NCBI GenBank assembly: GCA_946535225.1
Contig: CAMNDJ010000009.1
Span: 1 to 50,868 of the forward strand
DNA from: an uncultured Lachnospiraceae bacterium
GTDB lineage: Bacteria; Bacillota; Clostridia; Lachnospirales; Lachnospiraceae
Length of the DNA: 50,868 nt
Reading direction: 5' to 3'
Shown: positions 1-50,868 of the stretch, piece by piece
How the letters are laid out: each line of letters begins with the position of its first letter
How positions within the stretch are numbered: the first letter of the stretch is position 1
Program-made: the position numbers and the translations under genes
The notes under the pieces: generated by a model
Database searches by the model: none
Told to the model about the DNA's origin: nothing
What the model saw: only the letters and a program-made list of their open reading frames with translations

Positions 1-1296
1 CATATTAGAGAAAATGATGAATATACGGTGATATGGCTCTTCAATATCGGCGTGGAGAAATACTGGAATAACAATGTGTTTACGGTAAAAAGCGCAGGCG
101 ATGACATTGTTGTAGCCCATATGGAAGAGATGAACCTGTTGATAACAAGGAAGCAGGACATCATGATCTTAAGAGACGAACCTGATGCTGCATATCTTGA
201 AAAGATGCATCAATTCGGTGCAGAGATCCCTTCCATAGTATGCCCTTCGGTTAAGGATGATGATAAGAGCATATCGGAGATAGTCTTGGAAGACGAAAGC
301 CTGACAGACAGGATAAAGGAACTGTGCAGGGACAGGGAGAGAGTCGTCTTCGTTCCGTACGGAGTTTCTGTCCTTGAAGAGAAGATAGCACGGAAACTGG
401 GTGTAGATATATTCGGGCCCGGATCTGCAGATGCGATCAAAGTAAATGACAAGGTCTATTCGAGAAGATTTGCGATAGAGCACGGATTCAGAGTTCCTGA
501 AGGAAAGATATGCCTTGGATATGATGAACTGTGCAGCATATCGGGAGAATATCTTGAGAGATTCGGCAGGATAATAATCAAGGAGCCTCACGGTGCGTCA
601 GGCAAAGGTCTATGGGTTGTTGAAACGGCTGCAAAACTTAAGAGCACGCTTCTTATCATCAAGAGATTCTACGATGTATCCGAGGACAGGGAATGGATCG
701 TGGAACAGTGGTGCGACAAGCTCACCGATCTTAACTATCAGGTCTATGTGGGAGATGACGGCGACAAGGTTCATGTTGAAGTTTTCTCCGTTAAGGAACA
801 GAGAGTTAACGGTACCGTATATACAGGATCCGTCATACCGCCCTCATTTGACAAAAAGATCGTAAATGAGTGTGATGAATGCGGCAGGATCATAGGCGAA
901 GAATTATACAGAGAAGGTTACAGAGGCATACTCGGCATAGATGCGATGATCTTAAGTTCCGGTGAACTGATACCGATAGTGGAGATCAACGGAAGGTTCA
1001 CTTTGTCGACCTATCTATCATTTATTCCCGACAGATGCAAGGGAGTAACAGACAAGATCTTTGCTTCTTATCGTAAGATAAAGCTTGATCCCGGTGACAG
1101 ATATATCACCTTTGTGAACAAACTGACCGATGCCGGGATAGCATATAAGGATAGAGACGGTGTGTTCATCTACACATCCGAGACCGTGAATTCAAACAGA
1201 ACAGGGGAGTACGGCAGACTCTTCACCCTGTGTCTGGGCGGTGATGAGTCAAGAACAGATGAACTTGATGCAAAGTGCAGGCAGATCATTGAATAG
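1..1296 (+). CDS. ATP-grasp ligase, 5'-truncated by window edge
   Basis: This is an ATP-grasp family carboxylate-amine ligase, which would activate a carboxylate as acyl phosphate and join it to an amine or thiol. Visible family features are the glycine-rich ATP loop (PHGASGKGLW, bases about 586-615) and the metal-binding end of the fold (EINGRF, about 982-999). The reading frame has no stop back to base 1 and already reads as coding before the GTG at 28, so the true start probably lies outside the window. If it began at GTG 28 it would have 422 residues. An acyl carrier protein starts 14 bases downstream, and pseudaminic acid genes follow, so a role in loading the carrier or building an acyl or aminoacyl substituent is plausible. 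The substrate cannot be read from the sequence. The family call is good; the role is inference. Confidence 0.8.
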   Translation, partial: HIRENDEYTVIWLFNIGVEKYWNNNVFTVKSAGDDIVVAHMEEMNLLITRKQDIMILRDEPDAAYLEKMHQFGAEIPSIVCPSVKDDDKSISEIVLEDESLTDRIKELCRDRERVVFVPYGVSVLEEKIARKLGVDIFGPGSADAIKVNDKVYSRRFAIEHGFRVPEGKICLGYDELCSISGEYLERFGRIIIKEPHGASGKGLWVVETAAKLKSTLLIIKRFYDVSEDREWIVEQWCDKLTDLNYQVYVGDDGDKVHVEVFSVKEQRVNGTVYTGSVIPPSFDKKIVNECDECGRIIGEELYREGYRGILGIDAMILSSGELIPIVEINGRFTLSTYLSFIPDRCKGVTDKIFASYRKIKLDPGDRYITFVNKLTDAGIAYKDRDGVFIYTSETVNSNRTGEYGRLFTLCLGGDESRTDELDAKCRQIIE

Positions 1297-1310
1297 AAAG
1301 GCGGATCAAG

Positions 1311-1550
1311 ATGGAAGATAAGATCAAAGAGATAGTAGTAACTGTATTGGAATTATCGGAAGATGATGCGGAACAGATCACGGAAGATACGGATCTTCTG
1401 GAATACGGACTTGATTCCATGACCTGTGTGGAAGTGGTGGTCAATCTGGAAGAGGAATTCGGGATCACCGTGGATGAAGAGGATCTGTTGGTCGAGAACA
1501 TGTCCACGATCGGAAAGATTAAGGATCTGGTCGAGAAGTACGAAGACTGA
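1311..1550 (+). CDS. Acyl carrier protein
   Basis: A 79-residue acidic acyl carrier protein of the usual four-helix size. The phosphopantetheine attachment site is visible as LDSMTCVEV, with Ser36 as the modified residue. A good ribosome binding site (AAAGGCGG) precedes the ATG. The gene is not beside fatty acid genes (no fabD, fabG or fabF) but between an ATP-grasp ligase and a DUF4910 protein at the head of a glycan cluster. It is therefore probably a dedicated carrier for an acyl or aminoacyl group used in sugar modification, not the housekeeping AcpP. The carrier function is well supported. The cargo is unknown. Confidence 0.9.
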   Translation: MEDKIKEIVVTVLELSEDDAEQITEDTDLLEYGLDSMTCVEVVVNLEEEFGITVDEEDLLVENMSTIGKIKDLVEKYED

Positions 1551-1594
1551 TATATCATCTGATCAAAAAACGTAAGAACAGGCAGGATGCGATC

Positions 1595-2905
1595 ATGAGT
1601 GATGGTTTTGAAGCCGGAAGGCGAATGTACCGGTTTGCTGAGAAGATATTCCCTTATACGAGGAGCATAACGGGAGAAGGTGTCAGACAGACATTAAAGG
1701 ATCTGGCTGATTATATAAGGCCTGCGGGTGCAGAGCTTAAGGTAAGCGGTATACCGTCAGGTACTAAGGTGTTTGACTGGACGGTTCCCAAAGAATGGAA
1801 GATAAAAGATGCCTATATTGAGAATGAGTCCGGTGAGCACATCATAGACATGAAGGAGAACAACCTCCATGTTCTCGGTTATTCGGTTCCGGTTGATGAA
1901 TGGGTGGACTTAGACGGACTTAAGGAGCATATCTATGTCGAAGACGGCCAGCCGGACGTGATCCCGTACGTGACGTCGTATTATAAGGAGCGTTTCGGTT
2001 TCTGCATGAGCAAAAAAATGCGCGACTCACTTCCCGAAGGCCGCTATCATATGTATATCGACAGCGAACTGTTTGACGGGGTGTTGAATTATGCAGAGGC
2101 TGTGATACCGGGCGAGACTGATGATGAGATACTGTTCTCAACATACTTCTGTCATCCGTCAATGGCAGATAACGAATGCTCGGGTCCGGCACTTGCCGCA
2201 GAGCTGATATCGACTCTTGCAGAGGCACCTCGACTTAAGTATACATACAGATTTGTGTTCGTGCCCGAGACAATAGGATCGATCACTTATCTTAGTCAGG
2301 ATGACCATGTTCCGTATCTTAAGGAACATGTGAAGGCGGGTTTTGTATTATCCTGCGTGGGAGATGACCTTGATTATTCAATGGTCGAGTCAAGATACGG
2401 TGATTCATATGCGGACAGGGTACTTAAGAATGTTCTTAAGTACAAGGAGAAACATACGATATACGGATTTCATGAAAGAGGCTCCGATGAGAGGCAGTAC
2501 AATGCACCGGGTGTGGACCTTCCGGTAGTCGTGTTCTGCAGATCGAAGTTCGGAGAATTTCCTGAATATCATACTTCTGCTGACAATATGACATTTGTGT
2601 CACCTGAAGGTTTTCAGGGAGCATATGATGCCATGATCGAGGCGATAGAGATACTTGAGAAGAATGCATATTACAGAGTGAAGGTCCTGTGCGAACCACA
2701 GCTCGGCAAGAGGGGGCTCTATTCAGACATAAGCCGAAAGGGGACTTATGACGGGATTATGGTACAGAGAGACGTGATCTCGTATGCCGACGGGCGAAAC
2801 GATCTGCTCGATCTAAGTGAGCGGATAGGGGTTCCGGTATCTGAGATCGTTGATATAGTGGACAGACTGGTCGACAATGACCTGTTGGAGAAAGTAGGGG
2901 AATAA
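1595..2905 (+). CDS. DUF4910 family aminopeptidase-like protein
   Basis: 436 residues resembling the DUF4910 family (older name DUF2172), Zn-peptidase-fold proteins related to M28 aminopeptidases that recur in polysaccharide clusters. Candidate metal and catalytic residues are conserved in order: His187 and Asp192 (CHPSMADNECSG), Glu225 (VPETIGS), His326 and Asp330 (YHTSADN). The C-terminal 70 residues look like the winged-helix tail common in this family. No signal peptide is visible, so it should act in the cytoplasm. It lies between the acyl carrier protein and pseI, with one base before pseI. It may hydrolyse an amide or aminoacyl bond made by the neighbouring ATP-grasp enzyme. The family call is firm; the substrate is unknown. 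Confidence 0.8.
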   Translation: MSDGFEAGRRMYRFAEKIFPYTRSITGEGVRQTLKDLADYIRPAGAELKVSGIPSGTKVFDWTVPKEWKIKDAYIENESGEHIIDMKENNLHVLGYSVPVDEWVDLDGLKEHIYVEDGQPDVIPYVTSYYKERFGFCMSKKMRDSLPEGRYHMYIDSELFDGVLNYAEAVIPGETDDEILFSTYFCHPSMADNECSGPALAAELISTLAEAPRLKYTYRFVFVPETIGSITYLSQDDHVPYLKEHVKAGFVLSCVGDDLDYSMVESRYGDSYADRVLKNVLKYKEKHTIYGFHERGSDERQYNAPGVDLPVVVFCRSKFGEFPEYHTSADNMTFVSPEGFQGAYDAMIEAIEILEKNAYYRVKVLCEPQLGKRGLYSDISRKGTYDGIMVQRDVISYADGRNDLLDLSERIGVPVSEIVDIVDRLVDNDLLEKVGE

Positions 2906-2906
2906 A

Positions 2907-4040
2907 TTGTTCAGCCATAACATTAAGATAGGTGACAAATATATAGGTGACGATCATCCGGCGTTTATAGTAGCGGAAATGTCGGGTAATCATAACGGAA
3001 GCTATGACAGGGCAGTAGAGCTTGTACATGCGGCGGCAGAGGCAGGTGCGGATGCCGTGAAACTGCAGACCTATACTGCAGATACCATCACGATAGACTG
3101 TGACAAGCCGTGGTTTAGGACTTCGGATTCCAATATGTGGGCAGGACGAACCCTGTATGACCTCTATAAGGAGGCTTATACTCCGTGGGAATGGCAGCCG
3201 CGTCTTAAGGAAGAAGCAGAGAAACTGGGACTTATCTGTTTCTCTTCTCCTTTTGATCCTACGTCGGTGGATTTCTTAGAGGAGATGGATGTACCTGCAT
3301 ATAAGATCGCAAGCTATGAGATCAATGACATACCTCTTATCCGTAAGGTCGCATCGCTTCACAAGCCGGTGATATTCGCCACAGGCATAGCATATCCGGA
3401 GGATATACAGAGAGCTCTTGTTACATGCCTTGATGCGGGCAATGACCGGGCGATATTATTAAAGTGTGTGAGTGCTTATCCGACTCCTTACGACCAGGTA
3501 AATTTACGGGTCATGAAGACACTTGCTTCTGAGCATAACTGCATCGTCGGTCTGTCTGATCATACACCGGGATCGGTAGTTCCGGTAGGAAGTATAGTGA
3601 TGGGCGGCAAGATGATAGAGAAGCATCTGACCCTGGATCGGAATGCGGGAGGTGTTGATGATGCATTCTCGATGGAGCCTGAGGAATTCGCATCCATGGT
3701 AAGAGATGTCCGTATAATGGAGCAGGCTTTGGGCTCGGATGTATATGCTCTTACGGACAAACAGAAGGAAGAGCATAAAGGCAGTCGCTCGCTTTTTGCG
3801 GTAACGGATATCAAGGCGGGAGAGATCATCACCACTGATAATGTCAGATCGATAAGGCCTGGCATTGGTATGCATACTATGCATTATGATGAGATACTCG
3901 GACGACCTGCCGCTCAGGATATAGAGAAGGGAACACCGATAAGCCCTAAGCTCATTGACGGAGTCAAGTGGGATGAACTGCTGTACGGCGGACAGGCGAT
4001 TACGAAGCAAAATGGGGTGAGTGAGCCTCAGGGCAATTGA
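2907..4040 (+). CDS. pseI: Pseudaminic acid synthase (NeuB family)
   Basis: PseI condenses 2,4-diacetamido-2,4,6-trideoxy-L-altrose with phosphoenolpyruvate to give pseudaminic acid. The 377-residue protein shows the NeuB TIM-barrel signature AEMSGNHNG (residues 23-31) and KLQTY (52-56), then the C-terminal SAF (antifreeze-like) domain from about residue 292 (GSRSLFAVTDI). The text and length match PseI better than NeuB sialate synthase. The start is TTG, with AGGGGA just upstream inside the end of the preceding gene. It is followed by pseG, and pseF lies 6 kb downstream. Legionaminic or another nonulosonic acid is the main alternative product. Confidence 0.9.
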   Translation: MFSHNIKIGDKYIGDDHPAFIVAEMSGNHNGSYDRAVELVHAAAEAGADAVKLQTYTADTITIDCDKPWFRTSDSNMWAGRTLYDLYKEAYTPWEWQPRLKEEAEKLGLICFSSPFDPTSVDFLEEMDVPAYKIASYEINDIPLIRKVASLHKPVIFATGIAYPEDIQRALVTCLDAGNDRAILLKCVSAYPTPYDQVNLRVMKTLASEHNCIVGLSDHTPGSVVPVGSIVMGGKMIEKHLTLDRNAGGVDDAFSMEPEEFASMVRDVRIMEQALGSDVYALTDKQKEEHKGSRSLFAVTDIKAGEIITTDNVRSIRPGIGMHTMHYDEILGRPAAQDIEKGTPISPKLIDGVKWDELLYGGQAITKQNGVSEPQGN

Positions 4041-4078
4041 TCTTATTTGAAACAAGAGGGAAATCTGACGGTAGACAG

Positions 4079-5152
4079 ATGGTAGGTATCAGAACAGACG
4101 CCAATACGATAATAGCAACAGGTCACATGATGAGATGCATCACGATAGCGAAGTCGATCGTGAGCATGGGAGGGTCTGTGACCTTTTTTATTGCGGATGA
4201 AGAGTCAGAGATCCTTCTTAAGAAAAATCTCGGCGACTTAAATGACGTGAGTGTCGTTGTGCTGCACACTGCCTGGGACGATCTGATAAACGAGCTTCCT
4301 GTGCTCATAGAGCAACTTCAGTTAAGAAATGTTGACACATTACTGGTCGATTCATATAAGGTCACATATGATTATTTCAAAGCCGTGGACCGTGTATGCA
4401 AGACTGCATATATAGATGATCTGCATGAAGGAATATTCCCCGTGGATATTCTGATCAATTACAGCGGATACCATTATGTGTTTGATTATGCTTCGGATTA
4501 TGAACGAATGCACGGACATAAAGATGAACCGACTAAGCTTTTGCTCGGACTTATGTATGCGCCGCTCAGAGAACAGTTCCATACGGACGTAGCAGCAGGT
4601 ATGAAACGATCCGGTGAAGTAAAAGATATACTTCTTGCATGCGGAGGAGCGGATACTCAGAATATGATACTTCCTATGCTGGAAGTCATATGTGACAGAG
4701 GACTTAATACGGATGGCATGAACTGGCATACGGTAGTGGGGGATTATGTGGACAATGCTGAAGCAATAGAGGCATTTGCTTCAATGCATGAGGGGATAAC
4801 GATCCACAGATCCGTTAAGAATATGGCTTCTTTGATGCGATCATGTAACATTGCGGTCGTTGCGGCAGGAACAATGCTCACGGAATGCGCGGCAGTAAGA
4901 CTCCCTGCAGTTTTCTATCAGGTTGCCGATAATCAGAGATACGGTGTGGATTATTGGAGGCAGCCCGGGAGAATGATATATGCCGGAGATGTGACACAGG
5001 ATAAAGATATGGTCATCGCAGCGATCGTTAAGGAAGTGATGAGGCTTATACACGATCATGACTTGATCATTAAGATAACAGAGGGATTATTAGGTATCAC
5101 GGACGGACGAGGCGCCGAGAGGATAGCGAACGCTCTTAAGAGCGAAGGATAA
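4079..5152 (+). CDS. pseG: PseG-type UDP-sugar hydrolase
   Basis: PseG removes UDP from UDP-2,4-diacetamido-2,4,6-trideoxy-beta-L-altropyranose, giving the substrate of PseI. The N-terminus has the family signature (IRTDANTIIATGHMMRC, start of the protein), with the expected His of GHxMR, and the C-terminal GT-B-like half carries LLACGGADTQN and AAGTMLTECAA. I place the start at ATG 4079 because known PseG proteins begin just before IRTDA. A TTG at 4037 overlapping the pseI stop by four bases would add 14 residues and has a closer Shine-Dalgarno-like sequence, so the start is not certain. The pair pseI-pseG is almost certainly cotranscribed. Confidence 0.85.
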   Translation: MVGIRTDANTIIATGHMMRCITIAKSIVSMGGSVTFFIADEESEILLKKNLGDLNDVSVVVLHTAWDDLINELPVLIEQLQLRNVDTLLVDSYKVTYDYFKAVDRVCKTAYIDDLHEGIFPVDILINYSGYHYVFDYASDYERMHGHKDEPTKLLLGLMYAPLREQFHTDVAAGMKRSGEVKDILLACGGADTQNMILPMLEVICDRGLNTDGMNWHTVVGDYVDNAEAIEAFASMHEGITIHRSVKNMASLMRSCNIAVVAAGTMLTECAAVRLPAVFYQVADNQRYGVDYWRQPGRMIYAGDVTQDKDMVIAAIVKEVMRLIHDHDLIIKITEGLLGITDGRGAERIANALKSEG

Positions 5153-5194
5153 GAGACTAAAAGGGAAGATCAGAAGAGTATCATAAGGGGATAT

Positions 5195-6361
5195 ATGAAT
5201 ATGAGAATGACTGTGATAGGGGCTTCAGATGAGGCCATACATACAATTGAATGTGCCAAACGATTGGGTATAGAGACCGTAGCTTTGGACGGAAATCCCG
5301 AGGCAGCAGGGCTTGAAGCGGCTGACATACCGATCGTGGTTGACATAACTGACGAGAAAGCAACTGCAGAGATCGTCGCAGAACTGGGAACAGATTGGAT
5401 CCAGACCGTGCCGATAGGAAGGTATCTTACGACCACCGGTGCCGTCAATGACGAACTTGGACTTCCGGGCATTACCCGTGACATGGCGGTACTGTGTACG
5501 GATAAGTATGCTTTTCATAAGGCTCTGTCCGAAGCCGGTTTAAGAAACTGTCACTGCGCGCTGGTAAGGGGCGGAGCAATAGAATCCGAGTGTTCTTACC
5601 CTGTTATCCTTAAGCCCAGATACGGGTCAGGCAGCAGAGGGATAATGATAGCGAATAACGAGTCCGAACTTGCATCGATCTTATCGGATATGGAAGATAT
5701 CGATGAAGACTATATCTTAGAAGAGTGTCTTGACGGGGATGAATACGGAATAGATGGCGCGGTTACGGAAGGTAAGTTTCATCTTATACTTGTTCGTTAC
5801 AAGATCAATACTCCAATGCCTGACAGGCAGGCCGTGGCCTATATGAGCATCAGTACAGATTCAGAGATATATGATAAGATCCGTGACTATATGAGCCGGG
5901 TCGTTAACGTGATGGAGCTTGATGAATGCCTGATGCATGCGGATATCCTGGATTCAGACAGAGGTATATTCGCGATCGAAGTATCGGCCAGACCATCCGG
6001 TCATAATCTTCATAATCTGTTCACGCCGCTGTGCACCGGTGTAGATATGGCAGAGGAATACATCAAATATCGAATGGGAGAGACATATTCCTTTGAGCCG
6101 AAGCAGACAGAGAATATGATGATCCGCTACTTTGACATGGAAGGTGAGATAAGGAGTGTTCCCAAGGAGAGTCAAGTGCAGCAAACAGTTAAGGATCATG
6201 GAGCAAAGCTCGTTGACTGGAGATGCAATATAATGCCCGGTGATGTACTTGAACCCGTAACCACCGGCCATTCCCTTATGTACAGAGGATATTACATAAC
6301 AAAGCTTGGCGATCGGACGGATCCTGATGCACTTCACAAGGATATATTAAACGGATTCTGA
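5195..6361 (+). CDS. ATP-grasp enzyme of the carbamoyl-phosphate synthase/PurK type
   Basis: 388 residues with an N-terminal Rossmann-like pre-ATP-grasp domain (VIGASDEAIHTIECAK) followed by an ATP-grasp core: KPRYGSGSRGI is the glycine-rich loop, EECLDGDEYGIDG the nucleotide-binding strand, and AIEVSARPSG the metal-binding end. It is a soluble ligase of the sort that couples amino acids or other acids to amines. It follows pseG by 42 bases, with AAGGGG ahead of the ATG, and is the second ATP-grasp protein within 5 kb. A role in decorating the nonulosonic acid or a glycan residue is suggested by context only. The family is certain; the substrate is not. Confidence 0.8.
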   Translation: MNMRMTVIGASDEAIHTIECAKRLGIETVALDGNPEAAGLEAADIPIVVDITDEKATAEIVAELGTDWIQTVPIGRYLTTTGAVNDELGLPGITRDMAVLCTDKYAFHKALSEAGLRNCHCALVRGGAIESECSYPVILKPRYGSGSRGIMIANNESELASILSDMEDIDEDYILEECLDGDEYGIDGAVTEGKFHLILVRYKINTPMPDRQAVAYMSISTDSEIYDKIRDYMSRVVNVMELDECLMHADILDSDRGIFAIEVSARPSGHNLHNLFTPLCTGVDMAEEYIKYRMGETYSFEPKQTENMMIRYFDMEGEIRSVPKESQVQQTVKDHGAKLVDWRCNIMPGDVLEPVTTGHSLMYRGYYITKLGDRTDPDALHKDILNGF

Positions 6362-6425
6362 TCTGATCGATCGTCAGCATTTGATCATGAAGAAAGAGAA
6401 GTTTACGCATCTTTAAGGATAAGAG

Positions 6426-7475
6426 ATGAGATTAAGTATCATAGTTCCCGTCTATAATATGGCGGCAGATAACAAACTTACATATTGCCTTGATTCACTT
6501 GTCGCGCAGACTGTTGATGACTATGAGATCATAGCGGTGGATGACTGCTCGACGGATGATTCTTATGCGGTCATGCAGCAGTATGAGCGCAGGTATCCGG
6601 AAAAGTTCCGTGCGATCCACAGTGAGGTCAATCTTCATCAGGGCGGCGCCAAGAATATCGGGATCAGAGAGGCAAAGGGCGAGTGGATCGGTTTCATCGA
6701 TGCGGATGACTGGATAACACCCGATTACTATGAGAAGATGATAGGAAGGGCACAGGATACCGGAGCCGATATAGTTGGTTGTGATTACAATATAGTTCAC
6801 AGTCATACATTTGAGGTGGGCGAGATCGATCACAACAGCAAGCCCGATCAGGCAGGGGTCCTTGATCATGACAGAAAAAAGAGCATGATCTTAGACGGCG
6901 GCTCTCTGTGTGTCAAGATATTCCGAAGAAAGACCATCTTAGACAATAAATTGTTCTTCCCGGAGAATATCTTCTATGAAGACAATGCGATGGGTAATTC
7001 ATATATGCTCACGGGAACCTGCTTCGAATATATAGAAGAGCCCATGTATTATTACTATCAGCACGGGGATTCCACTGTTCATTCATTCTCCAAAGCAAGA
7101 TGCGAGGACAGGATGGAAGCCGGAAGGATAATGATATCCGAGGCGAAAAGATTGGGATTCTATGATGAGTTTAAGCCCGAGCTTGAATATAAGTTTACGC
7201 AGCTGTTCTACGTGAACACACTGTTTACCTATATGCCCTGTGTTCGCCCGACAAGGCTTACATTTGTAAGGGAGATGACAGCTGAGTTGCTCGCATTTTT
7301 TCCGAAGTTCAGGGATAATGCCTACTATAAGGAGCGAACAGGACAGGAAGAGAAACGCCTCATTGATATGGCTTGTTCCTCACCGCTTCGATTCTATATC
7401 TATTACAAGCTCCTGTGGGCATACAGAAATACAATGAAGAAACTTAATCCGGTAAGAGACGGAAAGATCGAATAA
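6426..7475 (+). CDS. Glycosyltransferase family 2
   Basis: A 349-residue GT-A fold glycosyltransferase of family 2. The start SIIVPVYNMA, the VDDCSTDDS strand and FIDADDWI (the DxD metal and nucleotide-sugar site) are all visible in the first 110 residues. The C-terminal part is soluble with no obvious membrane segment, so it should act on the cytoplasmic face on a lipid-linked acceptor. The donor sugar cannot be predicted. It lies within the pseudaminic acid part of the operon, 64 bases after the ATP-grasp gene and 6 bases before a YgjP-type metallopeptidase gene. Confidence 0.88.
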   Translation: MRLSIIVPVYNMAADNKLTYCLDSLVAQTVDDYEIIAVDDCSTDDSYAVMQQYERRYPEKFRAIHSEVNLHQGGAKNIGIREAKGEWIGFIDADDWITPDYYEKMIGRAQDTGADIVGCDYNIVHSHTFEVGEIDHNSKPDQAGVLDHDRKKSMILDGGSLCVKIFRRKTILDNKLFFPENIFYEDNAMGNSYMLTGTCFEYIEEPMYYYYQHGDSTVHSFSKARCEDRMEAGRIMISEAKRLGFYDEFKPELEYKFTQLFYVNTLFTYMPCVRPTRLTFVREMTAELLAFFPKFRDNAYYKERTGQEEKRLIDMACSSPLRFYIYYKLLWAYRNTMKKLNPVRDGKIE

Positions 7476-7481
7476 TAACCG

Positions 7482-8072
7482 ATGAACATAAGAGTTATCA
7501 AAAGCGGAAGAAGGACGATCTCCATAGAAGTCACACCCGAATGTGACGTGATAGTAAGGGCCCCGTATCTGACATCCAGAAGGGAGATCGCACGTTTCCT
7601 GGATGATAAGACTGATTGGATCAACAGAACGGTCCGCAGGATGGAGAAAAGAAGAATAGAGAGCGCGATCGACAGGGGTGATCGTTTAAGTGATGCGGAT
7701 GTGTATGAACTGTCTGAGCAGGCAAAGGATGTTATCCCGCCGAAGGTTAAGCATTACGCATCCATGCTTGGAGTCGACTACGGAAGGATAACCATACGTA
7801 ACCAGAAGACCAGATGGGGAAGCTGCTCATCGAAGCATAATCTGAATTTTAACTGTCTGCTTCTTCGTGCACCTGAGGAGATTCTTGATTATGTTGTGGT
7901 TCATGAATTGTGTCACATAAGGCATATGGATCATTCGAAAGCTTTTTGGAATGAGGTGGAGAAGATACTTCCCGACTACAGAGACCGACGCAAATGGCTT
8001 AAGGATCACGGGGACAGACTATATTACAACGATTCGAATATTCCGGGATACACATATGGGGGGAACAGATGA
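7482..8072 (+). CDS. YgjP-type (DUF45) zinc metallopeptidase-like protein
   Basis: 196 residues of the YgjP/DUF45 family. The zinc motif HELCH is at residues 141-145 and the family signature RWGSCS at 111-116. Both are intact, so a metal-dependent hydrolase is likely. E. coli YgjP has been reported as a UTP pyrophosphatase-like protein, but the function of the family is not settled. No signal peptide. Its stop overlaps the start of the following acyltransferase gene (ATGA), so the two are translationally coupled. Its presence inside a glycan operon is unusual, and no specific role can be assigned. Confidence 0.8.
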   Translation: MNIRVIKSGRRTISIEVTPECDVIVRAPYLTSRREIARFLDDKTDWINRTVRRMEKRRIESAIDRGDRLSDADVYELSEQAKDVIPPKVKHYASMLGVDYGRITIRNQKTRWGSCSSKHNLNFNCLLLRAPEEILDYVVVHELCHIRHMDHSKAFWNEVEKILPDYRDRRKWLKDHGDRLYYNDSNIPGYTYGGNR

Positions 8073-9064
8073 TCTCAGCCAAAACTTCAAAGATGCTAAG
8101 AGGGATAGCGATCCTTATAGTTATCGCAAGTCATTATGCGGGATGGATGTATGTGGAACCTGTCCACGTGACTGCTCATGACTGGATACTCAAATGGGGT
8201 CCGGAAGGAGTGAGCATATTCCTGTTGATGTCAGGATACGGACTGCATAAGAGTGCGGAGAGAGGCAGACATACAAAGCACAATAACAGCGGGATAACCA
8301 CAGGCTTCGTGATAAAAAGGGTGATCGGAGCATATATCCCGTATCTTATATGCAGATATCTCATAAATGCTTTTGACGGTACATGGAAGAGCGCTGCAGC
8401 CGACGGGGAGATGAAGGAAGTTCTCATAAGGTTCTTTACGGCCGGCGGCTTCTGGTATATGAACGTGCTCTTTACTATGTATATCGCGTTTATGGTGATA
8501 TACAGATTCTTCGGCAAACTTCGGATCCCGCTTATGACTCTTGCTGTCATAGCGCAGACTTACTATCTGTATGATAAAGGCTATGCGGATTTCTGGTGCC
8601 TGTCTAATATGGCATTTGTCATAGGCATTCTGGCAGCTGCTGCGGAAGATAAGTTCAGAAGCTTTATGCAGGGACCGGTATTCAAAGTGCTGCTCGCTGC
8701 GGTGTCAGGTGCCGGTATGTGGTATACGTTCAGAGGCATTCAGCTAAACGGAGGCAGCAGAACGGAGACATCATTCGGATGGGAGCTGGCCTTTAATATA
8801 TTCTTTTCACTGGCCGTTCTGTTTGTCGGATACATGATCCCTGTATACAAAGGCCTTATACTGACCACTCTCGGAGAATGCAGTTTGTTTATATACATAT
8901 TACACACTGCAATGTTCTGGGTTCTCATATACAAGTTTGAAGAATACGGATATGCCGTATCCAATATCATCACAGGCTTCATCACTCTGGCGGTTGGAAC
9001 TGTACTCGGAGTATTGTATAATAGTCTGATGGGCATTATCACGAAAAGGCTTAAGAATGCGTGA
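8069..9064 (+). CDS. Acyltransferase 3 (OafA/OatA-type) membrane protein
   Basis: A 331-residue polytopic membrane protein of the acyltransferase-3 family, with about ten hydrophobic segments. The N-terminal KMLRGIAILIVIASHYAGW contains the conserved Arg and the His expected to carry acyl transfer. These proteins move acetyl groups from cytoplasmic acetyl-CoA to acceptors at or beyond the membrane. It has no C-terminal SGNH domain. The next gene, 27 bases downstream, encodes a separate SH3-SGNH lipoprotein, so the two may form a split OatA-like O-acetyltransferase. The acceptor is probably the surface glycan or peptidoglycan. Confidence 0.82.
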   Translation: MISAKTSKMLRGIAILIVIASHYAGWMYVEPVHVTAHDWILKWGPEGVSIFLLMSGYGLHKSAERGRHTKHNNSGITTGFVIKRVIGAYIPYLICRYLINAFDGTWKSAAADGEMKEVLIRFFTAGGFWYMNVLFTMYIAFMVIYRFFGKLRIPLMTLAVIAQTYYLYDKGYADFWCLSNMAFVIGILAAAAEDKFRSFMQGPVFKVLLAAVSGAGMWYTFRGIQLNGGSRTETSFGWELAFNIFFSLAVLFVGYMIPVYKGLILTTLGECSLFIYILHTAMFWVLIYKFEEYGYAVSNIITGFITLAVGTVLGVLYNSLMGIITKRLKNA

Positions 9065-9091
9065 TCATATCTATGGAGGAATAAAGAGATC

Positions 9092-10219
9092 GTGAAAAAG
9101 AATAAGTTGTTACGTAATATAGTTGTTACGCTGACTATGGTTTTTGTTATGTCAACCATATCTGCCTGCGGTAAGACCAAAGAAGCTGCGGTCGTTACAG
9201 AGACAGAGACAGCAGAAGATATACAGGAAGCATCTTCAGTCGAAGAGCAGATAGGCGATGCGGCTCTGCCCGAGTCAGAACCTGAGACAGAGGTATCGCT
9301 TTCGGAGCCTGCGCCGACTGCACCTGCACCCACAGAAGAAGTATCCGAAGAAGAGACAGAGGAAGAACTGACTGTGGATATGAGCAAGGTCAAGGCTTTT
9401 GATGCTCCGAAGACCATGTATGCCATCAAGAATGTCAATGCCAGAAAAGGTCCCGCAACCGATTATGAATCTCTGGGTATGATCAAAGCAGGAGAAACTC
9501 TTGAGGTGATCGGGCAGGACGAAGGCGGCTGGTACGAACTCAAATACAAGAATGAAACTGCATTTGCAAGTAATGATTTCATAAGTGAAGAAGATCCTGC
9601 ACAGGCAGCAGCAGCTGTTCAGACACTTACAGATCCTGCACAGGCAGCAGCAGCCACGGATCAGACTGCGGCTTCTGCCGTACAACCCGAAGTTCCTGCA
9701 GTCACTCCGGCTCAGGATGTCAAGGTAGTTACGGCACCTGCGGGAGTTCTTATAATCGGTGATTCAAGATGTGTTCAGATGAGGGATGTGACCGGAGGAG
9801 GCGGATGTTCATGGATCTGCGAGAAGGCCAAGGGTTACAGCTGGTTTGAATCAAATGCTCTTCCGAGAGCCGATGAGAGCATAGGCAAAGGCACCAAGGT
9901 GGTCATCGCCCTTGGTGTTAACGACGTGGGTAATGTTAACAGCTATGCTTCCATGATCAATTACAAAGCTGCAGAATGGGCAGCCAGAGGAGCCAAGACA
10001 TATTTCGTATCAGTCAATCCCGTATGGGAGAATCCGTATGTTACTGAGGAACAGGTAGAGAATTTCAATGCCACTCTGGCCTCACAGCTTGTCGGTGTCA
10101 GATGGATCGACACTCACAGTTATCTTATGGCTAACGGATACAGTATGGTTGACGGGATGCATTTTGATGATGCGACCAATTTAAAGGTATATCAGCTTAT
10201 TATCGGAAGCCTGCGATAG
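9092..10219 (+). CDS. SH3-domain SGNH-hydrolase lipoprotein
   Basis: 375 residues in four parts. First is a lipoprotein signal with lipobox TISAC and Cys26 as the lipidated residue. Next is a Glu/Thr/Pro-rich linker. Third is a bacterial SH3b domain at about residues 108-167 (NVNARKGPATDYESLG). A second Ala/Gln-rich linker carries a duplicated DPAQAAAA, and last is an SGNH esterase or acyltransferase domain. The catalytic blocks are GDSR with Ser225, GVND with Asn277 and DGMHF with Asp354 and His357, so the triad is intact. It should be anchored outside the membrane, near peptidoglycan. The start is GTG 9092 with AGGA upstream. Paired with the upstream acyltransferase-3 protein, it could complete O-acetyl transfer. 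An esterase role is the alternative. Confidence 0.85.
   Translation: MKKNKLLRNIVVTLTMVFVMSTISACGKTKEAAVVTETETAEDIQEASSVEEQIGDAALPESEPETEVSLSEPAPTAPAPTEEVSEEETEEELTVDMSKVKAFDAPKTMYAIKNVNARKGPATDYESLGMIKAGETLEVIGQDEGGWYELKYKNETAFASNDFISEEDPAQAAAAVQTLTDPAQAAAATDQTAASAVQPEVPAVTPAQDVKVVTAPAGVLIIGDSRCVQMRDVTGGGGCSWICEKAKGYSWFESNALPRADESIGKGTKVVIALGVNDVGNVNSYASMINYKAAEWAARGAKTYFVSVNPVWENPYVTEEQVENFNATLASQLVGVRWIDTHSYLMANGYSMVDGMHFDDATNLKVYQLIIGSLR
9593..9654 (+). repeat. Two 23-bp direct repeats, period 39
   Basis: Two identical 23-base copies at 9593-9615 and 9632-9654 (starting GATCCTGCACAGGCAGCAG) lie inside the lipoprotein linker. The period of 39 bases keeps the frame and produces two DPAQAAAA segments. 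It looks like a small in-frame duplication that could expand or contract. Confidence 0.8.
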
Positions 10220-10243
10220 GGTTTCTTAGCGGAGAAGAATCAA

Positions 10244-10933
10244 ATGAGAGTATTGGCTATAATAACCGCCAGAGGCGGCAGCAAGAGGATACCGAGGAAG
10301 AATATCAAGGAGTTTAACGGCAAGCCCATAATGGCTTACTCTATTGAAGCGGCAGCAGGCTCAGGCGTGTTCGATAAGGTCATGGTTTCAACCGAGGATG
10401 AAGAGATAGCTTCGATAGCAAAGGAATACGGAGCAGAGGTTCCATTTTTAAGGAGCGAAAAGACGGCCGGAGATTTTGCCACTACAGCTGATGTTATAGA
10501 AGAGGTCCTGTCAGAGTATCGCAAACTCGGTGAAGAGTTTGATATAGCTGCCTGCATTTATCCTACGGCGCCTTTTATCACTCCGGGCAGACTTAAGAGT
10601 GCGGTTGAAGAACTGGTTGATTCTGATGCGGACTCACTTATTCCGGTAGTCAGGTTTTCCTTCCCCCCACAGCGGGCAATGGAGATCCGTGAAGGAACTC
10701 TGGTTTTCAGACAGCCTGAATACTTAAATTCCAGATCACAGGATCTGACCCCGCATTATCATGACGTGGGGCAGTTCTATATATTCAGAACTGAGAGTTT
10801 TATGAATAACCACAGGATAATGGCAGGTAAGATGATACCGCTTGAGCTGTCGGAGATAGAAGTTCAGGATATAGATAATCCGGTGGACTGGCAGCTTGCG
10901 GAACTTAAGTACAAGCTGTTGCATGAACAGTGA
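10244..10933 (+). CDS. pseF: CMP-pseudaminic acid cytidylyltransferase
   Basis: PseF activates pseudaminic acid with CTP to give CMP-Pse, the donor for transferases. The 229-residue protein has the cytidylyltransferase P-loop-like motif RGGSKRIPRKN at residues 10-20, IYPTAPF, and the HDVGQFYIF block typical of PseF (NeuA-type proteins differ here). It completes the sequence pseI-pseG-pseF in this locus and is followed by a likely nonulosonate transferase. A legionaminic acid enzyme is the nearest alternative. Confidence 0.9.
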   Translation: MRVLAIITARGGSKRIPRKNIKEFNGKPIMAYSIEAAAGSGVFDKVMVSTEDEEIASIAKEYGAEVPFLRSEKTAGDFATTADVIEEVLSEYRKLGEEFDIAACIYPTAPFITPGRLKSAVEELVDSDADSLIPVVRFSFPPQRAMEIREGTLVFRQPEYLNSRSQDLTPHYHDVGQFYIFRTESFMNNHRIMAGKMIPLELSEIEVQDIDNPVDWQLAELKYKLLHEQ

Positions 10934-10976
10934 TGCGGATTGAAACGGCACTGAATGTTTGCCGTGGTGTATTGAT

Positions 10977-12047
10977 ATGAAAGACAGAATATATATATGT
11001 CATACGTTTTATCATGTATATATATCGGTGATAAAGGAATTAAACCTCCCCAGGGAAGCCCGTAGTAATGCTTCGATCATCTTAAGTACCATGTCCAATG
11101 ATTTCGGGAACCTGGATGTCAAGCTTAAGAAATGCGGACTTTTTGAAGAAGTATTTCTGTTTGATGAGAAGGAGGATGTGTCTCTTCCGGAAGTGATGAA
11201 ATATCACACAGACCGGGGCAATCTGCTCCTCAATCTCATTCAGAGGATAAGATATACCAAGGCTTTGGGGATGGCACAGGAAGAGTACATACCTACAGAT
11301 CTTAAACAGTATAAGGATATATATGTATTCTGTGATTCGGATCCAATTGGGTTTTATCTCAATTATAAGAAGATAAGATATCATGCCGTAGAGGACGGAT
11401 TGGATACGATACTGTATTGTGACAGTGCCAGATACAGTAATATCGGACACTTCGGTATCAAGGCATTTATGGCCCGTCTTGGACTGATCTTTATAGAGAA
11501 CGGTTATTCTAAGTACTGCATCGATATGGAGGTCAATAATGTACGGGATATCAAATATCCCATGCATTTCTATAAAGAGGTTCCGAGGAAAGTCCTTACG
11601 GACAATGTCTCAGAGACAGACAGATATTATCTGACGGATATATTTATGGAAGATCCGGACCGGCTTCTTGCCCAGGTTGCACAGATAGACAGTGACAGAC
11701 GAAAAGTTCTCATCTTATCCGATCCGGTCTGCGATCTGGATACACGTAAGATCATAATGCGTGATATAATTAACGAATATGGGCAGAACTCGGCAGTGTT
11801 CATCAAGCCTCATCCCAGGGATGTGCTGGATTATGAGTCAGATGATTTTGCCGACTGCATAGTGCTCAAAGGAAGATTTCCCATGGAGATCATGAATTAT
11901 TTCCCTGAGCTGCATATGGATCTGGCACTGTCGATATTTACGACTGTCGACAGCATAGAATTCGCTGATGAGAAGCGTAAGCTCGGTGCGGATTTCATGG
12001 ACAAATACGAAGACCCTGCCATACACAGGGAGAACGAGCAGATTTAA
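10977..12047 (+). CDS. GT52-like candidate CMP-nonulosonate (pseudaminyl) transferase
   Basis: A 356-residue soluble GT-B type protein resembling family 52 sialyltransferases. Bacterial sialyltransferases of families 38, 52 and 80 share a D/E-D/E-G motif and an HP motif. Here EDG is at residues 139-141 (HAVEDGLDTI) and HP at 279-280 (IKPHPRD), with TTVDS following near 322. The gene directly follows pseF and precedes an ABC flippase, so transfer of Pse from CMP-Pse to a lipid-linked glycan is the natural role. I prefer ATG 10977. A TTG at 10959 would add six residues. Neither has a strong ribosome binding site. The family call is moderately sure; donor specificity is inferred. Confidence 0.72.
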   Translation: MKDRIYICHTFYHVYISVIKELNLPREARSNASIILSTMSNDFGNLDVKLKKCGLFEEVFLFDEKEDVSLPEVMKYHTDRGNLLLNLIQRIRYTKALGMAQEEYIPTDLKQYKDIYVFCDSDPIGFYLNYKKIRYHAVEDGLDTILYCDSARYSNIGHFGIKAFMARLGLIFIENGYSKYCIDMEVNNVRDIKYPMHFYKEVPRKVLTDNVSETDRYYLTDIFMEDPDRLLAQVAQIDSDRRKVLILSDPVCDLDTRKIIMRDIINEYGQNSAVFIKPHPRDVLDYESDDFADCIVLKGRFPMEIMNYFPELHMDLALSIFTTVDSIEFADEKRKLGADFMDKYEDPAIHRENEQI

Positions 12048-12084
12048 GACGATCCGCAGATCGACTTACGGAGTTATGTAAACT

Positions 12085-13836
12085 ATGATCAAGATCCTCA
12101 AACGACTAAACATACTGCTGGATAAGAAACAAAAAAGAAGCATGGCACTTATCGTAGTGCTCATGCTTATCGGCGGTATATTGGAATCCTTAAGTATATC
12201 TGTGGCCATTCCCGTTATGCAGGTGGTCATCGATCCGGATTCCGTTCAGACCAACAAATATCTTCATGCGATATATGAGATGCTTCATCTGACCAAGCCG
12301 ATACAACTGACGGTCATTTTCATGGTGGCCCTCATACTGGCTTTCGTACTCAAGAATCTTTTCCTTTTCCTGATGACCAGGGTTCAGTTGCGCTTTGTAT
12401 ATACCAACCAGTTTGCGACATCCCGCAAGATGATGATCAACTTCATGAAGCGTCCGTACGAGTATTATCTCAATGCCGACACATCCGTCATTCAGCGCAA
12501 TATCACTTCGGATGTCAACAATATGTATGCATTGATACTTACGATACTGCAGCTGACTTCAGAGGCTGTGGTCTTTGTATGTCTCGTAGCGGTCCTTATA
12601 GTCGTTGATGCGGCGATGATCCTTACGATCACCGTGCTCTTAGTGGCGATGCTGCTTATCATCAAAAAGATCATCCAGCCGATAATGTATAAGGCCGGTC
12701 AGGAGAATCAGGATTATTATTCGGGTCTGTACAAGATAATCGATGAATCGGTTACCGGTATCAAGGAGATCAAGGTAGCCGGCAGGGAGAGCCATTTTAT
12801 CAACAAATATGCGGACTGCGGCGCAGGCTATGTCGGCGCGGTACAGAAGTACAGCATGTATAACTCTACTCCGAGACTGCTCATCGAGACCATATGTATC
12901 GCAGGTCTTGTTCTGTACATGATAATCGTCATGGTAGGCGGAGCATCCATGGAGGATCTGATCCCCAAGATCGCCGTTTTCGGTCTGGCAGCAATGAGGC
13001 TCATGCCTTCTGCCAACAGGATCAATAACTACACGACTTCTATCAGTTATCTTGAACCTTTCCTGTGGAATATAAGTGACCATCTCCAGTCCGATATAAA
13101 TGACACTAATGTCGTATACGACGAGTCGGCATACAGAGGCAGAGTGACTGTGGAAAAACTGCCCGTGACTAAGGAGATCAAACTCTCAGACATTTGCTAT
13201 AAGTATCCGAACACCGATGTCTATATATTCAACGGAGCTGAAATGACTATCCCTGTAGGCTCTGCAGTCGGAGTCGTAGGTACTACCGGCGCCGGCAAGA
13301 CTACCATAATAGACATATTGTTAGGCCTTCTTGAACTGGAAAAAGGGAGCATTACGGCAGACGGTGTGGACATAAGCACTAATTATCAGGGTTGGCTTCG
13401 AAATATCGGCTATATTCCTCAAACGCTTTTTATGACGGATTCCACGATCCGCAATAATGTTGCTTTCGGTTATGCGGATGATGAGATAGATGATGAGAGA
13501 GTATGGGAGGTCCTTAAGGAGGCTCAGCTTGATGAGTTCGTAAGATCCCTTCCGGACGGACTTGATTCCACGATAGGAGAGAGAGGGATAAGGATATCCG
13601 GCGGACAGAGACAGCGTATCGCGATAGCCAGAGCACTCTATGATGATCCGGAGGTCCTGGTACTTGATGAGGCCACATCCGCTCTTGATAATGAGACAGA
13701 AGCAGCAATCATGGATTCGATCAATATACTGGCAGGTAAGAAGACCCTTGTCATAATCGCTCACAGACTGCAGACCATAGAGAAGTGTAATATGGTATAC
13801 AGAGTTGAAGGCGGCAAGATCACCCGTGAAAGATAG
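12085..13836 (+). CDS. PglK-like ABC flippase (fused permease-ATPase)
   Basis: 583 residues: a six-helix transmembrane domain (about 1-330) and a nucleotide-binding domain. The ATPase motifs are complete: Walker A GTTGAGKTT at 399-407, Q-loop Gln446, signature ISGGQRQ at 504-510, Walker B VLVLDE at 524-529 and switch His560. The layout and the N-terminal text resemble PglK, which flips undecaprenyl-diphosphate heptasaccharides. With pseF and a transferase just upstream, it probably flips the nonulosonate-bearing lipid-linked glycan. A generic lipid exporter is the alternative. It is the first of two flippase types in the window. Confidence 0.8.
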   Translation: MIKILKRLNILLDKKQKRSMALIVVLMLIGGILESLSISVAIPVMQVVIDPDSVQTNKYLHAIYEMLHLTKPIQLTVIFMVALILAFVLKNLFLFLMTRVQLRFVYTNQFATSRKMMINFMKRPYEYYLNADTSVIQRNITSDVNNMYALILTILQLTSEAVVFVCLVAVLIVVDAAMILTITVLLVAMLLIIKKIIQPIMYKAGQENQDYYSGLYKIIDESVTGIKEIKVAGRESHFINKYADCGAGYVGAVQKYSMYNSTPRLLIETICIAGLVLYMIIVMVGGASMEDLIPKIAVFGLAAMRLMPSANRINNYTTSISYLEPFLWNISDHLQSDINDTNVVYDESAYRGRVTVEKLPVTKEIKLSDICYKYPNTDVYIFNGAEMTIPVGSAVGVVGTTGAGKTTIIDILLGLLELEKGSITADGVDISTNYQGWLRNIGYIPQTLFMTDSTIRNNVAFGYADDEIDDERVWEVLKEAQLDEFVRSLPDGLDSTIGERGIRISGGQRQRIAIARALYDDPEVLVLDEATSALDNETEAAIMDSINILAGKKTLVIIAHRLQTIEKCNMVYRVEGGKITRER

Positions 13837-13900
13837 GGAGCCTGCGAATACATAATATGGTCCCGCAGAGATTACGGGGGCTTGTAAGGAGCATAATTAC

Positions 13901-14377
13901 ATGAAGAAAATATGGGAACTGTACAAGAAGCATCGTGAGGTCGTAAGCTATCTCTTTTGGGGAGGAGTAGCCTTCGTCTTGAGTATGCTGCTGTTCTGGA
14001 TATTTAACAGTAAGCTTGGAATGGGCGAAGTCACCGCCAATACCGTCGACTGGATAATAGTGGTGATATTTGCTTTCTTTACAAACAAGCTTTTTGTTTT
14101 CAGAAGTAAAGCAGGTTCGTTAACAGGATTTGGAAAAGAATTCGTATCTTTTATAGTGGCAAGGCTTTTTACCCTCTTGCTCGAAGATGCGATAATATGG
14201 CTCGGATGCAAGAAGATGGGCTTTGATTCGGAACTGGGAAGTCTGGTAGTCAAGTTCATCGGTCAGTTCGTAGTCATAGTGACAAATTATATACTGAGCA
14301 AACTGTGGATATTCCGCAAGCCTAAGGATAAGGGAGAAAAGCCGCTTAAAGAGGAAACAGGCAGCGAAACGGCATAG
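13901..14377 (+). CDS. GtrA family membrane protein
   Basis: 158 residues with four hydrophobic segments and the GtrA pattern: a short cytoplasmic N-terminus, SYLFWGGVAFVLSMLLF, then NYILSKLWIFRK at the end. GtrA proteins are thought to flip polyprenyl-phosphate-linked monosaccharides and usually work with a GtrB-type GT2 and a GT-C transferase. A GtrB-like protein is encoded at 20367 and GT-C-like proteins at 15543 and 18519. The last 15 residues are charged. The family call is secure; the sugar is unknown. Confidence 0.85.
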   Translation: MKKIWELYKKHREVVSYLFWGGVAFVLSMLLFWIFNSKLGMGEVTANTVDWIIVVIFAFFTNKLFVFRSKAGSLTGFGKEFVSFIVARLFTLLLEDAIIWLGCKKMGFDSELGSLVVKFIGQFVVIVTNYILSKLWIFRKPKDKGEKPLKEETGSETA

Positions 14378-14419
14378 CGGATCGGGCAGAATGAAGCGGT
14401 CGGATATAAGGGATCTGAT

Positions 14420-15532
14420 ATGGGTGAAGCAAAAAACGGACAGATCAGACAATCGAATATAGAATTGCTCAGGATCATTTCAATGTGCATGATAATCGCC
14501 ATGCATTATATGACAAAAGGGATGGTCCTGCCTAAGCTGTCCGATGATATTAGTTTACATAATGTAATATTCAGGCTGATCTTTGCTTTTTGCGCTTCAT
14601 CAGTGAACGTATATGTTTTCATAAGCGGATACTTTGCTATCGATTCTAAATGGAGCATTGGCAAACTGATAAGACTATGGATCCAGGTCCTTTTATATTC
14701 GGTATTGGTACCTGTGGTCCTGTGGGCATTCGGAGCGGTTGACATAAGTTCGATGGATCTCGGGACGAAGCAACAGATATTTCTGCCCATAAGCTATGAG
14801 CATTACTGGTTTGCAACATCCTACGTATTGCTGTATCTGTTCTGTCCGGTATTGGCAGTTGCGATAGATAAACTCGATAAAAAACAGCTGGGAATCACCA
14901 TCGCTGTTCTACTTACTGTCTTCTGCGGTTTCAAGTCGGTCAATCCATATCTCATCCCATGGGATAAATACGGTGATGACGTGATCTGGTTCATGGTATT
15001 GTATCTTATCGCAGGCTATATAAGACTGTACGGAGTTCCGTTCATAGACAAAAAGGATGAGCAGGATACCCGAGGATATGAAGATGAGTCCGAAAATGAT
15101 ATCAGGAGAAAGAGCGCTGGACGAAGAGGACTGGCAGTTTACATAATTTCAAGCATCCTGACTTTTGCCATAGCTCTCGTGGTATCATTCATAGTAAGAA
15201 ACACCGGTAAACTGGAATATTACATGGATATGACCCTGTGCTATAACTACATTACAGTCCTGATCGCCAGTGTCGGTCTGTTCTGTGCTTTCAAAAACTT
15301 AAACATAAGATCTAACGGTTTTATAAACCGGATAGCCGGTTATACTTTCGGTGTTTACTTATTACATGAAAACATTGTCTTGCGTGATCTTTGGCCTCAC
15401 ATTCTCGGGATCGGATATGCCTCCGGCAGGTGGTGGCAGATAATTCATATGATCGTATGCATCATAGTGGTATTTGCGGCAGGCTGTATAATTGATTCCA
15501 TCCGTGCGTGGTTGTTTGGCAAAGTGTGCTGA
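14420..15532 (+). CDS. Acyltransferase 3 membrane protein
   Basis: 370 residues, the second acyltransferase-3 protein of the locus, with about ten membrane segments. The N-terminal RQSNIELLRIISMCMIIAMHY block carries the conserved Arg and His, and the C-terminus has the GVYLLHENI motif of the WcaH/OafA-like group, so it should acylate a sugar. A loop of about 28 charged residues (KDEQDTRGYEDESEND, bases 15049-15130) interrupts the membrane part. The neighbours are gtrA and a large GT-C-like membrane protein, so its target may be the side-branch sugar. Confidence 0.82.
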   Translation: MGEAKNGQIRQSNIELLRIISMCMIIAMHYMTKGMVLPKLSDDISLHNVIFRLIFAFCASSVNVYVFISGYFAIDSKWSIGKLIRLWIQVLLYSVLVPVVLWAFGAVDISSMDLGTKQQIFLPISYEHYWFATSYVLLYLFCPVLAVAIDKLDKKQLGITIAVLLTVFCGFKSVNPYLIPWDKYGDDVIWFMVLYLIAGYIRLYGVPFIDKKDEQDTRGYEDESENDIRRKSAGRRGLAVYIISSILTFAIALVVSFIVRNTGKLEYYMDMTLCYNYITVLIASVGLFCAFKNLNIRSNGFINRIAGYTFGVYLLHENIVLRDLWPHILGIGYASGRWWQIIHMIVCIIVVFAAGCIIDSIRAWLFGKVC

Positions 15533-15542
15533 ACTGACAGAT

Positions 15543-17345
15543 ATGACGATAGCGACATTAAGAAAACTTGAACAACTGTATAAACGGATACACAAACCCA
15601 TAGAGGATCTGGCTTTTCCGCTTATTTTGCTTCTTTGGCCGTTAAATAAGATCACCCAGGGTATCGATGTGACTGACTCGACATACAGCCTGGGCAATTA
15701 TCTCTTTGCCGACAGACTCAAAGGTACATGGGTCATGGCAACTTATCTGTCCAATTTCTTCGGGTCACTGTTTGTAAAGCTTCCGGGCGGTGATACGTTA
15801 CTTGGGATGAATATATACACGGGCCTTGTGATCTCACTCACGGCATTGATCGTATACTACGGGCTTCGTAAGGATTTCACGGCCCCCGTGCTCTTTCTTG
15901 GCGAGTTCATAAGCATTTCCTTTTGCTGGATACCTTCGGGGATATTGTACAATTATCTGACTTATCTTTTCTTAAGTCTTGCGGCCATCCTGTTATATTA
16001 CGGGGTGAAGGAAATGAAGATCCTGAATTTTTATTTTGCGGGTATGATACTTGGATTCAATGTATTTGTCAGGATCCCCAATGTGGTCGAGATGATGCTC
16101 ATTCTGGTCGTATTGATCTGTGTCCCTATGGCTCTTAAACAGATAAATGAGGCCAACTGGAAGCGCGGAAATGAGCTCATGGCCATAATAGGTGCCTGCA
16201 TCGTGGGCTATGTCATAGGCATGAGTATACCGATGGCGATGATGGCTACCGTTTACGGAGGGAATACTTTTGCAAGGATGTTTGCCGGACTTATGGCATT
16301 GTCAGAGAGCAACAGCGAGTATACTGCAGGTTCAATGCTCTACAGGACGTTCGCGGCATATTTGCACAGTCTTAAATGGACCGGTATCATAGTCGCGGTC
16401 ATTTTTGCCGGTACACTCATGATGGCTGTCCTTAAATCACACACTGTACTCAAATGGATAGGAAGGACCATATATACCGCGGTTCTGGCCCTGATGTTAA
16501 GATTCATGTGGGGCAGAGGAATGTTCAGTTTCAGATACTACGAGGATTATACTTCTATGTATGAGTGGGGAATGATCCTCATAATGATCTCGTGGGTATG
16601 CGTATTCACAGTCCTTATAAAGCGCAATTACAATCTGCTCATCAAGACATATGCGACGATAGTGATGGTCATCCTGATCATAACCCCCATGGGCAGCAAC
16701 AATTATACGATGCAGAACATCAACAACCTGTTCTTAGTCGTGCCGTTTACCTTATATGTCACCGGCGGATGGCTGTATAAAGGAGTCCACAGGATACGTC
16801 TTCAGAATGTACTGTACGGTTGTAATTTCCCGTGGATGAGCATGGTGCTGCTGATCTTTGCAGTGATCCTTGTTCAGTCGATCGGATTCCATACGGGCTT
16901 TGTGTTCAAAGACGGAATGGACGGGACCCCAAGAGATTCATCCATTGTAAAAAACGCCGCGACTGAGTCTGTGGGAGGTATCTACACTACCGGACAGAAT
17001 GCACGGATCATAACAGAGCTTTGTGATTATACCTATGGTGACAAATCCATTAAGTCAATGGTTTACTGGGGCAATTGTCCGGGACTTGCATATATCCTGC
17101 GAATTCCTTCCGAGATAGGAACTACATGGCCGGATCTTGATTCATATCCTGTTGAGGATCTTGAGGCCGAACTCAAACTTATCACCGACAGACAGGCCAA
17201 GGGAAGAACGGCATTGGTCTGGAGAGAGTATTCGGAGTATTCGGGCGTGAATACCAAATACAAGGAAGATATGGTAAAGGAATTCATAGAACTTAATCAT
17301 ATGCGGGTAGTCTTTGAGAATGAGGAGTACAGGATCTATAAGTAG
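15543..17345 (+). CDS. Large polytopic membrane protein, GT-C-like
   Basis: 600 residues with about twelve membrane segments and a C-terminal extracytoplasmic domain of roughly 140 residues. The first loop has DVTDSTYSLGNY, an Asp-pair arrangement like that of GT-C glycosyltransferases that use polyprenyl-phosphate sugars. No exact family is recognised. I start at ATG 15543. The frame stays open to 15492, but that start would run into the previous gene. It sits in the block with gtrA, a GtrB-like GT2 and wecE, which suits a final periplasmic-side transferase. The membrane topology is clear; the function is inferred. Confidence 0.7.
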   Translation: MTIATLRKLEQLYKRIHKPIEDLAFPLILLLWPLNKITQGIDVTDSTYSLGNYLFADRLKGTWVMATYLSNFFGSLFVKLPGGDTLLGMNIYTGLVISLTALIVYYGLRKDFTAPVLFLGEFISISFCWIPSGILYNYLTYLFLSLAAILLYYGVKEMKILNFYFAGMILGFNVFVRIPNVVEMMLILVVLICVPMALKQINEANWKRGNELMAIIGACIVGYVIGMSIPMAMMATVYGGNTFARMFAGLMALSESNSEYTAGSMLYRTFAAYLHSLKWTGIIVAVIFAGTLMMAVLKSHTVLKWIGRTIYTAVLALMLRFMWGRGMFSFRYYEDYTSMYEWGMILIMISWVCVFTVLIKRNYNLLIKTYATIVMVILIITPMGSNNYTMQNINNLFLVVPFTLYVTGGWLYKGVHRIRLQNVLYGCNFPWMSMVLLIFAVILVQSIGFHTGFVFKDGMDGTPRDSSIVKNAATESVGGIYTTGQNARIITELCDYTYGDKSIKSMVYWGNCPGLAYILRIPSEIGTTWPDLDSYPVEDLEAELKLITDRQAKGRTALVWREYSEYSGVNTKYKEDMVKEFIELNHMRVVFENEEYRIYK

Positions 17346-17388
17346 ATCATAAGGATATTTCGGACAGAAAAAAGAGAGGATTTTTAAG

Positions 17389-18519
17389 ATGATCAATTTT
17401 AACGTACCTCCGTTTACGGGCAGGGAATACGATTATATCAAGGAGGCCGTGGATAATCAGAAGATATGCGGTGACGGTCCGTTTACAAAGCGGTGCAATG
17501 AGTGGATAGAGAAAAAGACCGGCTGTAATAAGGCGCTTCTTACGACTTCCTGTACTCATGCTACGGAGCTTGCTGCTTTGCTGGCCGATATCAAAGAAGG
17601 CGATGAAGTCATAATGCCGTCTTATACATTTGTATCAACGGCGGATGCCTTTGTGCTTCGTGGAGCGACACCGGTATTCGTTGATGTAAGGCCTGATACC
17701 ATGAACATCGATGAGAATAAGATAGAGGATGCTGTAACGGATAAGACCAGAGCCATCGTTCCGGTGCATTATGCAGGTGTCGGCTGTGAAATGGATGTGA
17801 TAACGGATATAGCTAAGAGGCATGATCTGCTCGTTATAGAGGATGCAGCTCAAGGAATTATGTCAACCTACAAAGGTAAGGCTTTGGGAGCGATCGGAGA
17901 TTTCGGATGTTTTTCATTCCATGAGACCAAGAATTTCTCCATGGGAGAAGGAGGCGCGATACTCATAAAGGATGAGAAATATGTCGAGAAGGCAGAGATA
18001 TTCCGTGAGAAGGGTACTGACAGAAGTAAGTTCTATCGCGGACAGGTAGACAAATACAGATGGCAGGATTTCGGGTCTTCATACCTTCCTTCGGATATGA
18101 ACGCAGCTTATCTCTGGGCGCAGCTCGAACTGGCAGATGAGATCACAAAGGCGAGGATGGACAGGTGGGAGCAGTATTATAAGAGGCTTACACCGTTAGC
18201 GGAAAGCGGTCGTATAGAGCTCCCTTACGTTCCTGAATACTGTACTCATAATGCCCATATGTTCTATATAAAGGCAAAGGATCTTAAGGAGCGTACGGAT
18301 CTTATAAGCTTCCTTAAGAGCAAGGACATACTCGCGGTATTCCACTATGTTCCGCTTCATACCGCACCGGCAGGTCTTAAGTACGGAAGGTTTGACGGAA
18401 CGGATGAGCATACCACGACTGAAAGTGACAGACTTGTCAGGTTGCCGATGTATTACCGACTCACCGAAAAAGATGTTGACTATATCTGTGATATGGTCCT
18501 TGAATTCTATAAAAAATAA
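17389..18519 (+). CDS. wecE: dTDP-4-amino-4,6-dideoxygalactose transaminase
   Basis: A 376-residue DegT/DnrJ/EryC1/StrS aminotransferase that closely resembles E. coli WecE (RffA) along its length. Examples are KICGDGPFTKRC, VIMPSYTFVSTADAF, RPDTMNID, IVPVHYAGVGCEMD and FREKGTDRSKF. The PLP lysine is Lys181 (FHETKNFS). The enzyme turns dTDP-4-keto-6-deoxyglucose and glutamate into dTDP-4-amino-4,6-dideoxygalactose (Fuc4N). rmlA and rmlB, which make its substrate, are not in the window. A GNAT 3 kb downstream could N-acetylate the product. The stop overlaps the next start by one base (TAATG). Confidence 0.9.
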   Translation: MINFNVPPFTGREYDYIKEAVDNQKICGDGPFTKRCNEWIEKKTGCNKALLTTSCTHATELAALLADIKEGDEVIMPSYTFVSTADAFVLRGATPVFVDVRPDTMNIDENKIEDAVTDKTRAIVPVHYAGVGCEMDVITDIAKRHDLLVIEDAAQGIMSTYKGKALGAIGDFGCFSFHETKNFSMGEGGAILIKDEKYVEKAEIFREKGTDRSKFYRGQVDKYRWQDFGSSYLPSDMNAAYLWAQLELADEITKARMDRWEQYYKRLTPLAESGRIELPYVPEYCTHNAHMFYIKAKDLKERTDLISFLKSKDILAVFHYVPLHTAPAGLKYGRFDGTDEHTTTESDRLVRLPMYYRLTEKDVDYICDMVLEFYKK

Positions 18520-20318
18520 TGAAGAAAAATGACCGCCTGATAAACTGTATATTGGCAATAACGGGTTCAATATTGCTGTGGGGTATATTGGCGGTCTTTT
18601 TTGATCTCTATTATGACCTTAATGATGATGTGCTCATTAAGGATATTCTCGCGGGCTTCTATACGGGGACTCCCGATGCGCACAATAATCAGATGTTATA
18701 TCCCATAAGCATTATTATATCGTGTCTTTACAGGATCACGGATAAGATACCGTGGTTCGGACTTCTTGAGGTCGCGGCTATGATGATAAGCTTCGGGCTT
18801 ATCGGATACAGGATCTGCGGCCTGATCTGCAGGTTTTGGTTTAAGGTATTCTATATGGTCCTGCAGATGTTTATCTGCGCAGGACTTATGATGTGGGAGA
18901 TCGTTAATGTCCAATATACTGTGGTTGCCGGGATGCTCACTGCGGCTGCCGCCGTATGGTTATATACCGGAGAACCTGTGGGTACGTCAGATCAGACGGT
19001 AGTCGGTCTGCACAGGGACAGATGGGGAAGGATATTCAGGATCAGACAGGACGCAGACAGAAATATAGACAGGGATAATACGATACCCAAGGTATATAAG
19101 AAAGCCACTTATGCGGAGATGGGAGCTTTTATAAGGCGTAATGTTCCGGCGATCGTACTCACGGTCATCGCATTTAATATCCGCAGTGAACTGGTCCTTC
19201 TGTTAAGTCCCCTGCTTGCTGCCGCAGCCATAGCAAAGTGGGTTGAGGAAGACCACAAATGGGATCATCTTGCGATCTGCGGATATCTTGGCGTATTCCT
19301 GAGTATATGCATATTGCTGCTGGCTTCATTATCATTGGACGGGATCGCTTACAGTTCGCCCGAATGGAAGGAATACAGGCGGTTCTTTGATGCGAGGACA
19401 GAAGTATATGATTTTACCGGAGTACCTGATTATGAAGAGAATAAAGCTTTCTATGAGAAGGCGGGGATAAGCGAAGAACAGGTAGGGCTCTTAACGGATT
19501 ACAACTATTATCTGGATGAGAGTATAGATGCCGATCTGCTTGAGACTGTTGCAGAAGGTGTCAAGAGCGGAGCAGCTGTGGGAAGAAGAACCTACAGAAA
19601 GACGATCAGGGAAGCCGTATGGGAATATGTCCATAATTCACTTGATATTATGTCAACCAAAACTACCGTCTCTGCCGGTTCAGGTGAACATATATTTGCG
19701 GATGAGGCAGGTCAGCACAGGGGCTTTGTTCAGACGGTGATCATCCTGTATATCGCTCTTATCATAATTGCTTTTCTTACGGGAGATACAACTGTTGCGG
19801 TCAAGATACCCGTATTTGTCATCTTAAGGAGTATTCCCTGGATATATGTCTATCTTCAGGGAAGAGTGCTTGGCAGGATCACGCATCCGCTGTATATCCT
19901 GGAGATAATGGTATTGCTCGCGATGCTGTTTGCTGAGGGAATGAGGACAGAGGGAGAAGATAGCGGTATCAGACGTATGACCGGCGGATTCATTCTTCTG
20001 GCCGGATGTATCATAGCCATAATATGCATCGTGATGCTGCCCGTAAGATACAGGTATCTAAATAAGAGTGCAGCGGAAAGAGAAGCGGCCAATGCCGAAT
20101 ATTCGGTGATCACGGATAAGGTCACTTCAGCGCCGGATACATATTTCTATATAGATACTTATTCGACCGTGGATGCGACCGAGAAGATATTCGGTACAGA
20201 GCCGGTATCTAAGAAGAACATGCAGCTGCTCGGAGGTTGGATGGGCAACAGTCCGCTGGATAAAGACAAGCAGGATGCCTATGAAAAGAGTGAGGTTATT
20301 TTGACAAATATCGACTAA
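18519..20318 (+). CDS. Uncharacterised polytopic membrane protein
   Basis: 599 residues, about ten to twelve membrane segments. The first external loop holds YDLNDDVLIKDIL (Asp36-Asp37) followed by a long polar stretch, a layout seen in GT-C type transferases. A charged, Arg/Asp-rich insert at about residues 150-195 separates two membrane blocks, and the C-terminal 90 residues are soluble. I do not recognise the family. Its start overlaps the wecE stop by one base, so translation is coupled. A role in handling the Fuc4N-type sugar is possible but unproven. Confidence 0.6.
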   Translation: MKKNDRLINCILAITGSILLWGILAVFFDLYYDLNDDVLIKDILAGFYTGTPDAHNNQMLYPISIIISCLYRITDKIPWFGLLEVAAMMISFGLIGYRICGLICRFWFKVFYMVLQMFICAGLMMWEIVNVQYTVVAGMLTAAAAVWLYTGEPVGTSDQTVVGLHRDRWGRIFRIRQDADRNIDRDNTIPKVYKKATYAEMGAFIRRNVPAIVLTVIAFNIRSELVLLLSPLLAAAAIAKWVEEDHKWDHLAICGYLGVFLSICILLLASLSLDGIAYSSPEWKEYRRFFDARTEVYDFTGVPDYEENKAFYEKAGISEEQVGLLTDYNYYLDESIDADLLETVAEGVKSGAAVGRRTYRKTIREAVWEYVHNSLDIMSTKTTVSAGSGEHIFADEAGQHRGFVQTVIILYIALIIIAFLTGDTTVAVKIPVFVILRSIPWIYVYLQGRVLGRITHPLYILEIMVLLAMLFAEGMRTEGEDSGIRRMTGGFILLAGCIIAIICIVMLPVRYRYLNKSAAEREAANAEYSVITDKVTSAPDTYFYIDTYSTVDATEKIFGTEPVSKKNMQLLGGWMGNSPLDKDKQDAYEKSEVILTNID

Positions 20319-20366
20319 AAAAGTAAGATTATAAGTGGTTATCAATACGATTAAGGAAAGATCATT

Positions 20367-21314
20367 ATGCAAAAAATATCATTTGTGATACCGTGCTACA
20401 GAAGTGAGAATACTCTGGCTAAGGTCGTGACCGAAGTGCAGGATACCATGAAGGGCATGGCGGATAAATATGAATACGAGATAATCCTTGTAAATGACGA
20501 CTCGCCGGATGATACTTACGGCGTGATACGTACGATTGCAGATGCTTCGGACAATATTAAGGGCATTTCGCTTGCAAGGAACTTCGGTCAGCATGCGGCG
20601 CTCATGGCCGGATTCCACTATGTGAGCGGCGATATCATAGTCTGTCTTGACGATGACGGACAGACACCGGCTTCGGAAGTCGGTAAGCTTCTTGAGGCGG
20701 TCGACGGCGGGGCGGATGTAGCCTATGCCAGATATGCACATAAGAAGCATTCGTTTTTCCGTAATTTCGGCAGCTTCGTCAATGAGAAGATGCTGCAGTT
20801 CCTCCTTGGCAAACCCAAGGAACTTATAGTCAGCAGTTATTTTGCCGCCAAGAGATTCGTGATAGATGAAGTCATCAGATATGATAAGAGTTATCCCTAT
20901 ATGATGGGGCTTGTTCTGCGTACCACGAGAAGGATAGTCAATGTTGATGTCGATCACAGACAAAGAGAGGTCGGTCAGTCGGGATATACGCTAGGGAAGC
21001 TTCTTACTCTGTGGATGAACGGATTTACCGCTTTCAGTGTTACCCCGTTAAGGGTATCGACATGGTGTGGATGCATATTTGCGATCCTTGGTTTTCTGTA
21101 CGGTATTTATACGATAATCAAGCATTTTGTCCTGGGTATAGCTCCCTGGGGTTATGATTCGCTTATGTCTGCCATAAGTTTCATCGGCGGAATGATACTC
21201 CTTATGCTGGGGCTTACGGGTGAATATATCGGACGTATGTATATAAGCATGAATAATGCACCGCAGTACATAATAAGAGAGACAACGGATGACAGTGCGC
21301 CTTCGCACAGCTGA
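20367..21314 (+). CDS. GtrB-like polyprenyl-phosphate glycosyltransferase (GT2)
   Basis: 315 residues. The N-terminal GT2 domain shows FVIPCYRSENTL, VNDDSPDDTY and CLDDDGQTP, then the ARNFGQHAALMAG block of the dolichyl-phosphate-mannose synthase/ArnC/GtrB group. Two C-terminal membrane segments (about 230-255 and 265-290) end in GLTGEYIGRMY, which is diagnostic for the membrane-anchored group. It should move a sugar from a nucleotide onto undecaprenyl phosphate. With GtrA and GT-C-like proteins nearby, it makes a plausible three-part branch-sugar system. The donor may be the WecE product. Confidence 0.87.
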   Translation: MQKISFVIPCYRSENTLAKVVTEVQDTMKGMADKYEYEIILVNDDSPDDTYGVIRTIADASDNIKGISLARNFGQHAALMAGFHYVSGDIIVCLDDDGQTPASEVGKLLEAVDGGADVAYARYAHKKHSFFRNFGSFVNEKMLQFLLGKPKELIVSSYFAAKRFVIDEVIRYDKSYPYMMGLVLRTTRRIVNVDVDHRQREVGQSGYTLGKLLTLWMNGFTAFSVTPLRVSTWCGCIFAILGFLYGIYTIIKHFVLGIAPWGYDSLMSAISFIGGMILLMLGLTGEYIGRMYISMNNAPQYIIRETTDDSAPSHS

Positions 21315-21341
21315 TGCTGTAACAGAGACCGGACATACAGG

Positions 21342-21872
21342 ATGCAAAAGATTTCAGGTGAATCGAACAGAATATATATAAGACCTATCACGCAGGACGA
21401 TACGGATCTTATCGTGGAATGGCGTAATCGTGAGGACGTGAGGGAGCATTTCTTCTTCAGGGAGAGATTTACGAAGGCCATGCATGAGAAATGGCTTACA
21501 GAGAAGGTCATGACGGGCATGGTGGACCAGTTCATAGTATGCCTTAAGGATGGTGACAGACCGATCGGAAGCAGTTATCTGCGGGACATTGACAGGGAAG
21601 CGGGTTCGGCGGAATACGGTATCTTCATCGGAGAAGCCGATGCAAGAGGAATAGGCTTGGGATACGACATCCTGTGTGCGACCATGGATCATGCGATCGA
21701 TAAACTCGGACTTAAGCTTGTCAGAGCCAGAGCGATCTCGACCAATCTGGCTTCCATACATATATTTGAGAAATACGGTTTTGTGAGAGATGAACTGATA
21801 AGAAACGTCACCTGTTCCGATGCGAATATGGTCGATATGGTGATGTTAAGTTACAGGGTGACCAAGGACTGA
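21342..21872 (+). CDS. GNAT acetyltransferase, PseH- or WecD-like
   Basis: 176 residues of the RimJ/RimL-like GNAT fold. It has RIYIRPITQDD at the start, the VEWRNREDVREHFFF motif seen in amino-sugar acetyltransferases, and the acetyl-CoA loop DARGIGLGYDIL. The pseudaminic acid route needs PseH to N-acetylate the 4-amino-altrosamine, and the WecE product can also be N-acetylated by a WecD-type enzyme. No other candidate for either step lies in the window. The distance from pseI and the closeness to wecE make the Fuc4N assignment slightly more likely. The GNAT call is firm. Confidence 0.8.
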   Translation: MQKISGESNRIYIRPITQDDTDLIVEWRNREDVREHFFFRERFTKAMHEKWLTEKVMTGMVDQFIVCLKDGDRPIGSSYLRDIDREAGSAEYGIFIGEADARGIGLGYDILCATMDHAIDKLGLKLVRARAISTNLASIHIFEKYGFVRDELIRNVTCSDANMVDMVMLSYRVTKD

Positions 21873-21888
21873 AGGGAGAGACAGTTAT

Positions 21889-23070
21889 ATGAACGAAAAG
21901 GGTGAGATCTGCTTAGGTGTAGCGGGTGCGGGAAGAGCGACCGAGCTTCATATGAATGCGCTCAAGCGATTCAGCGGAGTGCCTGTATGCTACAAGCATA
22001 TAATCGCCAGAAGGTTTGAACAGGTCGATGCTGCCAAGAGAAGATTCGGATTCAAGACGGCATCTTTGGATTTTAACGATCTGTTGAATGACCCCGAGAT
22101 AGATGTGATCGATATATGTACACCTCCTTATCTTCATGAGGATATGATCGAGAAAGCGATACGTGCGGGCAAGCATGTCATTTGTGAGAAGCCCTTAAGC
22201 GGTTATTTCGGAAGACCCGGAGATAAGACGCCCATAGGTACCGGAGTATCCAAGGCTGTGATGTATGACGAACTGATGGCAGATCTTGATCGCCTTAAGG
22301 AAGTCATAGACGGATCGGATAAGATGTTCATGTATGCCGAGAATTTCGTCTATGCGCCGGCTATAATGAAGGCTGCCGAGATAGTGAACAGCAAAAGATC
22401 CAGGATACTTTTTGCCAAGGGCGAAGAGAGCCTTAAGGGTTCCAGCTCACCGGTTGCCGGAGACTGGGATAAGACCGGCGGCGGAACGTTCATAAGAACC
22501 GGAGCTCATCCCTTGAGTGCCATTCTGTGGCTTAAGCAGGTAGAGGCCAAGGCCAGAGGGGAAGAGATAAGGGTCGAGAGTGTATATGCAGACATGGAGA
22601 CCATCACCAATGATCTGACGGAATATGAGCACAGACATATAGCGGCCAGACCTGTTGACGTTGAAGATATAGGAACGGTCATCCTTAAGTTCTCTGATAA
22701 GTCCAGAGCAGTTGTAATGGCAACGGATACACTGCTTGGAGGCAGCCGCAACTATGTGGAACTGTATTGTAATGATACAACGCTTAACTGCAGGCTGACC
22801 ATGTCCGATCTCATGGATACGTATTTCCTCGATGAGGACGGCCTTGAAGATGTGTACATTTCGGAGATGCTTCCGTCAAAGACGGGATGGAATCATCCTT
22901 TCCTTGAGGATGAGATCATAAGAGGATATACGGATGAGATGAGAGATTTCATCGAATCCATCTACTATGGCAGGGAACCGAGATCGGGATTCGATCTTGC
23001 TTACGATACGATCAAGATAATCTATGCAGCATATAAGTCTGCAGAGTTGGGACAACCGGTGATCTTCTGA
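21889..23070 (+). CDS. Gfo/Idh/MocA family oxidoreductase
   Basis: 393 residues. The N-terminal Rossmann domain has GVAGAGRATELH and ends in CEKPLS, where the Lys of EKP is the usual catalytic residue. A C-terminal alpha/beta domain follows. It should be an NAD(P)-dependent sugar or cyclitol dehydrogenase. An insert of about 25 residues (GRPGDKTPIGTG and following) comes right after EKPLS. It shares one base with the DAHP synthase start, so the pair is translationally coupled. The substrate cannot be assigned; a nucleotide-sugar 3-keto or 4-keto step is possible. Confidence 0.85.
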   Translation: MNEKGEICLGVAGAGRATELHMNALKRFSGVPVCYKHIIARRFEQVDAAKRRFGFKTASLDFNDLLNDPEIDVIDICTPPYLHEDMIEKAIRAGKHVICEKPLSGYFGRPGDKTPIGTGVSKAVMYDELMADLDRLKEVIDGSDKMFMYAENFVYAPAIMKAAEIVNSKRSRILFAKGEESLKGSSSPVAGDWDKTGGGTFIRTGAHPLSAILWLKQVEAKARGEEIRVESVYADMETITNDLTEYEHRHIAARPVDVEDIGTVILKFSDKSRAVVMATDTLLGGSRNYVELYCNDTTLNCRLTMSDLMDTYFLDEDGLEDVYISEMLPSKTGWNHPFLEDEIIRGYTDEMRDFIESIYYGREPRSGFDLAYDTIKIIYAAYKSAELGQPVIF

Positions 23071-24092
23071 TGAGATATATCAAGAGCCTTCCTGAACCGG
23101 AGCAGATAGCGCAGGCTTATCCGATCTCCGGCGCGGAAACAGAGAACAGAAAAAAACGTCTTAAAGAGATCAAGACCATACTTGAGGGCAGAGACGACCG
23201 TAAGCTTCTGCTCATCGGCCCGTGTTCGGCGGACAATGAGGATTCGGTGCTTGAGTATACGCTGAGGCTGCGTAAGCTGCAGGATGAAGTGGCTTCACGT
23301 TTCCTTATGATACCCAGGATCTATACGAGCAAGCCCAGGACTAACGGCAAAGGATACAAGGGATTAGTGCATCGTCCGGAATCGGACAGCGGTGAAGATG
23401 ACCTTATAACGGGCATTGAGTCCATGAGAAGACTTCATGTCAGAGTAATAGAAGAGACGGGCTTTTTTGCTGCGGATGAACTGCTCTATCCGGAGCTTTA
23501 CCGTTATGTGGAAGATATCCTTGTATATATCGCGATAGGAGCAAGATCTGTTGAGGATCAGCAGCACAGGTTGATCGCCAGCGGAATGGATATTCCTGTT
23601 GGAATGAAGAATCCTACTGGCGGGGATCTCGCCACTTTGCTCAATTCCATAGTGGCTGCCCAGAGCAGACAGCATCTTCCCTTCAGCGGATGGGAAGTAG
23701 AGACAGAGGGCAATCCCTATGCACATGCGATGTTAAGGGGATATACCAATGCAGAGGGCAAGAACGTCCCGAATTACTATTATGAGAATCTCTGTGATCT
23801 TCATGACGCATATGTCAGGTTGAACCTTAAGAATCCTTCGGTGATCGTTGACTGCAATCACAGCAATTCCGGCAAGAAGTATGAAGAGCAGATAAGGATA
23901 GCCGAAGATGTTATGGATTCCTGTGCCCGTAACGGCAGCATAGGAAGATTTGTCAAAGGACTGATGATCGAGAGTTATCTTGTGGACGGCAATCAGATGA
24001 TAGGAGCCGGGACCTACGGATGTTCCATTACAGATCCGTGTCTGGGATGGGACAAAACAGAGAAACTGATCAGGAGACTGGCGGATGAATAA
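23070..24092 (+). CDS. 3-deoxy-7-phosphoheptulonate (DAHP) synthase, class I
   Basis: 340 residues, condensing phosphoenolpyruvate and erythrose 4-phosphate in the first step of the shikimate pathway. It belongs to the AroF/AroG-type class. The catalytic and metal residues known from E. coli AroG are all present: Cys52 in GPCSAD, Arg83, Lys88 in KPRT, Lys180 in GMKNPT, His264 in CNHSNSGKK, Glu301 and Asp322 in ITDPCLGW. It overlaps the next membrane-protein gene by eight bases. No other aromatic pathway gene is nearby, and its setting inside a glycan operon is odd. By sequence it should be active as a DAHP synthase. Confidence 0.88.
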   Translation: MRYIKSLPEPEQIAQAYPISGAETENRKKRLKEIKTILEGRDDRKLLLIGPCSADNEDSVLEYTLRLRKLQDEVASRFLMIPRIYTSKPRTNGKGYKGLVHRPESDSGEDDLITGIESMRRLHVRVIEETGFFAADELLYPELYRYVEDILVYIAIGARSVEDQQHRLIASGMDIPVGMKNPTGGDLATLLNSIVAAQSRQHLPFSGWEVETEGNPYAHAMLRGYTNAEGKNVPNYYYENLCDLHDAYVRLNLKNPSVIVDCNHSNSGKKYEEQIRIAEDVMDSCARNGSIGRFVKGLMIESYLVDGNQMIGAGTYGCSITDPCLGWDKTEKLIRRLADE

Positions 24093-25974
24093 GTATCTGT
24101 CTAAGCCATATATACCGTATATCGTCGCACTCTTAGGAACCTACGGACTTGAAGGGGTGTCGGCTTTGTCAGTATCGGAGAATATACGTTTTTCCAACAG
24201 TATATTCTCATTTTTTGTGTTCATATTAAGCGCCGGACTGCTTAAGAAGATATGGAAGGAATTTGTCGATGGATCTTTGGGCCGTAAGATCTGGGCCGGC
24301 ATTTTTGCTTTTTTGATATCGGTGGCGCTTCACTTCGGCAGCAGGCTGGAGGTTGTGGAGAATGTGAGACCTGCGAACATGGAAATGTGGATCAGGATAA
24401 TCTTCCTCGCATTCTTTGTATGTCCCGTTGTCACGGTACTGTGGAACAGGGCAGACCGTTTAGATTTTTTTGTATTAAGAGACGGACAGACCGGATCGAC
24501 TGAGAGCAAGAGAATAAACGGTTTACAGATCTGGGCGATGATCTTCCTTATGTGGATCCCGGTATTTTTAGCGCTTTATCCCGGAGCCTTCGTATATGAT
24601 GCTCAGGAAGAATACATTGAAGTGATATCAAGGGCTTTTACCACTCATCATCCGCTTTTGCATGTACTTGCTTTGGGCGGTCTTGTTCACGGAGCTGAAT
24701 ATATCGGTAAGCATCCCAATGCAGGGATCGCACTTTATGTGATTATTCAGATGATCATAATGTCAGGGATTTTAGCCTACAGCATTAAGAAATTGGAGAG
24801 TTTCGGACTTAAGAAGGCATACCTCATTTTTGTCATGGCTTTCTACGGACTTTTTCCCGTATTCCCCATGTATGCGGTATGTACGGCCAAGGACGGACTG
24901 TTCACTTCATTCCTGTTCCTGTGTATCACAGAGCTTGCCGTATACGTTCTTGATGTCGAGCAGTTTGATCCGGTCATTTTTACCATAGGTTCCGTTCTTA
25001 TGATGCTCATGCGCAATAACGGCATCTATGCATATGTTGCGGCCATGGTTGTCATAGCTGTATTCGAACTTATCCGATGCAGGACAAAAAATAAGGCGAC
25101 TAAGGATGATGGTTGTACAGACGCAGATAATAACGGGGCGAACACTCCGCCGATCAAGATGACTCATACCCGTAAGGGCAGAGTCTGCAAGCTCATTATG
25201 CTTGCGATATTATCGATCGTTCTGTATATCGGGTCCAATGCCGTTCTTAAGATCGCCACACATGCGACCGCTGATGAGCATCAGGAGATCCTGACCGTGC
25301 CGATACAGCAGCTTGCAAGGACATATACATATTCGGCGGACGTGTTCTCTGAAGATGATATAGAGACACTTCATAAGTTTATTCCGGAAGAGAGCCTTAT
25401 CACATACAGATTCAGGATAAGTGATGTTTTAAAGAGCGGATTCAATAATCCGGCTTATGACAGAGATCCTGCCTCATTCTGGTCTCTGTGGAGGAAGATC
25501 GGGATCAGGAAACCGATGATATATCTCAACGCGTGGTTCGGAACATCATACGGATACTGGTATCCGGATGCGCTTAATAATGTATATGCGGGTAATCAGA
25601 TGTATACATTCCAATATACAGACAGTTCGTATTTCGGATTTGAGACTGAACCTCCGGGTGTCAGAGACAGTAAGTTCCCGCTGCTTGAGAGATTCTATGA
25701 GAACTTAAGTCTTAAGCAGTTCCAGCAGAGAATCCCTGTGGTCAGTCAGTTATTCTCTCCGGGATTTATGTGGTGGCTGTGTGCATTTGTGATATGCTAT
25801 CTTTTGAGCAGGGGAAATAAGTCCGTACGGAATCTGATCCCCTTATTGCCGGCAGTCTGTGTCTGGCTTACGGTACTGTTAGGACCGACAACACTGGTAA
25901 GATATGTATTGATACTCTGGTTCACGGTGCCGTTATACATGGCCCTGATCGTAAAGAAAGATGAAGCAGTATGA
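24085..25974 (+). CDS. DUF6020-type polytopic membrane protein
   Basis: 629 residues with about twelve membrane segments and two long external stretches. The loop YPGAFVYDAQEEY (from residue 165), followed by FTTHHPLLH, matches the DUF6020-type membrane proteins common in clostridial glycan loci. The Asp and paired His positions recall GT-C transferases. A hydrophilic low-complexity insert (TDADNNGANTP region, bases about 25084-25185) lies in an internal loop. It overlaps both neighbours (the DAHP synthase stop, and ATGA with the next GT4). A paralogue is encoded at 27206. The biochemical role is not known. Confidence 0.7.
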   Translation: MNKYLSKPYIPYIVALLGTYGLEGVSALSVSENIRFSNSIFSFFVFILSAGLLKKIWKEFVDGSLGRKIWAGIFAFLISVALHFGSRLEVVENVRPANMEMWIRIIFLAFFVCPVVTVLWNRADRLDFFVLRDGQTGSTESKRINGLQIWAMIFLMWIPVFLALYPGAFVYDAQEEYIEVISRAFTTHHPLLHVLALGGLVHGAEYIGKHPNAGIALYVIIQMIIMSGILAYSIKKLESFGLKKAYLIFVMAFYGLFPVFPMYAVCTAKDGLFTSFLFLCITELAVYVLDVEQFDPVIFTIGSVLMMLMRNNGIYAYVAAMVVIAVFELIRCRTKNKATKDDGCTDADNNGANTPPIKMTHTRKGRVCKLIMLAILSIVLYIGSNAVLKIATHATADEHQEILTVPIQQLARTYTYSADVFSEDDIETLHKFIPEESLITYRFRISDVLKSGFNNPAYDRDPASFWSLWRKIGIRKPMIYLNAWFGTSYGYWYPDALNNVYAGNQMYTFQYTDSSYFGFETEPPGVRDSKFPLLERFYENLSLKQFQQRIPVVSQLFSPGFMWWLCAFVICYLLSRGNKSVRNLIPLLPAVCVWLTVLLGPTTLVRYVLILWFTVPLYMALIVKKDEAV

Positions 25975-27188
25975 AACGAATAGCTTTTTATATAGGTGAC
26001 CTTGGAAAGGGCGGAGCGGAACATGTTATCCGTAATCTGGCGGAATACTTCAATTCCAGAGGTGTAGAGACCTATATGGTAACAAAACTGAAAGAGGAGG
26101 ATGAATATGAGCTGAGTGAGGGGATCACAAGGATCATAGCGGATATCGATCCTTCGGAAGAAAAGGGGCGTGTCCATAATCTTTTTGCCAGGATAAGAAA
26201 ACTTCGTAAGATCTGGAAAGAGATACATCCGGATATAATCGTATCTTTTATTAAGAAGAATAATCTTATGGCACTTGCATCGTCGAGGGGACTGAATATC
26301 CCCGTGGTAGTCAGTGTTCGCTCGGATCCTGAAAGGGAGTTCGGAAGCGAATTTGTTAAGAAACTCTCTTTTGCGATGTTTAAGAAGGCTGCCGGGATAG
26401 TCGTACTGACCAAGCAGGCTGCGGAATTCTTCCCGCCGGCGCTCAGTGACAGGATCTCGGTAATGCCCAATGCGATCGATCGAAAATTTGTGGACGTTCT
26501 TGAAGCCAAGAAAGAATGGTACGGCATTGACGAGCATATGGATCCTTCAGAGGATCAGGTTGAATATATGTATGCCAAGAGAAGACATGAAGTGATAACC
26601 GTCGGACGCATCGATGAGAACAAGAATCAGAAGATGTTAGTCGATGCCTTTGCAATGGCAGCTGATAAGCATCCGGATTGGACGTTGCATATCTACGGTG
26701 ACGGTGAAGGCAGGATGGATCTTGTTGAGTATGTCATAGGTCTTGACAAGCGTATGCCTGCGTCGGGAGATCACAAGCCGGGAAGCCGGGATGAAAACGG
26801 TAATTACATGAATATGTCTGACAGGATAATCTTTCACGGCGTGACGGATAATGTGGCAAATGTCATGGCAGGCAGATCGATATTTGTTTTGCCTTCCAAG
26901 CAGGAAGGAATGCCGAATGCTCTGATAGAGGCCATGGTCATGGGTATGGCCTGCATAAGTACGGATTGTCCCTGTGGCGGTCCGGCCGAACTTATCAAGG
27001 ACGGGGTCAACGGACTCTTAGTACAGGTGACTGACGTTACGACCATGGCAGATGATCTGGATAACCTTATGGGTGATGATATGTTAAGGCAGATGCTCGG
27101 TACGCAGGCTTCTATGCTCATTGACAAGGTGCATCCCGATGCGGTATGCAAACAGTGGTATGACTATCTGGATGAGTTGGCTGTGTGA
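25971..27188 (+). CDS. Glycosyltransferase family 4
   Basis: 405 residues, GT-B fold. The N-terminal GDLGKGGAEHVIRNLAEYF is the typical acceptor-side glycine loop, and the C-terminal donor site is VLPSKQEGMPNALIEAMVMG, with the E-x7-E pattern of retaining GT4 enzymes. An insert of about 25 polar residues (SGDHKPGSRDENGNY, bases 26755-26825) sits in the C-terminal domain. The start overlaps the previous stop (ATGA). It is flanked by two DUF6020 proteins and probably extends the lipid-linked glycan in the cytoplasm. Confidence 0.87.
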   Translation: MKRIAFYIGDLGKGGAEHVIRNLAEYFNSRGVETYMVTKLKEEDEYELSEGITRIIADIDPSEEKGRVHNLFARIRKLRKIWKEIHPDIIVSFIKKNNLMALASSRGLNIPVVVSVRSDPEREFGSEFVKKLSFAMFKKAAGIVVLTKQAAEFFPPALSDRISVMPNAIDRKFVDVLEAKKEWYGIDEHMDPSEDQVEYMYAKRRHEVITVGRIDENKNQKMLVDAFAMAADKHPDWTLHIYGDGEGRMDLVEYVIGLDKRMPASGDHKPGSRDENGNYMNMSDRIIFHGVTDNVANVMAGRSIFVLPSKQEGMPNALIEAMVMGMACISTDCPCGGPAELIKDGVNGLLVQVTDVTTMADDLDNLMGDDMLRQMLGTQASMLIDKVHPDAVCKQWYDYLDELAV

Positions 27189-27205
27189 TCGTAACATAAG
27201 GATAA

Positions 27206-29059
27206 ATGGATAAGATAAGACAATTGATGAAAAACAGAATATATATTCCGGAAGCTGTTTGGGCGGTCGCATTTGCGCTTATGACAGTATTGAGCCGGCA
27301 TACCGTTTACAGCGATGCCGTGGAAGCAAATATACTGACCGTATATGTCAGTCCGTTTAAGGCCCCGGACATTGTCATTTTCCCTTTGACGGCAGTTGCT
27401 GCATATCTCTGTCTTCAATTGATCAAGTATCTCTTCGGACGGATAAAACCTTATGTTTTAGTAAGTGAAGATAAGGTTAGTGCAAGAAGAGGAGCGCTCC
27501 TTTGGATAGTGGTATTTGCAATCATCATCATCTGTTATATACCCTATATGATGAGTTACTGGCCGGGAGGAATATATAATGATACCTGCGATACTATAGA
27601 TATAGCGCTTGGCAAATCTGCGATGAGCGATCAGAATACTGTGCTGTATGCACTGTTCTGGAGATTTGTCTTTGCGATCGGGCAGGTTTTTGATCAGGGT
27701 GATTACGGCGGACTTAAGCTCATGACGGTACTGCAGTGCGCTGCTATCGCGGCTGTGGCTGCAAGCTTCGTAAAATGGCTTGCCGGTCGTGGGATCAGAA
27801 GATGGATTTGTGTTATGTTAACCGTTGCAGTCGCACTCTTTCCGATCTTCCCGTATTACGGTATCAGCCTCTGGAAAGAGACCTGGTTCGGTCTTGAATT
27901 GTTCCTCTACACCTGGATGTGGTGGGCGCTTTCGCTTAGGGTTTCGGCTCACGACACCGTCACGGAGCCGTTTTCGGGAACAGAGAGCAAAGCGGTGTCT
28001 GATGGGGATAGAGCGACTAAAGATGGATCGGATATTGACGGTCTGATGATCTGTACATACATTATGTCAACCACACTTGTGATCTTCGGGCGTAATAACG
28101 GCCTGTATATGGTCATATTTGTGATGGCAGTCTCGATGCTCATTCTCAGAAAGGCAGTACCAAAAAAGACATGGATGAAATTCGGTATAGTTAACATAAC
28201 TATCGTGGTTTTATCGATCATCATAAGAGGTCCGGTATACGGAGCGGCAGGTATCAAGACTCCGTCGCCTGCGGAGAGCCTGGGTATACCGCTTCAGCAG
28301 ACTGCATACATGATAAGCAGAAGTGCAGTCAGCGGTATGGCTGATGCGGCAGATCATACGGATACAGAGCCTTCACCGGATGAGAATGCTTATCTTGATT
28401 CTGTCGTACGTGATGCGCTTAAGTTAAATGACAGACAGTATGACGTGATAACATCCATCATGCCTGTGGATGCCTGGGTCAATCTTTACAACCCGGTGGT
28501 CGTAGATTCGATCAAGTTTGGTGAGTTTTTTGACAGGGAATATTTCGAAGAGCATACAGGTGATTTCCTCAGGACATATATCGGGATGGTGTTTAAGAAT
28601 CCGAAACTTGCCATACAGGGCTATCTCTTATCGACGATGGGATTCTGGGATGCATACAAGTCAAGCTCAAGCGCATATATATGTACGGCACATACTGTTC
28701 AGGCGGAATACTTCATGAGCGATTATTTCAATATGGCGACAGACAGATATCTGTCCGATATAGTCGGGCCCAGATGGTATATAAGTGGCGGAGCGCTCGT
28801 ATGGATAATGCTCGGACTGCTCGTGATATGCATGAGCTTAAGAAAAGATGACAGAGCAGATGCGACAGAGGGTGTCCGCCCCGGGGGGAAGGCGGATTCG
28901 AGCAGAGTTATGTCAATCTGTATATTTTTGCCGGGAATAGGACTATGGCTTACATATATGCTGGCCACGCCGTTATCATTTTCGTTCAGATATCTGTTCG
29001 GTCTGTTGTTATGTATACCAATCTATGTCATTACGGCCGTCAAAAAAGCGCAGTCCTGA
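27206..29059 (+). CDS. DUF6020-type polytopic membrane protein, second copy
   Basis: 617 residues, about twelve membrane segments. It resembles the protein at 24085 in layout: a central loop WPGGIYNDTCDTID (from residue 119), a SLWKETWFGLELFLY segment aligned with VCTAKDGLFTSFLFL of the other, and similar spacing. Both contain a PG-x-x-YxD-type motif in their first large loop. A polar insert (SGTESKAVSDGDRATKDG, bases about 27968-28030) lies in a central loop. This is the last gene of the long operon. Its stop lies inside the hairpin of the following terminator. The role is unknown and may be glycan transfer or export. Confidence 0.68.
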   Translation: MDKIRQLMKNRIYIPEAVWAVAFALMTVLSRHTVYSDAVEANILTVYVSPFKAPDIVIFPLTAVAAYLCLQLIKYLFGRIKPYVLVSEDKVSARRGALLWIVVFAIIIICYIPYMMSYWPGGIYNDTCDTIDIALGKSAMSDQNTVLYALFWRFVFAIGQVFDQGDYGGLKLMTVLQCAAIAAVAASFVKWLAGRGIRRWICVMLTVAVALFPIFPYYGISLWKETWFGLELFLYTWMWWALSLRVSAHDTVTEPFSGTESKAVSDGDRATKDGSDIDGLMICTYIMSTTLVIFGRNNGLYMVIFVMAVSMLILRKAVPKKTWMKFGIVNITIVVLSIIIRGPVYGAAGIKTPSPAESLGIPLQQTAYMISRSAVSGMADAADHTDTEPSPDENAYLDSVVRDALKLNDRQYDVITSIMPVDAWVNLYNPVVVDSIKFGEFFDREYFEEHTGDFLRTYIGMVFKNPKLAIQGYLLSTMGFWDAYKSSSSAYICTAHTVQAEYFMSDYFNMATDRYLSDIVGPRWYISGGALVWIMLGLLVICMSLRKDDRADATEGVRPGGKADSSRVMSICIFLPGIGLWLTYMLATPLSFSFRYLFGLLLCIPIYVITAVKKAQS

Positions 29060-29081
29060 GATGATCTCCTGACTGCGCTTT
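29042..29081. terminator. Bidirectional terminator between glycan operon and trx
   Basis: An 11-bp stem, AAAGCGCAGTC (29045-29055) with GACTGCGCTTT (29071-29081), is flanked by an A-run at 29042-29047 that gives a U-tract for the - strand thioredoxin transcript. For the + strand transcript it is followed by TTTCATATT, a weaker tail. The stop codon of the upstream gene (29057-29059) lies in the loop. Confidence 0.85.
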
Positions 29082-29097
29082 CATATTATGCCTGTAT

Positions 29098-29412
29098 CTA
29101 TTGTCTTGCAAAATCCTTGATCTGGTCCTTGGTGATGGCACCTACGGACTTGCCTGCCACTTCGCCGTTCTTAAGAAGGATGAGTGTCGGTATCTGCATG
29201 ATCTTATATCTGGCAGCGATCTCTTCCTGCTCATCCACGTTGACCTTGGCTACTGCCACATCATCCATCTCGTCTGCAGCTTCGTCAACTCTGGGAGAGA
29301 GTATCTTGCAGGGACCGCACCATTCTGCCCAGAAGTCTACGAGTACCGGCTTGTCGCTCTCATTTATGAGCTTATCAAATGCATCTAATGAACCAATATT
29401 GATCACTGACAT
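29098..29412 (-). CDS. trxA: Thioredoxin
   Basis: 104 residues, the usual thioredoxin size, with the redox site WCGPC (Cys32 and Cys35), the FWAEWCGPCK block and the cis-proline region IPTLILLKNG. It reduces protein disulfides in the cytoplasm with thioredoxin reductase. GGAGG lies just before the ATG on the - strand. It is the only - strand gene in the window and stands between two glycan operons without an obvious link to them. No thioredoxin reductase gene is present here. Confidence 0.93.
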   Translation of the reverse strand: MSVINIGSLDAFDKLINESDKPVLVDFWAEWCGPCKILSPRVDEAADEMDDVAVAKVNVDEQEEIAARYKIMQIPTLILLKNGEVAGKSVGAITKDQIKDFARQ

Positions 29413-29459
29413 GGTTTGTTTCCTCCGTTTCCTGATATTTATTACTCTCTGCTAACTTG

Positions 29460-29465
29460 ATTATA
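29460..29465 (-). promoter_or_regulatory. -10 box of the trx promoter
   Basis: TATAAT on the - strand, about 48 bases before the trx ATG. No good -35 is seen at the expected distance (GGTGTA with a 17-base spacer), so the promoter may need an activator. Confidence 0.45.
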
Positions 29466-29560
29466 ACCGCATTCACCGGATTTACACCATTAAAATTGTA
29501 TTAAATCCCGAACAATGTCTGTTATGCGGTCTTCGGCTCACTGTCTGTTAAGCAAATTGA

Positions 29561-29589
29561 TGGCAATATTTGCCTGTATGGATTATAAT
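29561..29589 (+). promoter_or_regulatory. Promoter of the pgl operon with an overlapping inverted repeat
   Basis: A perfect -10, TATAAT (29584-29589), lies 68 bases before the pglE ATG. The -35 at 17 bases distance is poor (TGGCAA). A perfect 13-bp inverted repeat, GGCAA-TAT-TTGCC (29562-29574), covers the -35 position and may be a regulator site. The rest of the 244-base gap between trx and pglE has no gene. Confidence 0.55.
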
Positions 29590-29656
29590 ATACAGGATAA
29601 AAGCGAGGGAAGACGTTTTTGGTGACGTACGATAAGCATGAAAGGATGCGTTTTAC

Positions 29657-30829
29657 ATGAAGAAGATATACCTTTCATCACCGACGATGTACGGTGATGA
29701 ACAAAGATTTGTTGCGGAAGCTTTCGATACCAATTGGGTCGCACCGTTAGGCCCCAATGTCAATGCATTTGAGAAGGAGATGGTCGAATATACGGGCTGT
29801 GGCCATGCGGCGGCGCTTTCTGCGGGAACCGCAGCACTCCATTTGGCAATGAAGTGTCTTAATATCGGTCCCGGAGACGTGGTGTTCTCTTCGGATCTGA
29901 CATTCGCTGCAACCTGCAATCCGGTGACATATGAGAACGGAACGCTTGTGTTCATTGATTCGGAGTATGACACCTGGAACATGGATCCTGAGGCGCTTAA
30001 GAAGGCTTATGAGAAGTATCCGAATCCCAAGGCCATTGTGATGGCTCATCTGTACGGAACTCCGTCCAAGATCGATGAACTTATGGCGATCGTACGTGAG
30101 CACGGCACACCTGTCATAGAGGATGCCGCAGAGGCTTTAAGCTCTACATACAAAGGCAGACAGTGCGGAACATTCGGGGATATAGGTATCTATTCATTTA
30201 ACGGTAACAAGATCATAACCACATCCGGCGGAGGAATGATGGTATCGAAGAATGAGGAGTACACGAAGTTTGCGGTATTCCTTTCGACACAGGCAAGAGA
30301 TCCGGCCAGATACTATCAGCACAGTCACATAGGATACAATTACCGTATGTCCAATGTCGTGGCGGGCATCGGCCGCGGTCAGTTACTGCACTTAGAGGAG
30401 CATAAGGCTCTTAAGAAAAAAATATATGCGACTTACAGACAGGCATTCGAAGACATCTCGGATATTCAGATGAATCCTCTTAACAAGGACGGTGATGCCA
30501 ACTGCTGGCTTTCCTGCATGACGATCTCAGACGGGTGTTCTGTTAAGCCGGATGATGTAATGGATGCTCTGGCTGAGCTAAATATCGAGACAAGACCCAT
30601 ATGGAAGCCAATGCATCTTCAGCCTGTATATGCGGATAATGATTTCTTTACCGCAGACGGACAGCAGGCTAATGCCGCCAGGGTTAAGGGCGATAACGGT
30701 GATGACTGGGATAAGAGTGCAGGCGGAGATATCTTCAGACACGGATTGTGCCTGCCGTCTGATATCAAGAATACAGATGAAGATATGGACCTCATCATCA
30801 AGACCGTCAGAAAAGTATTTGGGAAATAA
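29657..30829 (+). CDS. pglE: PglE-like UDP-amino-sugar aminotransferase (DegT family)
   Basis: A 390-residue DegT/DnrJ/EryC1/StrS aminotransferase. The PLP lysine is Lys185 (SFNGNKIITTSGGG), and the N-terminal YLSSPTMYGDEQRFVAEAF and FIDSEYDTWNMDP blocks are those of the PglE/EpsN group. It should convert UDP-2-acetamido-4-keto-2,4,6-trideoxyglucose to the 4-amino sugar in bacillosamine synthesis. A polar insert (TADGQQANAARVKGDNG, bases 30650-30710) precedes the C-terminus. pglC and pglD follow at once, which supports the assignment. The 4,6-dehydratase pglF is missing. Confidence 0.85.
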   Translation: MKKIYLSSPTMYGDEQRFVAEAFDTNWVAPLGPNVNAFEKEMVEYTGCGHAAALSAGTAALHLAMKCLNIGPGDVVFSSDLTFAATCNPVTYENGTLVFIDSEYDTWNMDPEALKKAYEKYPNPKAIVMAHLYGTPSKIDELMAIVREHGTPVIEDAAEALSSTYKGRQCGTFGDIGIYSFNGNKIITTSGGGMMVSKNEEYTKFAVFLSTQARDPARYYQHSHIGYNYRMSNVVAGIGRGQLLHLEEHKALKKKIYATYRQAFEDISDIQMNPLNKDGDANCWLSCMTISDGCSVKPDDVMDALAELNIETRPIWKPMHLQPVYADNDFFTADGQQANAARVKGDNGDDWDKSAGGDIFRHGLCLPSDIKNTDEDMDLIIKTVRKVFGK

Positions 30830-30831
30830 CA

Positions 30832-31470
30832 GTGAACAATCATAAACCTCACGGAATTTATGAGAAATGTATAAAACGCCCGTTGGACGCAGTGCTGGCA
30901 ACGACTGCGGCAGTAGTGCTGTCCCCGGTTATGTTAACCACAGCGATCCTTGTACGTACCAAACTCGGATCACCGGTGCTGTTTACTCAGGAACGTCCCG
31001 GCAAGGATGAGAAGATCTTTAAGCTATATAAGTTTCGCACGATGACGGATGCAAGGGACTCTGAAGGTAATCTTCTCCCGGACAAGGACAGGCTTCCCGA
31101 ATTCGGGCGTAAACTCAGGGCTACATCCTTGGATGAATTACCTGAGCTTTTCAATATCATCAAGGGCGATATGAGCATAGTCGGGCCGAGACCGTTACTT
31201 GTTAAATATCTTCCGAGGTACAATGATGTACAGAAGCGCAGGCACGAGGTCAGGCCTGGGTTTACTGGGCTTGCTCAGGTGCACGGCAGGAACAGTATAT
31301 CATGGGAGGAGAAATTCGATTGGGATGTGAAATATATTGATAGGATCACGTTTATGGGAGATCTTAAGATTATCCTGGATACGGTTGGTACGGTGTTTAA
31401 GCGGGAGGGCATAAGTGCCGAGGGTAGCGCCACCATGGAGGAGTTCATGGGCAGAGAAGAGGAGAAATAA
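30832..31470 (+). CDS. pglC: PglC-like undecaprenyl-phosphate sugar phosphotransferase
   Basis: 212 residues, a small monotopic phosphoglycosyl transferase (bacterial sugar transferase family). One N-terminal hydrophobic re-entrant segment (about 18-42) is followed by KFRTM, the catalytic pair Asp101-Glu102 (TSLDELPELFNI) and VGPRPLL. It transfers a phospho-sugar, probably diNAc-bacillosamine phosphate, to undecaprenyl phosphate and so starts the glycan. The start is GTG, two bases after pglE. The short length (about 200) matches PglC rather than the large WbaP type. Confidence 0.88.
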   Translation: MNNHKPHGIYEKCIKRPLDAVLATTAAVVLSPVMLTTAILVRTKLGSPVLFTQERPGKDEKIFKLYKFRTMTDARDSEGNLLPDKDRLPEFGRKLRATSLDELPELFNIIKGDMSIVGPRPLLVKYLPRYNDVQKRRHEVRPGFTGLAQVHGRNSISWEEKFDWDVKYIDRITFMGDLKIILDTVGTVFKREGISAEGSATMEEFMGREEEK

Positions 31471-31471
31471 C

Positions 31472-32077
31472 TTGAAAAAGGTAGTGATCATAGGCGCCAG
31501 TGGGCATGGCAAGGTGATAGCTGACATCATAAAGAAGAGTGGAGATACCGTTCAGGGGTATTTGGATGATGATGAGTCTTTGGGAGATGAATTCTACGGA
31601 TATCCGCTGTTTGGTAAGGTGGAGTGTTTTGCTGATATGAGAGGCAGCGCCTTTGTTATAGCCATAGGTAATGGAGCAATTCGAAGGCGTATCACCGGAA
31701 TGATGGGGAATGTTGACTGGTACACAGCAATACATCCGTCTGCTGTCATAGCTGACGGAACAAGTATCGGAGAGGGAACTGTGATCATGGCAGGTGCCGT
31801 TATCGGCCCGGATGTCAGAATAGGGAGACATTGTATCATCAATACCTCTTCGGTTGTAGAACACGACAATGAGATAGAGGATTTCGTTCATATTTCAGTG
31901 GGAACTAAACTTGCCGGGACAGTTCATGTCGGAGAAGGATCATGGATAGGCATTGGAGCGGTGGTCAGCAACAATCTCAGTATCTGCGCAGATTGTATGG
32001 TGGGCGCCGGTGCGGTAGTCATTAAGGATATTGACAGTCCGGGAACTTATGTGGGAGTTCCTGCCGCGAAACTGTGA
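31472..32077 (+). CDS. pglD: PglD-like amino-sugar N-acetyltransferase
   Basis: 201 residues. An N-terminal Rossmann-like half (VVIIGASGHGKVIADI) binds the UDP-sugar, and a left-handed beta-helix of hexapeptide repeats follows from about residue 90. His131 (VEHDNEIED) is at the position of the PglD catalytic base. It uses acetyl-CoA to finish UDP-N,N'-diacetylbacillosamine. I start at TTG 31472, which follows GAGGAG at the right distance and the pglC stop. An upstream start at 31415 would lie inside pglC and add 19 residues without homology to the family. Confidence 0.87.
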   Translation: MKKVVIIGASGHGKVIADIIKKSGDTVQGYLDDDESLGDEFYGYPLFGKVECFADMRGSAFVIAIGNGAIRRRITGMMGNVDWYTAIHPSAVIADGTSIGEGTVIMAGAVIGPDVRIGRHCIINTSSVVEHDNEIEDFVHISVGTKLAGTVHVGEGSWIGIGAVVSNNLSICADCMVGAGAVVIKDIDSPGTYVGVPAAKL

Positions 32078-32083
32078 GAATAT

Positions 32084-33256
32084 ATGAAGAAGATAATGAT
32101 TATATCCAATTTGGCAAGCGGATTGTATGATTTTAGAAGAGAATTGATAGAAGGTTTTCTCGGGGAATATGAAGTTTTTGTCTTGTTGCCGGATAATGAA
32201 GACGATAAATATGTCCAGACATTTGCCAGGCTGGGCTGCAATGTGATCCATACCCCGTTTGAGCGTCGAGGCATGAATCCGGCAAGGGATCTTGAATTGC
32301 TTAAGACATACAAAAAGATCATGAGTGACATCCGCCCGGACGTAGTATTTACATATACGATCAAGCCCAACATATACGGAGGTCTTGCGGCTAAGAGCCT
32401 TAAGATACCGTATTTTACGAATATCACAGGATTGGGTACTGCAATCCTCGGTGGCGGAACATTTGCTAAGGGTCTTCTGTTCCTGTACAGACTGGCAACA
32501 AAAGAGGCTGCGTGCATTTTTTTTCAGAACTCATCGAATCAGGAGTTTATGACATCCCACGGGATCAAGGGCAAGGGGAATATAAGACTTCTGCCGGGTT
32601 CGGGCGTGAATCTCAGTGTACATTCCTACAGACCCTATCCTTCGGATGATGACGGGATAAGGATCCTTTCGGTCCTGCGTATCATGGAAGATAAGGGAAT
32701 GGAAGAACTGCTCAAGGCCATAGATGTGCTTGGTACACCGGCCGAAGCTGACACAGGACAGGCGGAGAATGCAACCGAGGCGACTGCAGACAAACGCATA
32801 CACTTCACCATAGCAGGCAACTACGAAGAGGAGACAAGGGCTGTATATGAGCCTGAGATAGTAAGGCTTGCAGAAGAGGGCAAGCTCACATATGCGGGGT
32901 TTGTGGATGAGATGGATCCATTATATGCGGACAGTCACATCATCGCACATCCTTCATATCACGAGGGCCTTTCCAATGTGTGTCTTGAAGCGGCAGCCTG
33001 TGGACGGCCTGTTGTAACAACGGATATTCCAGGTTGTAGGGAGACAGTGAATGACGAGTCCGGAATTTTATGTAAACCAAGATCGTCATTTGAGTTCATC
33101 CGTGCACTGGAAAAAATGATCGCACTTACGTCTTCTGAGCGCGAAGCTATGGGCAGAGCGGGGCGAACACATGTCGAGAAGAATTTCGACAGAAATCTCG
33201 TTATCAGAGCATACAGGGAAGAACTCGACAAGATAAAGATCGGAAACAGAACTTAA
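32084..33256 (+). CDS. PglA-like glycosyltransferase family 4
   Basis: 390 residues, GT-B fold of family 4, of the group with PglA, WbpH-like and CapM-type enzymes. The start has ISNLASGLYDFRRELIEG, then FTYTIKPNIYGGLAAK, and the donor domain has HPSYHEGLSNVCLEAAACG. It probably adds the second sugar (an HexNAc or deoxyhexose) to the lipid-linked bacillosamine. An insert of about 22 residues (PAEADTGQAENATEATAD, bases 32738-32800) lies between the two domains' strands. One base is shared with the next gene (TAATG). Confidence 0.85.
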   Translation: MKKIMIISNLASGLYDFRRELIEGFLGEYEVFVLLPDNEDDKYVQTFARLGCNVIHTPFERRGMNPARDLELLKTYKKIMSDIRPDVVFTYTIKPNIYGGLAAKSLKIPYFTNITGLGTAILGGGTFAKGLLFLYRLATKEAACIFFQNSSNQEFMTSHGIKGKGNIRLLPGSGVNLSVHSYRPYPSDDDGIRILSVLRIMEDKGMEELLKAIDVLGTPAEADTGQAENATEATADKRIHFTIAGNYEEETRAVYEPEIVRLAEEGKLTYAGFVDEMDPLYADSHIIAHPSYHEGLSNVCLEAAACGRPVVTTDIPGCRETVNDESGILCKPRSSFEFIRALEKMIALTSSEREAMGRAGRTHVEKNFDRNLVIRAYREELDKIKIGNRT

Positions 33257-34950
33257 TGGATAGAGAAAAAGCCCGTAAGATCGGCAAAGGACCGGGCAAT
33301 TTCATATTTCAGGCGGGTATACTCGCGGCAGCGGGAATCGTCGTTCGTATCATAGGCATATTGTATCGAAGCCCTTTGGTAGCCATAATCGGAGATGAGG
33401 GCAACGGATATTACAATACAGCCTATGTTATCTATACTATCATTTTGCTGGTATCTTCTTACAGCATTCCATCGGCCATATCCAAAGTCATAGCGGCCAG
33501 ACTCTCGGTAGGTGAATATCGTAATGCCTTCAGGCTTTTCATAGGATCGATCGTATATGTGGTCGTAATGGGCGGAGCAGGAAGTATAGTCTGCTTTACC
33601 ATGGCAGACAGACTTGTCGGAGCCAATTCCGCGCAGGTACTTAAAGTCTTTGCCCCTACTATTTTTTTATCGGGATTTTTGGGGACTTTAAGGGGTTACT
33701 TCCAGGCGCATCATACGATGGTATATACATCGTTCTCACAGATACTTGAGCAGATATTCAATGCGATCGTCAGTATCGGTGCTGCATTTATCTTTGTCAG
33801 GGCATTAGCGGGAAAAGACGAGACACAGATCGCCATAGGCGGAGCCAAGGGAAGTGCGATAGGTACGGGGGCCGGTGTCTTAGTCGCTCTCATTTTTATG
33901 GTGCTCGTATATATGTCCAACAGGCCTGAGATACATGAGAGGATGAATAAGGACAGGACACACAGGGATGATCTGTTATCTCCCGTAAAGATCGCCATGA
34001 TAATCTTCGGGATGGTGACACCGGTGGTGCTCAGTACATGTATATACAATCTGAGCATGGCATCGAATCTTAAGATATATCAGCATATCATGATGGAATT
34101 CAAGGGATACAGCGAGGCGGTCGCGACTACAGACTACGGTCTGTACTCAGGTAAGGCGATGCAGATAGTCAATATTCCCATAGCACTTGCGACAGCCATG
34201 TCATCGGCGATCATTCCTTCGATCGCGCATTCTCACGAAAGAGGTGAATACAAGGAAGAACGACGCAAGATCGGATATGCCATAAGGGTGACGATGCTGC
34301 TTGCCATACCTTCGGCTTTCGGTCTGTGCGCGCTGGCTGAGCCTATAACGATGTTACTGTACCCGCAGAGAGCATCATATAAGACAGTATCGCATCTGAT
34401 CATGGCGTTAAGTATAACTGTCGTGTTCTACTGTATGTCGACCCTGAGCAATGCCATACTTCAGGGCACGGGTAATGTGAACATTCCGGTGGTGAATGCT
34501 GCGGTGTCACTTGTGGTACAGGCCGGGTTGCTCATTTTACTGCTTCAGAAGACACAACTTGGCCTTTATGCATTGTGCATCGTGACTATCGTATATTCGC
34601 TTATGATGTGCCTTTTAAATTCCTGGGCGATCTACAGAAAACTCAGATTCAGACAAGAGTACTCACAGACTTTCCTCCTGCCGGTATTTGCTTCCGTATG
34701 CATGGCTGTTGTCGCATGGGCGAGCAGTTATCTGGTCACTTATATAGTAAGGAGTCGTGCAAACGATCCTGAGCTTGTGATCTCCGGTATGAACAATGTG
34801 ATAAGACTTGTGTTCAGTATTATAATGGCGGTTCTTACATACGGACAGCTTACGATAAGACTGGGTATAATCCGTGAGAATGAGATAAAGCTTTTGCCTA
34901 AGGGCGAGGCATTGGCGCGTTTCCTTAAAAAAGTAAGATTATTAAGATAA
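33256..34950 (+). CDS. SpoVB/MurJ-like flippase (polysaccharide transporter)
   Basis: 564 residues with about fourteen membrane segments, of the MOP superfamily group containing SpoVB, YtgP and MurJ. The N-terminal ILAAAGIVVRIIGILYRSPL is typical of the group. It is the last gene of the pgl operon, so it most likely flips the lipid-linked oligosaccharide. A MurJ-like role with lipid II is the alternative, since these proteins are close relatives. The window thus has one ABC flippase (12085) and one MOP flippase. Confidence 0.82.
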   Translation: MDREKARKIGKGPGNFIFQAGILAAAGIVVRIIGILYRSPLVAIIGDEGNGYYNTAYVIYTIILLVSSYSIPSAISKVIAARLSVGEYRNAFRLFIGSIVYVVVMGGAGSIVCFTMADRLVGANSAQVLKVFAPTIFLSGFLGTLRGYFQAHHTMVYTSFSQILEQIFNAIVSIGAAFIFVRALAGKDETQIAIGGAKGSAIGTGAGVLVALIFMVLVYMSNRPEIHERMNKDRTHRDDLLSPVKIAMIIFGMVTPVVLSTCIYNLSMASNLKIYQHIMMEFKGYSEAVATTDYGLYSGKAMQIVNIPIALATAMSSAIIPSIAHSHERGEYKEERRKIGYAIRVTMLLAIPSAFGLCALAEPITMLLYPQRASYKTVSHLIMALSITVVFYCMSTLSNAILQGTGNVNIPVVNAAVSLVVQAGLLILLLQKTQLGLYALCIVTIVYSLMMCLLNSWAIYRKLRFRQEYSQTFLLPVFASVCMAVVAWASSYLVTYIVRSRANDPELVISGMNNVIRLVFSIIMAVLTYGQLTIRLGIIRENEIKLLPKGEALARFLKKVRLLR

Positions 34951-34952
34951 GA

Positions 34953-34981
34953 TTAACGAAGGCATAGGATTTCCTTATAAT
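34953..34981 (+). promoter_or_regulatory. Promoter of the DUF3048 gene, -10 within an inverted repeat
   Basis: TTAACG (34953-34958), a 17-base spacer and a perfect TATAAT (34976-34981). The -10 lies exactly between the arms TTTCCT (34970-34975) and AGGAAA (34982-34987), which could be a repressor site. Otherwise the gap holds no gene. Confidence 0.5.
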
Positions 34982-35070
34982 AGGAAAAATGGGTAGATTT
35001 TTTCTTATATTAGTTGTAGAATTACATGGATGTACGGGTTAGTTACATCGGGATGAAACGGAGTATCAGG

Positions 35071-36294
35071 ATGTTTTTACACAGAAAATATAATCGGATA
35101 TTGATAGCAGCGATCATGTCGGCGGCACTTTTGCTTGCAGGTTGTGATACCTCCAAATTTGCACCTACTTCCGGCGTCAAGGAATCTGAAGAGGAGTCGG
35201 CTGCGGATGCTGCAGATCAGGTGGCCGATGATCAGAGCGGTGATAATGCGACGGATGATGCGTCCTTGACTGCTTCAGAAGGAGACGGAGAAGAAAGTGA
35301 CGGATCCGGTGAAGAAGCAGAAGAAATTTTTTATTCGAATTTTACGGGTCTGCCCATTACATATAACTGGCTTGACCACAGACCGTTGGCAGTGATGCTC
35401 AATAATATCGAAGCAGGCTGTCCTCAGTCGGGAATAGAAGAGGCTTCCATCGTCTATGAATGCCCCGTAGAGGGCCGTATCACAAGATTGATGGCTATTT
35501 TTGAGAAATACGAAGAGATCAAAAAGATCGGTTCCATCAGATCGAGCAGAGATTATTTTGTATATTATGCATTGGAGTTCGATGCCATCTATGCTCATTT
35601 CGGACAGGCGACGGCATATGTCGGAGAACTGCTTAATTCAGATGCGGTAGATAATATATCCGGAGCGGTTTCCGGTATCAATGAGCCGGCGACAAATGCG
35701 TTCTACAGGAGTACGGATCGTAAGGCTCCTCACAATGTTTATATCGATAATGAAGGCCTTATCCGGGACAGAGACGGATTCGGTTACAGAACGACTCTTA
35801 GAATGGGCTTTGAGAAGAAGTTCCTTTATCCCGAGGATGGCGGACGCGTGACATATGATGATGCGCCTTCTGCTATGGTATTGTATCCCGGTGGTAAGGA
35901 ATCAAATAAAGCAAACGGATTTGCCAAGGTCAAGGCCAGATTCGAATACAACCCCGAGGAGGGTAAGTATTACAGATTTCAGTACGGCGGTCCGCATATT
36001 GACTTAGAGACCGGCAATCAGCTCAAATTTGACAATGTCGTATTCCAGTATGTTGACGGTATCGTGAGAGACAGCCACGACTATCTGGGATTCGGAACTC
36101 TGTCCGGCGGATCAAATGACAAATGTATCGTATTTACAAATGGTAAGATGATAGAGGGTAAATGGGTCAGAACCGACATTTTCGGTCCTGCCAAGTATTA
36201 TGATAATGACGGCAATGAGATAATGGTCAACCCCGGCAAGACATGGGTATGTACCATATGGAATGATTTTGCCGATGATGTAGTGATCGAGTGA
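35071..36294 (+). CDS. DUF3048 (YerB-like) lipoprotein
   Basis: 407 residues. A lipoprotein signal (RILIAAIMSAALLLAGC) is followed by an acidic Asp/Glu/Ser-rich linker of about 60 residues and then the two DUF3048 halves (RPLAVMLNNIEAGCPQSG and IGSIRSSRDYFVYYALEFD are family blocks). YerB-type proteins are cell-surface lipoproteins of unknown function. I choose ATG 35071, which has GGAG nine bases before it. ATG 35026 and 35053 are in frame and would lengthen the signal sequence. It has its own promoter and is 19 bases from cobS. Confidence 0.82.
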   Translation: MFLHRKYNRILIAAIMSAALLLAGCDTSKFAPTSGVKESEEESAADAADQVADDQSGDNATDDASLTASEGDGEESDGSGEEAEEIFYSNFTGLPITYNWLDHRPLAVMLNNIEAGCPQSGIEEASIVYECPVEGRITRLMAIFEKYEEIKKIGSIRSSRDYFVYYALEFDAIYAHFGQATAYVGELLNSDAVDNISGAVSGINEPATNAFYRSTDRKAPHNVYIDNEGLIRDRDGFGYRTTLRMGFEKKFLYPEDGGRVTYDDAPSAMVLYPGGKESNKANGFAKVKARFEYNPEEGKYYRFQYGGPHIDLETGNQLKFDNVVFQYVDGIVRDSHDYLGFGTLSGGSNDKCIVFTNGKMIEGKWVRTDIFGPAKYYDNDGNEIMVNPGKTWVCTIWNDFADDVVIE

Positions 36295-36313
36295 TACGGA
36301 GGGGATTCAGTCT

Positions 36314-37114
36314 ATGAAGACCATAGGGAGAAGTTTTGTAATGGCTTTCTCGGGATATTCCATAAGTCCCAAGTCAAGTCTTGAAAGAAATAAGGAGAAT
36401 TGCGGTTTTATTCTCACGTTCATACCTTTGATAGGAGCGGTGATCTGTATCCTTATCAACAGATGGGCAGTACTCTATCCCTATGCTTGTGATTTTGCGG
36501 TTCTTCCGGCTGTTGTCGGGGCTGTTGTCCCTACGATCCTTTCCGGCGGTGTTCATCTCGACGGTTTCTTCAGGACCACTGATGCGCTCAGTTCTCATAA
36601 ATCAACAGAAGAAAAACTCAAGATATTGAGCGTGGATGCGCACGGCGGTTATTCGGCGATCATTGTATGTGTGTGCACATTCCTGATCGCTGTGGGTATC
36701 TGGAGTGAGATGCCGATAGACGGGATCTTCGTGATCGCATTCGGATATGTTATTTCAAGGGCTTTGTATTCAATATCGGTCCTTACGGTTAAGCATGCTC
36801 CGGTACAGGGAAGCAAGATCGCAAATTATGTTCCCGACAGCAATGCGGCCAGATGGGTTCAGGTCATCATCAATGTGCTGTATATTGTTTTGAGTGCAGT
36901 TCTCATGATACAGATCGCAGGTACCTACAGTGTGCCGAGACCTTCGGTTGCGATAGCAAGTCTTGCAGGAGCAGCCATAACATATGTTTATTATCTTATA
37001 GTATCGTTCAAGAATTTCGGAGGTATCACGGAGGAGACAGGTGGTTTCTTTGTCGTACTCTGTGAAGTGATAATACCAATTGCCGCACTCGCGGCTTTCA
37101 AGAGTCCTTTCTAG
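36314..37114 (+). CDS. CobS-like adenosylcobinamide-GDP ribazoletransferase, divergent
   Basis: 266 residues, about six or seven membrane segments. The CobS motif is GGVHLDGFFRTTDAL at 78-92, followed by KILSVDAHGGYSA. CobS joins adenosylcobinamide-GDP to alpha-ribazole. In typical CobS the motif reads GG-H-x-DG-x-x-DT-x-D. Here Asp83 and Asp90 remain, but the middle Asp is Arg87. No other cobalamin gene (cobU, cobT, cobC) and no cobalamin riboswitch are nearby. GGAGGGG precedes the ATG. The family is likely; activity as a cobalamin synthase is doubtful. Confidence 0.75.
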   Translation: MKTIGRSFVMAFSGYSISPKSSLERNKENCGFILTFIPLIGAVICILINRWAVLYPYACDFAVLPAVVGAVVPTILSGGVHLDGFFRTTDALSSHKSTEEKLKILSVDAHGGYSAIIVCVCTFLIAVGIWSEMPIDGIFVIAFGYVISRALYSISVLTVKHAPVQGSKIANYVPDSNAARWVQVIINVLYIVLSAVLMIQIAGTYSVPRPSVAIASLAGAAITYVYYLIVSFKNFGGITEETGGFFVVLCEVIIPIAALAAFKSPF

Positions 37115-37127
37115 ATCGGAGTAAAAC

Positions 37128-38312
37128 ATGTTAGCACAGAAGTATATTGATATGCTCGGACGCAAATCCGTGATCAGAGAATTATCGGAGTATGCCGTAG
37201 CAAGAGGTAAGGAGATCGGATACGAGAACGTATTCGATTATACTTTAGGTAACCCTTCGGTACCGGTACCGGACAGTTACAATAACAGTCTCAAACGTCT
37301 TATAGACGAGAAGTCATCCATGGATCTTCACGGATACAGCCAGAGCCTGGGTATCAGAGAAGTCAGGGATGCGGTTGCAAGGTCGCTTAACAGACGCTTT
37401 GGGATGAACTATACCCTGGATAACATTTTCATGAGCAGCGGTGCCGCAGGCGCCCTGGCACATGCGATAAGACTTGTGACCGTACCGGGAGATGAGGTGC
37501 TTACATTCGCTCCTTACTTCCCTGAATACGGACCGTATGTCAATCATTCCGGTGCAGTCTTAAAAGTTGTACCCCCGGATACCGAGACGTTCCAGATCAA
37601 CTTCGAAGCGTTCGAGAGTATGATAAATGAAAAAACGATGGCGGTACTCATCAATACTCCAAACAATCCTTCGGGAATAGTTTATTCGACTGCGACTATC
37701 AAGAGACTTGCTTCGATACTTACGGTTAAAAGTAAGGAATACGGACACATCATCTATCTCATCTCGGATGAACCGTACAGAGAGATCGTATTTAAAGGTG
37801 TCGATGCACCTTTTGTGGCAAAGCATTATGATGCTACGATAACATGTTATTCATTCTCAAAATCCTTATCGATACCCGGAGACAGAATAGGCTATGTAGC
37901 GATCAATCCTGCCTGCCCCGATGCCGAGATGATGACGGTCATGTGCGGACAGATATCAAGAGGAATAGGTCACAACTGTCCTTCTGCGATAATACAGTGG
38001 GCTGTATCGGAGAATCTGGATATTACCGCAGATATATCTGTGTATGAGAAGAACATGAACATTCTTTATGATGCACTTACCGATCTCGGATTTACCGTGG
38101 TAAGACCCGGCGGGACATTCTATATCTTCCCCAAAGCATTGGAGGATGACGCGGTCGCTTTTTGTAATAAAGCCAAGGAATATGACTTCATATGTGTGCC
38201 TGCGGATTCGTTCGGAGCACCCGGATATATCAGGCTTGCATACTGCATAGAGACCGAAAAAGTAGAGCGTTCGTTAGAAGCGCTTGAGAGATTTGTGAAA
38301 GAGAATTATTGA
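37128..38312 (+). CDS. Class I PLP-dependent aminotransferase
   Basis: 394 residues of the aspartate aminotransferase fold type I. The PLP lysine is Lys245 (YSFSKSLSIPGDRIGYV), the Asn-Pro substrate block is NTPNNPSG, and the cofactor loop is ISDEPYREIVF. The N-terminal AVARGKEIGYENVFDYTLGNPSVP is characteristic of a clostridial aminotransferase group with no settled substrate. It lies 13 bases after the CobS-like gene, so the two are cotranscribed. It does not look like CobD threonine-phosphate decarboxylase. The substrate is unassigned. Confidence 0.85.
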   Translation: MLAQKYIDMLGRKSVIRELSEYAVARGKEIGYENVFDYTLGNPSVPVPDSYNNSLKRLIDEKSSMDLHGYSQSLGIREVRDAVARSLNRRFGMNYTLDNIFMSSGAAGALAHAIRLVTVPGDEVLTFAPYFPEYGPYVNHSGAVLKVVPPDTETFQINFEAFESMINEKTMAVLINTPNNPSGIVYSTATIKRLASILTVKSKEYGHIIYLISDEPYREIVFKGVDAPFVAKHYDATITCYSFSKSLSIPGDRIGYVAINPACPDAEMMTVMCGQISRGIGHNCPSAIIQWAVSENLDITADISVYEKNMNILYDALTDLGFTVVRPGGTFYIFPKALEDDAVAFCNKAKEYDFICVPADSFGAPGYIRLAYCIETEKVERSLEALERFVKENY

Positions 38313-38338
38313 TCCGTTTTGTTTTTCAAACACACTTA

Positions 38339-38352
38339 TGACACAAGTGTCA
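38339..38352. promoter_or_regulatory. Inverted repeat, candidate operator
   Basis: TGACAC-AA-GTGTCA, a perfect 14-base inverted repeat about 60 bases upstream of the -35 of the DUF6465 promoter. No stem-loop terminator follows, so a protein binding site is possible. The 206-base gap 38313-38518 contains no gene. Confidence 0.4.
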
Positions 38353-38410
38353 CATATACAATGTGTACAAAAAAACAGCACAAAATGTCAATAAATTCGT
38401 GCGTGTAGTA

Positions 38411-38439
38411 TTGACACATACGTCAAAAAGTAATAGACT
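38411..38439 (+). promoter_or_regulatory. Sigma-A promoter of the DUF6465 gene
   Basis: A perfect -35, TTGACA (38411-38416), a 17-base spacer and TAGACT (38434-38439). The predicted leader is about 75 bases before ATG 38519. Confidence 0.75.
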
Positions 38440-38518
38440 CACTAATGTACTGATAGAAAATGACAACAAAAGATTTGTCATAGATTGTGATTTGCGTTTG
38501 AAAGAAGGGAGAGACAAG

Positions 38519-39103
38519 ATGGCAATCGAGAAAGTAACTGCTACTCTTAAGAAGGACGTAGCACCTGTTAAGACAGCTACAGCCACTGTTAAGGCTGACG
38601 CTCTTAAGACAGATATCAAGACACCTGAAGTTAAGGCAGCAGCTAAGCCCGCTGCAAAGCCCGCAGCTAAGAAGGCAGCTAAGCCTGCAGCTAAGAAGGC
38701 AGCAGCTAAGAAGCCCGCAGCTAAGAAGACTACAGCCAAGAAGACAACTACAGCAGCAGCTAAGAAGCCCGCTACAGCAGCAGCTAAGAAGACAACTGCA
38801 GCAGCAGCCAAGAAGCCCGCTACAGCAGCTAAGAAGCCTGCAGCTAAGAAGACGACCAAGAAGACTGCAGCTAAGAAGACTGTACTTAAGACAACAGCTT
38901 TATTTGCGGTAGCAGAAGGTGAGAACCTTACAGCTGATGCACTTATGAAGAAGTACCTTAAGACAGCTAAGGATCGTTGCAAATATGATCTCGGTCTTAA
39001 GACAGCAGACGTTAAGAGCATTGACCTTTACCTCAACATCAAGGAGCAGATGGTTTACTCTGTTATCAACGGAGAGATCAACGATAAGTTCGAGATGTAT
39101 TGA
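38519..39103 (+). CDS. Histone-H1-like Lys/Ala-rich protein with DUF6465 domain
   Basis: 194 residues. After a short N-terminal part, residues about 35-122 are a Lys/Ala/Pro/Thr repeat tract (AAKKPA, AAKKTT units) like eukaryotic histone H1 tails and bacterial AlgP/HctB-type proteins. A DUF6465 domain of about 68 residues ends the protein (DLGLKTADVKSIDLYLNIK). The tail is very basic and should bind DNA or RNA without specificity. GAAGGGAGAG precedes ATG 38519. The frame is open upstream to 38363, but that start would lie ahead of the promoter. It has its own promoter and a strong terminator, so it is monocistronic. A nucleoid role is inferred. Confidence 0.83.
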   Translation: MAIEKVTATLKKDVAPVKTATATVKADALKTDIKTPEVKAAAKPAAKPAAKKAAKPAAKKAAAKKPAAKKTTAKKTTTAAAKKPATAAAKKTTAAAAKKPATAAKKPAAKKTTKKTAAKKTVLKTTALFAVAEGENLTADALMKKYLKTAKDRCKYDLGLKTADVKSIDLYLNIKEQMVYSVINGEINDKFEMY

Positions 39104-39131
39104 TCAGTAAGAGAACATATGTAAATATCAG

Positions 39132-39163
39132 GGACTATTCCGGTTTCGGAATAGTCCTTTTTT
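39132..39163 (+). terminator. Rho-independent terminator
   Basis: A perfect 11-bp stem, GGACTATTCCG (39132-39142) with CGGAATAGTCC (39147-39157), a 4-base loop and six T residues. It ends the DUF6465 transcript and insulates hrcA. Confidence 0.95.
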
Positions 39164-39200
39164 ATGCGCCGGTATTTATAAATTGTTAATAAATAGGGTG

Positions 39201-39229
39201 TTGACACTCGGGCACTACGGGTGTATCTT
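39201..39229 (+). promoter_or_regulatory. Sigma-A promoter of the hrcA-grpE-dnaK-dnaJ operon
   Basis: A perfect -35, TTGACA (39201-39206), a 17-base spacer and TATCTT (39224-39229). The predicted start of transcription, about 39236, lies just before CIRCE. Confidence 0.85.
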
Positions 39230-39243
39230 ATGTTTTGAGGATG

Positions 39244-39270
39244 TTAGCACTCGAATATATTGAGTGCTAA
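39244..39270 (+). promoter_or_regulatory. CIRCE operator
   Basis: TTAGCACTC-N9-GAGTGCTAA matches the CIRCE consensus exactly. HrcA binds it and represses the operon until heat shock. It sits in the leader, 24 bases before the hrcA ATG. No second CIRCE is present before dnaK or dnaJ. Confidence 0.98.
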
Positions 39271-39294
39271 CAATACTAAAAAGAGGACACACTC

Positions 39295-40320
39295 ATGGAA
39301 TTAAGCGAACGCAAGATGAAGATACTCCGGGCGATAGTCCGTAACTATCTTGAGAGCGGAGAACCTGTAGGAAGCCGTACGATATCTAAATATACAGATC
39401 TCAACCTAAGTTCAGCCACGATCAGAAATGAGATGGCTGATCTTGAAGAGATGGGTTACATCGTTCAGCCGCACACATCTGCCGGGCGCATACCTACAGA
39501 TGCCGGTTACAGAGTGTATGTGGATACCATGATGGCCGAGAAGGACAAAGAGGTCGAAGAACTTAAGTCCAATCTTTTGGAAAAAGAAGAACGACTCGAT
39601 CAGTTGCTCAAGCAGACCGCCAAGCTCCTTGCAGTGAACACAAACTACGCCAGCATGGTTTCGGCTCCTTCGATAAACAGGAATAAGCTTAAACTGATCC
39701 AGCTTTCAAGAGTCAATGAGGATCAGCTCTTAGCGGTGATCGTTATCGAGGGCAATGTCATCAAGAACACTCTTCTTGATATCTCTGATGAGATCAGCGA
39801 AGAGACGCTGCTTAAGTTGAACATACTGCTCAATACTCATCTGACGGGATTATCGATAGAGGATATCAATCTCGGCATAATCTCATCGCTTAAGAAGCAG
39901 GCAGGTATCCATTCCGATATAGTCAGTGATGTGATCGATGCGGTAGCAAGAGCCATTCATGATGAAGAGGATCTGGAGATATATACCTCGGGTACCAATA
40001 ATATATTTAAGTATCCGGAACTTACGGGTGACGGAGTAGCCAGCGAACTAATAGGTGCTTTCGAAGAGAAACAGGCACTTAATGAACTGGTCGTTAAGAC
40101 TCTTTCGGAGACTGAGAATACAGGCATACAGGTTTATATAGGAAATGAGTCTCCCGTAGAGACAATGAAAGATTGCAGTATAGTGACCGCGACCTACGAC
40201 CTCGGAGAAGGAATGAAAGGCACGATAGGTATCATCGGTCCTAAACGAATGGATTACGAGAAGGTTGTGGACAATCTGAAAGATGTTATGCGTCAATTGG
40301 ATTCCATATATAAAAAGTAA
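39295..40320 (+). CDS. hrcA: Heat-inducible transcription repressor HrcA
   Basis: 341 residues. The N-terminal winged helix contains PVGSRTISKYTDLNLSSATIRNEMADLEEMG-type residues (about 23-57), and PHTSAGRIPTDAGYRVYVD follows, a signature of HrcA. The rest is the GAF-like and inserted dimerisation region. HrcA binds the CIRCE element found 24 bases upstream and so represses its own operon, with GroEL as its usual folding partner. It is the first gene of hrcA-grpE-dnaK-dnaJ, the standard clostridial order. The start is ATG with AGAGGA upstream. Confidence 0.97.
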   Translation: MELSERKMKILRAIVRNYLESGEPVGSRTISKYTDLNLSSATIRNEMADLEEMGYIVQPHTSAGRIPTDAGYRVYVDTMMAEKDKEVEELKSNLLEKEERLDQLLKQTAKLLAVNTNYASMVSAPSINRNKLKLIQLSRVNEDQLLAVIVIEGNVIKNTLLDISDEISEETLLKLNILLNTHLTGLSIEDINLGIISSLKKQAGIHSDIVSDVIDAVARAIHDEEDLEIYTSGTNNIFKYPELTGDGVASELIGAFEEKQALNELVVKTLSETENTGIQVYIGNESPVETMKDCSIVTATYDLGEGMKGTIGIIGPKRMDYEKVVDNLKDVMRQLDSIYKK

Positions 40321-40335
40321 GATAAGAGGATTGTT

Positions 40336-40995
40336 ATGTCAGACGTAAATGAAGAGATCAAAGAAGAAGAGATCGGAATCGAAGAGCCGGTCGATCCTGA
40401 AGAGAAAATGACCGAAACGGAAGAATCCGACGCAACCGAAGAGACCGTGACGGATAATAAAGAAGATGCGGATAACAAGGAAGAGTCCGGGACGGAGACT
40501 GAAGAAGACGAAGAATCTCCGAAGAAGGGTAAATGGAAGAAGAATGACAAGAAGCTTGAAGCGCTTAAGCAGAAAAACGAAGAGCTCGAAGACAGAGTGA
40601 TGCGTCAGATGGCTGAGTTCGAGAACTTCAGGAAGAGGACCGAGAAAGAAAAGTCCGTGATGTTCGAGATGGGTGCCAAGAGCGTGATCGAGAAGATACT
40701 TCCGGTAGTCGACAATTTTGAGAGAGGTCTTGCGACGGCTTCCGATGAGGACAAGCAGGATCCGATATATGAAGGCATGAGCCTGATATATAAACAGCTG
40801 TCAGACGAGCTGGACAAGATGGGTGTTAAACCGATAGAAGCTCTGGGAGTGGAATTCAACCCCGAATTTCATAATGCGGTGATGCAGGAAGAGAGCGATG
40901 AGTTCGAAGAGGGTATCATCTGCAAGGAGCTCCAAAAGGGTTATACATATAAGGACAGCGTAGTAAGACACAGCATGGTAGCGGTAGCCAAATAG
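40336..40995 (+). CDS. grpE: Nucleotide exchange factor GrpE
   Basis: 219 residues. An acidic, disordered N-terminal stretch (residues 1-65, rich in Glu and Asp) is followed by a long coiled coil (EALKQKNEELEDRVMRQM) with AEFENFRKRTEKEK, then the beta domain ending in GVEFNPEFHNAVM and the VVRHSMVAVAK tail. It releases ADP from DnaK. The acidic extension is longer than in E. coli GrpE but usual in clostridia. It lies 15 bases from hrcA. Confidence 0.96.
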   Translation: MSDVNEEIKEEEIGIEEPVDPEEKMTETEESDATEETVTDNKEDADNKEESGTETEEDEESPKKGKWKKNDKKLEALKQKNEELEDRVMRQMAEFENFRKRTEKEKSVMFEMGAKSVIEKILPVVDNFERGLATASDEDKQDPIYEGMSLIYKQLSDELDKMGVKPIEALGVEFNPEFHNAVMQEESDEFEEGIICKELQKGYTYKDSVVRHSMVAVAK

Positions 40996-41018
40996 GAACG
41001 TAAGAGGAGACGTTCTTA
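40993..41018 (+). other. Hairpin between grpE and dnaK
   Basis: TAGGAACGT (40993-41001) pairs with ACGTTCTTA (41010-41018), nine pairs with one G-U and an 8-base loop. It begins at the grpE stop codon. No T-run follows, so a processing or stabilising site is more likely than a terminator. Confidence 0.5.
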
Positions 41019-41019
41019 A

Positions 41020-42960
<1,941 letters not shown>

Positions 42961-42989
42961 TAAGTAACAGGAGTAAGATATTCAGATCG

Positions 42990-43021
42990 ACTTAAGGGGG
43001 CAGGCTTATGTCCCCTTAAGT
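42990..43021 (+). other. Hairpin between dnaK and dnaJ
   Basis: A perfect 10-bp stem, ACTTAAGGGG (42990-42999) with CCCCTTAAGT (43012-43021), and a 12-base loop. There is no T-run, so it probably lowers dnaJ expression or protects the dnaK message rather than ending it. Confidence 0.6.
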
Positions 43022-43042
43022 GACGATATCGGAGAATGAATA

Positions 43043-44221
43043 ATGGCGGAGCAGAAGAGAGATTATTATGAAGTGCTGGGCGTTGACAAGAACGCAGATG
43101 AAGCGGCACTCAAAAAAGCATATCGAGTCCTGGCCAAGAAATATCATCCGGATATGAATCCCGGAGATGCGGATGCAGAGAAGAAGTTCAAAGAGGCTTC
43201 GGAGGCCTATGCCGTACTCAGCGACCCTGAGAAGAGGCGTCAGTATGATCAGTTCGGTCATGCGGCATTCGAAGGCGGAGCAGGAGCGGGCGGCTTTGGC
43301 GGCTTTGATTTCAACGGTGCGGATTTTACGGATATCTTTGGCGATCTGTTCGGCGATCTGTTTGGCGGCGGAAGAAGGAGCAGCGGTTCCAGAAACGGTC
43401 CAATGAAGGGGTCAAATGTTCGTACGAGTATACGTATCACATTTGAGGAGGCTGTGTTCGGCTGTGAAAAAGAGATAGATCTGACCGTTAAGGAAGAATG
43501 TAAGACCTGTAAGGGCTCAGGAGCCAAGCCCGGTACATCACCGGTAACATGTACCAAGTGCGGAGGAAAGGGCCAGGTCGTCTTCTCACAGCAGTCTTTC
43601 TTCGGTACTGTGCGTAATGTTCAGACATGTCCGGATTGTCAGGGCACAGGTAAGGTGATCAAGGAGAAATGCCCGGACTGCCGCGGAACCGGATATATAC
43701 CGATGAAAAAAAGATTTGCCGTTGATATACCGGCAGGTATCGATAACGGACAGTGTAAGAGGCTTTCGGGACAGGGCGAACCCGGTATAAACGGAGGACC
43801 GAGAGGAGACGTTCTCGTAGAAGTCATAGTAGGACGTCATCCCATATTCCAGAGGCAGGATATGAACATATTCTCTACGGTACCCGTATCATTCCCGATA
43901 GCGGCCTTAGGAGGCGAGATCGTCATAGATACCGTGGATGGCAAGGTCATATATGAAGTCAAGCCCGGAACTCAGACGGACACAAGGGTCAGACTCAAAG
44001 GCAAGGGTGTACCTTCCCTGCGCAATAAGGAGGTCAGAGGCGATCAGTATGTGACGTTGGTGGTTCAGGTGCCGGATAAGCTTTCGCACGAGGCAAAGGA
44101 ACTGTTATCCCAGTACGATGCGGCTAATGATGATTCACTGAATGCGGCTAAGCGATATACCGAGTCCAAATCAGGTTCAGGGGCTTCCGGCCAGAGCAGG
44201 AAGAAAAAGAAGATATTCTGA
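43043..44221 (+). CDS. dnaJ: Chaperone DnaJ (Hsp40)
   Basis: 392 residues, type I DnaJ with all parts: J domain with HPD at 35-37, a Gly/Phe region ([10 protein letters not shown] and FGDLFGGG), four zinc motifs of CxxCxGxG form ([32 protein letters not shown]), and the two beta-barrel C-terminal domains. It delivers substrates to DnaK and stimulates its ATPase. The last 20 residues are Ser/Gly/Lys-rich. It is the final gene of the operon and is followed by a strong terminator. Confidence 0.98.
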
Positions 44222-44244
44222 AAAGAAGGATATTGAATTTTGCA

Positions 44245-44283
44245 GAGTCAAGGCACAATATATTGTGCCTCGGCTCTTTTTTT
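44245..44283 (+). terminator. Rho-independent terminator of the heat-shock operon
   Basis: The stem GAGTCAAGGCACAA (44245-44258) with TTGTGCCTCGGCTC (44263-44276), one A-C mismatch and a TATA loop, is followed by seven T residues. The inner 20 bases form a perfect palindrome. Confidence 0.95.
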
Positions 44284-44310
44284 GACCGAAAAAATATGCT
44301 AGAATATAAA
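44282..44310 (+). promoter_or_regulatory. Promoter of tsaC, very close to the start codon
   Basis: TTGACC (44282-44287), a 17-base spacer and TATAAA (44305-44310). An alternative is the extended -10 TGC-TAGAAT (44297-44305). Either places transcription at about 44311-44317, almost on the ATG at 44316. The -35 overlaps the T-run of the dnaJ terminator. Confidence 0.65.
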
Positions 44311-44315
44311 AGGTT

Positions 44316-45401
44316 ATGGACACAGAGATACTGAGAATTGACAGAGATCACATCAGTGACAGTGATATCAAAAGGGCAGCCGGAGTGATAAGATCCGGAG
44401 GACTTGTGGCTTTCCCTACAGAGACTGTTTACGGTTTGGGCGGTGATGCGCTGAATCCCGATTCATCTAAGAAGATTTATGCAGCCAAGGGCAGGCCTTC
44501 TGATAATCCCCTTATAGTACATATATATGATCTTGGGCAGGTAGAGAAGATCGCGATGCTTGACGAAGGATCATACCGGATAGACAGAGTTCCCGACAAA
44601 GTTAAAGCGCTAGCAAAGAAGTTCTGGCCGGGACCGTTGACGATCATCCTGAATAAAAAGGAGAATGTTCCGTATGAGACAACGGGAGGGTTAGATACGG
44701 TTGCGATCCGTATGCCTTCAGACCCTATAGCAGCGGCGTTTATAAGGGAGGCGGGATATATAGCGGCACCCAGCGCCAATATATCGGGAAGGCCCAGTCC
44801 CACCAAGGTAACACATGTTATCGAAGATATGACCGGAAGGATAGACATGATCATCGACGGTGGCGATGTGGATATCGGCCTGGAATCGACGATCTTAGAT
44901 CTTACGGATAAGGCTCCGGTGATATTAAGACCGGGTGCGATAACAGACAGGGATATCTCGGAAGTGATAGGCAAGACCGGATATGATCCCGGATTAAAAG
45001 GCGGAGAAAATGCGGCTCCTAAAGCTCCCGGAATGAAATACAGACATTATGCCCCCAAAGGAGAACTGGTAATAGTACGGGGAGATGGAGAACGGGTCAG
45101 GGATTATATCAACGCAAGGATCCAAGAAGACAAACACGAGCTTATTAAGACCGGCGTTATTTGCCCGGATGAGCACGTGCTCAACTACAGGGCATCAGTT
45201 GTCAAGTGTACCGGCAAACTGGGCGATGAAGAGGCTGTGGCGCACCGACTGTATTCCATACTCAGGGAATTTGATTCAGAAGAAGTACAGATGATATATT
45301 CTGAAGCATTTGATGATGAAGGCATTGGCAGTGCGGTCATGAACAGGTTGCTCAAAGCAGCCGGGCACAGAGTTGTCGATGCAAATGACAAGGAGGAATG
45401 A
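44316..45401 (+). CDS. tsaC: L-threonylcarbamoyladenylate synthase (Sua5/YwlC type)
   Basis: 361 residues: the YrdC catalytic domain (about 1-205) with FPTETVYGLGGDAL and KGRPSDNPLIVHI (Lys58 and Arg60 region), a linker with GMKYRHYAPKGELVIV, and the C-terminal Sua5 domain. It makes threonylcarbamoyl-AMP from threonine, bicarbonate and ATP for the t6A37 tRNA modification. No normal ribosome binding site precedes the ATG, and the promoter is so close that the message may be leaderless. It is followed by rpiB and upp, the order known from Bacillus with glyA and ywlG left out. Confidence 0.94.
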   Translation: MDTEILRIDRDHISDSDIKRAAGVIRSGGLVAFPTETVYGLGGDALNPDSSKKIYAAKGRPSDNPLIVHIYDLGQVEKIAMLDEGSYRIDRVPDKVKALAKKFWPGPLTIILNKKENVPYETTGGLDTVAIRMPSDPIAAAFIREAGYIAAPSANISGRPSPTKVTHVIEDMTGRIDMIIDGGDVDIGLESTILDLTDKAPVILRPGAITDRDISEVIGKTGYDPGLKGGENAAPKAPGMKYRHYAPKGELVIVRGDGERVRDYINARIQEDKHELIKTGVICPDEHVLNYRASVVKCTGKLGDEEAVAHRLYSILREFDSEEVQMIYSEAFDDEGIGSAVMNRLLKAAGHRVVDANDKEE

Positions 45402-45402
45402 T

Positions 45403-45843
45403 ATGAAAATAGCGCTTGGAAGCGATCATGGCGGATTTGATCTTAAGATGTTAGTAGCTGCTCATCTTAAGGAAAGAGGAATAGAGTACAAGGATTACGG
45501 ATGCAATGACAAGTCTTCCTGTGATTATCCCGTCTTTGGAAGAGCGGCTGCAGAGGCTGTTGCAAACGGCGAGTGTGATATGGGAATAGTCGTATGTACT
45601 ACCGGCATAGGCATATCTATAACCGCCAATAAGGTAAAAGGCATAAGATGTGCACTGTGTTCGGAGCCTTTGTCTGCTAAAATGACCAGACTCCATAATG
45701 ACGCCAACATGCTTGCGTTAGGCGGCGCTCTCATAGGGCAGAATATGGCGTATGAGATAGTGGACACTTTCCTGGATACACCTTTTTCGGGTGAGGAAAA
45801 GCATGTAAGAAGGATAGGCGAGATAGCGCAGACAGAGTCATGA
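45403..45843 (+). CDS. rpiB: Ribose-5-phosphate isomerase B
   Basis: 146 residues of the RpiB/LacAB family. Visible motifs are GSDHGGFDLK at the start, Cys65 in CTTGIGISI (the usual catalytic Cys) and the HNDANMLALGG block. It interconverts ribose 5-phosphate and ribulose 5-phosphate. The start at ATG 45403 has AGGAGG six bases upstream. The frame is open to 45373, but that would overlap tsaC. Confidence 0.94.
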   Translation: MKIALGSDHGGFDLKMLVAAHLKERGIEYKDYGCNDKSSCDYPVFGRAAAEAVANGECDMGIVVCTTGIGISITANKVKGIRCALCSEPLSAKMTRLHNDANMLALGGALIGQNMAYEIVDTFLDTPFSGEEKHVRRIGEIAQTES

Positions 45844-45873
45844 CAGCAAGCCGGGAAGTTTTGAATATCATAG

Positions 45874-45902
45874 TTGATAATTAATTCATAAATTAATAAA
45901 CT
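45874..45902 (+). promoter_or_regulatory. Promoter of upp
   Basis: TTGATA (45874-45879), a 17-base spacer and TAAACT (45897-45902), about 20 bases before the upp ATG. The spacer contains the AT-rich inverted repeat TTAATT-CATA-AATTAA. Confidence 0.55.
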
Positions 45903-45922
45903 ACAAAAGAAGGGAGTACAAT

Positions 45923-46552
45923 ATGGCAAATGTAATGATCATGGATCATCCTTTGATCCAGCACAAGATCGGGTATATCAGGAGGAAAGAAACGGGCACC
46001 AAAGACTTCAGGCAGACCGTGTCTGAGATCGCTATGCTCATATGCTATGAAGCGACCAGACATCTGGAACTTACGGATATTGATATAACCACACCCATAT
46101 GCCAGACAACAGTTAAGACTTTAAAGGGCAGAAAACTTGCCGTTGTTCCGATCCTTCGTGCGGGTTTGGGCATGGTAGACGGAATGCTGACGCTCATACC
46201 CACAGCCAAGGTCGGGCATATAGGACTTTACAGAGATCCTGAGACGCACATGCCGGTTGAATATTACTGTAAGCTCCCCGCAGACAGCGCGGAGAGAGAA
46301 GTGTTCGTGGTGGATCCGATGCTGGCAACAGGCGGATCGGCTTCGGCTGCCATACAGATGCTCAAGGATAAAGGATGCAAAAAGATCCACTTTATGTGCA
46401 TCATCGCAGCGCCGGAAGGCGTTAAGGTTTTACAGGAAGCGCATCCTGATGTTGATATATACATAGGGGCACTCGATGAGAAGCTTAACGAGAATGCCTA
46501 TATCGTTCCCGGATTGGGAGATGCTGGTGACAGGATTTTTGGTACCAAGTGA
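45923..46552 (+). CDS. upp: Uracil phosphoribosyltransferase
   Basis: 209 residues, the standard Upp length. The PRPP-binding loop is [15 protein letters not shown], the N-terminal [13 protein letters not shown] is typical, and the C-terminal uracil-binding [12 protein letters not shown] is intact. It salvages uracil to UMP. A promoter of its own lies about 20 bases ahead of the ATG, and AAGGGAG is the ribosome binding site. comEB follows 39 bases later, so the two form a small pyrimidine salvage pair. Confidence 0.97.
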
Positions 46553-46591
46553 TCGTTCACGGGGTATATCAGGTATTGTGAGGACCGGATA

Positions 46592-47074
46592 ATGGCTAAA
46601 AGAGAAGATTATATAAGGTGGGATGAGTATTTCATGGGCATCAGTAAACTGGCCGGAATGAGATCTAAAGATCCCAATACGCAGGTGGGAGCATGTATCG
46701 TCGGAGAAGATAACAAGATCCTGTCCATGGGTTACAACGGTTTTCCAAACGGCTGCTCCGACGAAGAGTTTCCGTGGGACAGGGACGGCGACATGCTGGC
46801 GACCAAATACGCATACGTTACTCACAGTGAACTGAATGCGATCCTCAATTTCAGGGGAGGCTCGCTTGCAGGTTCCAAGTTATATGTTTCGCTTTTTCCC
46901 TGTAACGAATGTGCCAAGGCGATAATCCAGTGTGGCATCAAGACCGTCATATACGACAGTGACAAATACGCAGGCACACCCGGGAATATTGCGGCCAAGA
47001 GAATGTTTGATGCGGCCGGGATCGTATACAAGAAATACGAACCGTCCGGAAGGGTACTTACGATAGATGTTTAG
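46592..47074 (+). CDS. comEB: dCMP deaminase (ComEB type)
   Basis: 160 residues of the zinc cytidine/deoxycytidylate deaminase family. Zinc and catalytic residues are His78 and Glu80 (HSELNAI; Ala is more usual in the middle position) and Cys104 and Cys107 (PCNECAK). It deaminates dCMP to dUMP for dTMP synthesis. The N-terminal DPNTQVGACIV is typical. GAGGA precedes the ATG. It is named ComEB by its Bacillus homologue. No competence genes are adjacent. Confidence 0.92.
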   Translation: MAKREDYIRWDEYFMGISKLAGMRSKDPNTQVGACIVGEDNKILSMGYNGFPNGCSDEEFPWDRDGDMLATKYAYVTHSELNAILNFRGGSLAGSKLYVSLFPCNECAKAIIQCGIKTVIYDSDKYAGTPGNIAAKRMFDAAGIVYKKYEPSGRVLTIDV

Positions 47075-47109
47075 CAGGAACATGTCGGGTATCGTTTGGG
47101 AAATGTGAT

Positions 47110-48273
47110 ATGAGAAGAGATCACGGTAAACTGCCCGGGTTGATCTGCCTGATAGTGTTATTATCGGGTGTTCCGGTCATATCTGCTTATGCGGATATCA
47201 AGGAGACACAGGAAAAACTGAACCAGGCACAACAGGAGCATGCCGACACCACACAGAAGCTGAAACAAACAAAGGATAATATAGATTCCCTCAATGATAC
47301 CAAGGGTACACTTGAAGGCCGGCTTCATCAACTGAACGTGGAGCTGGCTGAAGTCAGTGATAATCTGACTGATCTTGAAAACAAGATCGATGCCAAGAAT
47401 TCAGAGATAGAGCAGACGACAGCGGACCTTGATGAAGCGATAGCCATAGAGAATGCACAGTATGAGGCTATGAAGAAGCGCATCAAGTTCATGTATGAAC
47501 GCAAGGATTATACATACGCAGAGATGCTCTTTACGAGCACGAGCTTTGCTGATTTCCTCAATAAGAACAATTATATCGAGAAATTGTCCGAGTATGACCG
47601 CAAGATGCTTAACAGGTATATAGAGACAAGGCAGAATGTGGAAGAGACCAAGGCTGTATTGGAAGCTGAGAAGGCAGAGCTTGACGGATTCCATGAAGAG
47701 GTGGCGGCTGAGCAGGCTAAGGTATCCGGATACGTCAGCTCCACTTCATCCGAGATCGGTAAATACGCAGGTGAGATCAAAGCTTTTGAGGCTGTGGCCG
47801 ATGCATATGCAGAGCAATCTGCCAAGGAAGAAGAGAATATAGCTGCTCTTAAGAAGCAGCTAGCGGAAGAGATAGCCATGTCCAAACTTGCAGCACAATC
47901 CAAGTGGAGAGATATCTCTGAGGTCAGTTTCGAAGAAGGCGACAGATATCTTCTTGCCAATCTGATATACTGCGAAGCCGGTAACCAGCCTTATGAAGGT
48001 CAGTTGGCCGTCGGCGCGGTAGTCATAAACAGAGTATTGAGTTCGGTATATCCCGATACGGTAGTCGGCGTGATATATCAAAACAGGCAGTTCGCACCTG
48101 TCGGTGACGGACATCTGGCGCTTGCACTTGCCGAAGACAGAGCCACCGCAGCCTGCTACAAGGCAGCTGATGAAGCCATGGGCGGGCATACAAATGTCGG
48201 CAATTGCGTATATTTCAGGACACCGATCGAGGGGTTGACCGGAATACAGATCGGTGGACACATATTCTATTGA
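47110..48273 (+). CDS. Secreted coiled-coil cell wall hydrolase (SleB type)
   Basis: 387 residues: a signal peptide (to about Ala27, SAYA-D), a long coiled coil (about 30-265) of the PcsB/CwlO type with hinge YERKDYTYAEMLFTSTSFADFL, and a C-terminal SleB-type hydrolase domain (about 275-387). The catalytic Glu is Glu289 (YCEAGNQ), and IGGHIFY is the family ending. It should cut peptidoglycan outside the cell, with the coiled coil acting as a regulatory arm, as FtsEX does on PcsB and CwlO. FtsEX genes are not in the window. The fusion with SleB instead of NlpC/CHAP is notable. Confidence 0.87.
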   Translation: MRRDHGKLPGLICLIVLLSGVPVISAYADIKETQEKLNQAQQEHADTTQKLKQTKDNIDSLNDTKGTLEGRLHQLNVELAEVSDNLTDLENKIDAKNSEIEQTTADLDEAIAIENAQYEAMKKRIKFMYERKDYTYAEMLFTSTSFADFLNKNNYIEKLSEYDRKMLNRYIETRQNVEETKAVLEAEKAELDGFHEEVAAEQAKVSGYVSSTSSEIGKYAGEIKAFEAVADAYAEQSAKEEENIAALKKQLAEEIAMSKLAAQSKWRDISEVSFEEGDRYLLANLIYCEAGNQPYEGQLAVGAVVINRVLSSVYPDTVVGVIYQNRQFAPVGDGHLALALAEDRATAACYKAADEAMGGHTNVGNCVYFRTPIEGLTGIQIGGHIFY

Positions 48274-48277
48274 TCCA

Positions 48278-48317
48278 AGAAGAAATCGGCTCGTAGAACT
48301 GCAAGTCGGCTTCTTCT
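48278..48317 (+). other. Imperfect hairpin after the wall hydrolase gene
   Basis: AGAAGAA (48278-48284) pairs with TTCTTCT (48311-48317), and pairing continues inward with one mismatch and G-U pairs. No T-run follows, so termination is doubtful. Confidence 0.35.
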
Positions 48318-48347
48318 GACATATTTGAATAATGGGGAGGAAGCGTG

Positions 48348-48821
48348 ATGTATCCTACATTGTACAGGAAGAGGATTATCCCTGATGAGTGTGTAAAATT
48401 AAAAGACGATGTAATTTTATACATGGACAAGGACGTTTTGCTGACTAAGTGGCAGACTCTTAAGCCACGCAGCGATTTTCATCACGGTTATTCACTCTAT
48501 ATGCTTGGCGAGGGGATCAAAGTCAGCAAATTCCTCAGGGAGGATGACAGCCTCTATTATTGGTACTGCGATATAGTAGAGTACTCCGAAGATAAAGAAG
48601 ACAATTCGATGACTGTGACCGATCTGTTGGTTGACATAACAATAGATGAAGACGGAAGGATCGACGTCCTGGATGTTGATGAGCTTTCTGAGGCTTACGA
48701 ACGGGGCCTGATAACGGATGAACAGTTTCACAGATCCGTAAAAAGGCTCGGAAATCTTTTAAATACAATACATGAAGGATCGTTTGAACGATTTACGGAT
48801 TTTATAGACAGGTATTCGTGA
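48348..48821 (+). CDS. DUF402 domain protein
   Basis: 157 residues of the DUF402/FomD-like family. The features are YYWYCDIVEY, then LVDITIDEDGRIDVLDVDEL and the helical end EAYERGLITDEQFHRSVKR. Some members are nucleoside phosphatases (FomD and SA1684-type NDPases), but the role of this one is unknown. I start at ATG 48348, seven bases after GGGGAGG. A GTG directly before it would be too near that site. It lies between the wall hydrolase and the ATP synthase promoter. Confidence 0.82.
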   Translation: MYPTLYRKRIIPDECVKLKDDVILYMDKDVLLTKWQTLKPRSDFHHGYSLYMLGEGIKVSKFLREDDSLYYWYCDIVEYSEDKEDNSMTVTDLLVDITIDEDGRIDVLDVDELSEAYERGLITDEQFHRSVKRLGNLLNTIHEGSFERFTDFIDRYS

Positions 48822-48863
48822 TCCGGTCGCATCTGTATTTTGTTGGAGTTACGGGCCTTCTTC

Positions 48864-48892
48864 TTTACAATCGCCGTCACTTTTAGTATAAT
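48864..48892 (+). promoter_or_regulatory. Promoter of the ATP synthase operon
   Basis: TTTACA (48864-48869), a 17-base spacer and a perfect TATAAT (48887-48892). It is the strongest promoter in the window after that of hrcA. The leader of about 22 bases leads to the GTG of atpZ. Confidence 0.85.
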
Positions 48893-48920
48893 ACCCATTA
48901 GTTGTAGAAAGGGACAGCGT

Positions 48921-49178
48921 GTGAAGGGAAAAAATAACAGCAATATTCGTATCTTGGCTTATATATCCCAATTCGCGATCAATATGCTGGTTCCTATTTT
49001 TTTATGTTCTGCAATAGGTTATTATATCGACCGCAGATTTGGCACGAGCGTGTTTTTTATCCTGCTTTTCTTTGTGGGAGCCGCGGCCGGAGCGCGGAAT
49101 ATATATATACTTGCCAAGAGAGAGTATTCGAATGACGGAGACGACAAAGAAACAAAAGATCGACAGGACACTGTCTGA
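48921..49178 (+). CDS. atpZ: AtpZ/AtpI family F0F1-ATPase accessory protein
   Basis: 85 residues with two membrane segments (LAYISQFAINMLVPIFLCSAIG and a second ending in ILLFFVGAAAG). The IGYYIDRRFG hinge is typical of AtpZ (PF09527). These proteins help assemble the c ring or bring Mg2+. I start at GTG 48921, after AAAGGGA. An ATG at 48840 is in frame but ahead of the promoter. It overlaps atpI by 47 bases. Confidence 0.85.
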   Translation: MKGKNNSNIRILAYISQFAINMLVPIFLCSAIGYYIDRRFGTSVFFILLFFVGAAAGARNIYILAKREYSNDGDDKETKDRQDTV

Positions 49179-49542
49179 GATTTTTCTTGGGGTGATCGCA
49201 TTCGGCCTGCTCTGTCAGTTTACGGTGATATGGTTTGTTACGGAGAAACTGTTCTTTTCGATCGGGCTCTGGACAGGAATATTGACGGCGTGTATATATT
49301 CTTACCATCTTTGGTGGTCGATAGACAGGAATATGACGGTCAATGCGGATAATGAACGCGGCGCTCTTGCTTATTCGCTTAAGCACAGTGTTATAAGATA
49401 CGGTGCAGTTGCACTTATACTTGTCGGTTTGTGGTATTTGGGCGGAAATACGGCGATGCTTTCGGGATTCCTCGGGGTAATGGGCATTAAGATAGGTGCC
49501 TACCTGCAACCGGTTACGAACAGACTATGCAAAAAGCGTTGA
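49132..49542 (+). CDS. atpI: ATP synthase subunit I-like protein
   Basis: 136 residues with four membrane segments, of the AtpI/Uncl-type assembly chaperone for the c ring. The start MTETTKKQKIDRTLSEIF is at ATG 49132, inside the end of atpZ in another frame. A longer start at 49039 would lie entirely over atpZ. Sequence conservation in this family is low, and the call rests on size, topology and position before atpB. Confidence 0.75.
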   Translation: MTETTKKQKIDRTLSEIFLGVIAFGLLCQFTVIWFVTEKLFFSIGLWTGILTACIYSYHLWWSIDRNMTVNADNERGALAYSLKHSVIRYGAVALILVGLWYLGGNTAMLSGFLGVMGIKIGAYLQPVTNRLCKKR

Positions 49543-49576
49543 CAGATCGCACAGATTCAGATAAGGAGGCGGGTCT

Positions 49577-50293
49577 ATGAATCCGATTTTACTTGCGGCG
49601 GATGACGAAGTGGATTTTATGATCCATGGCATATTTTCATATAACTTCCTCGGGCAGAAGGTATGGATCACCACTACGCATGTCAGTACTTTGATAGTGC
49701 TCATTACGTTGATGATCTTTATGTATGTTGCCGGAAGAGCAATGAAAAAGGGCAAGGATGTTCCCGAAGGATTCCAGAACGTTGTGGAACTCATTGTGGA
49801 GAAACTTGACGGAATGGTGGATTCCACCATGGGTACAAAGGGCAGGAATTTCCGCAATTATATCGGGACGATATTCATTTTCATCATATTCAGCAATATC
49901 TCGGGCCTTCTTGGCTTAAGACCTCCGACGGCAGACTACGGAACAACGTTGCCGCTCGGACTGATCACGTTTACCCTGATCTTCATAACAAAACTCAGAT
50001 ATCAGAAGGTATCCGGTTTCCTTAAGGGATTATGTGATCCGTGGCCTTTCTGGGCACCTATCAATATCATAGGAGATGTGGCGGTCCCGATATCGTTGTC
50101 GTTGCGTCTTTTTGCAAATATCCTTTCGGGTACTGTGATGATGGCGCTCATATACGGATTGTTGAGCAAGATAGCCTATGTATGGCCGGCAGCTTTGCAT
50201 GTATACTTTGACCTGTTTTCCGGAGCGATACAGACATACGTTTTCTGTATGCTTACGATGACATATATCGCAGATGCGATGGGAGACAATTAA
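49577..50293 (+). CDS. atpB: ATP synthase F0 subunit a
   Basis: 238 residues with five or six membrane segments. The essential Arg is Arg177 in SLRLFANILSG, and the start region has GQKVWITTTHVSTLIV and the conserved NISGLLGLRPPT loop. It forms the ion half-channels against the c ring. AAGGAGG precedes the ATG. The Na+-type c subunit that follows suggests this a subunit also conducts Na+. Confidence 0.96.
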   Translation: MNPILLAADDEVDFMIHGIFSYNFLGQKVWITTTHVSTLIVLITLMIFMYVAGRAMKKGKDVPEGFQNVVELIVEKLDGMVDSTMGTKGRNFRNYIGTIFIFIIFSNISGLLGLRPPTADYGTTLPLGLITFTLIFITKLRYQKVSGFLKGLCDPWPFWAPINIIGDVAVPISLSLRLFANILSGTVMMALIYGLLSKIAYVWPAALHVYFDLFSGAIQTYVFCMLTMTYIADAMGDN

Positions 50294-50321
50294 TAATCAA
50301 TCTTAAACGGAGGAATGGATT

Positions 50322-50576
50322 ATGGAATTCAACACAAACTTTATTCTCGGATGTTCGGCAATAGGTGCGGGACTTGCAGTCATCGCAGGTATCGGACCCG
50401 GTGTAGGCCAGGGAATCGCAGCAGGACATGCAGCTGCAGCCGTGGGACGTAATCCCGGTGCTAAGGGTGATATCACGGGTACCATGCTTTTGGGACAGGC
50501 CGTTGCGGAGACGACAGGTCTTTACGGTCTTCTTATTGCCATGATACTTATCTTCGTTAAGCCTCTGGCAAAATAA
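50322..50576 (+). CDS. atpE: ATP synthase F0 subunit c (Na+-type signature)
   Basis: 84 residues, a two-helix hairpin with the [11 protein letters not shown] loop (40-50). The residues that coordinate Na+ in the Ilyobacter tartaricus c ring (Gln32, Val63, Glu65, Ser66, Thr67, Tyr70) are matched by Gln30, Val61, Glu63, Thr64, Thr65 and Tyr68. Only Ser66 to Thr differs, and this keeps the hydroxyl. Na+ coupling is therefore likely. The ribosome binding site is GGAGGAA. The gene is in the usual place between atpB and atpF. Confidence 0.96.
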
Positions 50577-50614
50577 TGCCTTCATAGGAATACTACAGAA
50601 AGGAGGCATAAAGG

Positions 50615-50868
50615 TTGAATTTATATACTAATGCAGGTTTGATACTTGCGGCAGCGGAAGGGATGACTCCCAGACTGTTCGACCTCGACATGCAGTTGCT
50701 TCATGATGCGCTGTTGACGTTGATCGCAGTTATAGCACTTTTCTTTTTTGCATCATATTTCTTCTTTAATCCTGCAAGGGAATTTTTGAAGAAACGTCAG
50801 GACAAGATAAAGGGTGAACTTGATGAGGCCAAGGAAAGCCTTGAGAGTGCCAAAGCCCTTAAGAGCGA
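50615..50868 (+). CDS. atpF: ATP synthase F0 subunit b, 3'-truncated by window edge
   Basis: The first 84 codons of the b subunit. One hydrophobic segment (LLTLIAVIALFFFASYFFF) is followed by NPAREFLKKRQDKIKGELDE, the start of the long stator helix. I start at TTG 50615, eight bases after AAAGGAGG. The Ala/Glu-rich extracellular leader of about 25 residues is longer than in E. coli but usual for clostridia. The gene continues past the window. Confidence 0.9.
   Translation, partial: MNLYTNAGLILAAAEGMTPRLFDLDMQLLHDALLTLIAVIALFFFASYFFFNPAREFLKKRQDKIKGELDEAKESLESAKALKS

Follow-up and report, generated by a model that had tools for sequence, protein, structure and literature searches.

Carrier-protein genes of the antibiotic side-chain type in a pseudaminic acid operon of an uncultured Lachnospiraceae bacterium

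A lone acyl carrier protein (ACP) encoded among pseudaminic acid (Pse) genes raises the question of what it carries and where the carried group is delivered. The window, i.e., the whole stretch of 50,868 nucleotides analysed here, opens with such an arrangement (Table 1). Its carrier-protein genes appear to be of the type known from an antibiotic side chain, and their position within a surface-sugar operon of this gut-type bacterium would predict a new sugar decorated with an amino acid.

Gene order across the contig join

The initial annotation described six families on one strand with almost no gaps, and the profile matches agree with this picture: the six same-strand open reading frames (ORFs) are spaced by -4 to 44 bases within the window, and the ACP carries the expected Ser36 in the motif LDSMT. 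The bounds given for this module hold for the six forward ORFs but not for its start, since the first ORF is cut and the run extends upstream onto another contig of the same genome (C1), whose last 55 bases are identical to the first 55 of the window. Once joined to C1, the first ATP-grasp protein (ATP-grasp 1) starts seven codons before window base 1 and comprises 438 residues. Directly upstream on C1 lie pseC and the genes of an N-acyltransferase resembling AAC(3) and a BtrK-like PLP decarboxylase (gaps of -8, -4 and 8 bases). The joined order is pseC, AAC(3)-like, BtrK-like, ATP-grasp 1, ACP, DUF4910, pseI, pseG and ATP-grasp 2; neighbouring genes are spaced by -8 to 44 bases.

Table 1. Features of the window with their profile or structural matches
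Feature	Position	Strand	Evidence
ATP-grasp 1, BtrJ-type ligase, 5'-cut by contig edge	1..1296	+	PreATP-grasp 37.7 bits (cut-off 27.5); weak PGM1_C below cut-off
Stand-alone ACP, BtrI-like	1311..1550	+	PP-binding 54 bits (cut-off 20.8)
DUF4910/DUF2172/HTH_47 protein, Cj1295/CA_C2195-like	1595..2905	+	three domains over cut-off; 357 bits to 3k9t
pseI, pseudaminic acid synthase	2907..4040	+	TIGR03586 458 bits (cut-off 340)
pseG, UDP-sugar hydrolase	4037..5152	+	TIGR03590 175 bits (cut-off 154)
ATP-grasp 2, Pse-linked putative ligase	5195..6361	+	ATP-grasp_4 56 bits (cut-off 27); Pse-linked in other genomes
GT2 glycosyltransferase	6426..7475	+	Glycos_transf_2 121 bits; L027 homologue 69% identical, also 3' of module there
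pseF, CMP-pseudaminic acid synthetase	10244..10933	+	TIGR03584 279 bits (cut-off 206)
GT52/polysialyltransferase-like protein	10959..12047	+	PF07922 42 bits (cut-off 26.1); L027 homologue 71% identical, near module there too
PseH-like GNAT, possible N-acetyltransferase of Pse route	21342..21872	+	TIGR03585 66.5 bits, below cut-off 93.1

In profile searches, PseB, PseC, PseG, PseI and PseF all scored above their curated cut-offs, and an Rfam search of the window returned no match. Because the ACP, ATP-grasp and Pse genes share one tight run, carrier-bound acylation of an amino sugar of the Pse route, as first suggested, is still the natural reading. The full gene set was seen in only two genomes, both of which also contain Pse genes.

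A probable butirosin-type loader

In butirosin biosynthesis, BtrK decarboxylates glutamyl-ACP to gamma-aminobutyryl-ACP (GABA-S-BtrI). The decarboxylase encoded on C1 has BtrK as its best PDB match (312 bits); for its homologue at locus L027 of the sister genome G299, the next-best match after BtrK is DAP decarboxylase (193 bits). The protein is 34-48% identical to nine BtrK-like proteins from other ATP-grasp-1 loci; these identity values alone were used, as the corresponding tree, which has two well-supported branches, includes at least two wrong rows (L059 and L060, each the longest ORF with no BLAST match to the decarboxylase). ATP-grasp 1 is 92% identical to the L027 protein, and among 12 other loci with ATP-grasp-1-like genes, an adjacent ACP is present in 11 and a BtrK homologue lies nearby in nine. 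Because of this company, ATP-grasp 1 and the ACP are assigned to a putative butirosin-type loader; the BtrJ-type label is taken from domain matches and gene company. An AlphaFold model of ATP-grasp 1, built from two sequences, had a mean pLDDT of 34.9 and was not used.

The resemblance to btrI, btrJ and btrK of Bacillus circulans comprises a decarboxylase nearest to BtrK among solved structures, an ATP-grasp ligase, a lone ACP, and the order K-J-I. However, the loader described here is located within a sugar operon, in which the AAC(3)-like gene occupies the place of the BtrH-type acyltransferase. BtrH-like genes occur in two of the 12 other ATP-grasp-1 loci. Two BtrH-like queries from L051 matched nothing in the window or in the part of C1 that was read (12.25 kb), which makes a full butirosin system less likely and leaves unaffected the view that these genes work like the butirosin loader. 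The region searched gave no AMP-ligase match either.

The loader block is approximately 88% identical in DNA to that of a yak-rumen relative, whereas the other genes shared with that relative are near saturation at silent sites; for this reason, the block has probably moved as a cassette, and recently. The boundary of the shared block falls inside the DUF4910 gene. In L027, this gene is interrupted.

The DUF4910 protein and its candidate acyltransferase partner

The DUF4910 protein had been described as a peptidase-like enzyme with intact H187, D192, E225 and H326. The two histidines and the glutamate are conserved in all 21 aligned DUF4910 proteins; D192, however, is peculiar to the window protein, as the other 20 have Asn at this position. 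In 3k9t, a homologue of solved structure, the Zn ligands His189 and His324 correspond to histidines conserved in 21/21 sequences, and the Zn ligand Asp195 aligns to N193 of the window protein, a position occupied by Asn in 18 of the 21, the window's included. The positions of the catalytic Asp and Glu of M28 enzymes are Ser189 and Pro224 in the window protein, and Das et al. 2014 (PMC4000134) describe such a loss across the family. With both catalytic positions replaced, an ordinary M28 zinc peptidase was rejected, and the trimming or editing role proposed earlier is not supported; any hydrolytic activity of the protein is putative.

Of 16 family loci with DUF4910, 10 also have an AAC(3)-like gene, as do two of four class loci, as against 0/24 control loci; the remaining six family loci contain no AAC(3)-like gene within the stretch read. 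The AAC(3)-like protein on C1 matches PF02522 with 95 bits (cut-off 25), and its alignment retains H169 in 12 of 13 sequences and E172 in 13 of 13, which we take to be the catalytic pair. An AMP-ligase is found in 7/16 and an ACP in 6/16 of the family loci, so that a carrier loader next to DUF4910 recurs. Six of these loci (L030, L032, L033, L034, L038 and L039) resemble the window operon in combining the DUF4910 and AAC(3)-like acyl-exchange pair with an ACP loader, and all six have a Pse-type match of at least 50 bits; they differ in carrying an AMP-ligase where this operon has the BtrJ/BtrK pair. The ATP-grasp/ACP/DUF4910 triplet, which had been put forward as a unit to be sought in other genomes, was discarded because its partners separate in other loci: ATP-grasp 1 goes with the ACP and mostly with BtrK, and DUF4910 goes with the AAC(3)-like gene.

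A link between DUF4910 and modified sugars, pseudaminic acid included, has been published (PMC4000134, PMC3068675), and the initial annotation was thus too strong in stating that no described route combines an ACP, an ATP-grasp enzyme and a peptidase-like protein. The C. acetobutylicum set CA_C2186-CA_C2199 (Das 2014, PMC4000134) comprises DUF4910 with spsE, an ATP-grasp ligase, an ACP and aminosugar N-acetyltransferases; unlike the window operon, its published table contains no PLP decarboxylase. In C. jejuni, the account of Cj1295 associates this protein with exchange of the C5 N-acyl group of Pse to give a 5-N-acyl variant (Hitchen 2010, PMC3068675). The acyl group in that system is 2,3-di-O-methylglyceroyl, not an amino acid.

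Proposed pathway and its alternatives

We propose, with a probability of roughly 0.42, that the operon makes pseudaminic acid with a carrier-built amino-acyl group on the GlcNAc-derived amino group. ATP-grasp 1 would load L-glutamate onto the ACP, and the BtrK-type decarboxylase would convert glutamyl-ACP to gamma-aminobutyryl-ACP; DUF4910 would strip the acetyl group from the sugar, and the AAC(3)-like enzyme would then acylate the freed amine with GABA taken from the ACP. PseB, PseC, PseI, PseG and PseF would assemble and activate the sugar, and ATP-grasp 2 would act separately, perhaps attaching an amino acid elsewhere. We infer every substrate and reaction in this route from what is observed: gene order, family membership, conserved residues, gene company, and traces of a recent transfer of the loader block. 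Several observations speak against the route: the M28 catalytic positions of DUF4910 are replaced, six of the 16 family loci have no AAC(3)-like gene in the stretch read, and the DUF4910 gene of L027 is interrupted.

It is possible, if unlikely, that the loader works as proposed but acylates the PseB/PseC product, which would enter a polysaccharide as a diamino sugar, with PseI, PseG and PseF serving another sugar. Consistent with this, genes for PseC, DUF4910, an ACP, an AAC(3)-like protein and an AMP-ligase follow one another in L038, whose 19.9 kb give no PseI match, and the L027 module is followed by glycosyltransferases with no Pse gene in the 12.7 kb read. G299 likewise gave no PseI match; however, this genome is fragmented and its PseB, PseC and PseG lie on another contig, so that the absent PseI decides nothing, and the suggestion that this sister lacks Pse was withdrawn. 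The C. jejuni work places the exchanged acyl group on Pse (PMC3068675). In the window, moreover, pseC and pseI flank the module, the latter following the DUF4910 gene after a single base, which argues for the Pse acceptor.

In butirosin, the side chain is protected by a gamma-glutamyl group that BtrG takes off, and DUF4910, being directly 3' of a trio of butirosin-type BtrK, ATP-grasp and ACP genes, might do the same for the finished side chain rather than deacetylate the sugar; this is improbable, given that ATP-grasp 1 is beside DUF4910 in none of 20 other DUF4910 loci (16 family and four class) and DUF4910 is in none of the 12 other ATP-grasp-1 loci. Those 12 also contain no Pse genes, and two of them have BtrH-like genes near the trio. 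Together with the recent movement of the block, this would fit a loader that supplies some small soluble metabolite and came to lie inside the sugar operon by transfer, with no part in it. We consider this quite improbable: on either side the genes overlap or almost touch, and the block boundary lies within DUF4910, both of which suggest that the operon uses the loader, and BtrH-like and AMP-ligase matches are absent from the region searched.

Returning to the GABA-bearing Pse, a broader reading, which we regard as tentative and rather doubtful, is that these bacteria acylate their surface sugars in a modular way: a fixed DUF4910 and AAC(3)-like core would be served by interchangeable loaders, usually AMP-ligase and ACP and here the butirosin-type trio, and species would exchange the cassette through recombination that has one of its breakpoints in DUF4910, giving an undescribed, positively charged pseudaminic acid that bears GABA. 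In the open-licence literature, no paper was found on butirosin together with nonulosonic acids, on pseudaminic acid with an acyl carrier protein and aminobutyryl, or on butirosin ATP-grasp/ACP glutamyl loading together with the decarboxylase; aminobutanoyl with lipopolysaccharide gave no title on a bacterial glycan, and aminobutanoyl with O-antigen or polysaccharide gave none among the matches listed. If true, the proposal would bring antibiotic side-chain chemistry on carrier proteins together with bacterial nonulosonic acids, name a specific acyl group to look for, offer the AAC(3)-like gene as a partner that can be tested for the structurally solved DUF4910 family, and provide a natural example of an acyl-loader swap in a glycan operon. 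AAC(3)-like genes that lie in sugar operons would then be expected to encode acyltransferases of glycans, not resistance functions.

The least probable scheme is the earlier one, prompted by adjacency in the window, in which the ACP is charged by ATP-grasp 1, the sugar receives the group through ATP-grasp 2, and trimming falls to DUF4910: 12 other ATP-grasp-2 loci contain neither DUF4910 nor ATP-grasp 1 (0/12 each), an ACP in just one and PseI in nine (yet the class-level DUF4910 locus L095 carries an ATP-grasp-2-like gene, 227 bits), and the upstream AAC(3)-like enzyme is the better transferase candidate. ATP-grasp 2 stands on its own as a gene linked to Pse. As for its being a simple replacement of PseH, 18 genomes were tried, 13 of them with ATP-grasp 2 and five others; PseH-like GNATs occur in 17 and pass the cut-off in two, which renders this test non-discriminating. 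The best solved matches of ATP-grasp 2 are 4dim and the L-amino acid ligase 3vot.

Gene run across the contig junction

The six genes of the initial annotation, namely an ATP-grasp ligase (ATP-grasp 1), an acyl carrier protein (ACP), a DUF4910 protein, pseI, pseG and a second ATP-grasp ligase (ATP-grasp 2), were all recovered, tightly packed on a single strand. The window is the entire contig C9 of a draft genome (2,043,335 bases, 129 contigs) that, going by its relative L027, probably belongs to the Lachnospiraceae, and its first gene, ATP-grasp 1, is truncated at the contig edge. The 3′ end of another contig of the genome, C1, carries 55 bases identical to window bases 1-55, and joining the two yields an ATP-grasp 1 of 438 residues with no internal stop. 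The join is supported by L027, a locus of the Lachnospiraceae MAG RGIG10209 (yak rumen), since it contains, unbroken, the last part of the AAC(3)-like gene (a PF02522 acyltransferase), the PLP decarboxylase, ATP-grasp 1, ACP and DUF4910. The joined run is ordered pseC, AAC(3)-like, BtrK-like, ATP-grasp 1, ACP, DUF4910, pseI, pseG and ATP-grasp 2, with successive intergenic gaps of -8, -4, 8, 14, 44, 1, -4 and 42 bases; pseB lies ~7.6 kb further upstream, with genes in between, one of them on the opposite strand. PseB, PseC, PseG, PseI and PseF pass curated cut-offs. Over the whole analysis, 1804 genome entries were searched, many repeatedly.

Features of the joined locus and of the remainder of the window
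Feature	Contig	Position	Remark
pseC	C1	about 78809-80053	from coordinates of L052, the stretch of C1 read
AAC(3)-like gene	C1	about 80046-80909	from L052 coordinates
BtrK-like decarboxylase gene	C1	about 80906-82165	from L052 coordinates
pseF	window	10244 (start)	
WecE-type transaminase	window	17389-18519	above cut-off
LegC-like aminotransferase	window	29657-30829	below cut-off
NeuD/PglB-type acetyltransferase	window	31415-32077	above cut-off

The three upstream genes on C1, which are missing from the window, alter the reading of the module: it is real but not as first described, being a putative butirosin-type acyl loader (BtrK-like decarboxylase, ATP-grasp 1 and ACP) set into a sugar N-acyl-exchange operon of a known kind. 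The leading prediction for its product is a GABA-bearing pseudaminic acid (Pse) or UDP-sugar precursor of pseudaminic acid.

The putative butirosin-type loader

The best solved-structure match of the decarboxylase is BtrK (312 bits for both 7ru7 and 2j66), which also ranks first for the L027 homologue at 312 bits, followed by diaminopimelate decarboxylase at 193 bits. As described in PMC7857480, BtrK converts BtrI-S-glutamate to BtrI-S-GABA, BtrI being an 87-residue carrier protein. ATP-grasp 1 displays a PreATP-grasp domain above cut-off, a PGM1_C match under cut-off, and weak likeness to both PGM1 and BesA, an L-propargylglycine--L-glutamate ligase; it is a putative ligase of the butirosin BtrJ type. 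The PreATP-grasp domain (PF18604) is rare among Lachnospiraceae (2/397 genomes, own genome counted), and a full-length ATP-grasp 1 profile matched 12 of 391 Clostridia genomes, own counted, with 13 places outside the window. Twelve of these (L051, L084-L094) were read, the weakest, L079, being left out. An ACP adjoins the homologue in 11 of the 12 and a BtrK homologue is present in nine, adjoining in eight, thus identifying the BtrK-BtrJ-BtrI trio as a recurring unit; BtrH-like genes matched in two. DUF4910, AAC(3)-like and Pse genes are found in none of the 12, and the copies in the window and L027 are therefore odd, sugar-locus-borne ones. At L051:7388-11169, in the Lachnospiraceae genome G108, BtrH-like, BtrK-like, ATP-grasp and ACP genes are consecutive, and a further BtrH-like gene and an AMP-ligase lie close by; the row may represent a butirosin-like side-chain cluster.

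Comparison of the window's species with the genome of L027 gives a fourfold-degenerate agreement of 0.66 for BtrK, 0.66 for ATP-grasp 1 and 0.79 for ACP (from just 24 sites). Of ten other shared genes compared, nine lie at 0.27-0.39 and RpiB at 0.46; the values for the two DUF4910 pieces are 0.46 and 0.28. The 21 segments of 150 bases from the AAC(3)-like end to ~110 bases into DUF4910 all have a DNA identity of 0.81-0.94, and the next eight, past this breakpoint, one of 0.64-0.75, after which the genes differ; the left end of the high-identity block lies beyond the L027 contig. In this comparison of two genomes, the loader block shows the pattern of a recombination exchange with one end inside DUF4910. 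The DUF4910 frame at L027:3040-4350 is broken into two ORFs (3040-3591 and 3607-4350), reflecting either an assembly error or a real defect or decay. PseI has no match in the genome of L027; its absence is not established, since PseB, PseC and PseG are present together on a 6.7 kb contig.

DUF4910 and its candidate AAC(3)-like partner

DUF4910 matched 25/299 Lachnospiraceae genomes at E 1e-3; 16 strong matches outside the window were counted, and nine weak, partial ones were excluded. Among the 16 loci, 10 contain an AAC(3)-like gene (adjoining in 7), 6 an ACP and 7 an AMP-ligase, and 9 show a Pse-type match scoring 50 bits or more. The 391 Clostridia genomes added four strong matches, two of which have both AAC(3) and Pse-type genes. 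No AAC(3) occurs in 24 control loci of comparable size, 12 per ATP-grasp type (Fisher p 9e-6 for 10/16 versus 0/24, with lineage-unmatched controls and some loci cut by contig ends); against the 12 ATP-grasp 2 loci alone, p is 9e-4. In the AAC(3)-like enzyme, H169 is conserved in 12/13 sequences and E172 in 13/13, which we take to be catalytic residues. In two Lachnospiraceae loci other than the window, L038 and L042, DUF4910 is found close to genes homologous to the GT2 and GT52-like ones of the window; in L042 it directly adjoins them, with no AAC(3)-like match.

Das et al. 2014 (PMC4000134) report one zinc and absent M28 catalytic residues in the CA_C2195 structure 3k9t, propose that the protein acts in sugar modification, possibly as a transacylase, and state that sugar-amide deacylation would require distinctive active-site residues. 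The window's DUF4910 has Ser189 and Pro224 at the M28 catalytic places; of the residues initially annotated as intact, H187, E225 and H326 are kept in 21/21 sequences, while D192 occurs in the window only. According to Hitchen et al. 2010 (PMC3068675), Cj1295 is associated with Pse whose C5 nitrogen bears 2,3-di-O-methylglyceroyl rather than acetyl, and acetyl removal by Cj1295 was proposed. The family descriptions in PMC4000134 and PMC3068675 suggest that Cj1295 is a DUF4910 protein. The simplest shared role predicted for DUF4910 is probably sugar N-deacylation ahead of re-acylation, in which the AAC(3)-like enzyme would re-acylate the freed sugar amine.

ATP-grasp 2 loci and other genes of the window

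At E 1e-40, ATP-grasp 2 matched 13/299 Lachnospiraceae genomes, own counted. The 12 other loci hold PseI (9), PseF (8), PseG (7) and ACP (1), and none contains DUF4910, AAC(3) or ATP-grasp 1. DUF4910 and ATP-grasp 2 can nonetheless co-occur, since the Clostridia DUF4910 locus L095 holds an ATP-grasp-2-like gene (227 bits) and the C. acetobutylicum DUF4910 cluster includes an ATP-grasp ligase (Das 2014, PMC4000134). In the genus-mate G213, a Pse locus carries ATP-grasp 2, but the loader, DUF4910 and PreATP-grasp gave no match. Another PLP decarboxylase is present in 5/12 ATP-grasp 2 loci, at L053:11039-12349 and, as weaker relatives, in L114, L115, L116 and L123. The L053 gene sits between pseF and pseI, and N-citrylornithine decarboxylase is its top match among solved structures (111 bits). 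These extra enzymes hint that in those Pse loci a decarboxylated amino-acyl group may be supplied via a different route.

The locus has a second set of amino-sugar genes, made up of the WecE-type, LegC-like and NeuD/PglB-type ones. The ORF at window 38363-39103 encodes a long Lys/Ala/Pro-rich stretch (AAKKPAAKK repeats), presumably resembling histone H1 tails, followed by a different C-terminal part.
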